Shown here: one piece after another, positions 1 through 64,000 of the stretch
Position numbering within the stretch: position 1 is the first letter of the stretch
Layout: each line of letters begins with the position of its first letter
DNA from: Microbacterium sp.
GTDB taxonomy: Bacteria; Actinomycetota; Actinomycetes; Actinomycetales; Microbacteriaceae
NCBI RefSeq assembly: GCF_011620665.1
Contig: NZ_WOYQ01000021.1
Span: 20,964 to 84,963 of the forward strand
Direction: 5' to 3'
Length of the DNA: 64,000 nucleotides
The notes under the pieces: model-generated
The model's database searches: none
What the model was told of the DNA's origin: nothing
Seen by the model: only the letters and a program-made list of their open reading frames with translations
Made by a program: the position numbers and the translations under genes

Positions 1-10
1 GCTCGGACCG

Positions 11-430
11 TTGCTTGCGAGCGCGGCCGTCGGCTACGGCGACGCCGTCGTCGTCCCGGTGCCATCCTCCGCATCGGCGATGCGTCGGCGGGGCTATCCC
101 ACCGCCGAGCTGCTCGCGCGCCGCGGGGGGCTGCAACCCGTACGCCTGCTCTCCGGCACGGGAGCGCCTGCCGATCAGCGCGGACTCGGGCGCACCGATC
201 GAGAACGCAACGTCGCCGGCACGCTGCGCGCCCGCGGCTGTGCGGGCGCGCGGGTCGTGATCGTCGATGACGTCGTGACGACGGGGGCGACGCTCCGAGA
301 GGCCGCACGGGCGCTCGAGGCGGCGGGGGCGTGCGTCATCGGTGCGGCCACGGTGGCCACGACGCTGCGCCCGGGTCACGGAGACGGCGATGCGATCCGG
401 CTTGCACAGCGTCTTGCCTCACGTCAATAG
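11..430 (+). CDS. comF: ComF family phosphoribosyltransferase (5' end probably outside the window)
   Basis: PRTase motif VVIVDDVVTTGATL; VVPVPSSASAMRRRGY and DQRGLGRTDRERNV typical of ComF; ORF begins at the window edge. Confidence 0.85.
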   Translation: MLASAAVGYGDAVVVPVPSSASAMRRRGYPTAELLARRGGLQPVRLLSGTGAPADQRGLGRTDRERNVAGTLRARGCAGARVVIVDDVVTTGATLREAARALEAAGACVIGAATVATTLRPGHGDGDAIRLAQRLASRQ

Positions 431-600
431 GTCCGCGTAGCGTTCCTGTTCGCCTCATGTGAAGTGTCCGGGTAGCGGACCTCTTACGCGAGTCACGTCG
501 CACAGGTGACAGGGACGGCGGGTGTCGATACTCTGGAGATGACAAGGCGAACGAGGGTCCGCCCTTGACCGGGTGGACCCGGATACAAGGAGGTCAGGGA

Positions 601-1265
601 TGGAAACCAGCATCGTCGGCGTGGGAGTGAGCATCACGGATCGCTTCCGGACCGTGACCGAAGAGAAGTCCGCCCGCATCGAGAATCTCGCACCGCGCGC
701 GCAGAAGCTCGAGGTGAAGGTCACCCACCGGGCCTATCACAATGGCAACCGGGAGGAAGAGACGGTCGAGTTGACCGTCACGGGCAAGGGCCCGGTGGTG
801 CGCGCCGAAGCAACCGACGGCGACAAGTTCGCGGCGCTCGACATCGCGGTCGACAAGCTCGCGGAACAGTTGCGGCGCGCGAAGGACAAGCGGGTCGATG
901 CCCGCAATCACCCGCGCGGCGCGAAGCTGGACAAGGAGAGCGGCTCGCTCCAGGGGATCGATGTCGAGCCGGCCTCCGTCGACGCGTTGAGTGCCGTCGA
1001 AGCCGGTGAGCTGAGCATCCTCGCGGGCGGAGCGGAAGACGAGGACTACTCGCCCGTCGTCATCCGATCGAAGAGCTTCGACGCGGAATGGATGACGGTC
1101 GAGGAGGCGGTGGATCGGATGGAGCTCGTCGGCCACGACTTCTTCCTGTTCATCGACGCCCGCACCGACCACCCGAGCGTCGTGTACCGCCGCAAGGGCT
1201 GGGACTATGGCGTCATCGAACTCATGACCACCGCGGCACCCGACGCTGAGGAGCTCGCCTCGTAA
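601..1265 (+). CDS. hpf: ribosome hibernation-promoting factor HPF/RaiA, long form
   Basis: METSIVGVGVSITDRFR... N-terminal S30AE-like domain plus C-terminal PVVIRSKSFDAEWMTVEEAVDRMELVGHDFFLFID..; start chosen at ATG 601 inside ORF 573..1265. Confidence 0.9.
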
Positions 1266-1279
1266 GCGGGCGACTGTGG

Positions 1280-1311
1280 CGGGGGGCGGATGCTGCGGCA
1301 TCCGCCCCCCG
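1280..1311. terminator. perfect 14-bp inverted repeat with 4-nt loop, probable bidirectional terminator
   Basis: cggggggcggatgc-tgcg-gcatccgccccccg, between convergent hpf and the 1324..2664 gene. Confidence 0.75.
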
Positions 1312-1323
1312 CGTTCGGCGGGC

Positions 1324-2664
1324 TCAGTCGAACATGCCGTCCAAGAGGCCGCCGATCACGAGACCGCCCAGGATTCCGCCCATCATGTCGCCGCCGTTGC
1401 CCGTGCGGCGTCGGCCGCCGCCCTGGCTCCACCCGCCGCTCTGGCCCCACCCGCCGTCGTTCGGACGCGACGAGTCGATGTCGCGCTGTGCGAGCTGAAG
1501 CGCTTCGGCGGCGAGTTGACCGCACCGGCGGGCGTCGGTCAGAGCGCGCTCGCGGTCGTCCTCGGCGATGGCTGCCCCGGCGAACGCCGAGAGGTCCTGG
1601 CGCAGGCGTTCCGCTTCGGCCAGTCGCGTGCGCGCATCGGCGCCGATCCACCCGCGGTGGCCGGAGATGACACTGCGCGCCACGCCGAGCTGTCGGTCGG
1701 CATCATCGATCGCGTGCCGCACGTGCGCTTCGGGCAGCACGGGGCGGGCGGCGCGCTCGCGCGCGGCGGCCACCGCGGCGTCCAGAGCGCCGTTGGCTTC
1801 GCGCAGGGTCGTCAGCTCGAGGAACGGGTCGGTCGGCGTTCCCGCGGGCGACAACGTGCCGAGCGCCTTCTCGAGTGCGATGCTGGCCTTCTCGACGCTC
1901 GGGACATGACGCAGATCACGGGCGGTGACGATGTCATCACGCGAATCCTCGACGATCGCGGCGAGCGTCGAGGCCGCGCGCAGCGCTTCGATCTCGTAGG
2001 CGTCCACGGCATTCAGAAGTGTCGTGGCCCGTCGAACCGCTTCCATCGACGTTTCGAGAGCGAGGTTCGCCTGTTCGCGTTGACCCGACTGTCGGCGGGC
2101 TTCCGAGATGTCGGCGCCGTGCCCGGCGAAATCGATCAGCTGGGCCGCTTCGCCGGGATTTCCGGCGATCTTCCGCAGCGCATCAGTCGAGTAGCGTCCG
2201 GCGAGTCGTGCCACGGTCGCTTCGGATCCCGGAAGGCGATCTTTCAGCACGTCGAGGTCGGCACGGATGCCTGCGATGATCTCCGGTGCGCGTCGGGCTC
2301 GGGCGATCGGGGCCGCGAGCGCCTCGGTGCGATCGTCGAGGAGTTCGTCGGCCCACTCGCACAGCTGGATGATCCGTGCGTTGCGGGTGCGCAGTTCCTC
2401 TGCGGTGTCGGGGATCTCGTCGTGGTTCAGCTGATTGAGGTGGAACGCCTCACCGAGGTGCCGGCGCACGGCCGTGAGCGCGTCGCGAAGGTCGCTGGTA
2501 GCCTCCATGCCGAGCTCGATTTCGGCGAACGTCAGCTCGTCTGCGGTGCTCCGCAAGCGCTCGTCCGTCGCCACGAGCGCCGCGTCGGCCTGTCGGCCGA
2601 GCTCGGCGTCCTGCGCGGCAAGCTGCGCGCGCTCCTTCTTGCGGGTGCCCCAGATTCCGGCCAT
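1324..2664 (-). CDS. coiled-coil protein homologous to the C-terminal half of the TPM-domain protein at 45606..47624
   Basis: Long alpha-helical ORF; shares [17 protein letters not shown].(E/Q)AAQL..FA and a Gly-rich GGILGG tail with the TPM-domain protein; no signal peptide or TPM domain; start codon 6 nt after TAGGAT on the minus strand. Confidence 0.75.
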
Positions 2665-2796
2665 ACCCCGATCCTAGGTCGGCGGTGGGGCAGCCGTGCC
2701 GCCGTCGGGGGTCGCGCATACGCCTTCTCATGGCGACTCAGAGCATTCCAAGGTCACAGGCCGATAACATGGGTGGGTATGCCCGCAAGGCTTTCG

Positions 2797-2812
2797 TTGC
2801 CGAGCTCGGCAA
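2797..2812. promoter_or_regulatory. perfect 16-bp palindrome in the secA 5' region
   Basis: ttgccgagctcggcaa. Confidence 0.4.
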
Positions 2813-2852
2813 TGGCGACCAGCCGGAAAGCCCGAAAGTATGGAGATCCTCC

Positions 2853-5636
2853 GTGGCCAATCCTCTCGAGAAACTGCTTCGTGCCGGTGAAGGCCGCATC
2901 CTGCGCCGCCTGCAGCAGGTCGCGAAAGCCGTCGGGGCGCTCGAAGCGGAGTACTCGAAGCTCACCGACGACGAGCTGCGCGGCGAGACGGCAGAACTCC
3001 GTGCGCGGCACGAGGCCGGTGAAAGCCTCGACGCGCTGATGCCCGAGGCGTTCGCCGCGGTCCGCGAAGCCGCCCAGCGCACGCTCGGTCAGCGCCCGTA
3101 CGACGTGCAGGTCATGGGCGGAGCGGCTCTCCACCTCGGCAACATCGCGGAGATGAAGACCGGTGAAGGAAAGACCCTCACCGCCACGTTTGCCGTCTAC
3201 CTCAACGCGATCGCCGGCAAGGGTGTCCACGTCATCACGGTCAATGACTTCCTGGCCTCATACCAGTCCGAGCTCATGGGCCGCGTGTACCGCGCCCTCG
3301 GAATGACCACCGGCACGATCGTCTCGGGCCAGACGCCCGAGGTGCGTCGCGAGCAGTACAGCGCCGACATCACATACGGCACGAACAATGAGTTCGGCTT
3401 CGACTATCTTCGCGACAATATGGCTTCGCGAAGCGACGACCTCGTTCAGCGCGGCCACTTCTTCGCCATCGTGGACGAAGTCGACTCGATCCTCATCGAC
3501 GAGGCACGCACCCCCCTCATCATCTCCGGCCCGTCGTCCGGCGAGGCCAACCGCTGGTTCGTCGAGTTCGCGAAGATCGCCAAGACGCTCGAGCCCGGCG
3601 TGGATTACGAGGTCGATGAGAAGAAGCGCACGATCGGCGTGCTCGAACCCGGCATCGAGAAGGTCGAGGACTACCTCGGCATCGACAACCTCTACGAGTC
3701 GGTCAACACGCCCCTGATCTCCTTCCTCAACAACTCGATCAAGGCGCTGGCCCTCTTCAAGCGCGACACCGACTACGTGGTGATGAACGACGAGGTCATG
3801 ATCGTCGACGAGCACACCGGCCGCATCCTCGTCGGGCGGCGCTACAACGAAGGCATCCACCAGGCTATCGAGGCCAAGGAAGCAGTGCCGGTCAAGGCCG
3901 AGAATCAGACGCTCGCGACCGTCACGCTGCAGAACTACTTCCGGCTGTACGAAAAGCTCGCCGGCATGACCGGTACCGCCGAAACCGAAGCGGCCGAGTT
4001 CATGTCGACCTACAAGCTCGGCGTCGTGCCGATCCCCACGAACAAGCCCATGATCCGCACTGATCAGTCCGATCTGGTCTACAAGAACGAGCAGGCCAAG
4101 TTCGCCCAGGTCGTCGAGGACATCGCCCGTCGCCACGAGACCGGTCAGCCGGTCCTCGTCGGCACTGTCAGCGTCGAGAAGAGCGAGTACCTTTCGCGTC
4201 TGCTGGCGAAGAAGGGCGTCAAGCACGAGGTCCTCAACGCGAAGAACCACGCGCGCGAGGCCGAGATCGTCGCTCGCGCCGGTCGATTCGCTGCCGTCAC
4301 TGTCGCGACGAACATGGCCGGTCGCGGCACCGACATCATGCTCGGGGGAAACGCCGAGTTCCTCGCCGTCCAGGAGATGAAGGCGCGGGGCCTTGATCCC
4401 GTCGAGACGCCCGACCAGTACGAGGCCGAGTGGGACGGGGTCTACACGGGCATGCGCGAGCTCGTTGCCGAAGAGGCGACGAAGGTCGTGGACGCCGGTG
4501 GCCTCTACGTCCTGGGCACAGAGCGTCACGAGTCGCGCCGCATCGACAACCAGCTGCGCGGCCGTTCGGGTCGTCAGGGTGATCCCGGCGAGAGCCGGTT
4601 CTACTTGTCGCTCACGGACGACCTGATGCGCCTGTTCCAGTCGGGCGCGGCGGAGGCGATCCTCGCGCGCACGAATTTCCCCGACGATGTGGCGATCGAA
4701 TCCACGATGGTCTCCCGCGCCATTCGCAGCGCGCAGGGGCAGGTCGAGTCGCGCAACGCCGAGATCCGCAAGAACGTGCTCAAGTACGACGACGTCCTCA
4801 ATCGTCAGCGCGAAGCCATCTACGGCGATCGTCGGCACGTACTCGAGGGCGATGATCTGTCGGAGCGGGTCGAGCACTTCATCGAGGATGCCATCGGCGC
4901 CATCATCGATGACCACACCTCCCACGGTCACACCGAGAGCTGGGACTTCGACGCCCTGTGGACCGAGCTGAAGACGCTCTATCCCGTCGGTGTCACGATC
5001 GACGAGGTGGTCGCCGACAGCGGCAGCAGGGGGCGCGTCACCCCTGAGGGTCTCAAGCGCGAGATCCTCTCGGACGCGAAGATCGCCTACGCCGCGCGTG
5101 AGAAGACCCTCGGCGCGGCCGCGACGCGCGAGCTGGAGCGGCGGGTCATTCTGCAGGTGCTCGACCGCCGCTGGCGTGATCACCTGTACGAGATGGACTA
5201 CCTGAAAGACGGAATCGGCCTTCGCGCCATGGCTCAGCGTGACCCGCTGATCGAATACCAGCGCGAGGGCTACCAGATGTTCCAGTCGATGATGGCGCAG
5301 ATCAAGGAGGAATCGGTCGGCTTCCTCTTCAATCTGGATGTCGAAGTTCGCCAGGCCGGCAGTGGAGAAGTCGAAGCAAAGGGTCTGGCCGCGCCCGCAG
5401 TCGAGGCGCAGCGCCTGCAGTACACGGCGCCCAACGACGCCGGCGAGGTCGAGGTCCGCAATGAACGCGGCCAGGTGCAGCAGGCCGCGACGAGCAAGCT
5501 TCGGCGGCCTCAGCAGGCCGCCGAGCCCGCTGCGGAGGCACCGCGGGGCACCTTCGGTCAGCGTGCCGATGCTGCGGCATCCACCGTCGCGCCGCAGAAC
5601 CGTGCGCAGCGCCGCGCGGCCGAGAAGAAGCGGTAG
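2853..5636 (+). CDS. secA: preprotein translocase subunit SecA
   Basis: GTG start [30 protein letters not shown] Walker [36 protein letters not shown] 2685..5636 contains an upstream in-frame extension. Confidence 0.97.
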
Positions 5637-5720
5637 GACACCCGAAGGCCAGGCCTCGGCCGTCAGCGCGGGGCCACCCGGAGGCGATTGGCCCGCTCGG
5701 GGCGGGGATATCCTGATCCG

Positions 5721-6944
5721 ATGAGCCGCCGTATCCTGGACCAGTCGTCGAAGCTGAAGGACGTCCTCTACGAGATCCGAGGGGCCGCGCTGGTCGAGGC
5801 CGACCGGCTCGAGGCTGATGGCCATCGCATCCTCAAGCTGAACACGGGCAACCCGGCCCTGTTCGGGTTCGAAGCCCCCTTCCAGATCGTGCGAGACATG
5901 ATCGACGCGATTCCGCACGCGCACGGGTACAGCGACAGCCGCGGGATCATGTCGGCCCGCCGAGCGGTCGTCTCGCGGTACGAGGAGGTGCCGGGGTTCC
6001 CGTTGTTCGACCCGGATGACGTGTACCTGGGCAACGGCGTCTCCGAACTCATCACGATGACGATGCAGGCTCTGCTCGACGAAGGCGACGAGGTCCTCAT
6101 CCCGGCACCGGACTATCCGCTGTGGACGGCGATGACGAGCCTTGCCGGCGGCACTCCCGTTCACTATCGGTGTGACAATCAGGACGGCTGGCAGCCAGAC
6201 CTCGAGGACATCCGCTCGAGAGTGACGCCGCGCACGAAGGCCATCGTCGTCATCAACCCGAACAACCCGACCGGCGCCGTGTACTCCCGCGAGATCCTCG
6301 AGGGCATCGTCCAGATCGCGCGTGAGAACGACCTGCTGCTGCTGTCGGACGAGATCTACGACCGGATACTCTTCGACGACGCGCAGCACATTCCGCTGGC
6401 GACCCTCGCTCCGGATCTTCTGTGCCTGACCTACAACGGTCTCTCCAAGACCTATCGCGTGGCGGGGTTCCGCTCCGGCTGGATGGTCATCACCGGGCCG
6501 AAGAAGTACGCGGTGGGGTTCCTCGAGGGCATCCAGCTGCTCGCGTCGACCCGGCTGTGCCCGAACGTCCCCGCGCAGTATGCCGTTCAGGCGGCGCTGT
6601 CGGGCGTGCAGTCGATCGAGGCGCTGATCGCTCCGACGGGTCGGCTCCACGAACAGCGGGATGCCGCGTACGAGGCGCTCGTGAGTATTCCCGGTGTGGA
6701 ATGTCACAGGCCACAGGGTGCCTTGTATGCATTCCCGCGATTGGACCCGGATGTGCACGAGATCCACGACGATGCGAAGTTCGTCTTGGACTTCCTCGTG
6801 GCTGAGCGGGTGCTGCTGGTCCAGGGGACCGGGTTCAGCTGGCCGACGCCGGATCATTTCCGCATCGTGACGCTGCCCGAAGCGCGCGTGCTCACGGAGG
6901 CGATCGAGCGGCTCGGCAACTTCCTGTCGTCGTACCGCCAGTAG
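5721..6944 (+). CDS. pyridoxal phosphate-dependent aminotransferase, AlaA/aspartate aminotransferase class I
   Basis: NTGNPALFGFEAP, INPNNPTGAVYS, SLSKTYRVAGFRSGW-like LSKTYRVAGFRSGWM; TATCCT 6 nt before ATG. Confidence 0.9.
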   Translation: MSRRILDQSSKLKDVLYEIRGAALVEADRLEADGHRILKLNTGNPALFGFEAPFQIVRDMIDAIPHAHGYSDSRGIMSARRAVVSRYEEVPGFPLFDPDDVYLGNGVSELITMTMQALLDEGDEVLIPAPDYPLWTAMTSLAGGTPVHYRCDNQDGWQPDLEDIRSRVTPRTKAIVVINPNNPTGAVYSREILEGIVQIARENDLLLLSDEIYDRILFDDAQHIPLATLAPDLLCLTYNGLSKTYRVAGFRSGWMVITGPKKYAVGFLEGIQLLASTRLCPNVPAQYAVQAALSGVQSIEALIAPTGRLHEQRDAAYEALVSIPGVECHRPQGALYAFPRLDPDVHEIHDDAKFVLDFLVAERVLLVQGTGFSWPTPDHFRIVTLPEARVLTEAIERLGNFLSSYRQ

Positions 6945-6959
6945 CGAAAGGCGGTCAGG

Positions 6960-7391
6960 TCAGAGCAGCGCGAGCGAGGTTGCGCGCCAGCGGCCGTCCC
7001 AGCCTTCGAGGCGGATCGCGACGGCGCGCGTGCGCGCCGGGCCGGCCGAGATGACGACACCCTCGACGACGCCGTCCGCGGGCGAGGCGCAGTGGATCGA
7101 CAGGATGCGGTGGGTGGGACGCGCGGCGGGGACTCCGCGCGCGCTCCGGGCGCGGGCGGTGAGGTTTGCGCGGATCACGAGCGCCCGGTAGGCGTCTTCG
7201 TCGAGCCAGCGGGCGAGCTGGTCGACCTCCCGCACGCCGGCGAGCACCTCGAGGACACCGATCGTGAGATTGCGCAGCAGGGTGGCCGGATCGGGGAGTT
7301 GAGCGGTCGAGCTGCGCTGAGGCGCGAAATACTCCGCCACCTCCAGTGCCGTGCCGGCGCGGCGATCGGGACGTGCGAGTGGGGGAACCAT
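6960..7391 (-). CDS. Rv3235-like family protein
   Basis: MVPPLARPDRR...LLRNLTIGVLEVLAGVREVDQLARWLDEDAYRALVIRA...; AGGAGG Shine-Dalgarno before the ATG; position near secA. Confidence 0.65.
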   Translation of the reverse strand: MVPPLARPDRRAGTALEVAEYFAPQRSSTAQLPDPATLLRNLTIGVLEVLAGVREVDQLARWLDEDAYRALVIRANLTARARSARGVPAARPTHRILSIHCASPADGVVEGVVISAGPARTRAVAIRLEGWDGRWRATSLALL

Positions 7392-7538
7392 GCGGACCTC
7401 CTCTGGGGGGGAGAAAGGGCGGATGCCGGGTCGGCGACGTGGCATGAGTACACCACAGCGCACGCGCCGGTGGGATGAGAATCTTCCAACCTGTGGAGAG
7501 GCTCCGCGCGGACGTGGCCGATCGCCTACCCTCGCGAC

Positions 7539-8135
7539 GTGCGCTGGGATCGCTTCTTCGAAGACCTGGAGGATCAGCTCGACTCCGAATGGGAGGCCGA
7601 GCGCGCCGCGCTGGACACGGAAGCCGAGCGCCTCCGGCTCTCGCGCATACCGATTCGCGAGCGCCTGGTGGCGCTTGCTTCTGCGGGGCATCAGGTCGTG
7701 GTCGATCTCTCCGGCGGAGGGGAGACTGTGGGGACCGTGACCCGGGTCGGGGTGGACTGGTTCGCACTTCAGGCGAACGCGCGGCGGCCCGATGCGTCGC
7801 TGGTGCCGCTGCATGCCGTGATGGCGCTCGGAGCATCGGCCGACGCGGTGCTGTCCAGTGTCCGCGCCGCGGCGCCGGGGACGGCTCTCGCGCAGCGGAT
7901 GACCTTCGGGTTCGTCCTGCGCGACGTCGTGCGACGGCGGATCTACACGACGGTCCAGCTGACCGGTGGCCGCACGCTCTCGGGCACCATCGACCGCGCC
8001 GGATCCGATCACCTCGACCTCGCACTCCACGAGTCCGGCACGCCGCGCCGGGCCGACAACGTCACGGGCTTCCGCATGATCCCGTTCGCCGCCGTCGCCG
8101 TCGTACGCCTGGATGCCGCCGCCGGACTGCCCTGA
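7539..8135 (+). CDS. conserved hypothetical protein
   Basis: GTG start preceded 6 nt by TACCCT; RWDRFFEDLEDQLDSEWEAERAALDTEAERLRLSRIPIRERLVALAS. Confidence 0.7.
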   Translation: MRWDRFFEDLEDQLDSEWEAERAALDTEAERLRLSRIPIRERLVALASAGHQVVVDLSGGGETVGTVTRVGVDWFALQANARRPDASLVPLHAVMALGASADAVLSSVRAAAPGTALAQRMTFGFVLRDVVRRRIYTTVQLTGGRTLSGTIDRAGSDHLDLALHESGTPRRADNVTGFRMIPFAAVAVVRLDAAAGLP

Positions 8136-8157
8136 CGTCCGCAACCCGTCGCTGTCG

Positions 8158-8439
8158 TCAGTCCGGGTTCCGGACCTCGCCGCGGCCCCAGAGCTCGGGG
8201 AAGCTCGCCGCGTTCGACTCGCGCCAGAGAGCGATGCGGCGAGCCTCCTCGGCCTGGTCATCGAGATAGGCGTTGACGCTGTCGGGCTCGATCCGCCAGC
8301 GCCCGGGCCTGCCGACCTTTGTGCCACGCAGCCGGCCGTCGAGGACGAGCGCTATGACCTCATCTACGGGCAGCTGGAGCATCTCCGCGACCTGCGCGGG
8401 CGCGAAGAGGCGAATCCCCGGTTCGGGTGTTTCGGGCAT
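8158..8439 (-). CDS. helix-turn-helix (excisionase/MerR-like) DNA-binding protein
   Basis: LFAPAQVAEMLQLPVDEVIALVLDGRLRGTKVGRPGRWRIEPDSVNAYL; GATAAT 6 nt before the ATG. Confidence 0.8.
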   Translation of the reverse strand: MPETPEPGIRLFAPAQVAEMLQLPVDEVIALVLDGRLRGTKVGRPGRWRIEPDSVNAYLDDQAEEARRIALWRESNAASFPELWGRGEVRNPD

Positions 8440-8482
8440 GAGGTCATTATCTTCCCGCGACGCGCATCGACCATCCGCCCAC

Positions 8483-8514
8483 GCCGCCCTGTGGATAAGC
8501 CGCCCTGTGGATAA
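8483..8514. repeat. tandem 2 x 16-bp perfect repeat, each copy with a consensus DnaA box (TGTGGATAA)
   Basis: gccgccctgtggataa|gccgccctgtggataa; DnaA boxes at 8490-8498 and 8506-8514. Confidence 0.75.
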
Positions 8515-8554
8515 AGAGGGATGCCGGTGAGCGTCGTCGGCGACGATGGACCGC

Positions 8555-9184
8555 ATGAGTGAGACTGCCCCTGCCCGCCCACGCCCCCGGGCTTTCTGGT
8601 CCGATGTGCGCTTCCTCGTCGGCGTCGGCCTGATCGTCGTGTCCATCGCCGGAGTCTGGGTCGTCGTCGCAGCGGCGCGGCAGACCGTTCCGGTCTTCGC
8701 CGCATCGCGCACGATCGTGCCGGGTGAGATCGTGACCTCCGGCGATCTGCAGGTCGTCGAGGTCGCGCTCGGCCGGATAGAGGATGCGTATGCGTCGCCC
8801 GCGAGCTTCGAACCCGGATCCGTGGCCCTCCGCACCGTCACGGCGGGAGAACTGGTGCCGCGGACCGCGATCGGCGCGGCCGAGCAGGCGCGCACCACCA
8901 CGGTCGTGGTGACCAGTGCCACCGCGCTCCCGGCAGCGGTGGGCGCCGGCACGACGGTCGAGGTCTGGGCGGCCCCGCAAATCGAACGCGGAGTCTTCGA
9001 CGTCCCTCGGATCCTGGTCGCCTCGGCGACCGTGGTGTCGGTCGACGACGAGGCGTCGGTGATGGGGAGCGCGGGGAGGGCTGTCGAGCTCGTGATCGAG
9101 CGAGCCGATGTCGCCGACACGCTCGCGGCCGTCGCGGCCGGCGCGAGCATGTCGATCGTGCCGACGGCGGGGATCGCTCGATGA
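8555..9184 (+). CDS. SAF domain-containing membrane protein (CpaB/FlgA-like)
   Basis: N-terminal TM segment LVGVGLIVVSIAGVWVVVAAA, then VPVFAASRTIVPGEIVTSGDLQVVEVAL... and GELVPRTAIG. Confidence 0.8.
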   Translation: MSETAPARPRPRAFWSDVRFLVGVGLIVVSIAGVWVVVAAARQTVPVFAASRTIVPGEIVTSGDLQVVEVALGRIEDAYASPASFEPGSVALRTVTAGELVPRTAIGAAEQARTTTVVVTSATALPAAVGAGTTVEVWAAPQIERGVFDVPRILVASATVVSVDDEASVMGSAGRAVELVIERADVADTLAAVAAGASMSIVPTAGIAR

Positions 9185-10443
9185 GCGCGGTGATCGTCGC
9201 GGTCGACGGGAGGCGCGGGCGTGCGCTCGCGGACGAGTTGGAGCTTGAGGGCGCGCAGGTGCGGCTCGTCGTCGCCCCGAATGAACCCGCTGCGGCGGTT
9301 GCGGACGCGATGGCCGGGCCGGAGGCGGCGCAGCTGCTCGGAGAGCTGGCCCGTGTCGACCTGCTGATCGTCTCGGCGGACCGCTCCTCGTTGACGGCGC
9401 AGCTCGTCGCGGCATGCGATCGATTCGGTGTGCGGATCATCGCGCTGTGTCTGCGCGACGACCAGCGCCGCCTGGCGCGCATGTTCGGCGTCGGAATCGG
9501 TGAGGCGGGTGCCGATGCCGCATCCCTGTTGGCGACGCCGACGATCGCGGCGGATGCCGCTCCCTCCGCCCGCGGCCGTGTCATCGCCGTCTGGGGTCCC
9601 GCCGGCGCGCCCGGCCGGACCCGGGTCGCGGTCGAACTCGCCTGCGAGTTGGCCAGGGACGGGCGCTCGGTCGCGTTGATCGATGCCGACTCGCACGCGC
9701 CGTCGATGGCGCTCGTGACGGGGCTGGCTGACGAAGGACCAGGATTTGCGGCGGCGTGCCGACAGGCGGAGCGGGGCACGCTGACCGTTGCCGAGCTCGC
9801 ACGCATCGCCGTGCCGCTCGGTGCGGTGGAGGTGCTGACGGGTGTGAACCGCCCCGGCCGGTGGCCTGAACTGAGCCGCGAGCGCGTGCGCGGAGCACTC
9901 GGCGTCTGCCGGGAGTGGGTGACCGATGCCATCGTGGACGTGGCTTCGCCCCTGGAGAGCGATGAGGAGATCGTGAGCGATCTCGACGGCCCCAGGCGCA
10001 ACGCGGCCACGCTCGCCGTGCTCGCCGAGGCCGATGTGATCATCGCCGTCGTCGCCGCGGATCCGACGAGTGTGTCGCGGTTCGTGCGCGGCTATGGGGA
10101 GCTGCGCGCCGTTGCCGGGTCGACCCCGGTGCGCGTCGTCGTGAACAAAGCGCGCACCGGAGCGCTCGGCATCGACGCGCGCGGGCAGGTGCGCCGAACG
10201 CTGGAACGCTATCTCGGCGTCGACCACCTCTGGTTCCTGCCGTGGGATGTCAAGGCGGCCGACGCGGCGCTCCTGGCCGCACAGCCCATCGCGCAGGTCG
10301 CAGGGCGGTCAGCCTTCTCGGCGGCGCTGCGCCGTTTCGTGGGGGAGGCGGTCGACCCTCCGGTGCGTGTGCGTGACACCCGCGAGGGGCGGCACTCTCG
10401 GCGGGGTCCTTCGCGCGCTCGAGTCACTCACCGCGCGGCCTGA
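9181..10443 (+). CDS. MinD/ParA/CpaE-like P-loop ATPase
   Basis: GRVIAVWGPAGAPGRTRVAVELACELARDGRSVALIDADSHAPS; ADVIIAVVAADPTSVSRF; overlaps the SAF gene by 4 bp. Confidence 0.8.
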   Translation: MSAVIVAVDGRRGRALADELELEGAQVRLVVAPNEPAAAVADAMAGPEAAQLLGELARVDLLIVSADRSSLTAQLVAACDRFGVRIIALCLRDDQRRLARMFGVGIGEAGADAASLLATPTIAADAAPSARGRVIAVWGPAGAPGRTRVAVELACELARDGRSVALIDADSHAPSMALVTGLADEGPGFAAACRQAERGTLTVAELARIAVPLGAVEVLTGVNRPGRWPELSRERVRGALGVCREWVTDAIVDVASPLESDEEIVSDLDGPRRNAATLAVLAEADVIIAVVAADPTSVSRFVRGYGELRAVAGSTPVRVVVNKARTGALGIDARGQVRRTLERYLGVDHLWFLPWDVKAADAALLAAQPIAQVAGRSAFSAALRRFVGEAVDPPVRVRDTREGRHSRRGPSRARVTHRAA

Positions 10444-10454
10444 GCGCGTGGATC

Positions 10455-10460
10455 TAGGCT
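10455..10460 (+). promoter_or_regulatory. -10 element TAGGCT, probable leaderless promoter of the pdtaS-like gene
   Basis: TAGGCT followed after 6 nt by the GTG at 10467. Confidence 0.6.
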
Positions 10461-10466
10461 GGACGC

Positions 10467-11963
10467 GTGTCGACACTCAGCGATCTCGTCTACGCCCAGG
10501 GCCGCTCGAGCGAGCAGGATATCGAGTGGCTGCACCGTCTGGTCGGGGACGGACAACTCCTGGCCGACCTCGCGTTCGCCGACATCGTCATCTGGGTGCC
10601 CACCATGAGCGACGATTCGTTCGTCGCTGTCGCGCACACTCGTCCTGGGGGCGCGGCGACGCTGTTCTACCGCGATATCGTCGGTGACCTCGTCCGTCCG
10701 CAGTGGCGCACGCAGGTGCGGGATGCCTTCACCCAGGCCCGCATCGTCGATTCGGCTTCGCCGGACTGGTTCGAGGAAACGCCGACGCGCGTGCGTGCCG
10801 TGCCGATCGTCCGGGAGCGGGCCACGGCGGATCGGGCGGCGACGGTCATCGGGGTGCTCACCCGCCACACCAACCTGGGCGAGGCGCGCACCCCTTCGCG
10901 CCAGCAGATCACCTTCAACGATTGCGCCGACGACCTGTTCGGAATGATCGCCGCCGCTGACTTTCCCGACCTCGCTGCGCCGACATCCCCCCGACGGGGC
11001 GCCCCGCGTGCCTCGGACGGTCTGATCCGACTCGACGCGGACGCGATCGCCACCTTCGCAAGCCCCAACGCCCTTTCGGCATTCAACAGGCTCGGGTTCG
11101 AGGACGAGCTCGAGGGGGAGTCGCTTCTCGAGGTGGCATCGGCTCTCCTTCCCTCCCAGCGTCAATACGACGAGTCCCTGCCGATTGTGATGGCCGGCCG
11201 TGCTCCGTGGCGCGCCGATCTCGAAGCGCGCGGCGTCACGGTGTCGCTGCGCAGCATCCCGCTGCGCGAGCACGGCAGCCGGATCGGGGCGATAGTCCTC
11301 TGCCGTGATGTGACGGAGATCCGTCACCAGGAGCAGGAGCTCATCACCAAGGACGCAACGATTCGGGAGATCCACCATCGCGTCAAGAACAACCTGCAGA
11401 CGGTTGCCTCGTTGCTGCGCATCCAGTCGCGTCGCACATATTCCGACGAGGCCCGCGACGCGCTCACCCAAGCCATGCGCCGTGTGTCCGCGATCGCGGT
11501 CGTCCATGACACGCTGTCGGCGGGGCTCGCGCAGGACGTCGACTTCGACGAGGTCTTCAACCAGGTGCTGAAGCTCGTGGCCGAAGTGGCGGCATCACCC
11601 AATACGCGAGCACGCACCCTGAAGAGCGGCACTTTCGGGACACTGCCCAGCGAGTACGCGACACCGCTCGCGCTGGCGCTCACCGAGCTTGTCACCAATG
11701 CCGTTGAGCACGGTCTGGCGGACAAGGAGGGCGAGGTCGAGATCAGCGCCGCCCGCAGCGAGGAACGCCTCGAGGTGCGCGTCCGCGACAACGGCGTAGG
11801 GCTCCCCGAAGGGCAGGTCGGTCAGGGGCTGGGCACGCAGATCGTGCGCACCCTCATCCAGGGAGAACTCGGCGGCACGATCGATTGGCACACGATCACC
11901 GGCAGCGGCACCGAGGTGACCATCGACATTCCACTCCGCTACATCGACCGAGCGGTGAACTGA
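10467..11963 (+). CDS. pdtaS: sensor histidine kinase of the PdtaS/HisKA_2 type
   Basis: EIHHRVKNNLQTVASLLRIQSRR H-box; ELVTNAVEHG and VRDNGVGLPEG ATPase motifs; N-terminal GAF-like and PAS-like regions. Confidence 0.87.
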   Translation: MSTLSDLVYAQGRSSEQDIEWLHRLVGDGQLLADLAFADIVIWVPTMSDDSFVAVAHTRPGGAATLFYRDIVGDLVRPQWRTQVRDAFTQARIVDSASPDWFEETPTRVRAVPIVRERATADRAATVIGVLTRHTNLGEARTPSRQQITFNDCADDLFGMIAAADFPDLAAPTSPRRGAPRASDGLIRLDADAIATFASPNALSAFNRLGFEDELEGESLLEVASALLPSQRQYDESLPIVMAGRAPWRADLEARGVTVSLRSIPLREHGSRIGAIVLCRDVTEIRHQEQELITKDATIREIHHRVKNNLQTVASLLRIQSRRTYSDEARDALTQAMRRVSAIAVVHDTLSAGLAQDVDFDEVFNQVLKLVAEVAASPNTRARTLKSGTFGTLPSEYATPLALALTELVTNAVEHGLADKEGEVEISAARSEERLEVRVRDNGVGLPEGQVGQGLGTQIVRTLIQGELGGTIDWHTITGSGTEVTIDIPLRYIDRAVN

Positions 11964-12079
11964 GTGGCCGGGTTATGAGGCTCGGCGTGCGCGGGCGGCG
12001 CGGCGTCACCTTCTGGCGGCCCTGCGGGCCGGTGATGGTGGCCGGGTTATGAGGCTCGGCGTGCGCGGGCGGCGCGGCG
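11964..12079. repeat. 42-bp perfect direct repeat (11964-12005 and 12038-12079), 74-bp period, duplicating the 3' end of whiB
   Basis: gtggccgggttatgaggctcggcgtgcgcgggcggcgcggcg in both copies. Confidence 0.9.
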
Positions 12080-12295
12080 CTTCAACGCACGTCGCTCGTC
12101 TTCTGACAGGCCGCCCCACACACCCGAATCCTGACCGGTCTCGAGAGCGTACTGCAGGCAGATCTCGGTGACTGTGCAGCGTGCGCACACGGACTTGGCC
12201 TTCTCGATCTGGTCAACAGCGGGACCCGTGTTCCCCACCGGGAAGAACAGTTCGGGGTCGACGGTCAGGCAGGCGGATTTGTCGCGCCAATCCAT
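12047..12295 (-). CDS. whiB1: WhiB-family [4Fe-4S] transcriptional regulator, WhiB1-like
   Basis: MDWRDKSACLTVDPELFFPVGNTG..., C-X2-C (CARC), GVWGGLSEDERRALKRR. Confidence 0.92.
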   Translation of the reverse strand: MDWRDKSACLTVDPELFFPVGNTGPAVDQIEKAKSVCARCTVTEICLQYALETGQDSGVWGGLSEDERRALKRRAARARRAS

Positions 12296-12412
12296 AAGGT
12301 GCTCCTAGATGCGGGATTCGAAGTGAGAGAGGGCGGTGACGCGATGCGTCGATTACCCTGGTGGGTGTGCGAGCCGGAATGCTCGCCCCACTTCGCTGTG
12401 GGAGCACACTGC

Positions 12413-12455
12413 TTCACCCATGATCCCATGCACACTCGCATGAATCAAGGGTGAA
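12413..12455. promoter_or_regulatory. extended imperfect inverted repeat in the whiB upstream region
   Basis: ttcaccc(12413-12419)...catgc-acactc-gcatg(12427-12442)...gggtgaa(12449-12455). Confidence 0.5.
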
Positions 12456-12532
12456 CACGGCAGTTGTGCCCGATTTGCCGAGTTCCGGTGGGGCGGGCCC
12501 CTCCGAAGCACCCTGAACCCGAGGAAGATTCC

Positions 12533-12919
12533 GTGTCGACATCGCCCGCCGAACGTCTCGCGGCCGTGCTGGTCGGCCTTGAGGGGCTTGCGCTGGCGAT
12601 CCTCGCAGGCTGGCAGGTGCTGGCGCTCGCCGGGGGCGACACCGTATCGGTGAGCAGCGCTGTGGCGTTGCTGGTTCTGACCCTCGTGGGCGCCGCCGCC
12701 GTGATCGCGTTCGCGATCGGGATTGCGCGCGGACAGTCGTGGGGGCGCTCCGGTGGGGTCGTGACTCAGCTTCTCGTACTCGCGGTGGCCGGAGGAGCCT
12801 TGACGGGTGCGGATGCGCAACCCGTCACCGCGATCGTGCTGGCTGTTCCTGCTCTGGTGACGCTGGCGATGCTGGTCGCCGCGGCACGCCGCGGAGGCAC
12901 CCGGCGCGGCTCCGAGTGA
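12533..12919 (+). CDS. small integral membrane protein of unknown function
   Basis: VSTSPAERLAAVLVGLEGLALAILAGWQVLAL... about four hydrophobic segments; GTG start preceded by gaggaag. Confidence 0.7.
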   Translation: MSTSPAERLAAVLVGLEGLALAILAGWQVLALAGGDTVSVSSAVALLVLTLVGAAAVIAFAIGIARGQSWGRSGGVVTQLLVLAVAGGALTGADAQPVTAIVLAVPALVTLAMLVAAARRGGTRRGSE

Positions 12920-13384
12920 TCACTTCGCGCCGAGCAGGCTCCGCAGGCGCGCGACGTGCCCCGTGGCGTTCACGTTGTACAGTGCGTGCTCGATGCGGCC
13001 GTCCGCTGCCACCACGAAGGTCGACCGGATGACCCCCTCGACCACCCTGCCGTAGTTCATCTTCTCGCCCCACGCGCCGTAGGCGTCGTGGACGGTGTGG
13101 TCGGGATCGCTGAGGAGTGTGTAGGGGAGTGCGTCGCGCTCGCGGAAGGCGCGCAGGGTCGCCGGATCGTCCCGGGAGATTCCCACCACGGTGTAACCCG
13201 CGGCCTGGAGCGGGACGAGGCTGTCGCGGAAGTCGCACGCCTCCGTCGTGCAGCCGGGAGTCATGGCGGCTGGGTAGAAGAACACGATGACGTCGCCTCG
13301 GAGGTCCGAGAGTGCGACATCGTTCCCGTCCTGGTCGGGCAACGTGAATCGGGGGGCGAGTGACCCGGGTTCGAGGCGCGGCAT
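12920..13384 (-). CDS. bcp: thioredoxin-dependent peroxiredoxin, Bcp/PrxQ type
   Basis: VIVFFYPAAMTPGCTTEACDFRD active site; LPYTLLSDPDHTVHDAYG. Confidence 0.93.
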   Translation of the reverse strand: MPRLEPGSLAPRFTLPDQDGNDVALSDLRGDVIVFFYPAAMTPGCTTEACDFRDSLVPLQAAGYTVVGISRDDPATLRAFRERDALPYTLLSDPDHTVHDAYGAWGEKMNYGRVVEGVIRSTFVVAADGRIEHALYNVNATGHVARLRSLLGAK

Positions 13385-13393
13385 GGGCTCAGC

Positions 13394-14449
13394 CTACGCG
13401 CGCCCGTCTCCGGAGAAAGTCGTGAGCAGCCGTTGCAGCGAGTCGAGGCGTGCCATGCCGCGATCGCCGAGGCGTCCCTCCGCGACGGCTTCGGCAATGG
13501 CGCAGTCGGGGGCGTCGCGGAGGTGCGTGCAGCCGCGCGGGCATTCTTCTGCGACGGCGGCGAGATCGGTGAACGCCGCGAGGATGCTCGCGGGATCGAC
13601 GTGTCCGAGGCCGAACGAGCGGACTCCCGGGGTGTCGATGACCCACCCGCGGCCGTCGGTGCTCTGGTAGCGCAGCGAGACAGTCGAACTGGAGGTGTGG
13701 CGCCCGCGCCCGGTGACTTCGTTGACGTGGCCGGTCGCACGCAGTGCACTCGGCACAAGCGCGTTCACGAGCGTGGATTTGCCCACGCCGGAGTGCCCGA
13801 CGAAGACCGTGGAGTGGCCCTCGAGGCGCCTTCCGATCGCCTCGAGCGGCATGCCCTCCGGGCTGCTCCGGAAGATCTCCAGCCTGTCGAGGCCCTCGAA
13901 GTGTCCGAGGAAGGACGTCGGGTCGGCCAGATCGGTCTTGGTGACCACGAGCAGGGGATGGATGCCGGCATCCAACGCGGCTATCAGGTACCGATCGACG
14001 AGCCGTGGTCGGGGCTCCGGATCGGCCGCCGCGACCACGATGAGCATCTGATCGGCGTTCGCGACGATGATGCGCTCGACCTGGTCGGTGTCGTCTGCGC
14101 TTCGGCGCAGCAGTGACGTGCGCTCCTGGATGCCGACGATCCGCGCCAGGGTTCCGTCATCACCCGTCGAGTCGCCCACGATGCGTGCGCGGTCCCCGGT
14201 GACGATCGGCTGTGTGCGCAGGTCCCGCGCGCGCGTGGCGAGCACCAGGTGCTCGTCGGATCCGTCTTCATCTACGAGCACCGTGTAGCGGCCGCGGTCG
14301 ACGCCCAGCACGCGGGCGATCTGGGCGTCTGCGTGCACCGGCCGCCGCTTCGTGCGGGGTCGGTTGGCTTTGGGGTTCGGGCGGACGCGGATGTCGGATT
14401 CGTCGAAGTCGTCGTCGTCTTCGTCTTCGGGGGCTTCCCACCAGTTCAT
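13394..14449 (-). CDS. rsgA: ribosome small-subunit-dependent GTPase A
   Basis: circularly permuted GTPase: VVTKTDLADP, FVGHSGVGKSTLVNAL, VIDTPGVRSFGL; C-terminal C..H..C zinc site. Confidence 0.95.
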   Translation of the reverse strand: MNWWEAPEDEDDDDFDESDIRVRPNPKANRPRTKRRPVHADAQIARVLGVDRGRYTVLVDEDGSDEHLVLATRARDLRTQPIVTGDRARIVGDSTGDDGTLARIVGIQERTSLLRRSADDTDQVERIIVANADQMLIVVAAADPEPRPRLVDRYLIAALDAGIHPLLVVTKTDLADPTSFLGHFEGLDRLEIFRSSPEGMPLEAIGRRLEGHSTVFVGHSGVGKSTLVNALVPSALRATGHVNEVTGRGRHTSSSTVSLRYQSTDGRGWVIDTPGVRSFGLGHVDPASILAAFTDLAAVAEECPRGCTHLRDAPDCAIAEAVAEGRLGDRGMARLDSLQRLLTTFSGDGRA

Positions 14450-14458
14450 CGGGGCGGG

Positions 14459-15826
14459 TCAGCTGTCCGCGGCCAGGAGTCGCTGCCACAGCCGGGGGAA
14501 TTCGGGCATGGTCTTCGCAGTCGTGCCGATGTCGTCGACCTGCACTCCCGGAACGCGCAGCCCGATGATGGCACCGGCCGTCGCAATGCGGTGATCGTGG
14601 TGGGCCTGCCAGACGCCGCCGTGCAGCGGCCGGGGGACCACGCGTATGCCATCGGGGAGTTCCTCGGCGTCGCCGCCGAGCGAGCGCAGGTTGGACACCA
14701 GTGCGGCGATGCGGTCCGTCTCGTGCCCGCGGATGTGTCCGATGCCGTGGAGTGTCGTCGGGGCGTCGGCGAAGGCGGCCAGCGCGAAAAGTGCGGGCGT
14801 CAACTCGCTCGCGGTGGTGAGGTCCAGGTCGACGCCGGCGATTCGTCCCGTGCCGGCGACGCTGAGCGCGCCGGCGCGTCGAGACGTCCGCGCGCCGAGA
14901 AGCGACAGGATCTCAGGGAGCAGTGCACCCGGCTGGGTGGAGCTGGCCGGCCAGCCGGGGATCGTGACCACGCCGCCGACGACGAGGGCCGCCGCGAGGA
15001 ACGGCGCCGCATTGGAGAGGTCGGGTTCGATGACGGCGTCTCGCCCACGCGGGGTGCCCGCAGGGACGACCCACTCGTTGGGGGTCGGCCGCTCGACGTG
15101 CACGCCACGCCGCGCGAGCGTGTCGATCGTCATGTCGATATGCGGAAGGCTCGGCAGGCGGTCGCCGGAGTGGATGAGGTGCAAGCCGACGTCGAAGCGG
15201 GGCGCCGCCAGCAGAAGCCCCGACACGAACTGGCTCGAGCCGCTCGCGTCGATGGTGACCTCGCCGCCGCGGATGTGCCCGCGTCCGCGGACGGTGAACG
15301 GCAGCGACCAGGTGCCGCCGTCATCGATGTCGGCACCTATCTCCCGCAGCGCCTTGATCATCGTGCCCATTGGTCGGTGAAGTGCCGTGGGGTGCGCAGT
15401 GATGGTCACGTCGCCCGTCGCAAGCCCGGCGATCGGGGCGATGAAACGCATGACAGTCCCGGCTTGGCCGCAGTCGATGACGCTGTGCCCACGGAAGTGC
15501 GCGGGGGGAGTGACCTGCAGGTCGGGGCCGAATTCGCCGCTGCCGGAGATCTCATCGATTTCTACGCCGAGCAGTCTCAGCGCTTCGATCATGCGGGCGG
15601 AATCGTCTGAGTGGAGGGGCGCGGTGAGCGTGCTCGGCCCGTCCGCGATCGCGGCCAGGACCAGCTTGCGGTTGGTGAGGGACTTGGATCCGGGGACTGA
15701 GATCGTCGACTCGAGCGGCCCCGCGACGCTCGGCGCATCCCAGAACCCGTTCGTCGACGTCAGCCCTCCCGCACGGCGCGGGTTGAGGGATGAGGAGGAA
15801 TCTGGGGAATACCCGGGAGCGGTCAT
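14459..15826 (-). CDS. aroA: 3-phosphoshikimate 1-carboxyvinyltransferase (EPSP synthase)
   Basis: [47 protein letters not shown]. Confidence 0.96.
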
Positions 15827-15832
15827 CGGGTT
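15806..15832 (+). promoter_or_regulatory. candidate SigR/SigH-type (thiol-stress ECF sigma) promoter, GGAAT-N19-GTT
   Basis: ggggaat-acccgggagcggtcatcgg-gtt, about 100 bp upstream of the sigR/sigH-like gene. Confidence 0.55.
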
Positions 15833-15929
15833 CTACCCTAACGAACCTCACGACATCGCTGGAAGGAGCCGCGTGACGGCCGCAGCCACACCGATGCTCA
15901 CGCACGCCTCGGACATAGACTGGCGCGTG

Positions 15930-16556
15930 ATGGAAGAGCAGGCGGCAACAGACCCGCAGACCCAGCCGGATCCGCAGAGCCAGGATCCTCGCACGCAGTT
16001 CGAGCAGCAGGCACTGCCGTTCATGGACCAGCTGTATGCCGCCGGCATGCGCATGACGCGCAACCCGGCCGACGCGGCCGACCTCGTGCAGGAGACGTTC
16101 GTGAAGGCCTTCGCATCGTGGTCGTCGTTCACACAGGGCACGAATCTCAAGGCGTGGCTCTACCGCATTCTCACGAACACCTACATCAACACCTACCGGA
16201 AGAAGCAGCGCGAGCTGTACCAGGGAACGATTGACGAGCTCGAGGACTGGCAGCTCGGCGGCGCTGAATCCACGACGGCATCCAGCTCCCGCTCGGCCGA
16301 GGCCGAGGCAATCGACCACATGCCGGCATCCGTCGTGAAGGACGCGCTCCAGTCCATTCCGGAGGACTTCCGTCTGGCGGTGTACCTCGCAGACGTCGAA
16401 GGATTCGCGTATCAAGAGATCGCGGACATCATGAAGACACCGATCGGCACGGTCATGAGCCGCCTGCACCGCGGCAGGCGCATGCTGCGTGATCTGCTCG
16501 CCGACTATGCACGAGAGCGCGGCATTGATGTGCCCGCCACGAGGAGAGCGAAATGA
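15930..16556 (+). CDS. sigH: ECF RNA polymerase sigma factor, SigR/SigH family
   Basis: [68 protein letters not shown]; start selected within ORF 15387..16556. Confidence 0.93.
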
Positions 16557-16798
16557 GCGACTGCGGCTGCGACAAGGCACGCAAAGACCTGGAAGAGTAC
16601 CTCCGCAACGAGGTCTGCAAGACGCGGCACTCAGACATCACCGAGCACCTCGAGAATTGTCCGGCGTGCCGTGATGAAGCGCTCGTCGCGACGACGCTCA
16701 CGGCCGTCATCGCGCGCGCATGCAGGGAAAGTGCCCCGGACGAACTGCGCGATCAGGTGCTGGCGCGTCTGCGCGGCGGCCAGGCCGCGCACCACTGA
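16553..16798 (+). CDS. rsrA: mycothiol-system / RsrA-type zinc anti-sigma factor
   Basis: [11 protein letters not shown] (H-X3-C-X2-C) with N-terminal Cys; overlaps the sigma factor stop by 4 bp. Confidence 0.88.
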
Positions 16799-16822
16799 CC
16801 GCTGTCGGGTCGCGGCCCGGTC

Positions 16823-19800
16823 TCAGAGCGTGAGCGCCTGCTCCAGGGTGTCGGCCTGTTCGCGTGCATGCACCTTCGGTGAGCCGGTCGCGGTCGATGC
16901 GGCTGCGGCACGCGAAATGCGGCGGATCGTCCGGCCGTGCAGGTGCTTGACGACCTCGAGAGCCACGAAGGGCCACGCGCCCTGATTCTCGGGCTCATCC
17001 TGCACCCAGACCAGTTCGGCGTTCGGGTAGCTGTCGATGACGGCATTGAGCTGGTCGATCGGAGCCGGGTAGAGCTGTTCGAGCCGAACGAGGGCGACCG
17101 TCGGGTTGGGATTCTTCTCGAGCTCGGCCTTGAGGTCCCAGTGAATCTTGCCGGAGTGCAGGAGCACCCGCGTCACGGCGGACGCGTCGAGACCACGATC
17201 ATCGTCGAGCACGGGCTCGAAGCGGCCCGTCGCGAAGTCTTCCACCTTGCTGGTCGCCCCGCGCAGACGCAGCATGGCCTTCGGCGTGAAGACGACGAGG
17301 GGACGCCGCGGACGCGCATAAGCCTGACGGCGCAGCAGGTGGAAATACGACGCGGGTGTCGAAGGACGAGCGACCGTCATGTTGTCTTGCGCGCACATCT
17401 GCAGGTAGCGCTCGATGCGCGCTGACGAGTGATCGGGTCCCTGCCCTTCGTAGCCGTGCGGGAGGAGCAGGACGATCCCGGACTGCTGTCCCCACTTCTG
17501 CTCGGCCGCCGAGATGTACTCGTCGATCACCGACTGAGCGCCGTTCGCGAAGTCGCCGAACTGCGCTTCCCAGAGCGTGAGGGTGTCGGGCCGCTCCACC
17601 GAATACCCGTACTCGAATCCGAGAGCGGCGTATTCGCTCAGCAGGGAGTCGTAGACATGGATGCGTCCCTGGTTCTGGCCGAGGTTGGCCAAGGGCAGCC
17701 ACTCCTGCCCGTTCGCGCGGTCGTGCAGCACGGCGTGCCGCTGCACGAAGGTGCCGCGACGGGCGTCCTGACCCGCGAGACGGACGTTGGTACCTTCCAT
17801 GAGCAGCGAGCCGAACGCCAGCAGCTCGCCGAAGGCCCAGTCGACACCGCCGTTCCGGCTCATCTCGCTCCGCTTGTCGAGCAGTTGCTGCAGCTTGCTG
17901 TGGACAGTGAAGCCTTCGGGCTTGTTGAGGAAGGCGTCACCGATCTGGCGGACGACATCCGCGCCGACTCCCGTGGTCTCCGGCTCGCCCACGGCGGCCT
18001 CGATCGGACCCGTCGCCGGCGAGACGATGCCGATTGCACCCGTTGCGGCCGCATGCGTCTCGGCGAAGGCGATCTCCAAGCGGTTCTGGAAGTCCTGCTT
18101 GGTGTTCTCGTATTCCTCTTGGGTGATGTCTGCGCGCCCGACCAGTGCTTCGGTGTACAAGCGGCGCACGGACCGCTTGGCCTCGATGAGGTTGGTCATC
18201 AGGGGCTGGGTCATCGAGGGATCGTCACCCTCGTTGTGACCGCGGCGGCGATAGCAGACGAGATCGACGATGACGTCGCGGTGGAACTCCTGGCGATACC
18301 GGAATGCCAGGTCGGCCACGCGCGCAACCGCCTCCGGGTCGTCGCCGTTGACGTGGAAGATGGGGGCCTGGATGGTCTTGGCGACATCCGTGGCGTAGAT
18401 CGACGTGCGACCGTCCTGCGGCAGGGTGGTGAAACCGACCTGGTTGTTGACGATGATGTGCACCGTGCCGCCGGTGCGGTAACCCCGGAGCTGCGACATC
18501 TGCAGTGTCTCGACCACGACGCCCTGACCGGCGAAGGCGGCGTCGCCGTGCACGAGAATCGGCAGCCACGAGTACGAGCCCATGGGCATCCGGTCCTGCT
18601 TGGCGCGGACGATACCCTCCAGTACGCCGTCGACGGTCTCGAGGTGCGACGGGTTCGCTGCCAGATGGACGGGGAGTTCCTGCCCGGCATCCGAGACGAA
18701 CGTCCCGTCGGTGCCCAGGTGGTACTTCACGTCACCGGACCCGCTCTTGGAGCCGATCGCGACCGAGCCCTCGAACTCGCGGAAGATCTGACTGTATGTC
18801 TTGCCCGCGATGTTCGTCAGCACGTTCAGCCGGCCCCGGTGGGCCATGCCGATCGCCGCGCCGTCGAGGTTCGCGCCGGCCGCACCCTGCAGGATCTCGT
18901 CGAGGAGCGGAATGAGGGATTCCCCTCCTTCGAGGCTGAATCGCTTCTGCCCGACGTATTTGGTCTGCAGGAACGTCTCGAACGCCTCGGCCTGGTTGAG
19001 CTTGTCGAGGATGCGGAGCTGCTCGTCGTGGCCGGGCTTCTGGTACTTGACCTCGACGTTGTCCTGGAACCACTTCCGCTGACGCGGGTCCTGGATGTGC
19101 ATGTACTCGATGCCGATCGTGCGGCAGTAGGAGTCGCGGAGGACGCCCAGAATCTCGCGCAGCCGCATGAGGCGCTTGCCGCCGAACCCTCCCGTGACGA
19201 ATTCACGGTCGAGGTCCCAGAACGTCAGTCCGTGGCTCTCCAGCTCGAGATCGGGGTGCGTGCGCTGCCGGTACTCGAGCGGGTCGATGTCGGCCATCAG
19301 ATGACCGCGCACGCGGAACGAGTTGATGAGTTCCTGCACGCGTGCGGTCTTGTTGACGCGCTCGGCGATGTCGACGTTGATGTCACCGGCCCAGTGGATC
19401 GGTGCATAGGGAATGCGCAGCGCCGCGAAGACATCCTCGTAGAAGCTGCGCTGACCTGTGAGCAGCTCATGGACGATCTTCAGGAACTCGCCCGAACCGG
19501 CGCCCTGGATGACGCGGTGATCGTAGGTGCTCGTGAGGGTGATCGTCTTGCCGATGCCGAGCTCGACAAGCGTCTTCTCGCTCGAGCCCTGGAACTCTGC
19601 CGGGTACTCGAGGGCGCCCGCACCGATGATGCAGCCCTGACCCTTCATCAGGCGGGGGACGGAGTGCACCGTGCCGATGCCACCGGGGTTGGTGAGTGAG
19701 ATCGTGGTGCCCTGGAAGTCTGCCGCCGTGAGTTTGTTGGCGCGCGCGCGGCTGACGAGGTCCTCGTAGGACGCGAGGTACTCGCTGAACGTCAGCGATT

Positions 19801-20515
19801 CGGCCCGCTTGATGCTGGGAACCAGGAGCGCTCTCGTGCCGTCGGGCTTGGGCAGATCGATCGCGATGCCCAGATTGATGTGCGCCGGGGCCACGACGGA
19901 GGGTTTCCCGTCAATCTCGGCGTAGGCGACGTTCTGACTCGGGAAGATCTTCACCGCTTGGATCAGTGCCCACCCGATGAGGTGGGTGAAGCTCACTTTG
20001 CCACCCCGGGTGCGCGCCATGTGATTGTTCATCACGATGCGATTGTCGATCATGAGCTTCGCCGGGACGGTGCGCACGCTCGTGGCGGTCGGGACGGTCA
20101 ACGACTCGTCCATGTTCGCCGCGATCGTCTTGGTCATGCCGCGCAGCGGCGTGACAACGTCGTCGTCCGCTGCGCGGGCGGGCCCCGGCTCGACGGCCGG
20201 CGCCTGAGCGGGCACGGGTTGCGGAGCAGCCGGGCGGGTGGTCGTCCGGGCCACGGGCGGGGCGCCGACGACGGGGATCGGGGCGGTCACCGGCCTCGGC
20301 TCGGCTGTGACTGCGGGAGTCGCCGCGGGCGCCGGGGCGGCGGCGCTGGGGTGGTAGGCCTCGAGCACGGGCCACCAGGCTTTGTCGACCGAGTTGCGGT
20401 CCTGCGTGAACTGGTCGTACATTTCAGCGACGAGCCACTCGTTGGCCCCGAATTCGCCTTTGCTGGAAGTTCCCACGCCGGCCACCTGACTGGACACGGT
20501 TGCGCCTGCTTTCAT
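16823..20515 (-). CDS. kgd: multifunctional 2-oxoglutarate decarboxylase/dehydrogenase E1 plus E2-like domain (KGD type)
   Basis: N-terminal E2 catalytic-type domain (YDHRVIQGAGSGEFLK) fused to E1 (GMAHRGRLNVL, DEPENQGAW). Confidence 0.95.
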   Translation of the reverse strand: MKAGATVSSQVAGVGTSSKGEFGANEWLVAEMYDQFTQDRNSVDKAWWPVLEAYHPSAAAPAPAATPAVTAEPRPVTAPIPVVGAPPVARTTTRPAAPQPVPAQAPAVEPGPARAADDDVVTPLRGMTKTIAANMDESLTVPTATSVRTVPAKLMIDNRIVMNNHMARTRGGKVSFTHLIGWALIQAVKIFPSQNVAYAEIDGKPSVVAPAHINLGIAIDLPKPDGTRALLVPSIKRAESLTFSEYLASYEDLVSRARANKLTAADFQGTTISLTNPGGIGTVHSVPRLMKGQGCIIGAGALEYPAEFQGSSEKTLVELGIGKTITLTSTYDHRVIQGAGSGEFLKIVHELLTGQRSFYEDVFAALRIPYAPIHWAGDINVDIAERVNKTARVQELINSFRVRGHLMADIDPLEYRQRTHPDLELESHGLTFWDLDREFVTGGFGGKRLMRLREILGVLRDSYCRTIGIEYMHIQDPRQRKWFQDNVEVKYQKPGHDEQLRILDKLNQAEAFETFLQTKYVGQKRFSLEGGESLIPLLDEILQGAAGANLDGAAIGMAHRGRLNVLTNIAGKTYSQIFREFEGSVAIGSKSGSGDVKYHLGTDGTFVSDAGQELPVHLAANPSHLETVDGVLEGIVRAKQDRMPMGSYSWLPILVHGDAAFAGQGVVVETLQMSQLRGYRTGGTVHIIVNNQVGFTTLPQDGRTSIYATDVAKTIQAPIFHVNGDDPEAVARVADLAFRYRQEFHRDVIVDLVCYRRRGHNEGDDPSMTQPLMTNLIEAKRSVRRLYTEALVGRADITQEEYENTKQDFQNRLEIAFAETHAAATGAIGIVSPATGPIEAAVGEPETTGVGADVVRQIGDAFLNKPEGFTVHSKLQQLLDKRSEMSRNGGVDWAFGELLAFGSLLMEGTNVRLAGQDARRGTFVQRHAVLHDRANGQEWLPLANLGQNQGRIHVYDSLLSEYAALGFEYGYSVERPDTLTLWEAQFGDFANGAQSVIDEYISAAEQKWGQQSGIVLLLPHGYEGQGPDHSSARIERYLQMCAQDNMTVARPSTPASYFHLLRRQAYARPRRPLVVFTPKAMLRLRGATSKVEDFATGRFEPVLDDDRGLDASAVTRVLLHSGKIHWDLKAELEKNPNPTVALVRLEQLYPAPIDQLNAVIDSYPNAELVWVQDEPENQGAWPFVALEVVKHLHGRTIRRISRAAAASTATGSPKVHAREQADTLEQALTL

Positions 20516-20587
20516 CGATGAAGTTCAACTCGTGCGGGACCGTTGGCGGCCCTTGCGCACACAGCTATCTAGGGTATCCCAGTAATC

Positions 20588-20610
20588 CGTTCGAAGCCCC
20601 GGTTCGAACG
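20588..20610. promoter_or_regulatory. perfect inverted repeat CGTTCGAA-N7-TTCGAACG overlapping the guaB1 promoter
   Basis: cgttcgaa-gccccgg-ttcgaacg, just upstream of TAGCGT at 20616-20621. Confidence 0.6.
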
Positions 20611-20627
20611 CCGAGTAGCGTGGAGAC

Positions 20628-22085
20628 ATGCAGTTCTCCGGCCCGCAGCCCACCGTCGATCTGACCTACTCGGACGTCTTCCTCTTTCCTCGTCGGTCGG
20701 AGGTCACGAGCCGCCTTGATGTCGACCTGTCGCCGCGGGACGGTACGAGCGCGACGATCCCGCTTGTGGCCTCCAATATGAACTCGGTGACCGGCCCGCG
20801 CCTCGCGGCCGCGCTGGCCCGCCGCGGCGGGCTCGCCGTGCTTCCGCAGGACATGCCGCTGCAGGAGATCGACGCGGCGATCCGCTGGGTCAAGGAGCAG
20901 CCTCCGCAGTGGGACACGCCGATCGTGCTCGGCGCCGAGGCGAGCGTCGCCGAGGCGGCGACCCTCCTGCCGGCGGCCGACGGGCACGGAATCGTGGTGG
21001 TCGCTGCGCACGGACCGCGCGTCCACGTCGACGACCTCCTCGGCGTCGTGCCGGCCGCTCGCCTGGCCACCGCACTGCCGGATGCGCGGCTCGGAGACCT
21101 TGTGCGCGGGCGGACGGCATCCATCGACGCGGACGACGTCGTCGACGCGCGGCACGCGTTCGACCTCATCGTCGCTGCTGAGGCGGAAACCGTGTGCGTG
21201 CTGCGCCACGGCTTCCTCGTGGGAACCCTCTCGCGCCGCACGGCGCTGCGCTCGACCCTTTATCGGCCGGCGGTGGACGCCGACGGCCGACTCATCGTGG
21301 CAGCCGCCGTCGGAATCAACGGAGACGTCGCAGCCAAGGCGCGGGCGCTCGCCTCGGCCGGAGTGGACGTGCTGGTCGTCGATACCGCCCACGGCCACCA
21401 GGAGGGGATGCTGCGTGCGCTCCGCACCGTTACAGACCTCGACCTCGGCATTCCCATCGCGGCGGGCAACATCGTCACGACGGAAGGCGCGCGGGACCTC
21501 ATCGGTGCGGGCGCGACGATCCTCAAGGTCGGGGTCGGGCCGGGGGCGATGTGCACGACACGCATGATGACGGCGGTCGGTCGGCCGCAGTTCTCGGCCG
21601 TACTGGAGACAGCACAGGCGGCGACCGAACTCGGCGCGCACGTGTGGGCAGACGGTGGCGTCCGATACCCTCGCGACGTCGCGTTGGCGCTCGCGGCGGG
21701 AGCGGCATCCGTCATGATCGGCTCGTGGTTCGCGGGCACGATCGAGGCGCCGGGACACCTGCAGACCGACGCGGACGGGCGGGTCTACAAGGAGTCCTGG
21801 GGGATGGCCTCGACCAAGGCAGTGCTCGGCCGGTTCGGCCGGCTCGACCCCTACGAGCGTGCACGCAAGGAGCTGTTCGCCGAAGGGATCTCGTCATCGA
21901 AGATCTACCTCGACCCGCTGCGGCCCTCGGTCGAGGACCTCATCGACATGATCACCGCCGGAGTGCGCTCGTCGTTCACCTACGCGGGCGCGGCGACGGT
22001 TGCGGAGTTTCACGACCGCGCGACGGTCGGGCTGCAGTCCGCCGCCGGCTACGAGGAAGGCAAGGCGTTGCCTGCGAGCTGGTAG
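20628..22085 (+). CDS. guaB1: GuaB1 family IMP dehydrogenase-related protein (likely GMP reductase)
   Basis: TYSDVFLFPRRSEV, CBS-like insertion, DTAHGHQEGML, GVGPGAMCTTRMMTAVG. Confidence 0.92.
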   Translation: MQFSGPQPTVDLTYSDVFLFPRRSEVTSRLDVDLSPRDGTSATIPLVASNMNSVTGPRLAAALARRGGLAVLPQDMPLQEIDAAIRWVKEQPPQWDTPIVLGAEASVAEAATLLPAADGHGIVVVAAHGPRVHVDDLLGVVPAARLATALPDARLGDLVRGRTASIDADDVVDARHAFDLIVAAEAETVCVLRHGFLVGTLSRRTALRSTLYRPAVDADGRLIVAAAVGINGDVAAKARALASAGVDVLVVDTAHGHQEGMLRALRTVTDLDLGIPIAAGNIVTTEGARDLIGAGATILKVGVGPGAMCTTRMMTAVGRPQFSAVLETAQAATELGAHVWADGGVRYPRDVALALAAGAASVMIGSWFAGTIEAPGHLQTDADGRVYKESWGMASTKAVLGRFGRLDPYERARKELFAEGISSSKIYLDPLRPSVEDLIDMITAGVRSSFTYAGAATVAEFHDRATVGLQSAAGYEEGKALPASW

Positions 22086-22171
22086 GCAAAGCGACCCCCG
22101 ACCGACGGGTGCCGTAGAATCGTCGGCATAATGGACGACCCTCCCAGTAGACGCTCGCCCCACCGACCCCG

Positions 22172-22191
22172 CTCCCCACTCGACGGGGGAG
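22172..22191 (+). promoter_or_regulatory. stem-loop overlapping the Shine-Dalgarno of the first CNNM-type gene
   Basis: ctcccc-(8 nt)-ggggag; GGGGGAG lies directly upstream of GTG 22196/ATG 22199. Confidence 0.4.
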
Positions 22192-22195
22192 ATGC

Positions 22196-23527
22196 GTGAT
22201 GGACTACGTCATGTTGGGCGTGGGGCTCCTCCTGACGATCGGCACCGGCCTTTTCGTCGCCAGTGAGTTCGCGCTGGTGAACCTCGACCGCGCCGATCTC
22301 GAGTCACGCCGGGATGCCGGCGAATCGCGGCTGTCGATGACCATCTCGGCGCTGCGGATCACCTCGACGCACCTGTCGAGTGCGCAGCTGGGAATCACTC
22401 TGACGACTCTGCTCACCGGGTACACGATGGAGCCGGCGCTGTCCGATCTGCTGCGCCCCGTCCTCATGTCGTGGGGGATCCCGGCCTCGACCGTGAGCCC
22501 GATTGCGACGGTGGTCGCGATCGTCGTCGCCACCGTCTTCTCGATGATCCTCGGCGAGCTCGTGCCGAAGAACCTGGCTCTGGCGATTCCGCGGGAGACC
22601 GCGAAGGTCGTCATTCCGTTCCAGGTGGCCTTCACGATGGTGCTGCGCCCCGCGATCGTCGTCCTCAACGGCAGTGCGAACGGGGTACTGCGGAGCATGG
22701 GCGTCGAGCCGAGAGAAGAGCTCTCGGGCGCCCGCACCGCAGAAGAGCTCTCGAGTCTCGTGCGGCGCTCGGCGAGCGCCGGCGTCCTCGAGGAAGACAC
22801 GGCATCCCTGCTCGACCGCACGCTCACTTTCGCCCGTCTCACCACGGCCGACGTCATGACCCCGCGGCCGAGCGTGCACGCGATCGCCGCCGGCGACAGC
22901 GTCGAGGATGTCATCCAGCTCGCCCGGCGGACCGGCCACAGCCGGTTCCCGGTCTACGACGACTCGATGGACGACATCACCGGCATCGTCCACCTCAAGC
23001 AGGCCATCAGCGTGCCCCGCGAGCGCCGAGCCGATGTTCCGGCTGCGGCGATCGCCGAGGAGCCGCTGCGGGTCCCCGAGGCGGTGCACCTGGACGCAGT
23101 CATGTCGGAGCTTCGTGCCCGCGGCTATCAGATGGCGATCGTCGTGGATGAGTACGGCGGAACGGCGGGTGTCGTCACGCTCGAAGATCTCGTCGAGGAG
23201 ATCGTCGGTGAAGTTCTCGACGAGCACGATCGCAACCGCGCGGGCATCGTCCGCACGGCTGATGGCGTTGTCTTCCCCGGTGACCTGCGACCGGATGAGC
23301 TCCGTGATCGCACCGGCATCCGCGTGCCCGAGGGTGATGTCTACGACACCGTCGGCGGGTATCTGATGTCCACGCTGGAACGCATCCCGGTTGTCGGTGA
23401 TGTCGTCGAGATCGAGGACGGCACGCTCACCGTGCAGCGGCTGGACGGACGGCGCGTGGATCGCGTGAGATTCGTCGCCGCTTCGCTGCCGGACGGCACC
23501 GGCGACGAGGCAGGTGCGCAGCGATGA
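22196..23527 (+). CDS. hemolysin-family CNNM/CBS/CorC-domain membrane protein
   Basis: N-terminal TM DUF21/CNNM domain, ADVMTPRPSVHAI CBS pair, VDEYGGTAGVVTLEDLVEEIVGE. Confidence 0.92.
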   Translation: MMDYVMLGVGLLLTIGTGLFVASEFALVNLDRADLESRRDAGESRLSMTISALRITSTHLSSAQLGITLTTLLTGYTMEPALSDLLRPVLMSWGIPASTVSPIATVVAIVVATVFSMILGELVPKNLALAIPRETAKVVIPFQVAFTMVLRPAIVVLNGSANGVLRSMGVEPREELSGARTAEELSSLVRRSASAGVLEEDTASLLDRTLTFARLTTADVMTPRPSVHAIAAGDSVEDVIQLARRTGHSRFPVYDDSMDDITGIVHLKQAISVPRERRADVPAAAIAEEPLRVPEAVHLDAVMSELRARGYQMAIVVDEYGGTAGVVTLEDLVEEIVGEVLDEHDRNRAGIVRTADGVVFPGDLRPDELRDRTGIRVPEGDVYDTVGGYLMSTLERIPVVGDVVEIEDGTLTVQRLDGRRVDRVRFVAASLPDGTGDEAGAQR

Positions 23528-24579
23528 ACGACTGGGCAGGAATCGGCTGGCTCGTCGTGCTGCTGGCCTTCAACGCGTTCTTCGTCGGTGCCGAGTTCGC
23601 GGTGATCTCCGCGCGCCGTTCGCAGATCGAGCCTCTTGCAGAGAGTGGATCGCGCGGGGCGAGAACCGCGCTGTGGGCGATGGAGCACGCGACGCTGATG
23701 CTCGCTACCTCTCAGCTCGGCATCACGATCTGCTCGCTGCTGATCCTCAACGTGTCAGAACCAGCGATCCACCATCTGCTGGAGGGGCCTCTCGCGCTCA
23801 CCGGCTGGAGCGACGCCGTCATCGGCGGTGTCGCATTCGCGATCGCGCTGCTGCTCGTTTCATACCTGCACGTCGTGTTCGGCGAGATGATCCCGAAGAA
23901 CCTCGCCTTCTCGATGCCCGACCGCGCCGTGCTGCTGCTGGCGACCCCGTTGATGTGGGTGTCGAAGCTGTTCCACCCGGTGATCGTCGCGTTGAACTGG
24001 ATCGCCAACCACCTCGTGCGCCTCCTCGGCGTCGAACCGAAGGACGAAGCGGCTTCGACCTTCACCCTGGAGGAGGTGGCTACGATCGTGAACCAGTCCC
24101 GCATCGAAGGCGTCCTCGACGACGCCTCAGGTGCGGTCGCGGCCGCCGTCGAGTTCACGGACAAGAAAGCACGTGACATCGCGGTGCCGCTGTCGGAGCT
24201 GGTGACGATGCCGGAGCACACGACGCCGGATGAGATCGAACGCGCCGTTGCCAAGCACGGGTTCTCGCGGTACGTCATCGTCGATGCGGCGGGTGCCCCC
24301 GTGGGGTACGTGCACCTGAAGGACATCCTTCGCGATGCCGAGCGACCGGATGCCGGGGCTCGTGCGGATGCCCCCATCAAGCCCAAGCGCATACACCACA
24401 TGGTGCCCGTCGGCGAGCAGACCGACCTCGAGGATGCGCTCGCCCTCATGCGTCGCTCCAGCCGCCACCTCGCGCAAGTGCGCAACAGCGAGGGTGAGGT
24501 CACCGCTGTGCTGTTCCTCGAGGACATCATCGAGGAGTTGGTGGGCGAAGTGCACGACGCGACGCGGCGCGGCTTCTGA
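23524..24579 (+). CDS. hemolysin-family CNNM/CBS-domain membrane protein (second paralogue)
   Basis: FNAFFVGAEFAVISARRSQIEP, FGEMIPKNLAFS, FLEDIIEELVGEV; overlaps the upstream gene by 4 bp. Confidence 0.92.
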   Translation: MNDWAGIGWLVVLLAFNAFFVGAEFAVISARRSQIEPLAESGSRGARTALWAMEHATLMLATSQLGITICSLLILNVSEPAIHHLLEGPLALTGWSDAVIGGVAFAIALLLVSYLHVVFGEMIPKNLAFSMPDRAVLLLATPLMWVSKLFHPVIVALNWIANHLVRLLGVEPKDEAASTFTLEEVATIVNQSRIEGVLDDASGAVAAAVEFTDKKARDIAVPLSELVTMPEHTTPDEIERAVAKHGFSRYVIVDAAGAPVGYVHLKDILRDAERPDAGARADAPIKPKRIHHMVPVGEQTDLEDALALMRRSSRHLAQVRNSEGEVTAVLFLEDIIEELVGEVHDATRRGF

Positions 24580-24602
24580 CCCGGACGCCTTGACGTCCGG
24601 GT
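24579..24602. terminator. 9-bp perfect stem-loop between convergent genes
   Basis: acccggacg-ccttga-cgtccgggt. Confidence 0.65.
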
Positions 24603-24609
24603 GGTGCGC

Positions 24610-25683
24610 TCAGGTGCGCGGACGTGCCCGCAGGTACTGCGCCGGCCAGGGCGCCGCTTCCGGCTCTCCCAGCTCGGTCGCGGCGCGGAGGGCGAAATGG
24701 GGATCGCGCAGCCATTCGCGGCCGGCCAGGATCACGTCGGCCTCGCCCGCGGTGAGGATCCGGTCGGCCTGGGGGCCCGAGGTGATTTCGCCCACGGCGC
24801 TGACCGGCAGTCCGGTTGCCTGCCGGACCTCGGCCGCGAGCGCGACCTGGTAGCCCGGGCCGGGCGTGATCTTCTGGTGGGCGACCAGCCCGCCCGAGGA
24901 GACATCGAAGAGGTCGGCTCCCCTCTCGGCGGACCAGGTCGCGACGGTCGAGGTCTGCGCGGCATCCCACCCTCCCTCGGCCCAGTCGGTGCCGGACAGG
25001 CGCACGAGCACCGCGGCGTTCGGCGCGGCGGCGCGCACCGCCGCCACGACCCGCAGCAGCAGGCGCGCCCGGTTCTCGAGCGAACCGCCGTAGGCATCCG
25101 TGCGCTCGTTCGACAGTGGCGAGAGGAACTGGTGCAGCAGGTAGCCGTGCGCGGCGTGGACCTCGAGGATCTCGAACCCGGCATCCACGGCGCGGGTGGC
25201 CGCTGCGGCGAACGCCTCGACCACGGCGTCGATCCCCGCTTCGTCGAGCGCGACCGGCTCCGCATATCCCTCGAAGGCGATCGCCGAGGGGGCCACCGTC
25301 TGCCAGCCGCCGAAGGCCTCTGGAATCGATCCGCGTCCGCCGGAGAACGGCGACCAGGTCGACGCTTTGCGCCCCGCGTGCGCGAGCTGGATGCCGGGGA
25401 CGGCGCCCCGACTGCGGAGCGCGGCGACGATCGGCGCCCACGCATCCCGCTGGGCGTCGTTCCAGATCCCGGTGTCCTCGGGCGAGATCCGCCCCTCGGG
25501 GAGCACCGCGGTCGCTTCGGTGATGACGGCGCCGGCGCCGCCCGCGGCGAACTGCGCGAGATGCACGTGGTGCCAGTCGCCGGGCATCCCGTCGGTCGCG
25601 GAGTACTGGCACATCGGCGAGACCCAGAGGCGATTGCGGACAGGACGCCCGGCCAGTTCGTACGGGCTCAGCAGCAGGCTCAT
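24610..25683 (-). CDS. NADH:flavin oxidoreductase, Old Yellow Enzyme / YqjM (NamA) type
   Basis: NRLWVSPMCQYSATDGMPGDWHHVHLAQFAAGGAG; GRKAS; HAAHGYLLHQFLSPLSN. Confidence 0.92.
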   Translation of the reverse strand: MSLLLSPYELAGRPVRNRLWVSPMCQYSATDGMPGDWHHVHLAQFAAGGAGAVITEATAVLPEGRISPEDTGIWNDAQRDAWAPIVAALRSRGAVPGIQLAHAGRKASTWSPFSGGRGSIPEAFGGWQTVAPSAIAFEGYAEPVALDEAGIDAVVEAFAAAATRAVDAGFEILEVHAAHGYLLHQFLSPLSNERTDAYGGSLENRARLLLRVVAAVRAAAPNAAVLVRLSGTDWAEGGWDAAQTSTVATWSAERGADLFDVSSGGLVAHQKITPGPGYQVALAAEVRQATGLPVSAVGEITSGPQADRILTAGEADVILAGREWLRDPHFALRAATELGEPEAAPWPAQYLRARPRT

Positions 25684-25717
25684 CGTGTGCTCCGGTTCAG
25701 ATCGGTAGGGTGGCGCC

Positions 25718-26542
25718 ATGACTGCCGGCACCGAGTGGACTCACGCCGACGTCGCCGCGCTCCTGCGCGCGCCGACCGACGCTGATGACAAGTATTCCCG
25801 AGGGGTCGTGGGTCTGCTCACCGGATCGGCGCGTTATCCGGGGGCGGCGGTCCTGGGCGTCGAGGCGGCCTGGCGCGCGGGTGCGGGAATGGTCCGCTAC
25901 CTCGGGCCCGCCCGCGCCCTGGTGCTGGCACGTCGACCCGAGACGGTCACCGCCGCTGGGCGCGTGCAGGCCTGGGTCGCCGGCTCGGGGATGGATGCCG
26001 CGCACCGGAGCTCTGATGAGAGCGCTGCGCTGGAGAGGATCCTCGCCGGGGAGGCGCCGGTCGTGGTGGATGCCGGCGCACTCGATCTCGTCAGCGCCGC
26101 CACGGCACCCCTGGTACTGACCCCGCACGATCGCGAGCACGCGGCGTTGCGTGCGCGGCTCGGGATGCCCGGCAACGCCGAGCGCGCCGCTGCTACGCGC
26201 GAGACAGCCGCTCGTGTGGGCGGTGTCGTTCTCCTCAAGGGTGCGACGACGATCATCGCGGGTCCGGACGGGGCGCTGCGCACCGTGACCAGCGGCGCGC
26301 GGTGGCTGTCGACGGCGGGCACCGGAGATGTGCTCGCCGGAATACTCGGTGCGCTGTTGGCCGGCGGTGGCGACCCGTTCGCGTGCGCCGCGAGCGCCGC
26401 CTGGCTGCACGGCCGCGCCGGGGCGGCCGCATCCCGGCGCCACGGGGGCGGCCCGCTCGTGGCCCTGGAGGTCGCCGAAGAGACGGCATCCGTCATCGGG
26501 AGGGTGCTCGAGTCACGCCGGGGCGCAGAGCCCCGTCCCTAG
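25718..26542 (+). CDS. nnrD: ADP-dependent NAD(P)H-hydrate dehydratase
   Basis: LTGSARYPGAAVLGVEAAWRAGAGMVRY; GTGDVLAGILGALLA. Confidence 0.9.
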   Translation: MTAGTEWTHADVAALLRAPTDADDKYSRGVVGLLTGSARYPGAAVLGVEAAWRAGAGMVRYLGPARALVLARRPETVTAAGRVQAWVAGSGMDAAHRSSDESAALERILAGEAPVVVDAGALDLVSAATAPLVLTPHDREHAALRARLGMPGNAERAAATRETAARVGGVVLLKGATTIIAGPDGALRTVTSGARWLSTAGTGDVLAGILGALLAGGGDPFACAASAAWLHGRAGAAASRRHGGGPLVALEVAEETASVIGRVLESRRGAEPRP

Positions 26543-26551
26543 GATGGGTGG

Positions 26552-27787
26552 GTGTCGAGGCGAGTCGTGCTGTGGGTTGCGTTCGCCGCCGTGCACCTCG
26601 GTGTCGCGTGGCTCGGCTTCCTGATGCCGAACGGGCCCATGGGCGACGTGTACAACGTGTACGATCCCTGGTCGGCGCAGGCGCTCACGGGCGCGGGCGT
26701 GGTCGGGGTCACCGAGGAATGGGTGTACCCCCAGCTGGCGCTGGCCCCGATGATCCTCGCTCACGCGTTCGCGTGGATCAGCGGCTACATCGTCGGGTGG
26801 GCGATCCTGGTGACGCTCGTCGACGCCGTCGCCTTCGCGGTCCTCGTCGGCGCGGCCCGCTCAGCCGGGCGCACGACGGCGGCGTGGTTCTGGCTGGCCT
26901 ACACCGCGCTGCTCGGACCGGTCGGTCTCTACCGGCTCGACGGGTTCACGGTTCCCCTCGTGCTGATAGCGTGCCTGTGGCTCGTCGGCCGGCCGTGGCT
27001 CGCCTCGATCCTGATGGCCGTCGCCACGTGGATCAAGGTGTGGCCGGCAGCGGTGCTGGCCGCAGCGCTCATCGCCGTGCGGCGGCGAGGAGCGATGATC
27101 GGCGGCGCGGTCGCCGTGTCGGTGCTCACCCTGGCTGCGATCGCGTTCGCCGGGGGCGCCGAGCACGCCTTCGGCTTTCTGGCGGAGCAGAGTGCGCGGG
27201 GCCTGCAGGTCGAAGCGGTCGTCGGTACGCCCTACCTCTGGGGCGCGCTCCTGGGCCTCGACGGGTTCTGGGTCTACTGGGATCCGGGGATCGTGGCCTT
27301 CCAGGTCACCGGTGCGGACATCGACCCCGTGATCGCCGCCATGACGCCGATCCTCGCGGTCGTGGCGGCCGCCGTCGCACTGCTCGGCGGGTGGGCGGCC
27401 GCGCGCGGCGCGCGGTTTGCGGCGCTGTTTCCGCCGCTGTCGCTGGCACTGGTGACCGCTCTCATCGTCTTCAACAAGGTCGGGTCGCCGCAGTATCTCA
27501 CCTGGCTCATTCCGCCGATGGCCCTGGGCCTGGTGATCGACAGGCGTCGCTGGGTGCTGCCGGCCACGGTCGCACTCGTGGCGGCGCTGGCGACGCAGCT
27601 CGTGTACCCGCTGCTGTACGACGGCATCCTCTCGCCTGCGCTCCTGCCGGTCGCGATCCTGACCTTCCGCAACGCCACCCTCGTCGCGCTCTTCGTCTGG
27701 ATGCTCGTACGACTGGTCCGGCTGCTCCGCACACCGTCCGCCCCCGCCACGCCCTCATCCGCTGAACCTCGGGAGTCCTCATGCTGA
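26552..27787 (+). CDS. polytopic membrane glycosyltransferase, GT87/mannosyltransferase-like
   Basis: about ten hydrophobic segments; DGFTVPLVLIACLWLVGRPWLASILMAVATWIKVWPAAVLAA pattern typical of GT87 proteins. Confidence 0.65.
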   Translation: MSRRVVLWVAFAAVHLGVAWLGFLMPNGPMGDVYNVYDPWSAQALTGAGVVGVTEEWVYPQLALAPMILAHAFAWISGYIVGWAILVTLVDAVAFAVLVGAARSAGRTTAAWFWLAYTALLGPVGLYRLDGFTVPLVLIACLWLVGRPWLASILMAVATWIKVWPAAVLAAALIAVRRRGAMIGGAVAVSVLTLAAIAFAGGAEHAFGFLAEQSARGLQVEAVVGTPYLWGALLGLDGFWVYWDPGIVAFQVTGADIDPVIAAMTPILAVVAAAVALLGGWAAARGARFAALFPPLSLALVTALIVFNKVGSPQYLTWLIPPMALGLVIDRRRWVLPATVALVAALATQLVYPLLYDGILSPALLPVAILTFRNATLVALFVWMLVRLVRLLRTPSAPATPSSAEPRESSC

Positions 27788-28092
27788 TCGCCTTCTCCGT
27801 CGCCCCATCCGGGGGCGGCTCGACCGACGGCTCGGTCCACGATGCCGTCGCGGCAGCCGTCGCGGTCGTCCGCTCGTCGGGCCTCCCGCACCGCACCACG
27901 TCGATGTTCACCGAAATCGAGGGAGAGTGGGATGCCGTCTTCGCGGTCGTCAAAGCGGCGACCGAAGCCGTGCTGCCGTTCGGGTCGCGGATCTCCCTCG
28001 TGCTGAAGGCCGATATCCGGCCTGGCCGCACGGGCGAGCTCGACGGGAAGCTCGAGCGGCTGGAGCGAGCGATCGAGCAACTCGACGGGTAG
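27781..28092 (+). CDS. MTH1187/YkoF-type thiamine-binding family protein
   Basis: MLIAFSVAPSG....VHDAVAAAVAVVRSSGLPHRTTSMFTEIEGEWDAVFAVVKAATEAV. Confidence 0.82.
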   Translation: MLIAFSVAPSGGGSTDGSVHDAVAAAVAVVRSSGLPHRTTSMFTEIEGEWDAVFAVVKAATEAVLPFGSRISLVLKADIRPGRTGELDGKLERLERAIEQLDG

Positions 28093-28133
28093 CGACGGCC
28101 TGAATCCGGGTCCGTGCTCGCCGCTGCCCCGGG

Positions 28134-29345
28134 TCAGGACTCCAGCAGCCGGCGCAGGTGCGCCCCGACGGCGGCGGTTTCGATCAAGAACCCGTCGTGT
28201 CCGAAGTCGCTGCTGAGGACCACGGCATCGTCGTCGATCGTCGTGCGGATGCCGCGGGCGACACGGTGCTGACCATCGACCGGGAACAGCCGGTCGCTGT
28301 CGATGCCGAGGACGAGGGTTTCTGCTTGAACTCGCGCCAGGGCGTCCTCGATGCCCCCGCGATCGCGGCCGACGTCGTGCGCGTCCATCGCCTCGACCAG
28401 CGTGATGTAGCTGTTCGCGTCGAAGCGTCGCGTGAACTTGTTGCCGTGGAAGTCGAGGTAGCTCTCGACCGCGAACCGGCCGCCGTGCCCGAGGGGACTC
28501 TTGCCCGACTGCCACGACCGCTGGAAGCGCTGATTGAGCTCGGTCGGACTCCGATAGTTCAGCAGGGCCATCCGTCGCGCGAGCGCGAGCCCGCGGTGCG
28601 GGCCGTCGCCGTCGTCCGAGTCGTAGTACTCGCCGTTCGCGAAGCGTGGGTCCATCCGGATGGCCTCCAGCTGCACCCCGTTGAGCGCGATCTGGTCGGC
28701 GGTCGTCGTCGGCGGGGCAGACAGCACGGCGAGCCGCTGCAGCCGGTCGGGTTCGCCGATGCCCCACTCCAGCGCATGCATCCCACCCATCGATCCTCCG
28801 ACGACCGCGGCCCAGACCTGGATGCCGAGGGCATCGGCCAGCCGCACCTGCGCGGCGACCTGATCGCGGATCGTGAGGTACGGGAAGCGCGACGCCCACT
28901 CGTAGCCGTCCGGCGCGATGGCGGACGGGCCGGTCGAACCCTGGCATCCGCCGAGCATGTTCGGGGCGACCACGAACCAGTGATCCGTATCGATCGGCGC
29001 ACCGGGTCCCACGGTGTCGCCCCACCAGCCCGCCGTGGGGTGACCGGGACCGGCCGGCCCCCGCACGTGGCTGTCGCCGGTGAGGGCATGAAGGATCAGC
29101 ACAGCGTTGTCGCGCGCGACGTTGAGCTCCCCCCAGGTCTCGTACGCCAGACGGATGCCGGGAAGCTCCTGTCCGCTCTCAGTCCTGAACGCGCCGAAGG
29201 CGGCGAAGTGCCTGTCGCCCGACGGATCGCCGTCGCGCCACGCGCCCGTCGTGGGCGGGCGACCGCGGAGCAGGCGCGCATCGGCCTCCGTGATCGGTGC
29301 GCTGGGCACTGTGTCTTCGGAGGTCTGCCAGTCCATGGCATCCAT
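28134..29345 (-). CDS. metX: homoserine O-acetyltransferase
   Basis: IRLAYETWGELNVARDNAVLILHALTGDSHV; GGSMGGMHALEW nucleophile elbow; SDFGHDGFLIE. Confidence 0.95.
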   Translation of the reverse strand: MDAMDWQTSEDTVPSAPITEADARLLRGRPPTTGAWRDGDPSGDRHFAAFGAFRTESGQELPGIRLAYETWGELNVARDNAVLILHALTGDSHVRGPAGPGHPTAGWWGDTVGPGAPIDTDHWFVVAPNMLGGCQGSTGPSAIAPDGYEWASRFPYLTIRDQVAAQVRLADALGIQVWAAVVGGSMGGMHALEWGIGEPDRLQRLAVLSAPPTTTADQIALNGVQLEAIRMDPRFANGEYYDSDDGDGPHRGLALARRMALLNYRSPTELNQRFQRSWQSGKSPLGHGGRFAVESYLDFHGNKFTRRFDANSYITLVEAMDAHDVGRDRGGIEDALARVQAETLVLGIDSDRLFPVDGQHRVARGIRTTIDDDAVVLSSDFGHDGFLIETAAVGAHLRRLLES

Positions 29346-29426
29346 TCTCCCGGCACGCGCGCAGATGCGGCGCCGTGTTACGTCGCCCGGCGGGTCTGCG
29401 GACTCCGCGGGCCGCAGCGGGAGGGA

Positions 29427-30749
29427 TCAGGCGCGCGCGGACTCGGTGAGGCGCCGCGCGGCGCTGAGCGCCTGATCCAGGTCGGCCTTGAGATCTTCGA
29501 CATTCTCGAGGCCGACCGACAGGCGCACGAGGCCAGGCGTCACACCCGTCGTGAGCTGCTGCTCGGGCGTGAGCTGCGAGTGCGTCGTGGATGCCGGGTG
29601 GATCACGAGCGATCGGACGTCGCCGATGTTCGCGAGGTGGCTGAACAGGCTCAGGGAGTTCACGAACTCACGCCCTGCCTGCACGCCGCCCTTCAGCTCG
29701 AACGACAGCACGGCGCCGACGCCCTTCGGGGCATAGCGGTTGGCCGCCGCGTACCAGGGTGAGGTGGGCAGGCCGGAGTAGTTCACGCTCGCGATGTCAT
29801 CATGGTTCTCGAGCCACTCGGCGATTTCCTGCGCGTTCTGAACGTGGCGCTCGATGCGCAGCGACAGCGTCTCGATGCCCTGGATCAGCAGCCACGCGCT
29901 CTGCGGCGAGATGGCGGCGCCGAGGTCGCGCAGCAGCTGCACGCGCGCCTTGATGATGTAGGCGAGACCGTCGCCGACGGCATCCGTGTAGACCGCGCCG
30001 TGGTACGAGGGGTCGGGGGTCGTCAGCCCAGGGAAGCGCTCGGAGTGCTGCGTCCATGCGAACGTGCCGCCGTCGACGATGACGCCGCCGATCACGGTGC
30101 CGTGACCCCCGAGGAACTTCGTCGCCGAATGCACCACGATGTCGGCACCATGCTCGAACGGGCGAATGAGATACGGAGTTGCGATCGTGTTGTCGACGAT
30201 CAGCGGAACACCGGCTTCGTGCGCGACGTCAGCGACGGTCCGGATGTCGAGGATGTTGATCTTGGGGTTGCCGATCGTCTCGGCGAAGAACAGCTTCGTG
30301 TTCGGCTGCACGGCGCGGCGCCACTCTTCGACATCATCCTGGTTCTCGACGAAAGTGACCGAGATGCCGAGCTTGGCCAGCGTGTACTTGAACAGGTTGT
30401 ACGTTCCGCCGTAGATCGAGCTCGACGAGACGATGTGATCACCGGCCTCGGCGATGTTGAGCACGGCGAACGTCTCGGCAGCCTGGCCGCTGGCCACCAG
30501 GAGCGCTCCGGTACCGCCCTCGAGCGCGGCGATGCGCTCTTCGACGACGGCCTGCGTCGGGTTCTGGATGCGGGTGTAGATGTTGCCGAACTCGGCGAGC
30601 GCGAACAGATTGGCCGCGTGGTCGGCGCTGTCGAAGACGTAGGAGGTCGTCTGGTAGATCGGGGTCGCGCGTGCCTTGGTCACGGGGTCCGGAGCGGCGC
30701 CGGCGTGAATCTGCGTGGTCTCGAAGCGCCAGTTCTCGGGTGCGGACAT
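29427..30749 (-). CDS. metY: O-acetylhomoserine sulfhydrylase / aminocarboxypropyltransferase
   Basis: WRFETTQIHAGAAPDPVTKARATPIYQTTSYVFDSADHAANLFAL; VHSATKFLGGHGTVIGG PLP lysine; start chosen at MSAPENW within ORF 29427..31223. Confidence 0.95.
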   Translation of the reverse strand: MSAPENWRFETTQIHAGAAPDPVTKARATPIYQTTSYVFDSADHAANLFALAEFGNIYTRIQNPTQAVVEERIAALEGGTGALLVASGQAAETFAVLNIAEAGDHIVSSSSIYGGTYNLFKYTLAKLGISVTFVENQDDVEEWRRAVQPNTKLFFAETIGNPKINILDIRTVADVAHEAGVPLIVDNTIATPYLIRPFEHGADIVVHSATKFLGGHGTVIGGVIVDGGTFAWTQHSERFPGLTTPDPSYHGAVYTDAVGDGLAYIIKARVQLLRDLGAAISPQSAWLLIQGIETLSLRIERHVQNAQEIAEWLENHDDIASVNYSGLPTSPWYAAANRYAPKGVGAVLSFELKGGVQAGREFVNSLSLFSHLANIGDVRSLVIHPASTTHSQLTPEQQLTTGVTPGLVRLSVGLENVEDLKADLDQALSAARRLTESARA

Positions 30750-30803
30750 GGTAAGGCTCCTGCGATTTTCGGGGTGCCGGGGCGGATGCCGACGACTCCA
30801 ACG

Positions 30804-30832
30804 ACAGTACGGCCCGGCACCGGCTTCGACAA
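30804..30832 (-). promoter_or_regulatory. sigma70-like promoter TTGTCG-N17-TACTGT for metY
   Basis: minus-strand ttgtcg (30832-30827), 17-bp spacer, tactgt (30809-30804). Confidence 0.55.
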
Positions 30833-30879
30833 CCCGCGGGAAATGTGACGTAACGCGGGCTCCGGGTAGCGTAGTGGTC

Positions 30880-31659
30880 ATGGTTTCAAGACGCGCAGTG
30901 GTCACAGGGGCGAGTTCGGGGATCGGCGAGGCCACGGTGCGGGCTCTCCGCAGCGCCGGATGGGATGTCGTGGGCGTCGCGCGCCGCGCGGAGCGGCTCG
31001 AAGCGCTCGACGCCGAGGTCGGATCGGTGTCGTTCGCGGCCGATCTCACCGATGAGGGCGATGTCGCTGCGCTCGCCGAACATCTGGCATCCACGGGGTC
31101 CGTGAACGCGCTCGTGCACATCGCCGGCGGCGCCCGGGGCACGGATCGCATCGAGGATGCCCGTCCCGCCGACTGGCGCTGGATGTTCGAGGTCAATGTG
31201 CTCGCGGCGCAGCTGGTCACCACGGCGCTGCTGCCGCTGCTGCGCAGGTCGATCTCAGGCGGAGGAGGTCACGCCGACACGCTGTACGTCACCTCGACGG
31301 CGGCACAGGTCGCCTATCCGGGCGGCGGTGGGTACAACGCCGCCAAGGCCGGCGAGGCGATGCTCGCCCACGCGCTCCGACTCGAACTCAACGGCGAGCC
31401 GATCCGCGTGACCGAGATCGCCCCCGGCATGGTCTTCACGGAGGAGTTCACTCTGAACCGGCTGCGCGGCGATCAGGCCGGCGCCGGGAAGCTCTACGAG
31501 GGCGTCGAGCGGCCGCTGGTCGCGGAAGATGTGGCGGACGTCATCAGCTACGCGCTGAATGCACCCGGCCACGTCAACCTGGACCTGGTCACGATGCGCC
31601 CCGTCGCGCAATCCGCTCAGCACCTGCTGGCCCGTGGCCCACTGGTTCCCCGCGGCTGA
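30880..31659 (+). CDS. SDR family oxidoreductase
   Basis: RAVVTGASSGIGEATVRAL; YNAAKAGEAML active site; TAGCGT 7 nt before the ATG. Confidence 0.92.
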   Translation: MVSRRAVVTGASSGIGEATVRALRSAGWDVVGVARRAERLEALDAEVGSVSFAADLTDEGDVAALAEHLASTGSVNALVHIAGGARGTDRIEDARPADWRWMFEVNVLAAQLVTTALLPLLRRSISGGGGHADTLYVTSTAAQVAYPGGGGYNAAKAGEAMLAHALRLELNGEPIRVTEIAPGMVFTEEFTLNRLRGDQAGAGKLYEGVERPLVAEDVADVISYALNAPGHVNLDLVTMRPVAQSAQHLLARGPLVPRG

Positions 31660-31882
31660 CGGGTTCCCTGCGGGCGGGCCCCGGCCCGGGTGGGAAAGTC
31701 GCCCATTCGGCCCCGTTGCGTGCGGCGAGCGCCGTGGTCCGGTCGCCCATTGCTCAGATGGAGCGTGAGAGCCCGCGCGGTCATCCCGGACCGCCTCACG
31801 CCAGCTTCTCGGCGCGGGCGGAGCTCACCTATCCACCGGGGTCTGGCATCGCTCGGCCATCGCGCGCAGTCGGCGCCCGCGT

Positions 31883-33334
31883 TCAGGCCGGCGGCGCGTC
31901 GGCGAAAGCCACCTTCGGCACGAACACCAGGAGTATGGCCGCGAAGAATCCGCCCGCTGCGCAGATCCCCCAGACCGTGAGGTATCCGCCGAGGGATGCC
32001 GCGGTCTCGCTCGCGACGACGCCCGCCCCCGCGGCGAGAACGACACCGAACACCGCCGACGAGAACGTTCCGCCGATCGTCTTGGTCGTGTTGGTCAGCG
32101 CGGATGCGATGCCGGTCTGCCCGCGAGGAGCCGCCGCCGCGGCGGCGGCGGGCATCGCTCCGACGAGCGCCCCGCATCCGAGTCCAGCGATCGAGAGGTT
32201 GACGACCACTTGCCACACGTCGAGATGGAAAGGCAGGAACAACGCGTAGCCGATCCCGACGAGCAGGGCCGCGGCGATCAGCACGACGCGCGGGCTGGCG
32301 CGCCGTGAGGTCACGGAGAACACGATTGCGCCGACGATGAGCGAGACGAGGTAGACGCCGATGAGGTTCGAACGTTCCGTGGCATCGAGCCCGAGGCCAT
32401 ACCCGAGCGCGGGATCTGTGCCGGCGTAGGTCGACAGAGGCCCTTGCGCGCCCAGCAGGCTGATGCCCACGAGGAACGCGGTCGCCTGTACGGGCCACAT
32501 CTCGGGGCGTCGGAGCACGCGGATGTCCACCGCGGGATCGTTCTGCCGGAGCTCGAACCAGCCGAACAGCGCAAAGCCGGCCATGCCGATGACGAGCAGC
32601 AGCCAGACCCACGCGGCAGCGGGCCCGTTCAACCTGAGGAACGTGAGCGCGCTGGTGACCAGGAGCAAGGCCATCGCCAGCAGCACGAACCCGCCGGTGT
32701 CGAGCTTGCGTCCGGGCTCGGGCGTCGACTCGGGCACCCCGATCCAGATCACGACCGTCACAAGTGTCACGGCGATCGCCGGCACGATCAGCGTGGCGCT
32801 GAGGTTCTGCCCGGTGGCGGCGAAGATCCGGCCGGCCGCGAGCGCGCCGATGATCGCGCCCGCCTGCAGGCCGACGACGAGCAGGCCCGCCGCGCGCCGC
32901 GTCATCGAGACGCCTCGCTGCTGCGCACGTCCGCGCTCGAAGATGAGCGCGATCTCCAGCGGCAGCCACACGACGTAAAAGCCCTGCAGCGCCCAGGCGA
33001 TCAGGAAGCTCCAGAACGAGGTCGCGAAAGCAAGCCACCACGTCGCGCCGGCTGTCAGCACGGCCGCGATCAGCAGGATGCGCTTGTGACCGTACATGTC
33101 GCCGAGCTTCGCGAGGATCGGCACGACGAGCGCCGACAGCAGCAGCTGTGCGGCCTCGAACCAGTTGACGTCTGAATCGTGGATGCCGAGGGTCACCACG
33201 ATGTCGCTGAACAGCGGCACGTAGTACCCCTGGAGGATGCCGCTGACGATCTCGACGACGATGAACCAGCCGATCAGGCCCGCGGTGATGCCCAGGGCAG
33301 AGGTGCGGAGGGCCGCGGAGGGGGGCGTGGACAC
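31883..33334 (-). CDS. MFS transporter, DHA2/EmrB-like multi-TM
   Basis: many TM segments; AKLGDMYGHKRILLIAAVLTAG (MFS motif A); GTG start within ORF 31883..33508. Confidence 0.9.
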   Translation of the reverse strand: MSTPPSAALRTSALGITAGLIGWFIVVEIVSGILQGYYVPLFSDIVVTLGIHDSDVNWFEAAQLLLSALVVPILAKLGDMYGHKRILLIAAVLTAGATWWLAFATSFWSFLIAWALQGFYVVWLPLEIALIFERGRAQQRGVSMTRRAAGLLVVGLQAGAIIGALAAGRIFAATGQNLSATLIVPAIAVTLVTVVIWIGVPESTPEPGRKLDTGGFVLLAMALLLVTSALTFLRLNGPAAAWVWLLLVIGMAGFALFGWFELRQNDPAVDIRVLRRPEMWPVQATAFLVGISLLGAQGPLSTYAGTDPALGYGLGLDATERSNLIGVYLVSLIVGAIVFSVTSRRASPRVVLIAAALLVGIGYALFLPFHLDVWQVVVNLSIAGLGCGALVGAMPAAAAAAAPRGQTGIASALTNTTKTIGGTFSSAVFGVVLAAGAGVVASETAASLGGYLTVWGICAAGGFFAAILLVFVPKVAFADAPPA

Positions 33335-33407
33335 GGCGACCAGTCTAGGGTCGCGTCCATCGTGACCCGTCAGCGACATAGGCTGACATCCGCGAGAAGG
33401 AGGCGGC

Positions 33408-34115
33408 GTGAGCGCACCGAGCGAGAGCGACCGGTGGTTTCGGACGATCCATCCCGACTGGGCTGCGGCGCTCGCGCCCGTGGCTGCCCAGATCGAACTG
33501 CTGGGCAATCGGCTGCGTGCCGAGACGGCCGCAGGCCGCGTCTATCTGCCCGCGGGCGACGCCATCTTCCGCGCTTTCGCCCGCCCTCCGTCCGCCGTGA
33601 AGGTCCTCATCGTCGGCCAGGATCCGTATCCCACCCCCGGCCATGCGATCGGTCTGTCCTTCGCGGTCGATTCGCGCGTTCGCCCGCTGCCGCGCAGCCT
33701 GGCGAACATCTATCAAGAGCTCGAGGGCGATCTGGGCATCCCGCGTGCAGCGCACGGCGACCTGTCGGCGTGGAGTGACCAGGGCGTCATGCTGTTGAAT
33801 CGTGTCCTCACGGTTGCGCCCGGCGCCCCGGGTTCCCACCGGGGGTGGGGGTGGGAGAACGTCACCGCGCACGCGATCCGCGCCCTTGTCGCCCGCCCCG
33901 AACCGCTCGTCGCGATCCTGTGGGGAAGGGATGCCGAGAGCCTGCGGCCGCTCCTCGGCGCAAGCCACATCATCGCCTCGTCCCATCCCTCTCCGCTGTC
34001 GGCGCGGCGCGGGTTCTTCGGCTCCCGGCCGTTTTCGCGCGCGAATGATGCGCTCGTCGGGTTCGGGGCATCCCCGATCGACTGGCGCCTCCCGCCCGCG
34101 GAGCCCGGCGCGTAG
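33408..34115 (+). CDS. ung: uracil-DNA glycosylase
   Basis: [56 protein letters not shown]. Confidence 0.95.
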
Positions 34116-34125
34116 GCTGATCCGC

Positions 34126-34743
34126 ATGCTCGAAGAGGAATACGAGAAGTCGCGTCGCCGTGTCCCGCCACACCTGCGGCGACGTGAGGCGGAGCATCCG
34201 TTCGCCTATGAGATCCGCCCCGCGGTGCGCACCGACATGCCGTATGTGCGTGAGATCTACAACTATTACGTCACCAATTCCGTCGTCACCCTCGACGAGA
34301 AGAAGTGGTCGCACCAGCAGTGGCTCGACAAGTTCGACTTTCTGCACAAGCTCGCGCTGCCGTTCCTCGTGGCCGTCTCTCCGACGGGGCAGATCCTCGG
34401 CTACGGACTCGTCGCACCCTGGACCGGAAAATCCGGCTATCGGTACACGGTCGAGAACTCGATCTACCTCGGGCACGCGGCCACCGGCAAGGGGCTCGGC
34501 CGGGCGCTCCTGGAGGCGTTGATCGCGGCGTGCGAAGAACTCGGCATCCGAGAGATGGTGGCCGTCATCAGTGATCGGGGGGCGGAGGCGTCCATCGCCC
34601 TTCACAACAGGCTCGGCTTCGTCGAGGTCGGCCGAATGGGCCGAGTGGGGTTCAAGTTCGGTCGTTCGATCGGCACGATCTACCTTCAGAAGCACCTGCA
34701 CAGCCGCAAGAAGCGCTCACTCTTCGGGCGGCGCACCCGCTGA
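34126..34743 (+). CDS. GNAT family N-acetyltransferase (phosphinothricin acetyltransferase-like)
   Basis: IRPAVRTDMPYVREIYNYYVTNSVVTLDE; HAATGKGLGRALLEALI; TAGGCT 7 nt before the ATG. Confidence 0.88.
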   Translation: MLEEEYEKSRRRVPPHLRRREAEHPFAYEIRPAVRTDMPYVREIYNYYVTNSVVTLDEKKWSHQQWLDKFDFLHKLALPFLVAVSPTGQILGYGLVAPWTGKSGYRYTVENSIYLGHAATGKGLGRALLEALIAACEELGIREMVAVISDRGAEASIALHNRLGFVEVGRMGRVGFKFGRSIGTIYLQKHLHSRKKRSLFGRRTR

Positions 34744-35076
34744 ACCCGCGCGCTCGGCGCCGGCGGCGCCCCGTACCGCATCGATGAGGACCTTCCACGG
34801 TCCGTCGATCTCGTACTCGGCGAGCTCCGCACGGCGACGGTCGTCGCCGCGGTGCGCCGACACCGTCCACCAGAATCGGTCGGCGCCGGTCGGCGCCGCG
34901 TGCTTCGGTGTGCCCCAGGGGCATCGGTCGACGAGCTCTTCCCATGCTGACGATTCGTCTGCGACCGCGTCCACTCGCCACTGCCGCGTCACTCCGGCCA
35001 CGCCGCCCGAACGCTTCACGACCACCGACAGCGGCACGGGCGGCGCGGACTCTGCGCGCTCAGGCTCATCCGGCAT
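34717..35076 (-). CDS. protealysin inhibitor emfourin-like protein
   Basis: VVVKRSGGVAGVTRQWRVD... directly downstream of and overlapping an M4 protease gene. Confidence 0.75.
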   Translation of the reverse strand: MPDEPERAESAPPVPLSVVVKRSGGVAGVTRQWRVDAVADESSAWEELVDRCPWGTPKHAAPTGADRFWWTVSAHRGDDRRRAELAEYEIDGPWKVLIDAVRGAAGAERAGSAGAPPEE

Positions 35077-36118
35077 CCTCGATCACGCCGACACCGATCC
35101 ACGCGGCGCGGACGGCGTCGACCTCCTCCGATCCACCACCGTACTCCCGCGTCGTGACCGCGAGGGTCTCTGCGGCGAACGCCGAGAAACCCGCCGTGCG
35201 GCTCAGCGTCCCGGCCGTCATGACCAGATACCAGATGTGTCCCGCGCGGTCCCAGGCATTCCCCCCGAGCGCCATGGCGACCAGGTGGAAGGCCTTGTTC
35301 GGGATGCCGGAGTTGATGTGCACGCCGCCATTGTCGGCGTCGGTGACCACGAAGTCCCGCATGTGCGCCGGCTGCGGATCGCGGCCCAGCACGTCGTCGT
35401 CGTAGGCGGTGCCCGGCGCGCTCAGGGAGCGCAGTGCGGCGCCCTGTACGGCGTCCGTGAAGATTCCCTCGCCGATCAGCCACGACGCCTCGGTCACCGT
35501 CTGCGCGGCGGCATGCTGTTCGGTGAGAGCGCCGAACACATCGGCCAGCGATTCGTTCAGCGCACCCGACTGCCCGGAGTACTCGAGACCCCCGGAATTC
35601 TCGATCACCCCGTGTGTGAGTTCGTGGGCGATCACCGACAGAGACTGCGTGAAGCCCGCGAAAACCTCACCGTCACCGTCCCCGAAGACCATGCGCTCTC
35701 CGTTCCAGAAGGCGTTGTCGTAGCGGTCGCCGAAGTGCACCGTGGCCGGCAGCGGACCTGCTTCGTCGTCGATCGACGAGCGTTCGAACGCCTCCCAGTA
35801 CAGCGCGAACGTGGCGCCCAGTCCATCGAACGCCTGATTGACGGCAGCGTCAGCGCTGACGGGATCTTCCTCCCCGCGCACGCGGATTCCGGGAAGGCTC
35901 TCGCGATTCTGCGCGTCGCTGATGACCCGGTCCGGTGTGGACGACGCTTCTGCGACGAGCTCGCGACCGGCTGCGGACAGATCCGGAGCCGCTCGCACGG
36001 GAAGGTAGGTGCGCGGTGCGGCGAGCGTCGCGCGCGCCGCGGCGGCAGCCCGAACCAGGCGCTCCTCCTCAGTGGCCGCGAGGCGGGACAGCAGATAGGG
36101 AGGGACGATCGCGTGCAT
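35066..36118 (-). CDS. protealysin-like M4 family metallopeptidase (no classical signal peptide)
   Basis: VIAHELTHGVIENSGGLEYSGQSGALNESLADVFG (HEXXH plus distal Glu); N-terminal HAIVPPYLL propeptide-like motif; ATG 6 nt after TAGCCT. Confidence 0.92.
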   Translation of the reverse strand: MHAIVPPYLLSRLAATEEERLVRAAAAARATLAAPRTYLPVRAAPDLSAAGRELVAEASSTPDRVISDAQNRESLPGIRVRGEEDPVSADAAVNQAFDGLGATFALYWEAFERSSIDDEAGPLPATVHFGDRYDNAFWNGERMVFGDGDGEVFAGFTQSLSVIAHELTHGVIENSGGLEYSGQSGALNESLADVFGALTEQHAAAQTVTEASWLIGEGIFTDAVQGAALRSLSAPGTAYDDDVLGRDPQPAHMRDFVVTDADNGGVHINSGIPNKAFHLVAMALGGNAWDRAGHIWYLVMTAGTLSRTAGFSAFAAETLAVTTREYGGGSEEVDAVRAAWIGVGVIEDAG

Positions 36119-36158
36119 GGCCACAGGCTAACCTCGACCCCCGACCCGCATCGGATCC

Positions 36159-36953
36159 TCAGCGCGGATCGATGATCGGGATCGAGGCCAGCAGCCGCCG
36201 CGTGTACGAGACCTGAGGCTGCAGCAGGACCTTCTCGGTCGGACCTTCCTCGACGATGCGGCCTTCCGCCATGACGATGACCTCGTCGCAGAGGTTCTGC
36301 ACGACGCCGATGTCGTGCGAGACCATCACGAGCGTGAGCTGCTCGGTGCGGCGCAGGTCGCGGAGAAGTTCGAGGATCTGGGCGCGAACGGTCACATCCA
36401 GCGCCGACAGCGGTTCGTCACCGACGAGGATGCGGGGCCGATGCACGATCGCGCGCGCGAGCGCGATGCGCTGACGCTGGCCGCCGGAGAACTCGTGCGG
36501 ATACCGCGCGGCCATGTCGGGTGCGAGTCCCACCTGCGAGAGCACCTCGCCGACGCGGGCCCGGCGGTCGCCGGGGATTCCGAGTGCCCACAGCGGCTCT
36601 CCGACGGTGCGTCCGATGTTCATTCGCGGATCCAGAGAGGCGTACGGGTCCTGGAAGACGATGCCGGTCTGCTGACGCAGCCAGTGCAGATCGCGGGCGG
36701 AAGCGCGCGCGTCCACCGCGCGCCCGGCGACTTCCACGGATCCCGAGGTGGGAGTGTCCAGGCCCAGGAGGAGACGGATGAGCGTCGACTTGCCCGATCC
36801 GGACTCGCCGATGATCCCGACCGCCGATCCGGCGCGCACGTCGATATCGGCATCGTCAAGCGCCGTTGTGAAGGTCGGGCGCTCGAACAGACCCCGGGCC
36901 GACGCCCGGAACCGGCGGGTCAGCGCGCGCCCGCGGATCAGGGTCTCGGTCAT
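36159..36953 (-). CDS. dppF: oligopeptide/dipeptide ABC transporter ATP-binding protein
   Basis: [46 protein letters not shown]. Confidence 0.92.
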   Translation of the reverse strand: MTETLIRGRALTRRFRASARGLFERPTFTTALDDADIDVRAGSAVGIIGESGSGKSTLIRLLLGLDTPTSGSVEVAGRAVDARASARDLHWLRQQTGIVFQDPYASLDPRMNIGRTVGEPLWALGIPGDRRARVGEVLSQVGLAPDMAARYPHEFSGGQRQRIALARAIVHRPRILVGDEPLSALDVTVRAQILELLRDLRRTEQLTLVMVSHDIGVVQNLCDEVIVMAEGRIVEEGPTEKVLLQPQVSYTRRLLASIPIIDPR

Positions 36954-37738
36954 GCCGAGCCTCCCGGTCGCCAGAGCGTTGCGGTCGCATCGCGGAGGAG
37001 TCCCTGCGTCACCGGCGAGGTCGGCGCCGTCAACAGCGTCGTCAGAGGCCCGGATTCGACCACACGTCCCTCCTCCAGTACCACTGCGTGGGTGGCGACC
37101 TGGGAAAGGACCGCGAGATCATGAGTGATGAACACGAGCGACATGCCCTCTCGTGTCACCAGCGTGCGGAGCAGATCGAGGATCTCGGCTTGGATCGTGA
37201 CGTCGAGTGCCGTGGTGGGCTCGTCGGCGATGAGCAGTCGTGGACGACAGGCCAGTGCCATCGCGATCGCGACCCGCTGGCGCTGACCGCCGGAGAGCTG
37301 GTGCGGATACCGCCTGACGATCTGCACCGGGTCTTGAAGGTGCACCCGCTCTGCTTCCGTGACCGCGCGGGTGAGAGCGTCGCGGCGCCCGACTTTTTCG
37401 TGGATGCGGATCGACTCGGCGATCTGCCGCCCGACCGTGCGGATGGGGTTGAGCGCGGTCCGTGGTTCCTGGAAGACGATTCCGATCTCTTTCCCGCGCA
37501 GGCGAGCCAGCTCGCGATCGGGGGTGCCGAGCAGCTCGCGGTCGTTCCACTGGATGCTCCCGCCGGCGACGGCGCCCTCCGGGAGAAGCCCGACCAGCGC
37601 GAGCGCCGTGAGGGACTTCCCCGATCCGGATTCTCCGATCAGGCCCACGCGCGCGCCGTCGGGCACGTCGAACGAAACGCCGTCGACGACGCGAGTGCCG
37701 GCGATGTCGATCGTCAGGTCTCGGACTCGGAGGCTCAT
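36950..37738 (-). CDS. dppD: oligopeptide/dipeptide ABC transporter ATP-binding protein
   Basis: [60 protein letters not shown]; start within ORF 36950..38599. Confidence 0.92.
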
Positions 37739-38670
37739 GCGACCACGGCCGGCATGTGTGTTCGCGCGGCTGCGCCCCGGCGGGAGAGGGTGGGGTCGGT
37801 CACGTCGCGAAGACCGTCGCCCAGAAGGTTGAGGCCCAACACGGTGAGGGTGATCGCGAGCCCCGGCCACACCACGGTGAGCGGGTAGACGGAGATGTAC
37901 GACTGCAGTTCGGCCAGCAGCAGTCCCCACGAGGGCTCGGTCGGTGGCGCCCCGAACCCGAGGTAGGACAGGCCCGCTTCCGCCAGGACGGCGACGGCCA
38001 TCGCCCATGACAGCTGAACGATGAACACCGGTGCGACGTTGGGGAGCAGGTGGCGCCACAGGTTCTGCCAGGGCGTGAGGCCGCTCGCCTGACCGGCGAG
38101 GACGAAGTCGCTGTGCAGGACGCGGCGGAGCTCGGGCCGGGTCACCCGGGCGATGTTCACACCGAAGCCGATGCCGACCGACACGATCACCACCCAGAGC
38201 GACCCGCCCCAGACGGCCGAGATCATCATGGCGATCAGCAGCACGGGAAATGCGATGAGGATGTCGACCAGCACCGCGACACCCTCGCGCACCCACCGTG
38301 CGGTCAGCGCGCCGAGCGCGGCGAGGGCGAGGCCGATGAGCGTCGCGATCACGCCCGCGCCGAGGGCGACCCACACGGTCGTGCGCGCCCCGGCCATCAG
38401 GAGACTGGAGATGTCGCGGCCAGATCCGTCGGTTCCGAGGAGGTGCGGCCACCCGGGCGCCGTCCAGCGATTGGCGATGTCCACGCTCTGGGGATCGTAC
38501 GGGAGCCAGAACGCGCTGACCAGGGCGACGAGGCCGACGACTGCCACCACGAGGATGCCAAACCGGCTTGTCGACTGCTCCCAGAGCCGTGCGAGCCACG
38601 AGTATCGCAGCATCGCACCGGACTCGGGCCGGGTGTCGCCACCCGGCGCCGGAACTGGTCGAGGCGTCAC
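37735..38670 (-). CDS. dppC: dipeptide/oligopeptide ABC transporter permease
   Basis: LLGTDGSGRDISSLLMAGARTTVWVAL; EAGLSYLGFGAPPTEPSWGLLLAE. Confidence 0.92.
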   Translation of the reverse strand: MTPRPVPAPGGDTRPESGAMLRYSWLARLWEQSTSRFGILVVAVVGLVALVSAFWLPYDPQSVDIANRWTAPGWPHLLGTDGSGRDISSLLMAGARTTVWVALGAGVIATLIGLALAALGALTARWVREGVAVLVDILIAFPVLLIAMMISAVWGGSLWVVIVSVGIGFGVNIARVTRPELRRVLHSDFVLAGQASGLTPWQNLWRHLLPNVAPVFIVQLSWAMAVAVLAEAGLSYLGFGAPPTEPSWGLLLAELQSYISVYPLTVVWPGLAITLTVLGLNLLGDGLRDVTDPTLSRRGAAARTHMPAVVA

Positions 38671-39617
38671 TCCGTCTCCCGCTGCCGCGGGTCGATGACC
38701 CGGTGGATGAGGTCGACGAGAAAGCCGACGACGAGTACGAACCCCGTCAGCACGAGGAGCTCACCCTGCACTTTGGGCAGGTCTCGGCTGCCGACGTCGG
38801 CGACCAGCATCCGCCCGACACCGGGCAGACCGAACAGCTGCTCGATCACGACCGCCCCCACGATGATGCCGGCGACCTGCAGCCCCAGCACCGTGATGAT
38901 CGACAGGCCGACCGTGGGCAGTCCGTGGCGTACGAGGGCCTGATTGCGTGTGAGTCCCTTCGCCGCTGCCGTGCGGACGAAGTCCTGCCCGACCGCCTGG
39001 AGCGTGGCTGAACGCACGAAGCGCAGCAGCATCGCGCCCTCGACGACGCCGATCGTGATGGCCGGCAGGAGAAGCGAGCGCACGGCGAGACCGGGATTCG
39101 ACCAGCCATCGCGTGGGAAGCCCTGCGCGGGCAGCCAGCCGAGCCAGACCGCGAACACGAGGACGAGCATCATGCCGGCCCACACGACCGGCACGGCGGC
39201 GAGCGTCTGTGCTCCGACGCTGAGCACCGTACCGTCGGGGCGGCCGCGGCGCATCGCGGACAGGACTCCGAAAGGCAGGGCGATCAGCAGAGCGACCGTG
39301 AGCGACATGACCCCGAGCGGAATCGTCACCTGCGCCTTCTGCGCGAGCTCGGCTGACACGGGCGCTCCCGTGAGCAGCGACGTGCCCAGGTCTCCGCGCA
39401 GCACCCCGCCGATCCAGTCGGCGTACTGCGTCGGCAGCGGCGCGCCGAGACCGAGGCGGTCCCTGATGGCCGCGACCTGTTCGGGCGTGGAATTGATCCC
39501 GGCGATGAGCTGTGCCACATCGCCGGGAAGAATCCGCAGGGTGAGGAAGATCAGCGCACTGGCGACCAGCAGGCCCAGCAGCAGCAGGGCCAGTCGTGTC
39601 AGTGCGTAGCGGATCAC
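38667..39617 (-). CDS. dppB: dipeptide/oligopeptide ABC transporter permease
   Basis: YALTRLALLLLGLLVASALIFLTLRILPGDVA; RTAAAKGLTRNQALVRHGL. Confidence 0.92.
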   Translation of the reverse strand: MIRYALTRLALLLLGLLVASALIFLTLRILPGDVAQLIAGINSTPEQVAAIRDRLGLGAPLPTQYADWIGGVLRGDLGTSLLTGAPVSAELAQKAQVTIPLGVMSLTVALLIALPFGVLSAMRRGRPDGTVLSVGAQTLAAVPVVWAGMMLVLVFAVWLGWLPAQGFPRDGWSNPGLAVRSLLLPAITIGVVEGAMLLRFVRSATLQAVGQDFVRTAAAKGLTRNQALVRHGLPTVGLSIITVLGLQVAGIIVGAVVIEQLFGLPGVGRMLVADVGSRDLPKVQGELLVLTGFVLVVGFLVDLIHRVIDPRQRETE

Positions 39618-41125
39618 CCCGCGCTCTTGACCAACTCAGTCAGGTTCAGGCGCTCGTTCGTGTTGACGGTCGGCACCCCGGTGACTCCGGAGGCGATCGC
39701 GACGACGGAGGCGCCGTTGTACAGCCAGTCGGCGGCCATGTCTTCGGACACGATCTTCGCCGCCTTCTGAAGAAGCTCGGCGGCGACTGCCTCGTCGGTG
39801 GCCGACAGCGAGTCGGAGAACAGCTGCTGCACCTCGGCATTGTCGTAGGTGAAGTAGTACTCCGGGTTCGCCCAGTTCTCGAAGTCGCGCGCTTCGGTGT
39901 GCAGCACGAAGCTCAGGTCGTAGTCTCTGTTGATGTAGACATCCTGGAGCCACGCCGAGAACTCGACGGCATCGACCTTCAGAGTGATGCCCACATCGTT
40001 CAGGTTCGAGACGAGGATCTGCGACACGGTCGTGCCGTAGAAGGACGGGATGGTGAGCGTGAGGGTGAGGTCCTCGGCGCCCGCTTCGGCCAGCAGCTTC
40101 TCGGCGGCGCTCGGGTCGAATGGTGCCACGGACTCGAGGTCCGCGTAGCCCGGGTCCAGTTCGGGGATCGGACCGTACTGGGTCTGGCCCGCAGCGAGCG
40201 CTTCGACGATCGCGTTCTTGTCGATCGCCTGGCGGATCGCCTGGCGCACGCGGATGTCGTCCAGCGGCGCCTTCGCCGAGTTCATCGCGAGCGTGCCCTT
40301 GTCGGTGGACTTGCCGAGGGTGACGGCGAAATCGCCGCCGGCCTCGATCTGGCTGGTGAGGTTCGCGTCGAAACCGGTGAGCACGTCCAGTTCGCCCGCC
40401 AGTGCGCCGTTGAGCGCCGCCTGCGTGTCCGGGATGTAGTCGAAGACCACCTCGGCCACCTGCGCCTGATCGCCCCAGTAGGCGTCGTTGCGCGCGAAGG
40501 TGATCGAATCGCCCTGCTTCCATTCCGTCAGCGCGTAGGGGCCCGTGCCGTTGGCGGCCGTCTTCCGGTCGATCGTGTCGTCCTTCTTGAACACGAGGCC
40601 TGCGCGGCCGGTGAGGTTCCACAGGAGGGTCGAGTCCGGCTCACTCAGGGTCACCGTGATCGTCTGGCCGTCGGCGGCGATCGTGCTCACGCGCGCGAGG
40701 CGTGCCGAGTCGCGGTAGGTGTCGGTGTCCTTGACCTGCTGCAGCGACCAGACGACGTCTTCGGGGGTGAGCTGTTCGCCGTTGTGGAAGGTGACGCCCT
40801 CGCGCAGGGTGAAGGTGTAGGTCAGACCGTCGGCCGAGACGTCGTAGTCGCTCGCCAGGGCGGGAATGACCTCCTGATCGGCCGTCCGCGAGACGAGTCC
40901 CTGGTACACGTTGTCGATCAGGATCTGATCCAGCGCCGCACCCGCGGTCTCACGGATGTCGAGGTTCCCCGGCTCGGCGACGAGCCGGATCACCACGGAC
41001 GCATCAGGATCGGCTGTTCCGCTCGTGCTGGAGGCTGTGGGATCCGTGCCGCCCGCGCAGGCGGTCAGCACGAGGGCGCCGGCCGCGAGCAGCGCGGCCG
41101 CGGCGAGGGTGGTTCGGCGAAGCAT
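39614..41125 (-). CDS. ABC transporter substrate-binding lipoprotein, family 5
   Basis: MLRRTTLAAAALLAAGALVLTACAGG lipobox; TFTLREGVTFHNGEQLTPEDVVWSLQ. Confidence 0.93.
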   Translation of the reverse strand: MLRRTTLAAAALLAAGALVLTACAGGTDPTASSTSGTADPDASVVIRLVAEPGNLDIRETAGAALDQILIDNVYQGLVSRTADQEVIPALASDYDVSADGLTYTFTLREGVTFHNGEQLTPEDVVWSLQQVKDTDTYRDSARLARVSTIAADGQTITVTLSEPDSTLLWNLTGRAGLVFKKDDTIDRKTAANGTGPYALTEWKQGDSITFARNDAYWGDQAQVAEVVFDYIPDTQAALNGALAGELDVLTGFDANLTSQIEAGGDFAVTLGKSTDKGTLAMNSAKAPLDDIRVRQAIRQAIDKNAIVEALAAGQTQYGPIPELDPGYADLESVAPFDPSAAEKLLAEAGAEDLTLTLTIPSFYGTTVSQILVSNLNDVGITLKVDAVEFSAWLQDVYINRDYDLSFVLHTEARDFENWANPEYYFTYDNAEVQQLFSDSLSATDEAVAAELLQKAAKIVSEDMAADWLYNGASVVAIASGVTGVPTVNTNERLNLTELVKSAG

Positions 41126-41258
41126 GAGGGGGGTCCTTTCGCAGGGAGCAGGAGTGCGCCGTAGCTGGAGCGGCACACTCTGCGGACTCGGGTGCGCGTA
41201 TCAGCCTAGGCTCCGCGCGCGATGCCGTGTGCATCCGTGTCATCATCCGTGTACGGGA

Positions 41259-42200
41259 TCACGCCCGTGAGACGACGGCCGCCACGATCTCGGCGAGCTC
41301 GGCGGGAGCTTCCTCCTGGACGTTGTGGCCCGAGGAAACCGCGATGGTCACCGCATCCGGCCGGTATGCACGGTAGTCGGTGACATCCTGTTCCGTCAGG
41401 AATCCGCGCTCGCCGTGCACCAGGGTGATCGGTGCGCGGACAGCGGCGAGGTCATCCCAGCCGGATGCCGTCAGTACGCTCCGCAGCGCATCCTGACCGC
41501 TGAGAGCGGCCTGTGCGGCCACCGGATCCGCCGCCATCGCAGCGGCGAGGTGCGCGAAGTGGTGCTTCCATTCGACGCGGCCGTCGGGGCGCACGCGCGA
41601 GTTCAGGAAGACCCCGCGGGTCGCAGCTTCCGGCGTGCCGCCGAGACCGAACTGCATGGCCCGCTCGACGAGCTCCTCCCGGCTCGCCCAATCGGTCGGG
41701 CCGGCGAAGAAGGCCGCGATCTGGCTGGCGCCCGCGTTCGGATCTATGCCGGGCGAGATGTCGACGACGACGAGCTCACGCACGAGGTCGGGGTGGGAGG
41801 CCGCCAGCGCCGCCGCCGTCAGCCCGCCGAGCGATTGCCCGACCAGCACCTGCGGCGTCTCGCACCACTTTTCGAGGGCTCCCACGATGTCCTCCGCGAG
41901 CGGCCGGCCGGCGTAGGCGGCGTCCGTGCGCCAGGACGAATCGCCGTGGCCGGGGAGATCGAGCGCGAGGGCCGGCAGCCCCAGCGCGATCGCGGTCGTG
42001 TCCCATGTGTGGGCGTTCAGCCCGGCGCCGTGGAGGAAGGTCACCACCGGCGGAGGGAAATCAGAGCTCAGCGCATCACCGTACTGCAGAGCGCTGACGG
42101 TGCGTCCGTCCGGAAGCTCATGAGTGAGGCGGCGGACCGGCGGGATGCGGTCCGTGCCGATGTCACGCGCCTGGTCGGGAAGGAACTGAAACTCGTTCAT
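41259..42200 (-). CDS. alpha/beta hydrolase
   Basis: LHGAGLNAHTWD, LDLPGHGDS, VGQSLGGLTAAALA; start at MNEFQFLPDQ. Confidence 0.88.
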   Translation of the reverse strand: MNEFQFLPDQARDIGTDRIPPVRRLTHELPDGRTVSALQYGDALSSDFPPPVVTFLHGAGLNAHTWDTTAIALGLPALALDLPGHGDSSWRTDAAYAGRPLAEDIVGALEKWCETPQVLVGQSLGGLTAAALAASHPDLVRELVVVDISPGIDPNAGASQIAAFFAGPTDWASREELVERAMQFGLGGTPEAATRGVFLNSRVRPDGRVEWKHHFAHLAAAMAADPVAAQAALSGQDALRSVLTASGWDDLAAVRAPITLVHGERGFLTEQDVTDYRAYRPDAVTIAVSSGHNVQEEAPAELAEIVAAVVSRA

Positions 42201-42256
42201 CCGGCTATTGTGGCCCATCCCGCAGCGGGGCGGGAACCCGGCCGTAGGCTGATGTA

Positions 42257-42733
42257 ATGACCCAGGAACGTCGCGTGCATCTCTCCCGCTCGGCTCGTCC
42301 CGCGTATGACGCGCTCGAAGCGTTCTCGCAGACGGTCGCCACCCTCGCGGCCGACGCGGGGATCGACGCACGACTCAGGGAGATCGCGTTGATCCACGCA
42401 TCGCAGCTGAACGGATGTGCGTACTGCGTGCGCGTGCACGCAGATCGCGCCGTCGCCGCCGGGATTGCCGCGGATGAGATCGCGCAGATCGCCGTGTGGC
42501 GGGAGTCGGGGGTCTTCAGTGCGCGGGAGAGGGCGGCGCTCGAGCTGGCCGAGTCGTACGTCTTCATCCATGAGCAGGGCATTCCCGACGAGGTCTACGA
42601 TCGCGTCGGCGGCATCCTGACCGAGCAGGAGTATGTCGCGCTCAGCTGGCTGCTGGTTTCGATCAACGCGTTCAATCGGGTCACCATCGCCGGCAGGTAC
42701 CCGGTTCCGCGGCGGCACGGGTCCACGGCGTGA
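42257..42733 (+). CDS. carboxymuconolactone decarboxylase / AhpD-like family protein
   Basis: LIHASQLNGCAYCVRVHADRAVAAGI (CXXC); TAGGCT 6 nt before the ATG. Confidence 0.9.
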   Translation: MTQERRVHLSRSARPAYDALEAFSQTVATLAADAGIDARLREIALIHASQLNGCAYCVRVHADRAVAAGIAADEIAQIAVWRESGVFSARERAALELAESYVFIHEQGIPDEVYDRVGGILTEQEYVALSWLLVSINAFNRVTIAGRYPVPRRHGSTA

Positions 42734-43440
42734 GCGTTCCGGGAACGCTCAATTTCCGCGACATCGGGGGGTTGCCCGCCGGCGCGTCCGTCACCCGCGA
42801 CGGCGTCCTCTTCCGCTCGGGGAACCTCGCCCGGCTCGAGGCGGACGGTCGCGACGCGCTGACGGCTCTGGGTCTGCGCCGCATCGTGGACCTGCGCGAG
42901 GACGACGAGCTGATTCGCGACCCGAGCCGGATCGACGGGCTCGAGATCGATACGGTGCGGGCGCCGCTCTTCCTCGGATCCGCAGCATCGTTCTTCGCCC
43001 ATGACGTGTCGCTCGCCGATATGTACCGGGGGCTCGTCGAGGGTGCGGCCGATCGCATCGTCGACGTGGTGCGCGCGGTCCTGGTCGATCAGCCCGTGCT
43101 CGTGCACTGCACGGTCGGCAAGGATCGAACGGGTGTGACGGTCGCCCTCATCCTCGCCGCGGTCGGCGTCGATGAAGAGGCGGTCATCGCCGACTATGCG
43201 CTGACCGAGACCCTGCTCCCTGCCGAACGCAACGAGAGCGTCGTGTCGTTCCTTCGACGACTGCATCCGGACGCCGTCCACCTCGAGGATCTCGCCACAC
43301 GATCACCGGCGCCGGTGATGCGGGGGATGCTCGCCGACCTGAGCGATCGGTACGGTGCACCCGTCGAGTATCTGCGCGCTCATGGTCTCAGTGATGCCGA
43401 GATCGTCGAGCTGCGACGGGTGCTCCTGCGGGTCCCCTGA
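42730..43440 (+). CDS. tyrosine-protein phosphatase (Y_phosphatase3 type)
   Basis: NFRDIGGLPAGASVTRDGVLFRSGNLARL; HCTVGKDRTGVTVALIL. Confidence 0.92.
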   Translation: MSVPGTLNFRDIGGLPAGASVTRDGVLFRSGNLARLEADGRDALTALGLRRIVDLREDDELIRDPSRIDGLEIDTVRAPLFLGSAASFFAHDVSLADMYRGLVEGAADRIVDVVRAVLVDQPVLVHCTVGKDRTGVTVALILAAVGVDEEAVIADYALTETLLPAERNESVVSFLRRLHPDAVHLEDLATRSPAPVMRGMLADLSDRYGAPVEYLRAHGLSDAEIVELRRVLLRVP

Positions 43441-43469
43441 GACATCGTGATCAGCGAGTTGACCTCGGA

Positions 43470-43910
43470 TCACCGGATGTAGTTGCCGTCCTCCAGGCCC
43501 GCCAGGATCTCGAACCGATTCGTCAACGGATTGCGCCCGGCGAGCAGGTAGAGGATCGGCATCAGGAACCCGTAGCGACGCCACTGGCGTGCATGGACCG
43601 CTTCGTGCCGCAGCACGGCGTCGCTGACCTGGGCGTCGCCGGTGAGAAAGCAGCCGCCCACGCAGACGCCGCCGCGACCGAACGTCCAGTTCGGCATGCC
43701 GGCGAAGACCCAGAGCCCCGCACGGCGCTCGACGCGGCCGGTCGACCACAGTGACCCCCAAACCCAGCCGACCGATGTGCCCCACCAGCAGCCGACGCGG
43801 CTGAAGGAGGAGTCCAGCAGGAAGGCGGGGATGAGGGCATCCACCCTCGCGCCACGCACGACCGCACGCTGCGCACGTTCCCGCCAGCCGGTGGGGGGCG
43901 TGACGCTCAC
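43470..43910 (-). CDS. conserved hypothetical protein with HEAVHARQW motif
   Basis: SDAVLRHEAVHARQWRRYGFLMPILYLLAGRNPLTNRFEILAGLEDGNYI; possible HEXXH-like metal site. Confidence 0.65.
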   Translation of the reverse strand: MSVTPPTGWRERAQRAVVRGARVDALIPAFLLDSSFSRVGCWWGTSVGWVWGSLWSTGRVERRAGLWVFAGMPNWTFGRGGVCVGGCFLTGDAQVSDAVLRHEAVHARQWRRYGFLMPILYLLAGRNPLTNRFEILAGLEDGNYIR

Positions 43911-44716
43911 TTGAGCGCGCCCAGAACGCGGAGGATCGTGCCGAGGTCGTCGATGGCCGCGGCGGGAGAGGAGGGCGCGAATCCCGCGATCGATGCACCC
44001 GCCAATCGGGCTTCGCCGCGGACCGCGGCGATCGCGGCGGTGAGCTGCTCGAGAGACAAGCCGAAAGGCACCGGGAGCGCGAGTCCATCGAGGACCGCGG
44101 GATCGAGCACATCCAGGTCCACGTGGATGTAGATCGACGCGGCGCCCGTTGCGGCCACGGCCGCGACGAGCGGGGCCGGGTCGGCGAGTTCTGGGATGGT
44201 CAGTGCGCGCAGGCCCGATCCGCTGATGAACTCCCATTCCGCGTCGTCGAACTCGCGGGCGCCCGCGAGGATGACACGACTCTGCGTCACTCCGCCGGAC
44301 GGCAGATCGATGGGCTCGAAGGTCGCGCGCAGCGCCATGCCGGCCACGGCGCCGGAGGGGCTGGACTCCGGCGAATGGAGGTCGGCGTGCGCGTCGAACC
44401 AGATCACCGCGAGATCATCGTGATGCAGCGCGGCGTGTGCGATCGCCGGGATGGCGATCCCGCAGTCACCGCCGACGACGACGGCCGGCTCGTCCGAGCC
44501 GGCGAGGGTGTGCGTGACGGTCTCGGCGACGCGGTGCACCGCGCTGAACCGGCGGATGTCGGTCCCGAGCGGTTCGCCCGCCTCGATCGGCACCTTGACC
44601 CGAGTCGTCGCTGCTCGCGGCAGGTCTCCGGCGATCGCTTCGGCGCCGTCGATCAAGTGCATGGCTCGCGCGGAGGGGGAGCCCTGCCACTGGGGAACCA
44701 CAAGGTAACGCGTCAC
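43907..44716 (-). CDS. arginase/agmatinase family protein
   Basis: VVGGDCGIAIPAI, VIWFDAHADLHSPESSPSGAVAGMAL, IYIHVDLDVLDPA. Confidence 0.9.
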   Translation of the reverse strand: MTRYLVVPQWQGSPSARAMHLIDGAEAIAGDLPRAATTRVKVPIEAGEPLGTDIRRFSAVHRVAETVTHTLAGSDEPAVVVGGDCGIAIPAIAHAALHHDDLAVIWFDAHADLHSPESSPSGAVAGMALRATFEPIDLPSGGVTQSRVILAGAREFDDAEWEFISGSGLRALTIPELADPAPLVAAVAATGAASIYIHVDLDVLDPAVLDGLALPVPFGLSLEQLTAAIAAVRGEARLAGASIAGFAPSSPAAAIDDLGTILRVLGALK

Positions 44717-44796
44717 GGGTCCATCCTCTCGCGCGGCGGGCGTCCGCCGTCGTCGCGGCGCCGGTTCGGCGATCCCGGCGCCGCGCATCGCCGGCC

Positions 44797-45534
44797 TTAC
44801 TGCTCGATCGCCGCCGAGCTCACTCCGCCGGCCTTCAGAGCGGCCAGGCGCGCCTCGACCTCGGTGAGTTCGCCGACATCCTCGAGTGACGAGAACTGCG
44901 CATCGAGGCTCGACGCCGCGATCTCGGCCTTGCCGGCGGCAAGGGCTTCCTGGCGGCGGACCTTGTCCTCGAAACGCCCGAGTTCGCTCGTGGGGTCGAG
45001 CACGTCGATCGACTTGACTGCGTCGTGGACCTTGTTCTGCGCCTCGGCCGACTTCGCGCGAGCCAGCAGCTCGGAGCGCTTCGCCCGGAGCTCCTCGAGC
45101 TTGCCCTTCATGCCGTTGAGGCCGTCCTTGAGCTTGTCGACGACCTCGGTCTGCGCGGCGATCGAGGGCGCGAGCGCGCGGGCCTCGTTCTCCTCGCTGA
45201 TCTGTCGCTGCAGCGCGATCTTGGCGAGGTTGTCGAACTTGTCCGCGTCGACCGTGTGGCCGGCGACCCGCAGCTCGTCGGCCTTCTTGCTGGCGGCGAG
45301 GGCCTTGCTGCCCCATTCGGTGGCGGCCTTGACGTCTTCCTCGTGATCACGTTCGAGGAGCCGGAGGTTGCCGATCGTCTCGGCGATGGCCGACTCCGCA
45401 TCCGCGATGTTGTTGGTATAGTCGCGCACGAGCTGGTCGAGCATCTTCTGCGGGTCCTCCGCGGAATCGAGCATGCCGTTGATGTTCGCCTTCATGAGCG
45501 TCGAGATGCGACCGAAAATGGACTGCTTTGCCAT
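44797..45534 (-). CDS. pspA: PspA/IM30 family protein
   Basis: FGRISTLMKANINGMLDSAEDPQKMLDQLVRDYTNNIADAESAIAETI; long coiled coil. Confidence 0.93.
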   Translation of the reverse strand: MAKQSIFGRISTLMKANINGMLDSAEDPQKMLDQLVRDYTNNIADAESAIAETIGNLRLLERDHEEDVKAATEWGSKALAASKKADELRVAGHTVDADKFDNLAKIALQRQISEENEARALAPSIAAQTEVVDKLKDGLNGMKGKLEELRAKRSELLARAKSAEAQNKVHDAVKSIDVLDPTSELGRFEDKVRRQEALAAGKAEIAASSLDAQFSSLEDVGELTEVEARLAALKAGGVSSAAIEQ

Positions 45535-45605
45535 CGGTGTTCCTTTTCTTTCGAGTGGATGGGAGTGTCCGGCGGATGCCGGCATCGGAGGCGGGCTGCC
45601 GGTGA

Positions 45606-47624
45606 TCAGAAGCGTCCTCCTCCGCGGCGACCGCGCGTGCCGCCTCCGCCGAAGCTGCCGGGGCCAGGGCTGCGACCGCCGCCGCCGCCTCCGCCCCCGA
45701 ATATGCTGCCGCCGCCTCCTCCGAACATGCCGCCCGAGCTGCGACCGCCGCCGCCGAGCAGCGAGTTGATGAGGATTCCGCCGAGCACGGCGTTCATCAT
45801 GCTGCCGCCACTGCCACTGTTGCCACCCGATCCGCCGCCCTGGAAGGCGCCGACGTCGTTCTGCGCGTACTGGATGGCTTGTGCTGCGAGGTCGTTCGCC
45901 CGCTGCGCGTGCGTCAGGGCCTGCGCGGGGTCGCTCTGCTGCAGCTGGCGGGCCTGGATGAGCGACGTTTCCGCTTCGGCCAGCCGGGTGCGGGCCCGGG
46001 CGCCGATCGCGCCACGGCGAGAAGTGATGAAATCCTCCGCGGACGAGACCTGACCCTGCGCCTGAGTGAGGAGCATGCCGAGCTGCTGAGTCGCGCGCTC
46101 CGCTTTCTGCCGGCTGTCGCGGACACCGTCGAGCAGAGCGTCGATCTGCTCGTTCGCGCGGGTGAGGCCCTCCAGCGCGTGCAGCGGCCGTCGCGCCGTT
46201 CCGGCGAGCAGAGCGCGGCCTGCGTCGACCTGCTGACGCGTTGCCGCGATCACGGGGGCGAGCCGTCCGTCGGGATCGGGGAGTGCGCCGGCCGAGGCGA
46301 GATCGGTGTCGATGTCGGCGAGCAGGCGGGCCGCGTCCTGATCGCCCTGCGCGAGATCGGCACCGAGCTTGTCGACGGCATCCTGGAGTCGCTTCGCCTC
46401 GGCGATCGCGTCTTCGGCGGCACGGATGCCGACCGCGGCGCGCGCGCCGTCGCCGGCGCCGATGGCCGACTGGGCTGCGCGCAGCTGCTCGTCGGCGAAG
46501 CTCAGCAGCTGCGCCGCTTGGTCGGGGTTGTCGGCGACCGTGGCGAGCGCTTCGGGCGCGTAGCTCTGCGCAAGAGCCGTCAGGCGGGGGCCGACGCCGT
46601 CGTGCGCATCGGCGACTGTGGCGTGCAGCGCCTGGACGCGACCGAGCGCCTCAGGCGCGTTCTGCTCGAGCTTGCGCAGCTCATCGAATGCCTCCGCCTT
46701 CTCATCGAGCTCGTGGTTGGCGTGCGCGCACAGTTCGAGGATCTGGGCGTTCCACTGGCGCGCTGCGTCCTCGGAGTCGGGGACGTCGTCGTCGAGCTGC
46801 TGACGGAGGGCGAACGCCCGGCTCAGGTCCTCTTTCGCGTGTGCGATGGCCGTGTGGAACTCGGCCGCCGCCTCGGCGCCGAACTGCGCCTCGGCGAACC
46901 CGAGTTCCTGTTCGCTGGTCCTGACCGCGTCGTCGGTGTCGACGAGGGCCGAAGCAGCGCGCCGCGCGAGATCGGCGGGTGACAGCTGGCTGAGCTCGTC
47001 GGGCGCTGACACGGCGCCGGCGCGCACGGGGATCGTCGCCTTTCGGCGCGAGCGGACCACGAGCCACACGACGAGCGCGGCGAGCGCCACGAGTACGAGG
47101 ATCAGCAGAGCGGGCAGGAAGGAGCTTCCCGATTCTGTCCCTCCGATCCCGCCGCCGACCGCGCTCTCGAGTCCATCGGCGGCCGCTGTCGCTGCTCCCG
47201 CCCAGTTCTCTTCGCGCAGCTCGGGCAGGATCTGCTGCTGCTCGATCGCGGACAGCCGGTCGGAACTGACCGGGCCGGCGGTGTCGCCCGAGAGATAGAA
47301 CTGACGGCCGCCGGTGGCGATCGCGAGCAGATACTGCGTAGGGCCGAGCCCGTTGCTGCGCGCTGTCTGGTTGGCCCACTCCTCCGGATCGCTCGGATTG
47401 GTGAACTGGTCCACATACACGACCCAGAGGTCGATGCCGGAGGAGGCAGCCGCGCTCAGGCGCTCCTGAACCGACGCCTCCTGCGCCGCAGTCAGGGCGT
47501 CGGACTGATCCAGCACTCGCGAACTCGCCAAGGCGACCGGGTCCGCCGCGATCGCTGATGCCGCGCCCCCGCCCAAGACGATCGCGGCGGCTGCGACCAC
47601 TGCGAGAGGCCAGTGCGCACGCAT
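45606..47624 (-). CDS. TPM domain-containing membrane protein with long coiled-coil region and Gly-rich tail
   Basis: signal peptide, SSRVLDQSDALTAAQEASVQERLSAAASSGIDLWVVYVDQF... TPM domain, TM LLILVLVALAALVVWLVV, Gly-rich C terminus. Confidence 0.88.
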   Translation of the reverse strand: MRAHWPLAVVAAAAIVLGGGAASAIAADPVALASSRVLDQSDALTAAQEASVQERLSAAASSGIDLWVVYVDQFTNPSDPEEWANQTARSNGLGPTQYLLAIATGGRQFYLSGDTAGPVSSDRLSAIEQQQILPELREENWAGAATAAADGLESAVGGGIGGTESGSSFLPALLILVLVALAALVVWLVVRSRRKATIPVRAGAVSAPDELSQLSPADLARRAASALVDTDDAVRTSEQELGFAEAQFGAEAAAEFHTAIAHAKEDLSRAFALRQQLDDDVPDSEDAARQWNAQILELCAHANHELDEKAEAFDELRKLEQNAPEALGRVQALHATVADAHDGVGPRLTALAQSYAPEALATVADNPDQAAQLLSFADEQLRAAQSAIGAGDGARAAVGIRAAEDAIAEAKRLQDAVDKLGADLAQGDQDAARLLADIDTDLASAGALPDPDGRLAPVIAATRQQVDAGRALLAGTARRPLHALEGLTRANEQIDALLDGVRDSRQKAERATQQLGMLLTQAQGQVSSAEDFITSRRGAIGARARTRLAEAETSLIQARQLQQSDPAQALTHAQRANDLAAQAIQYAQNDVGAFQGGGSGGNSGSGGSMMNAVLGGILINSLLGGGGRSSGGMFGGGGGSIFGGGGGGGGRSPGPGSFGGGGTRGRRGGGRF
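45640..45850 (-). repeat. low-complexity glycine-rich coding repeat
   Basis: GGGSGGNSGSGGSMM...GGGGRSSGGMFGGGGGSIFGGGGGGGGRSPGPGSFGGGG. Confidence 0.8.
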
Positions 47625-47800
47625 GGCGGTCCTTTCCTCCACGGGGACACCGGAACCCTCCCCGGGACCACCCTATTCGCCGTCGTGCAGGAGTAGAAGT
47701 CCTCGGCGCGCACGCCGATCTCGCGCGCAGGATCGATCCGAGACGCCGAGTCGCTCCCGCCGTCTCGGCGCCAGACGGGCTAGGTTGACGGATCGGGGGA

Positions 47801-48673
47801 GTGATGGAAGACAGGTACGGCGGAGACGTGCTGGCTCGCGGGTGGCGCGACGCCGGGCGGCGCACGGTGCCGGAGATCCCCGCCGAGCGGCAGCTCGTCG
47901 TCGAAGTGGCGGCAGACGGATTCTGCGGCGCGATCACGCGTGTGGACTCCGGCGCCGTCGAGCTCGAGGACCGACTCGGTCGACGACGCCTCTTTCCGCT
48001 CGGAGGGGGGTTCCTCATCGACGGAAGGGCGGTCGTCCTGGTCGTCCCGAGGTCCGCCGCCTCCACCCCGCCGGCGGCGCGGACGGCATCCGGGTCGTTC
48101 GCCGTCCCGGAGGCACGCGCGCGGGTCGCCCGAGGCTCGCGGATCCTCGTCGAGGGGCGCCACGATGCCGAGCTGGTCGAGAAGGTGTGGGGCGACGATC
48201 TGCGGGAAGAGGGCGTCGTCGTCGAGTACCTCCGGGGTGTCGATCTCCTGGCCGCGGCCCTCGATGACGAGCCGCCCGGACCGGACCGCCGCTACGGGGT
48301 GCTGGTCGACCATCTCGTCGTCGGATCGAAGGAATCGCGGATCGCGCAGGAAGTCGCGCGCGGACCGCACGCGGACTACGTGCGTGTCGTCGGGCATCCC
48401 CACATCGATGTCTGGCAGTGCGTCAACCCGCAGGCGCTCGGTATCGCGGCCTGGCCCGACGTGCCCCGGGGAATCGAGTGGAAGGCCGGCGTGAGTCGCG
48501 CGCTCGGCTGGCCGGCGCGCGATCACGCCGACCTGGCGCGCACCTGGCAGCGCATTCTCCGCTCGGTCCGCAGCTACCGTGATCTCGACCCGGCGCTCCT
48601 CGGCCGCGTCGAGGAGCTGATCGATTTCGTCACGCAGGAGGGGTCCGGCGGCTCCGCGGGTGCATTCCGATAG
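47801..48673 (+). CDS. DUF3097 family protein
   Basis: MEDRYGGDVLARGWR...VPEIPAERQLVVEVAADGFCGAI; RILVEGRHDAELVEKVWGDDLREEGVVVEYLRGVD (Toprim-like). Confidence 0.85.
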   Translation: MMEDRYGGDVLARGWRDAGRRTVPEIPAERQLVVEVAADGFCGAITRVDSGAVELEDRLGRRRLFPLGGGFLIDGRAVVLVVPRSAASTPPAARTASGSFAVPEARARVARGSRILVEGRHDAELVEKVWGDDLREEGVVVEYLRGVDLLAAALDDEPPGPDRRYGVLVDHLVVGSKESRIAQEVARGPHADYVRVVGHPHIDVWQCVNPQALGIAAWPDVPRGIEWKAGVSRALGWPARDHADLARTWQRILRSVRSYRDLDPALLGRVEELIDFVTQEGSGGSAGAFR

Positions 48674-48682
48674 CCTGGACGG

Positions 48683-49432
48683 ATGCCGCTTCCGGACGTT
48701 CCCGAACCACCGATCGGGCCGCGGTTCCGCAGCGATCCCGTCTCGTTCGTGCGGCGCAGCGGACGCATGACCGACGGGCAGGAGCGGGCGTGGGAGGAGC
48801 TCGCCCCCTTCTACGTCATCCCGGTTGAACGAGACGAGGCGGTCACCAGCATCCGCCCCGGTACCGCCATCTCGCCCGAGGCCGTTTTCGGGAGGCCGGC
48901 GCCGCTGATCGTCGAGATCGGATCCGGGCAGGGCCATGCGATCGTGCACGCGGCGGGCACTCATCCGGATGCCGATTTCCTCGCCGTCGAGGTCTTCGTC
49001 GCCGGCCTCGCGCGCACGATGCGCGACGCCGATCGCGCCGATGTCCGCAACCTCCGGCTCGTGGAAGGCAATGCCCCCGAGGTGCTGCAGCACCTGCTCC
49101 CGGCGGAATCCGTCGATGAGCTGTGGATCTTCTTCCCCGACCCGTGGCACAAGTCCAAGCACACCAAGCGCCGGCTGATCGCGCCGCCGTTCCCCTCGCT
49201 CGCGGCGCGCGTGCTGCGCGATGGCGGCCTGCTCCGGCTGGCGACGGACTGGGAGGACTACGCCCTCCAGATGCGTCAGGTGCTGGACGCGGCGGACGAC
49301 CTCGTGCCGGTGTTCGGCGGCGAATGGGCCGAGCGATTCGACGGTCGCACGATGACGGCATTCGAACGCAAGGGGCTCGCTCAGGGACGCCAGATCCGCG
49401 ATCTCACCTACCGGCGCTCGCCCCGACGCTGA
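48683..49432 (+). CDS. trmB: tRNA (guanosine(46)-N7)-methyltransferase
   Basis: LIVEIGSGQGHAIVHAA; ELWIFFPDPWHKSKHTKRRLI. Confidence 0.95.
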   Translation: MPLPDVPEPPIGPRFRSDPVSFVRRSGRMTDGQERAWEELAPFYVIPVERDEAVTSIRPGTAISPEAVFGRPAPLIVEIGSGQGHAIVHAAGTHPDADFLAVEVFVAGLARTMRDADRADVRNLRLVEGNAPEVLQHLLPAESVDELWIFFPDPWHKSKHTKRRLIAPPFPSLAARVLRDGGLLRLATDWEDYALQMRQVLDAADDLVPVFGGEWAERFDGRTMTAFERKGLAQGRQIRDLTYRRSPRR

Positions 49433-49457
49433 CAGGGGGGTTCGCGGGTCAGGACAC

Positions 49458-49805
49458 TCAGCCGACGTAGACCCACGCCGACCGGCCGCTGCCGAGCGTG
49501 ACACGTTCGCGATGGTACAAGGGCACCTCGTACTCGTCGGCTGCTTCGATCTCCGCAAACGTGACGTGCAGGACCTTGCCGAGGACCTTGTCGACGGCAT
49601 TGCCCGTGTGCCGGATCATGGGGTGAACGGAGAGTCCCGAAACATCCACGATCCGGTGATCGGTGATCTCGGTGTAGTCGGTCGTGTACCCGGGGAGCGT
49701 GTCGCCCTCGCCCGCGACGATGTGCCCGAACGTGTCGAGCTGCACCTCGGCGAACTGCAATGTGCCGTAGGTGAACAACAGCTGATCGACCGATCCACCG
49801 CTCAC
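49458..49805 (-). CDS. gamma-glutamylcyclotransferase (AIG2-like) family protein
   Basis: LLFTYGTLQFAEVQLDTFG; EIEAADEYEVPLYHRERVTL. Confidence 0.85.
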   Translation of the reverse strand: MSGGSVDQLLFTYGTLQFAEVQLDTFGHIVAGEGDTLPGYTTDYTEITDHRIVDVSGLSVHPMIRHTGNAVDKVLGKVLHVTFAEIEAADEYEVPLYHRERVTLGSGRSAWVYVG

Positions 49806-49832
49806 CCCTCCAGGCTACCCGCGCGGCCCGTC

Positions 49833-51104
49833 TCAGCCCAGCAGCGCTTGCGCGATCGCGAAGATCGCGAGCCCCGCGAGTGCACCCACGACCGTGCCGT
49901 TCAGGCGAATGTACTGGAGGTCGCGGCCCACCATCAGCTCGATCTTCTCGGTGGTCTCGGCGGGATCCCACTTCTCGACGGTGTCGGTGATGATCGACGC
50001 GATGTCGTGCCGGTAGCGGTCGACCAGGAACACCGAGGCGTCGCCGATGCGGTCATCGACGCGCCGCTGGAGGGCGGCGTCGCTCGCCAATCGCGAGCCC
50101 ACCTCAGCGAGCGCGGCGGTGACGCGCCGCCGCAGGGGGCTCTCCGGGTCGTCGAGCGAGCGCAGAAGCCCCGCTTTCGCGGTGTTCCAGGCTTCGGTCG
50201 CAAGCGCCTGGACCCGCGGACTGTCGAACACGGCGCTCTTGGACTCCTCCAGGCGCGCGATCGTGGTGGGATCCTGCTGGAGGTTCTCGGCGAGTCGCGC
50301 GAGGTATCCGTCGATCGCGATCCGCGCGGGGTGGTGCGGATCGGCTTGGACGGACGACGCGAATTTGATCGCCTCGTTGTAGACCGTGTCGTCGACGAGC
50401 CGCATCGCCACCGAGGGAACCCAGGAGGGCAGTCGGCGTGAGACCAGGCCGCTGAACGAGTCGCGGTTGGCCCGCAGCCACGTCGCGATCGAGTCGATCC
50501 CGAGGTCGACGGCGCCCCGGTGGGCATCGGCCTCGACGACCCGCTCCAGCCATCCGCCCAAGGTCGGCGACCAGGAGGGGCCGACCAGATGCTCGCGCGC
50601 GAGGTCGGCGATGAGGTCCTGCACCTCGTCATCACTGAGTGCGGTCAGTATGCCTCCTGCGATCGTGGAGGCTTCCCGCGCCACGGTCTCGGCGTGTGCG
50701 GGATCACGCAGCCATTCGCCGGCCGTCGCGGCGATGGCGGTCGATTCGAGTTTCGCGCGCACGACCGATCCCTCCAGGAAGTTCGTCTCCACGAACTCGC
50801 CGAGAGTGCTTCCGATCTCGTCTTTGCGGCGCGGGATGATCGCGGTGTGCGGAATCGGGATCCCGAGCGGATGCCGGAAGAGCGCCGTCACGGCGAACCA
50901 GTCCGCGAGGGCACCGACCATGCCGCCTTCCGCTGCGGCCCGGACGTACGACATCCACGGATACTGCTCCTGCATCAGGAAGGCGATGACGAACACCACC
51001 GCCATGACGATCAGTCCGCCGAGCGCAACGGTCTTCATGACGCGGAGCGCACGGCGACGCTCCTGATCGGCGGGGCTGAGGAGATCGGTCGGCGTGCGGG
51101 GCAT
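49833..51104 (-). CDS. DUF445 family membrane protein
   Basis: AAEGGMVGALADWFAVTALFRHPLGIPIPHTAIIPRRKDEIGSTLGEFVETNFL. Confidence 0.92.
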   Translation of the reverse strand: MPRTPTDLLSPADQERRRALRVMKTVALGGLIVMAVVFVIAFLMQEQYPWMSYVRAAAEGGMVGALADWFAVTALFRHPLGIPIPHTAIIPRRKDEIGSTLGEFVETNFLEGSVVRAKLESTAIAATAGEWLRDPAHAETVAREASTIAGGILTALSDDEVQDLIADLAREHLVGPSWSPTLGGWLERVVEADAHRGAVDLGIDSIATWLRANRDSFSGLVSRRLPSWVPSVAMRLVDDTVYNEAIKFASSVQADPHHPARIAIDGYLARLAENLQQDPTTIARLEESKSAVFDSPRVQALATEAWNTAKAGLLRSLDDPESPLRRRVTAALAEVGSRLASDAALQRRVDDRIGDASVFLVDRYRHDIASIITDTVEKWDPAETTEKIELMVGRDLQYIRLNGTVVGALAGLAIFAIAQALLG

Positions 51105-51167
51105 CTGGCTATGGTGTCACGCGCGCCGCGCCTCTGCGCGCGGACTCTCGGCGCGTAGTCTGACTGC

Positions 51168-51440
51168 GTGATCGAGGACATCAAGAAGCGCGCACTGCAC
51201 CGCACCAGCATCTTGGAGGGTCAGGTGAGGGGGCTCGCGAAGATGATCGAAAGCGAGGACTACTGCATGGACATCATCGCGCAGTCGCGTGCGATCCAGA
51301 AGGCCCTCGCGTCCCTCGACAAGCTCCTCATCGAGAACCACCTGCGCACGCATGTCGCACAGATGTTCGCCGACGGCGGTGACGAGCGCGAACAGGCCGT
51401 CGCCGAACTGCTGAAAGCATACGACCTCGAGACCCGCTGA
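51168..51440 (+). CDS. csoR: CsoR/RcnR family metal-sensitive transcriptional regulator
   Basis: RTSILEGQVRGLAKMIESEDYCMDIIAQSRAIQKALASLDKLLIENHLRTHV (C...H pattern); TAGTCT 6 nt before the GTG. Confidence 0.9.
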   Translation: MIEDIKKRALHRTSILEGQVRGLAKMIESEDYCMDIIAQSRAIQKALASLDKLLIENHLRTHVAQMFADGGDEREQAVAELLKAYDLETR

Positions 51441-51485
51441 CCTCGAGCCGAGGTCGTCGGTCTCGGTGGCCTGCCTCCCCTTCCT

Positions 51486-52646
51486 TCAGGAGCTGATCGG
51501 TCCGAGCCAGGCGGTGGCGACGGTGGAGTGCGCCGACTCGGGGTCGGACGGGTGGAACATTCCGGCCAGCACATCGCGGTACAGGCGGCTGAGTTCATTG
51601 TGCGTGAAATACGACGATCCGCCGGCGACGAGCATGGCCTCGTCGACGATCCGCTTCGCCGCGTCGACGGCCCGATGCTTGAGGCCGGAGAGCTTCGCGA
51701 ACCACTGGGCGCCGTGATCGGCCTGCGCGTCGATGTCGCGCGCGAGCGCGTCGATCTGGGGGAGCAGCCCGTCATAGGCGAGAGCCATGCCGGCGATGCG
51801 CCAGCGGATGTCCGGGTCATCGCTGTAGGGCTTGCCCGTCTTCTTCGACGTGCGGCGCTTCGCCGACTCGACCGCGAGATCGAGAGCGCGGCGGGCGACA
51901 CCGGTGTAGACCGACGCGAGCAGCACCTCGAAGACGCTGAAGATCCCGAAGACGAGCGGGTCGGGGTTCGGTCCCGGGGTGACCCGCCGAACGACGCGCT
52001 CCGGCGGGGCGACGGCGCCGTGCAGCTCGGTTGTGCGGGATTGCGTGCCGCGCATCCCCATCGTGTCCCAGTCGTCGCGCGTGCGCACGGCATCCGTCCG
52101 CGGCACGAACGCGTACACGAGCCGCGGCGCGTCGGGATCGGTCGTATCGAGCCCGTGCAAGCCCAGCTGCGTCCACACCGGGCCGAGCGAGGTGAAGATC
52201 TTGGTGCCGGTGAAGCTGTACGAGCCGTCTGGCTGCGGGACGGCATCGGTGTCGCTTCCGAAGAGCACGAGGTCGTTGCCGGCCTCGCTGATCCCGAACC
52301 CGAACACTTCGCCCGCGACGGCTCCCTCCTGCACGAACCGCAGGTCATCGACGCCGCGATCCTGCAGCACTTTCGCCACCCCGGTCCAGATGAGGTGCAT
52401 GTTGATCGCCAAGGCGGTCGCCGGGGCCGCGGATGCGAGTCGCTGCTGCAGGACGGCGGCTTCCGCCAGGCTCAGCCCGCCGCCGCTGAGTGCGGTGGGC
52501 ACGAGGATCGCGAGGTAGCCGGCATCCCTGAGTTCGGCGAGGTCCTCCTCGGGGAATCGGTTGTCGGCATCGACCGCGGCGGCGCGAGTGCGGATGCGCT
52601 CCAGGAGGTCGTCGGGGAGGAGGACGGCGGGGTCGAAGGTGCTCAC
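51486..52646 (-). CDS. acyl-CoA dehydrogenase family protein
   Basis: DRFPEEDLAELRDAGYLAI-like N terminus NRFPEEDLAELRDAGYLAILVP; GLSLAEAAVLQQRLA; start at GTG 52646 within the longer ORF. Confidence 0.88.
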   Translation of the reverse strand: MSTFDPAVLLPDDLLERIRTRAAAVDADNRFPEEDLAELRDAGYLAILVPTALSGGGLSLAEAAVLQQRLASAAPATALAINMHLIWTGVAKVLQDRGVDDLRFVQEGAVAGEVFGFGISEAGNDLVLFGSDTDAVPQPDGSYSFTGTKIFTSLGPVWTQLGLHGLDTTDPDAPRLVYAFVPRTDAVRTRDDWDTMGMRGTQSRTTELHGAVAPPERVVRRVTPGPNPDPLVFGIFSVFEVLLASVYTGVARRALDLAVESAKRRTSKKTGKPYSDDPDIRWRIAGMALAYDGLLPQIDALARDIDAQADHGAQWFAKLSGLKHRAVDAAKRIVDEAMLVAGGSSYFTHNELSRLYRDVLAGMFHPSDPESAHSTVATAWLGPISS

Positions 52647-52705
52647 GCCTCCATCCTGCCCCCGTGGGAGCTGCGCGAGGCAGGACGAAGAGCCGGGGTG
52701 TCCGC

Positions 52706-53461
52706 TCAGCCGAGCGCTTCCCACAGCTGGCGCAGGGTGTCTTCTGGTTTGTCCCGGTGCGGGGAATGGCCCGCCCCCGCCACGACGGACATCGTGATGA
52801 TCGGGTTGCGGAGCACGTCCTCGGCCAGCGGGCCGCGGAAGATCGAGTAGACCTTCGGGTCGCTCGCGATGATGTGGGTCGGCACTGTCAGCCGTGACGC
52901 CGAGGTGCGCACATCCCACGGTGTGTTCTGAATGCGTGTCTGCTCGACGGCCCAGCGACTGGCCTGCCGGGCCGACAGCGCCTTGAGCTCGATGTCCTGT
53001 GGATGCCAGTCGGGGTGCTCGGCCCGCACGGTGTCCTCGGAGGGATCGGCGAAGGAGCGATCCTGGCTGTTGCGCACGACCTGACGGTCGCGGTCGCCGA
53101 GGTGGATGGCCGGGTCGATCAGCACCAGACGACGCGTCCACGCCGGGACGTCCGCGCTGGCGAGCGTCGCCGCCGCGGCCCCGAGCGAGTGCCCGATCAC
53201 GAGGTCCCACGGGTCGCCGTCGGGCGCACCTGTGTGGGCGACGTCGGCGGCGTAGGCGGCGATCGAGTAGTCGAGCACGCGCGGCGCGAGGCCGTGGCCA
53301 CGGAGGTCGACCGCCTGCGCCTGCCAACCGGCGTCGGCCAGTGCGACGCCGAACCGCCACATGAGGGCGCCGTTCGAGCCCAGCCCGTGGATGAGCAGCG
53401 CGTGCCGCGTCGCATGCGGGGAGCCCCAGGAGAGCGCCGGGAGGGTCACGGGTGCGCGCAT
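52706..53461 (-). CDS. alpha/beta hydrolase
   Basis: HALLIHGLGSNGALMWRFG; VDLRGHGLAPR; IGHSLGAAAATLA. Confidence 0.88.
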   Translation of the reverse strand: MRAPVTLPALSWGSPHATRHALLIHGLGSNGALMWRFGVALADAGWQAQAVDLRGHGLAPRVLDYSIAAYAADVAHTGAPDGDPWDLVIGHSLGAAAATLASADVPAWTRRLVLIDPAIHLGDRDRQVVRNSQDRSFADPSEDTVRAEHPDWHPQDIELKALSARQASRWAVEQTRIQNTPWDVRTSASRLTVPTHIIASDPKVYSIFRGPLAEDVLRNPIITMSVVAGAGHSPHRDKPEDTLRQLWEALG

Positions 53462-53486
53462 GCATCCAGCGTACGAGGCGGAAGGC

Positions 53487-54710
53487 TCAGGTGATGACGT
53501 CCACGGGGGTGGTGTCGGGGATGGGGCTCACGTCGCGGCCGCGCAGGTCGGGGAAGCCGCGGACGAACACCGCCGAGACGATGAGGCCGATGACCGCGAA
53601 GCCGGCGGCCGCCCCATATGCCCCCGCTGGGCCGACGCCGTCGATCAGGAAGCCGGCGATCGCCGAACCCAGGGCGGCACCGATGAGCTGGCCCGTGCCG
53701 ATCCATCCATAGGCCTCGGCGGTGTCGCTGAACTTGACGCTCGCCGAGGTCATCGCGAACATCATCGCCAGAGCCGGCGCGATGCCCACACCGGCGACGA
53801 GCAGGCACGCCGAGACCCACCATCCGGTCGTGTCGGTGATGTCGACGACGGCGAACAGCGTCGCCACGAGACCGACCGAGACCGCGCCGAAGCGTCGGGC
53901 CATGGACCACGGGCTGATCGGGACGTGCCCGAACGCGAGTCCACCGGCGAGGCTCCCGATCGAGAAGACGGCCAGGACCAGACCCGCCTCCAATCCGCCG
54001 TGGCCGAAGGTTGCCACGACGCCCGCTTCCACGGCGGCGCATGCGCCGATCAGGAGGAACCCGGTCACCGTCGCGAGCAGCACGACAGGGCTTTGCAGGA
54101 CCTTCCCGAATGCGCGTCGACTGCGCGGGATGCGCACGCGACCGACCTCGGGCGAGAGGATGAACCACGCGCCGCCGCCGACGAGGATCGCCACGATGAG
54201 CAGAAGTCCCGGAACCGTGCCGGCCTGCGTCGCGACGATCGTGATGACGACGGGCGCGAGGATCCAGATGATCTCCTGCAGACTCGCATCGAGCGAGAAG
54301 AGGGGCGTCAGCTGGTGCGAGTTGACGAGCTTGGGATAGATCGTCCGGACGGCGGATTGCACCGGCGGCGTCGACAGCCCCGCGATCAGGCCGAGGATCA
54401 TGTAGCCGGTGACCTGCATCGGCACGAGCGCGAGGATCGCGATGGCGGCGGCGCAGACGGCGGTCGTGAGGGTCAGCACGCGCCGGATGCCCCAGATGCC
54501 CATCCAGCGGCTCGTCACCGGGCCGCTGGTCGCCTGTCCGATCGATGCCGCCGCCAGCACGATGCCGGCGGCGCCGTAGGAGCCGGTCATCTGCTCGACG
54601 TGCAGCAGGATCGCCAGGCTCGTCATGCCGTTGGGGAATCGCGCCGTCAGCTGCGCCGCGATGATGCGCGCGACGCCCGGCGTGCGCAACAGTTCCCGGT
54701 ATCCCGCCAC
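53487..54710 (-). CDS. MFS transporter
   Basis: about 12 hydrophobic segments; MTSLAILLHVEQMTGSYGAAGIVLAAASIGQATSGPVTSRWMGIWG. Confidence 0.88.
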   Translation of the reverse strand: MAGYRELLRTPGVARIIAAQLTARFPNGMTSLAILLHVEQMTGSYGAAGIVLAAASIGQATSGPVTSRWMGIWGIRRVLTLTTAVCAAAIAILALVPMQVTGYMILGLIAGLSTPPVQSAVRTIYPKLVNSHQLTPLFSLDASLQEIIWILAPVVITIVATQAGTVPGLLLIVAILVGGGAWFILSPEVGRVRIPRSRRAFGKVLQSPVVLLATVTGFLLIGACAAVEAGVVATFGHGGLEAGLVLAVFSIGSLAGGLAFGHVPISPWSMARRFGAVSVGLVATLFAVVDITDTTGWWVSACLLVAGVGIAPALAMMFAMTSASVKFSDTAEAYGWIGTGQLIGAALGSAIAGFLIDGVGPAGAYGAAAGFAVIGLIVSAVFVRGFPDLRGRDVSPIPDTTPVDVIT

Positions 54711-54729
54711 CCCTCCACGCTACCGGTGG

Positions 54730-54901
54730 TGTGGATGCCGCCGACACGCCGAAGACAGTTTCCACAGGGGAATCCGTGTCGGTGGCCCGGCGTAGCGTCC
54801 GGTCTGTGGATGAATGCTGGGGTCGCGCGGGAAATGCGCACGATCCAGGGATTTTCCGACTGCTCAGAAAGGACCTCTCCTGTGGATGAAACGGTGGACA
54901 A
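54730..54901. promoter_or_regulatory. cluster of DnaA-box-like sites upstream of nrdHIEF
   Basis: TGTGGATGC 54730-54738; GTTTCCACA 54758-54766; TGTGGATGA 54805-54813 and 54881-54889; GGTGGACAA 54893-54901 (7/9 to 8/9 matches). Confidence 0.5.
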
Positions 54902-54947
54902 CATGTGTTGTACCTGTTGACAGTGGTGCAAAACTACACGGATGTAA

Positions 54948-54963
54948 CTACTACCCCTTGTGG
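54948..54963 (+). promoter_or_regulatory. candidate NrdR box (distal)
   Basis: ctaCTAccccTTGTGg against acaCWATATaTWGtgt. Confidence 0.45.
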
Positions 54964-54979
54964 TGCTTTCCAATGTCGA

Positions 54980-54995
54980 TACCCATATGTAGTAT
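54980..54995 (+). promoter_or_regulatory. candidate NrdR box (proximal)
   Basis: taccCATATgTAGTat against acaCWATATaTWGtgt; 32 bp from the distal box. Confidence 0.6.
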
Positions 54996-55076
54996 TGGAC
55001 TCCCGGTGGGGGCCTGCCGGATACCGGCACCTCACGGGCACGACTCGCGGGATGATTTCAGGGGAGAACAGAGAAC

Positions 55077-55310
55077 ATGGCGATCACGGTTTACACGAAG
55101 CCCTCATGCGTGCAGTGCAACGCGACGTACCGCGCGCTCGACTCGAAGGGCATCGAGTACGACGTCCTCGATCTGTCGGAGGATCCGGCTGCGCTCGCGC
55201 ACGTCAAGTCCCTCGGGTACCTTCAGGCGCCCGTCGTCGTCACCGACGAGGGGCACTGGTCGGGCTTCCGCCCCGACAAGATCGACGAACTCGCCAGCCG
55301 TCTGGCCTGA
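55077..55310 (+). CDS. nrdH: glutaredoxin-like protein NrdH
   Basis: ITVYTKPSCVQCNATYRALDSKGIEYDVLDLS; WSGFRPDKI. Confidence 0.95.
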   Translation: MAITVYTKPSCVQCNATYRALDSKGIEYDVLDLSEDPAALAHVKSLGYLQAPVVVTDEGHWSGFRPDKIDELASRLA

Positions 55311-55337
55311 CCTTCGCTGACTGGCACGGGTGAGGAC

Positions 55338-55769
55338 ATGCTGACAGCCACCGACGCTCCGCTGCTGGTCTACTTCTCGAGCGTTTCGGGCAATACGGCG
55401 CGCTTCGTCGAGAAGCTGGGTCTTCCCGCCGTCCGTATCCCGTTGCTCCCATCCGAACCAGCCGCGGTGGTCGACGAGCCTTACGTGCTCGTCACCCCCA
55501 CCTACGGCGGGGGGCAGGGGCGCGGACAGGAGAAGGGCGCCGTCCCCAAGCAGGTCATCCGCTTCCTCAACGACGAGGGCAACCGGAAGAACCTGCGCGG
55601 AGTCATCTCGGCGGGCAACACCAATTTCGGCGCGGCGTACTGCCTCGCCGGCGACATCATCAGCCGCAAGTGCACCGTGCCGCACTTGTATCGGCTCGAA
55701 CTCTTCGGCACGCCTGACGACGTCGATCGTGTGACCGACGGATTGGAACGATGGTGGAAGCTGCACTGA
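55338..55769 (+). CDS. nrdI: class Ib ribonucleotide reductase flavodoxin NrdI
   Basis: [49 protein letters not shown]. Confidence 0.95.
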
Positions 55770-57907
55770 CCGAGACGACGTTCAAGACGAACGCGCGCTT
55801 CGAGGGGATGGATTACCACTCCCTCAATGCGATGCTCAACCTCTACGGCGCCGACGGCAAGATCCAGTTCGACGCCGACAAGCGCGCCGCTCGCGAGTAC
55901 TTCCTGCAGCACGTGAACCAGAACACGGTCTTCTTCCACTCGCTCAAGGAGCGGCTGGACTACCTCGTGGAGAAGGAGTACTACGAGGGTGCCGTCCTCG
56001 AGCAGTACCCGTTCGAGTTCATCCAGAGCCTCAGCGACCGCGCCTACGCGGCGAGGTTCCGGTTCGAGACATTCCTCGGTGCGTTCAAGTACTACACGAG
56101 CTACACGCTGAAGACCTTCGACGGAAAGCGTTATCTCGAGCGATTCGAAGATCGTGTCGTGATGACGGCTCTGGGACTCGCCAGCGGTGACCAGCGGCTC
56201 GCCGAGATGCTGGTCGACGAGATCATCTCGGGACGCTTCCAGCCGGCGACGCCGACTTTCCTCAACACCGGAAAGGCCCAGCGCGGAGAACTCGTCTCCT
56301 GCTTCCTCCTGCGCATCGAAGACAACATGGAGTCGATCTCCCGCGGCATCAACTCCGCCCTGCAGCTCAGCAAGCGCGGAGGCGGCGTGGCGCTGCTGCT
56401 GACGAACATTCGCGAATCCGGTGCGCCGATCAAGCAGATCGAGAACCAGTCCTCGGGGATCATCCCCGTCATGAAGCTCCTCGAAGACAGCTTCAGCTAC
56501 GCCAACCAGCTCGGTGCACGCCAGGGCGCGGGCGCGGTGTACCTGAGCGCGCACCACCCCGATATCATGAAGTTCCTCGACACCAAGCGTGAGAACGCCG
56601 ACGAGAAGATCCGCATCAAGACGCTGTCGCTCGGCGTCGTCGTGCCGGACATCACGTTCGAGCTCGCGAAGAACGATGAGGACATGTACCTCTTCTCGCC
56701 CTACGACGTCGAGAAGGTCTACGGTCTGCCGTTCGGCGACATCTCGGTGACCGAGAAGTACCGCGAGATGGTCGATGACGCCCGGATCAAGAAGACGAAG
56801 ATCAACGCCCGCGAATTCTTCCAGACGCTCGCCGAGATCCAGTTCGAGTCCGGCTACCCGTACATCATGTTCGAGGACACCGTGAACAGGGCCAACCCCA
56901 TCAAGGGCCGGATCAACATGTCCAATCTCTGCTCGGAGATCCTCCAGGTCAACACCCCGACGACCTACAACGAGGACCTCTCCTACGCCGACATCGGCAA
57001 GGACATCTCCTGCAACCTGGGATCGATGAACATCGCCCTGGCGATGGACGGCCGCGATCTCGCCGGAACGGTGGAGACCAGCATCCGGGCGCTGACCGCG
57101 GTCAGCGATCAGAGCCACATCCGGTCGGTGCGTTCGATCGAGGACGGCAACGACCGGTCGCACGCGATCGGCCTGGGTCAGATGAACCTGCACGGGTACC
57201 TCGCGCGTGAGCACGTTCACTATGGCTCCGAGGAGGGGCTGGATTTCACGAACATCTACTTCTACACGGTGCTGTTCCACGCGCTGCGCGCGTCGAACAC
57301 CATCGCGATCGAGCGTGGCGCCGCTTTCGACGGTTTCGCCGACTCGACGTACGCGTCGGGGACGTTCTTCGACAAGTACACCGACGCCGCATGGGAGCCG
57401 CAGACCGAGAAGGTCAAGGAGCTGTTCACCGGCATCCACATCCCCACGCAGGACGATTGGCGCGCGCTCAAGGCATCCGTACAGGAACACGGCATCTACA
57501 ACCAGAACCTGCAAGCAGTGCCTCCGACGGGTTCGATCTCGTACATCAACAACTCGACCAGTTCGATCCATCCGATCGCGTCGAAGATCGAGATCCGCAA
57601 GGAAGGCAAGATCGGTCGCGTCTACTACCCGGCCCCCTTCATGACGAACGAGAACCTCGAGTACTACCAGGACGCCTACGAGGTCGGCTACGAGAAGGTC
57701 ATCGACACGTATGCTGCCGCGACGCAGCACGTCGACCAGGGCCTGTCGCTGACGCTGTTCTTCAAGGACACCGCGACCACGCGCGACATCAACAAGGCGC
57801 AGATCTACGCATGGCGCAAGGGCATCAAGACGATCTACTACATCCGCCTGCGGCAGATGGCGCTCGAGGGAACCGACATTTCCGAGTGTGTGAGCTGCAT
57901 GCTCTGA
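55751..57907 (+). CDS. nrdE: class Ib ribonucleoside-diphosphate reductase subunit alpha
   Basis: [43 protein letters not shown]-terminal [10 protein letters not shown]. Confidence 0.97.
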
Positions 57908-58933
<1,026 letters not shown>

Positions 58934-59059
58934 GTGATCGGTTTTCTTCCACCGTCCCATGGCACGCTGTCGCAGCGGCCGATGAGCGTCGGCCCGCCGT
59001 GAGAACTCTGCCCTCGGCCTTCGGCCACGGGGTGCCCGGCGCCTTCTAGACTCTGTCTC

Positions 59060-59485
59060 GTGGCAGAGAATTCCGCATCCGCTGACGCACCGCGCTTCAG
59101 CCCGGTGATCGCGCTGCTCGCGGTCTCGGCGATGTGGGAGGGGCAGCTCTCGGCGGTACTGAAGGATCTCGGCATTTCGACGCGCAAGTTCGCGCTGCTC
59201 GGTCACATCTACGCCGAGCCGGGCATCTCGTTCTCGGAGCTGGCGCGTCGCTCGCACATCACGGTGCAGTCCGCGCACACCGCCGTCCGCGCGCTCGTCG
59301 ACGACGGCCTGGTCGAAGACGCGACATCTCACGCCGGAGCGGCGAGCGACCTCAGTGTGACGCGCCACGGCGAGCGGGTGCTGCGCGATGCTCGCGACCG
59401 GTTGGCGCAATTGGATGGTGCGCTGTCGGAGCACCTGCCCCAGGTTGCGCAGTCACTCGACGGCATCCGTGCGGGGATCGTGTGA
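59060..59485 (+). CDS. MarR family transcriptional regulator
   Basis: LGHIYAEPGISFSELARRSHITVQSAHTAVRALVDDGLVE winged HTH; TAGACT 7 nt before the GTG. Confidence 0.88.
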   Translation: MAENSASADAPRFSPVIALLAVSAMWEGQLSAVLKDLGISTRKFALLGHIYAEPGISFSELARRSHITVQSAHTAVRALVDDGLVEDATSHAGAASDLSVTRHGERVLRDARDRLAQLDGALSEHLPQVAQSLDGIRAGIV

Positions 59486-59522
59486 TCACCCCTCCGGTGC
59501 AGCGACCGTTGAAGATGCGCGG

Positions 59523-60638
59523 TCAGCGACGGGTTGAGACCGTGACCGTGAACTTGGCGTCACGAGCGACCTGGCGGGTGCGGCCGACGCTGCGCTCCAG
59601 CACCGCTCGGTAGCGGAGTGCGGAGTTCCACACGCACCAGAGCTCTCCGCCGGACCGGAGCACACGAGCGGCGTCGGCGAACATGCGCGGTGCGATCTGA
59701 TCGGTGACAGCCGCGCCGCTGTGGAACGGAGGATTGAGTGCGATGAATGACGCCGAGCCGTCGCGGCGTGTGGCGAGTGAATCGTCCCGGCGCACGACGA
59801 CTCGGGACTCGAGCCCGTTGGCGCGCACGGTGGCTGCCGTGGAGGCGATCGCCGCCGCCGACTGATCCACCGCGACGACGTGAGCTTCCGGATGAGCGAG
59901 TCCCAGGTGTGCCGCGACGACGCCCGTGCCGCATGCCAGGTCGATCCAGGGGTCTTCCGCCGTCCCGCCGGGCAGGTTCTCGGGCAGGTGCTGCAGCAGG
60001 AGCCGCGTGCCGATGTCGAGGCGAGCCCCGGCGAAGGCGCCGCCGTACGCGCAGATCGTCAGTCCGTCGACCCTCTGTGCGGCCGGTATCGGATCGCGGC
60101 CGTCGCGCGGCTCGCGCGCGATGAGGACGCGGGATTTCTGCCGGGCGCGCGTGACGTCGATCGTCGAGAAGAACCCGGCCAGCACGTCGTTCATCGTCCG
60201 CGTCATGTGCTTGAGCCGTCCTCCGGCGAAGACGACGACTCCCGGTGCCGCGTGCGCGGCGATGAGCCCCGCGATGTCGTCGAGGGCATCCAATGAGCGC
60301 GGCAACCGCAGGAGCACCACCTCCGCGCCGCGGACGAGCTCGGCGGCGAGCGGCAAGGAGCGGAAGCCGCCGTAGCCGAGATCGGCCGCGTTCGCGGCGA
60401 GTGCACGCTCTGCGGTCAGCGCATCCTGATGCACGCGCACGCCACGCGCGCCGTCGTGCACGGCGGCGAGCGCGAGCGCGCCGTATCCGTCGCCGATCAC
60501 GACCAGGCGCCCTTCGTCTGCAGCCGCGCGAGCGGCGGCCGACTCATCGAGCAGCAGCCGGTCGGCGGCATCGACCGCGACGAGCCCGGGTGCCTCGATA
60601 TCGGGCCGACGGCGCAGCGCGCCGAACGGAAAGCTCAC
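59523..60638 (-). CDS. class I SAM-dependent methyltransferase, RlmG/RsmC-like rRNA MTase
   Basis: degenerate N-terminal domain, then WIDLACGTGVVAAHLGL and FIALNPPFHSGAAVTD (NPPF). Confidence 0.85.
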   Translation of the reverse strand: MSFPFGALRRRPDIEAPGLVAVDAADRLLLDESAAARAAADEGRLVVIGDGYGALALAAVHDGARGVRVHQDALTAERALAANAADLGYGGFRSLPLAAELVRGAEVVLLRLPRSLDALDDIAGLIAAHAAPGVVVFAGGRLKHMTRTMNDVLAGFFSTIDVTRARQKSRVLIAREPRDGRDPIPAAQRVDGLTICAYGGAFAGARLDIGTRLLLQHLPENLPGGTAEDPWIDLACGTGVVAAHLGLAHPEAHVVAVDQSAAAIASTAATVRANGLESRVVVRRDDSLATRRDGSASFIALNPPFHSGAAVTDQIAPRMFADAARVLRSGGELWCVWNSALRYRAVLERSVGRTRQVARDAKFTVTVSTRR

Positions 60639-61939
60639 GCCGGATCCGCGATGTCGGCGTATCGCAGGCGCGCGTCGCCCGGGGTGCATTCGTCGCCGAT
60701 GCGGATGCCGGGAGCGATCGCACCGGCCGTGCGCAGTTCGATCAGGCACGCCACCGTGCGGCGGCGCAATTCCCACGGGTCGATCGTGTTCACGTAGATC
60801 TTCGTGCCGCCTTCGAACCCCGCTGGGGTGGAGATGCGCCACTTCAGCACGACGCGCCAGGGCATGGGCCAGGGCGCGCCCGCCGGGCGATAATGCCATT
60901 CCTCGTTCGTGGGCACGTGCACGCCGGTGGCGGCATGGAGGGCATGGACCAGGTCGGAGACGGCGCGGATGCCGGCATCCGAGTGCTCCTGCGGCAGGTT
61001 CGCGGTCGACGTCGAGAACACTTCGAGGGTGGGGTAGCGGTGACCGACGCCGGCGAACGCGACGGCGCCCTCTGTCGCGGCCACGACGAGGCCTTCCTCG
61101 ACAGCCAGATCGGCGATCTCGTGCTGGTACAGCCGATGGTCTGCCGACAGCAGGCGCAGCTCGTGATCGACCTGGGGACCGTGCTCGTCGATCGCGACGA
61201 GCTGTTTGTGCAGATGCTCGAACGAGGCGCCCGCCGGGCGCAGCCAGTTCTGGAACACGGCCACATAGGCCGCGGCAGGCTGCGCCGCCTGAAGCTCGGC
61301 CAGGCACTGCACGGTGAAGGCGATGTAGGCGGCGTGCTCATCGGGGGTGAGTGTGCCCGCCGACGCGAGCTGATCATCGGTGCGGGCGCCGTCGACGACG
61401 TGGCGTCGCGCGACGATCACATCGTGCGAACCGCCGAGGAGGTCGAGCGCTGCCTCCTCGATCGACGGCTGCTCGACGCCGCTGGCATGCGCGCGGATCG
61501 CTGCGAGCGTTTCGATGTGTCTGCGCCCCTCCGGGGTCGAGAGGTACTCCTGCGCCCATTCGAACAGAGCGGAGGGCTGGCGGAACCCGTGGTTCTCGCG
61601 CCAGTATTCCGCCGAGACGATCTCGAACAGGTTGCCGAAACGGCGGAACTCCGCCGTGGTGTCGCGCAGCGCTGCAGCGGGAACATGCCGGTGCAGCGTG
61701 AAGCCCGGGCCGACGAGGCGCGCCTTCTCGGGCGTCGTCTCGAGGTAGCGGTCCGCGCAGAACGCGCACAGGCGGCGGGCGTCTCCGGGTTGCAGCGCCC
61801 GCACGTCATCCCGCGGAGCCGCGAGCGGACGATTCGCCCGCCCGGGTACCGTCCACACACGGGTCCCCGTCAGCGGGCCGATCTGCTTGACCGTTCCGTC
61901 CGGAAGCCGCTGGATCGCCGGTCGCGCGCCCTCGTTCAT
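60635..61939 (-). CDS. DUF4921 family protein (GalT/HIT-like)
   Basis: GTRVWTVPGRANRPL; LCAFCADRY; ASFEHLHKQLVAIDEHG; overlaps the MTase gene by 4 bp. Confidence 0.82.
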   Translation of the reverse strand: MNEGARPAIQRLPDGTVKQIGPLTGTRVWTVPGRANRPLAAPRDDVRALQPGDARRLCAFCADRYLETTPEKARLVGPGFTLHRHVPAAALRDTTAEFRRFGNLFEIVSAEYWRENHGFRQPSALFEWAQEYLSTPEGRRHIETLAAIRAHASGVEQPSIEEAALDLLGGSHDVIVARRHVVDGARTDDQLASAGTLTPDEHAAYIAFTVQCLAELQAAQPAAAYVAVFQNWLRPAGASFEHLHKQLVAIDEHGPQVDHELRLLSADHRLYQHEIADLAVEEGLVVAATEGAVAFAGVGHRYPTLEVFSTSTANLPQEHSDAGIRAVSDLVHALHAATGVHVPTNEEWHYRPAGAPWPMPWRVVLKWRISTPAGFEGGTKIYVNTIDPWELRRRTVACLIELRTAGAIAPGIRIGDECTPGDARLRYADIADPA

Positions 61940-61959
61940 CCCCTCACCCGGCCGCAGAA

Positions 61960-62850
61960 TCAGCCTGTGGCGGCGTCGACGGGATGCAGTCGCACGCGCA
62001 CGATGTTGGTCGACTCGTCGATGTCGGCCACCGTGGGATAGGCCTTGACGAAATCAGAGAACGATCGGTGCCCGAGCGCCTTCTCGCTGAAGGAGGGATC
62101 CATCCGCTTGAGGAGATTCTTCACGGTCGACAGGTGCAGCCACTCGTCGTCGGTGCGCACCTGTTCGAGCTTCAGGGCACGGCTGAGCAACTCGGATGCC
62201 GGGTCCTCGGCGGGCTTGCGGCGCCGAGACGGCGACGAGATCTCGGCATCCGCCCTCTTCTGCGCCGCCTGCGTCGCGGGGGGCGACACGACGCCCGGCA
62301 GGGAGTCGTAGGCGTCGAACTGGTCGCACGCAGCGGCGAGCGACTTCGCGGTCGAGCCGGCCACGCCGACGCCCACGACGATGCGGCCGAGCCGCTTGCA
62401 GCGCTGCGCGAGCGGCACGTAGTCGCTGTCGCCGGCGACGATCACGACGTGTGTGAGGTCGGGAAGGCGGAACATGTCCTCGACGGTGTCGACGGCCAGG
62501 CGGATGTCGGCGCCGTTCTTGGCGTAGGCGGCGGCGGGAAACAGCTGCACGAGGTCAACGGCGCGCGCCACGAGCTGCGAGCGGTAGAACGCGTTGACCG
62601 GCGACGACCAGTCCGCGTAGGCGCGGGTCAGCACGAGGGTGCCGAACGATGCGGCGTAGTCGATGATCGCTCCGACGTCGATCGTGGCGTCCTTGAGCCT
62701 CTGGGCGATCGTGGGTTCGTCCGGATCGGCGATGATCTTCTGGCGGTCACCGGCGTAGGCGTTGCGGCCGTGGACGCGGTCGTACCAGCTCATCACGATG
62801 TTGTCGAAGTCGAGATAGACCGCCACGCGGGGGTTCTGCGGATCAGGCAT
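61960..62850 (-). CDS. NYN-domain (LabA/DUF88-like) protein with C-terminal OST-HTH/LOTUS-like domain
   Basis: RVAVYLDFDNIVMSWYDR; THVVIVAGDSDYVPLAQRCKRLGRIVVGVG; C-terminal WLHLSTVKNLLKRMDPSFSEKALGHRSFSDFVKAYP. Confidence 0.87.
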   Translation of the reverse strand: MPDPQNPRVAVYLDFDNIVMSWYDRVHGRNAYAGDRQKIIADPDEPTIAQRLKDATIDVGAIIDYAASFGTLVLTRAYADWSSPVNAFYRSQLVARAVDLVQLFPAAAYAKNGADIRLAVDTVEDMFRLPDLTHVVIVAGDSDYVPLAQRCKRLGRIVVGVGVAGSTAKSLAAACDQFDAYDSLPGVVSPPATQAAQKRADAEISSPSRRRKPAEDPASELLSRALKLEQVRTDDEWLHLSTVKNLLKRMDPSFSEKALGHRSFSDFVKAYPTVADIDESTNIVRVRLHPVDAATG

Positions 62851-62851
62851 G

Positions 62852-63835
62852 TCAACGCTCCTGGGGGTAGACCACGCCCAGCTGGGCGCGGATGTCGTCG
62901 AGCGCGCGCATGATCGCGACGGACTCGCCGAAGGGCAGCAGGTCGCTGTCGGTACGTCCGGAGGCGACCAGTTCTTCCGCGGCGAGCGCCTGGAACTGCA
63001 TACCGCGACCGGCTGTCTCCGAGGCGTACTTCTCGAGGAGGGTGCCGTCCGTCGAGGTCACCCGGAAGGACGCCGGCGTGTACCAGACCGCATCGATGTC
63101 AATCCTTGCGCGGGTTCCGATGACGTGGGCGACATTGGGTCCCGCGGCGCGGGAAGACGCGATCAGCGACGATACGCCGCCGCCGCTGTGGGTCGCGGCG
63201 ATGACCGCTTCGGTGTCGGCGCCGGTTGGACCCACCGTGCCGACCGCGCGAATCCCGGCCATCGTGCCGAGGATGTCCCACGCGAACGAGACGGGGTAGA
63301 TGCCGAGGTCGAGGAGGGCCCCGCCGCCCAGCTCGAGCGCGTTGAGGCGATGGGCCGGATCCGTCGGCAGGCTCTGGGTGTGGTCGGCGACGACGGCGCG
63401 CACGTCTCCCAGGACACCGCCGGCGATGATCTCGCGGACGCGGACCATATGAGGCAGATAGCGGGTCCACATGGCTTCCATCGCGAGCAGCCCCCGCGAC
63501 TGCGCGAGCGCCTGGATCGCCGTGGCCTCTTCGGCATCCAGCGTCACGGCCTTCTCGATCAGGACGTGCCTGCCCGCCTCGAGGGCGAGCATCGCGTGCT
63601 CGTGGTGGCGGCTGTGCGGTGAGGCGATGTAGATGATGTCGACGTCGGGATCGTCGACCAGTGCCGCGTAAGAGCTGTGGGCGCGCCGGATACCGAACTC
63701 AGCGGCAAACGCCTCGGCTGACTCTCGGCGACGGGAACCCACGGCGGTGAGATTCAGGCCTGCGATGCGCAGATCATTCGCGAAAGCGTGCGCGATGCCG
63801 CCCGTCGCGAGGATCCCCCAGCGCAGTCCAGTCAT
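62852..63835 (-). CDS. Gfo/Idh/MocA family oxidoreductase
   Basis: RWGILATGGIAHAFANDL; DIIYIASPHSRHHEHAMLALEAGRHVLIEKAVTL; start 6 nt after TAGGCT. Confidence 0.93.
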   Translation of the reverse strand: MTGLRWGILATGGIAHAFANDLRIAGLNLTAVGSRRRESAEAFAAEFGIRRAHSSYAALVDDPDVDIIYIASPHSRHHEHAMLALEAGRHVLIEKAVTLDAEEATAIQALAQSRGLLAMEAMWTRYLPHMVRVREIIAGGVLGDVRAVVADHTQSLPTDPAHRLNALELGGGALLDLGIYPVSFAWDILGTMAGIRAVGTVGPTGADTEAVIAATHSGGGVSSLIASSRAAGPNVAHVIGTRARIDIDAVWYTPASFRVTSTDGTLLEKYASETAGRGMQFQALAAEELVASGRTDSDLLPFGESVAIMRALDDIRAQLGVVYPQER

Positions 63836-63985
63836 GCCTTGAGCCTATCGGCGCGAGGCCTCGCCACAGGTGTGCACGGTACTCCGGGCCGTCGAACCGG
63901 GCCCGGGACGCCCGCGGCGGCGCGGTCATGCGGAGAACGGTACGCGGCCGCTGCGGACCGGCGACGCGCCGCGTAGGCTCGAACG

Positions 63986-64000
63986 GTGACCGAAGACGCA
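63986..64000 (+). CDS. start of a CDS truncated by the window end
   Basis: TAGGCT-(7 nt)-GTGACCGAAGACGCA, the same leaderless arrangement as elsewhere in the window. Confidence 0.3.

Follow-up and report, generated by a model that had tools for sequence, protein, structure and literature searches.

Introduction

How natural competence is switched on in actinobacteria is largely obscure, and Micrococcus luteus, in which Tad/Flp pili are required for transformation, does not have the ComK cascade of Bacillus subtilis (PMC4322843). In this species, competence is reported to depend on the nutritional state and on (p)ppGpp (PMC6667448). In the M. luteus locus that is most relevant here, the helix-turn-helix gene Mlut_14660 is divergent from a series formed by Mlut_14650 (RcpC/CpaB), Mlut_14640 (TadZ/CpaE) and a PAS histidine kinase; deletion of cpaB lowers transformation 10^4-fold, and comEA/EC promoter activity is raised by EMS mutations that lie within the HTH gene or 5' of it, among which a reconstructed R64W reproduces the phenotype of its parent (PMC8467076). 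The authors of that study propose transcriptional interference together with repression by HTH_17, and the word "DnaA" does not occur in its main text.

The 64-kb stretch of Microbacterium DNA analyzed here (the window) has the same gene order, with a divergent HTH_17 gene, cpaB/SAF, cpaE/TadZ and a PAS/PdtaS-type histidine kinase (Table 1). Because this order matches that of the M. luteus locus, we assign the SAF/ParA cluster of the window as a pilus/competence accessory operon, cpaB-cpaE; in agreement with an RcpC/CpaB identity, the first gene encodes a SAF domain, lies in an operon with a CpaE/TadZ ATPase, and has HTH_17 as its divergent neighbor. A preceding sequence-only reading of the window had recognized a SAF/ParA operon, but missed its Tad/competence-pilus identity. 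It had also drawn attention to a tandem repeat between this operon and the HTH gene on the minus strand, a placement that is correct and is supported by the Pfam matches of the surrounding genes.

Table 1. Positions of the repeat, the predicted promoter elements and the neighboring genes in the window.
Feature	Position	Strand	Basis or remark
Perfect tandem repeat of GCCGCCCTGTGGATAA (2 x 16 bp)	8483..8514	+	Tandem form otherwise only in relative G013
Extra lineage-specific DnaA box TGTGGATAA, upstream copy	8490..8498	+	Exact match; relatives compared
DnaA box TGTGGATAA, conserved downstream copy, in the cpaB promoter	8506..8514	+	~-48 to -40 from predicted leaderless start
-10-like hexamer GACGAT of the putative cpaB promoter	8542..8547	+	27 nt after conserved box, no -35
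cpaB-like (RcpC/CpaB) SAF-domain protein	8555..9184	+	Pfam SAF; ortholog position of Mlut_14650
CpaE/TadZ-like ParA/MinD-type ATPase	9181..10443	+	Domain match; same gene order in the M. luteus operon
PdtaS-type sensor histidine kinase, downstream of cpaE	10467..11963	+	Domain match
Divergent HTH_17 (excisionase-like) DNA-binding protein	8158..8439	-	Ortholog position of M. luteus Mlut_14660
Degenerate box TGTGGAGAG in promoter of gene 7539-8135	7492..7500	+	26 nt before TACCCT (7527-7532)
198-aa protein, no Pfam/NCBIfam match, box-regulon member	7539..8135	+	

Results and Discussion

The Tandem Repeat in the Window

The two copies of the repeat stand back-to-back at 8483-8498 and 8499-8514 and are 100% identical, so that the perfect 2 x 16-bp repeat described earlier is confirmed, as are the two exact DnaA boxes within it, which are separated by a gap of 7 bp and are the sole exact copies of TGTGGATAA in the window. 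Across the whole genome (2.21 Mb in 82 contigs), TGTGGATAA occurs exactly 12 times, against three occurrences of the reversed control pattern. Four of these 12 sites belong to the dnaA-dnaN (oriC) contig region or its vicinity, one lies in the dnaB promoter, two form the repeat in the window, and several are found at genes identified, from sequence only, as DUF222/HNH-type. The repeat is the only tandem pair among them, no other two being closer than 168 bp. As a separate observation, two TGTGGATGA sites lie on the same strand, 76 bp apart, at 54805-54889 of the window.

The pair itself is nonetheless not what is conserved. Two boxes at cpaB are found only in the window and in one of its 26 relatives (G013, with a 17-bp phase), whereas the other 25 same-genus cpaB loci carry a single box, and this single box is orthologous to the downstream copy of the window. 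The emphasis that had been placed on the tandem pair is therefore not supported, and we reject the pair as a functional unit: the tandem duplication is, on this comparison, incidental, and the conserved element is the second copy (8506-8514). The expectation of conservation in relatives holds for the single box and fails for the pair.

Conservation of the Box in the cpaB Promoter

Our sample comprised 30 same-genus HTH loci, including that of the window, in 27 of which cpaB adjoins the HTH gene. All 27 cpaB promoters carry the box, which is exact in 24 and differs by one change in three (TGTGGAGAA in two and TATGGATAA in one). In 26 of the 27 it is followed by a -10-like hexamer, [CG]A[CG][CG][AC]T, at a spacing of 27 nt in 24 loci and 26 nt in two. 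No -35 element is recognizable in these promoters, mismatches to TTGACA averaging 3.65 compared to 3.89 in shuffled sequence. The cpaB start in relatives is the ATG equivalent to 8555, whereas the longest SAF open reading frame begins at the ATG at 8546; we prefer the former because the latter lies inside the predicted -10 element. With the start codon directly after the -10 element, cpaB transcripts are likely to be leaderless. The combined pattern box-N23..31-SAYSATG is found in 76 of 119 same-genus genomes, and its reversed control in none.

The box also disappears together with the pilus genes. It is absent from the three same-genus loci that have HTH_17 without cpaB, and from all four genomes that keep HTH_17 without cpaB and tad-type TadA. 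All four readable HTH_17-keeping genomes without a close TadA ortholog (best hits ~38-44% identical) have lost cpaB. Box, cpaB and tadA are thus lost together, in what is a small sample of four loci. The box is unlikely to serve the HTH_17 promoter, since HTH_17 is kept without it where cpaB is lost.

Outside the genus, the HTH_17/cpaB/cpaE locus was found in 18 order-level genomes, with a readable intergenic region in 17; these mostly carry DnaA-box-like sites, which occur as TTATCCACA as well as TTGTCCACA and in either orientation. Among 79 named loci, an exact site is present in 58 and one with at most one mismatch in 73. In almost every Arthrobacter/Pseudarthrobacter locus, TTATCCACA occupies one fixed position, and Arthrobacter, apart from a few deep members, was excluded from a further set of 50 diverse HTH_17/cpaB intergenic loci. 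In this set, exact sites occur in 20 loci (0.07 in shuffled sequences, maximum 1) and sites with at most one mismatch in 40 (2.1 in shuffled sequences, maximum 5), with none in the HTH coding control. As the genomes behind these sets are related, none of the counts represents independent events. The box is often reversed outside the genus, and its spacing is 38-39 nt in the Micrococcaceae examples. The tadA promoters of other families carry DnaA-box-like sites as well.

In M. luteus (taken to be G266; residues S27, S46 and R64 in place), the box is TGTGGAAAA, which has one mismatch, is in reverse orientation and lies ~39 nt before TACCCT. We mapped the published SNPs from the coordinates of the paper with an offset of 91, which was confirmed by the codons for S27, S46 and R64. 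The mapped coordinates rule out that SNPs 13-M89 and 13-M1090 hit the box, and as the published intergenic SNPs fall outside TGTGGAAAA, M. luteus genetics so far does not implicate it.

Other Operons Preceded by the Same Box

In several genomes, second matches to the promoter pattern led to a gene for a T2SSE ATPase followed by two for T2SSF proteins, that is, to tadABC. Of 24 same-genus tadA loci, two with a split gene were left out, and in the other 22, which are intact, the promoter has the box at the equivalent position without exception (21 TGTGGATAA and one TGTGGACAA); the tadA promoter of the window's own genome has TGTGGATAG. Similarly, gene 7539-8135, which has no Pfam/NCBIfam match and did not turn up in a scan of the three cpaB-less loci, is preceded by a box-like sequence at ~-48 (-47/-49) in 27 of 27 same-genus orthologs, as TGTGGATAA in 15, as TGTGGACAA in three and with one or two changes in the rest. 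Finally, a search of ten genomes for box, spacing, -10 element and start codon, for which reversed controls gave no match, returned a lipoprotein gene with the box in nine of the nine tad-bearing genomes searched, including the own genome (TGTGGACAA at C81:12988); G021 has three copies. The lipoproteins form a family of ~180 aa with the motif GFASEEEAFAAAEATYRAYVDA and no Pfam family (loci G000:C81:12988 (L355), L342, L348, L351, L359, L364 and L370-L374).

In front of cpaB, tadA, gene 7539-8135 and the lipoprotein gene alike, the box thus keeps one orientation and one distance, and because these four operons have it in common, we consider it to define a pilus/competence regulon. Such a conserved cis-element provides a handle on the common regulator of the pilus operons, for which DnaA is the candidate, and also predicts new pilus-linked genes: the lipoprotein and, from its shared box promoter, the 198-aa protein, a candidate new Tad/competence-linked gene. 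By contrast, comEA/EC is not a clear member of the regulon, as comEA promoters have only degenerate, TCCAC-containing sequences near -45.

Boxes also lie near two other kinds of genes. The DUF222/HNH-type genes, which we take to be 13E12-like, have a box near a TGTCGGxG-N8-TA promoter (L001, L002, L008, L073, L360 and L368), overlapped in L073 by a LexA-like palindrome, TCGAAC-N4-GTTCGA. We did not count them in the regulon because their promoter, which presumably resembles the PafBC RecA-NDp motif, is of a different type. In the own genome and in G013 alike, the dnaB promoter (L012, L083) contains TTATCCACA, 28 nt ahead of CATAAC, plus a TGTCGGxG element, and control of this replicative helicase gene by DnaA is possible.

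We also observed that tadA is repeatedly interrupted. Insertions of ~25, 45 and 104 kb split the gene in G022 (L334, L335), G021 (L336, L337) and G028 (L338, L339), and adjoin three different recombinases (tandem tyrosine recombinases, a serine recombinase and a phage integrase). In the own genome, contigs C6 and C5 (L157, L158) end exactly between TadA residues 207 and 208, at the Walker A motif, and the gene of G026 is split near residues 207/208. Mobile elements thus seem to target this competence-pilus ATPase gene.

Which Protein Reads the Box

DnaA domain IV binds the 9-mer TGTGGAYAA (= TTRTCCACA). We compared 71 promoter boxes with 113 boxes of the dnaA-dnaN (oriC) region from the same genus. 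Both sets share an invariant TGTGGA core, with T far more frequent than C or G at position 7; as the cores of both sets were chosen as box-like, only the flanking positions provide an unbiased comparison, and these agree well between promoters and oriC, with C before the box in 72 vs 65%, and after it first C (83 vs 71%) and then T (68 vs 61%). The farther 5' flank differs, being A-rich at oriC and not at the promoters. The box furthermore tolerates the exchange of T and C (TTATCCACA/TTGTCCACA) that is accepted at oriC. We note that within a genome, oriC and the promoters match only in part in their use of T or C (G051 and G053 disagree), and strict co-variation across families was thus rejected. 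The RDHTTV contact region of DnaA is conserved in each genome where it was located.

Taking these observations together, we consider DnaA the most likely reader of the box. Of the regulatory functions that the sequence-only reading had offered for the repeat, DnaA control of the cluster is the best supported, on account of the fixed promoter spacing, the box shared with the unlinked tad operon and the oriC-like preferences. In Escherichia coli, DnaA prefers pairs of boxes 2-3 bp apart in vivo and leaves most single consensus boxes unbound (PMC11317965), whereas the boxes described here are mostly single and those of the window are 7 bp apart; this rule may not hold in actinobacteria. The often reversed orientation and different spacing outside the genus, the differing farther 5' flank, the partial T/C agreement and the degenerate comEA sites weigh against our reading as well.

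The same E. coli preference, which disfavors single boxes, is compatible with a dedicated pilus/competence regulator that happens to have a DnaA-box-like site, as are the fixed spacing and the compact regulon of four operons, both typical of a dedicated activator. We nevertheless regard such a regulator as unlikely: it would need to share the core tolerance of DnaA, including the T/C exchange, and the immediate flanks of oriC boxes across many families, and the genes next to the locus yielded no candidate.

Slightly less probable still is that the box is read by the divergent HTH_17 protein, which would act as a repressor or an activator of cpaB, tadA and the competence genes. It is the neighboring regulator in a locus of conserved order, and the M. 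luteus mutations in Mlut_14660 or its 5' region do affect comEA/EC promoter activity (PMC8467076). However, four genomes keep HTH_17 after the loss of cpaB, tad-type TadA and the box, and the part of it that recognizes DNA is markedly different in Microbacterium (PVDEVIALVLDGRL) and in other families (SAAQAYALVRSGEL), with the box unchanged. A lone asymmetric 9-mer with oriC-like flanks also suits DnaA domain IV better. Thus, the tolerance and profile of the box and the constancy of the DnaA contact motif, set against the variable recognition region of HTH_17, favor DnaA.

A site for DnaA titration had been the other function offered for the repeat, and a perfect pair of boxes away from oriC would suit such a titration or replication-control site (datA/DARS-like), here by coincidence. 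We consider this very improbable, because the box is usually single, is phased to the -10 element, precedes four operons and is lost with the pilus genes; rather than a cluster untied to a promoter, there are one or two boxes located 26-27 nt from a -10 element. Chance finally has next to no credibility, since the near-uniqueness of the tandem form to the lineage of the window, which would agree with it, concerns the pair, while conservation, shuffles, reversed-pattern controls and the coding control refute it for the single box.

Proposed Mechanism and Comparison with Known Systems

Overall, we find it reasonably probable from the comparative sequence evidence that the repeat comprises a regulatory DnaA box of the cpaB-cpaE(-pdtaS) promoter, belonging to a Tad/competence-pilus regulon that DnaA reads and probably activates. 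In the corresponding mechanism, one TGTGGAYAA, spanning ~-48 to -40 of an extended -10 promoter that is leaderless and without a recognizable -35 element, would place a protein at ~-44, in a position like that of a class II activator. DnaA bound just upstream of the would-be -35 would probably help RNA polymerase onto the promoter; activation by DnaA is, on this placement, somewhat better than an even prospect, although DnaA may instead repress. The level and nucleotide state of DnaA would then set the recruitment of RNA polymerase to cpaB, tadA and their partner genes, and expression of the pilus and DNA-uptake genes would be coupled to how much free DnaA there is or to its nucleotide state, and so to replication and nutrient status. 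The extra box of the window (8490-8498), a probable recent duplication, may raise occupancy, and HTH_17 may influence competence from a different site.

Extending this to a large part of the Actinomycetes, we lean toward DnaA being a direct regulator of the Tad/competence pilus that couples DNA uptake to the replication or nutrient state via a single fixed box. Should DnaA indeed read the box, DNA uptake would be under the direct influence of replication control. Our search of the literature, with subscription papers and preprints outside its scope, found no link between DnaA and Tad/Flp pili or competence in actinobacteria.

Related couplings have been described elsewhere. In B. subtilis, DnaA is linked to Rok, which represses comK, the master gene of competence, but it is recruited via Rok to places without DnaA boxes (PMC11841835), whereas in the present case the promoter has a canonical box of its own. 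In Streptococcus pneumoniae, replication stress induces competence and likewise couples it with the state of replication; this coupling runs via the origin-proximal comCDE operon (PMC8394987) and not via DnaA boxes at pilus promoters. Also related are the promoters at which DnaA acts as a transcription factor, such as E. coli nrdAB and dnaA, Caulobacter gcrA/ftsZ/mipZ and B. subtilis sda, where, as here, boxes lie in promoters away from oriC and DnaA activates or represses depending on its nucleotide state (PMC8203912). The regulons covered in that article concern replication, nucleotides, the cell cycle, sporulation and, in part, motility and quorum sensing, with no mention of competence or pili. 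Unlike these known regulons, the promoters described here mostly have a single box, at a fixed distance before pilus operons.
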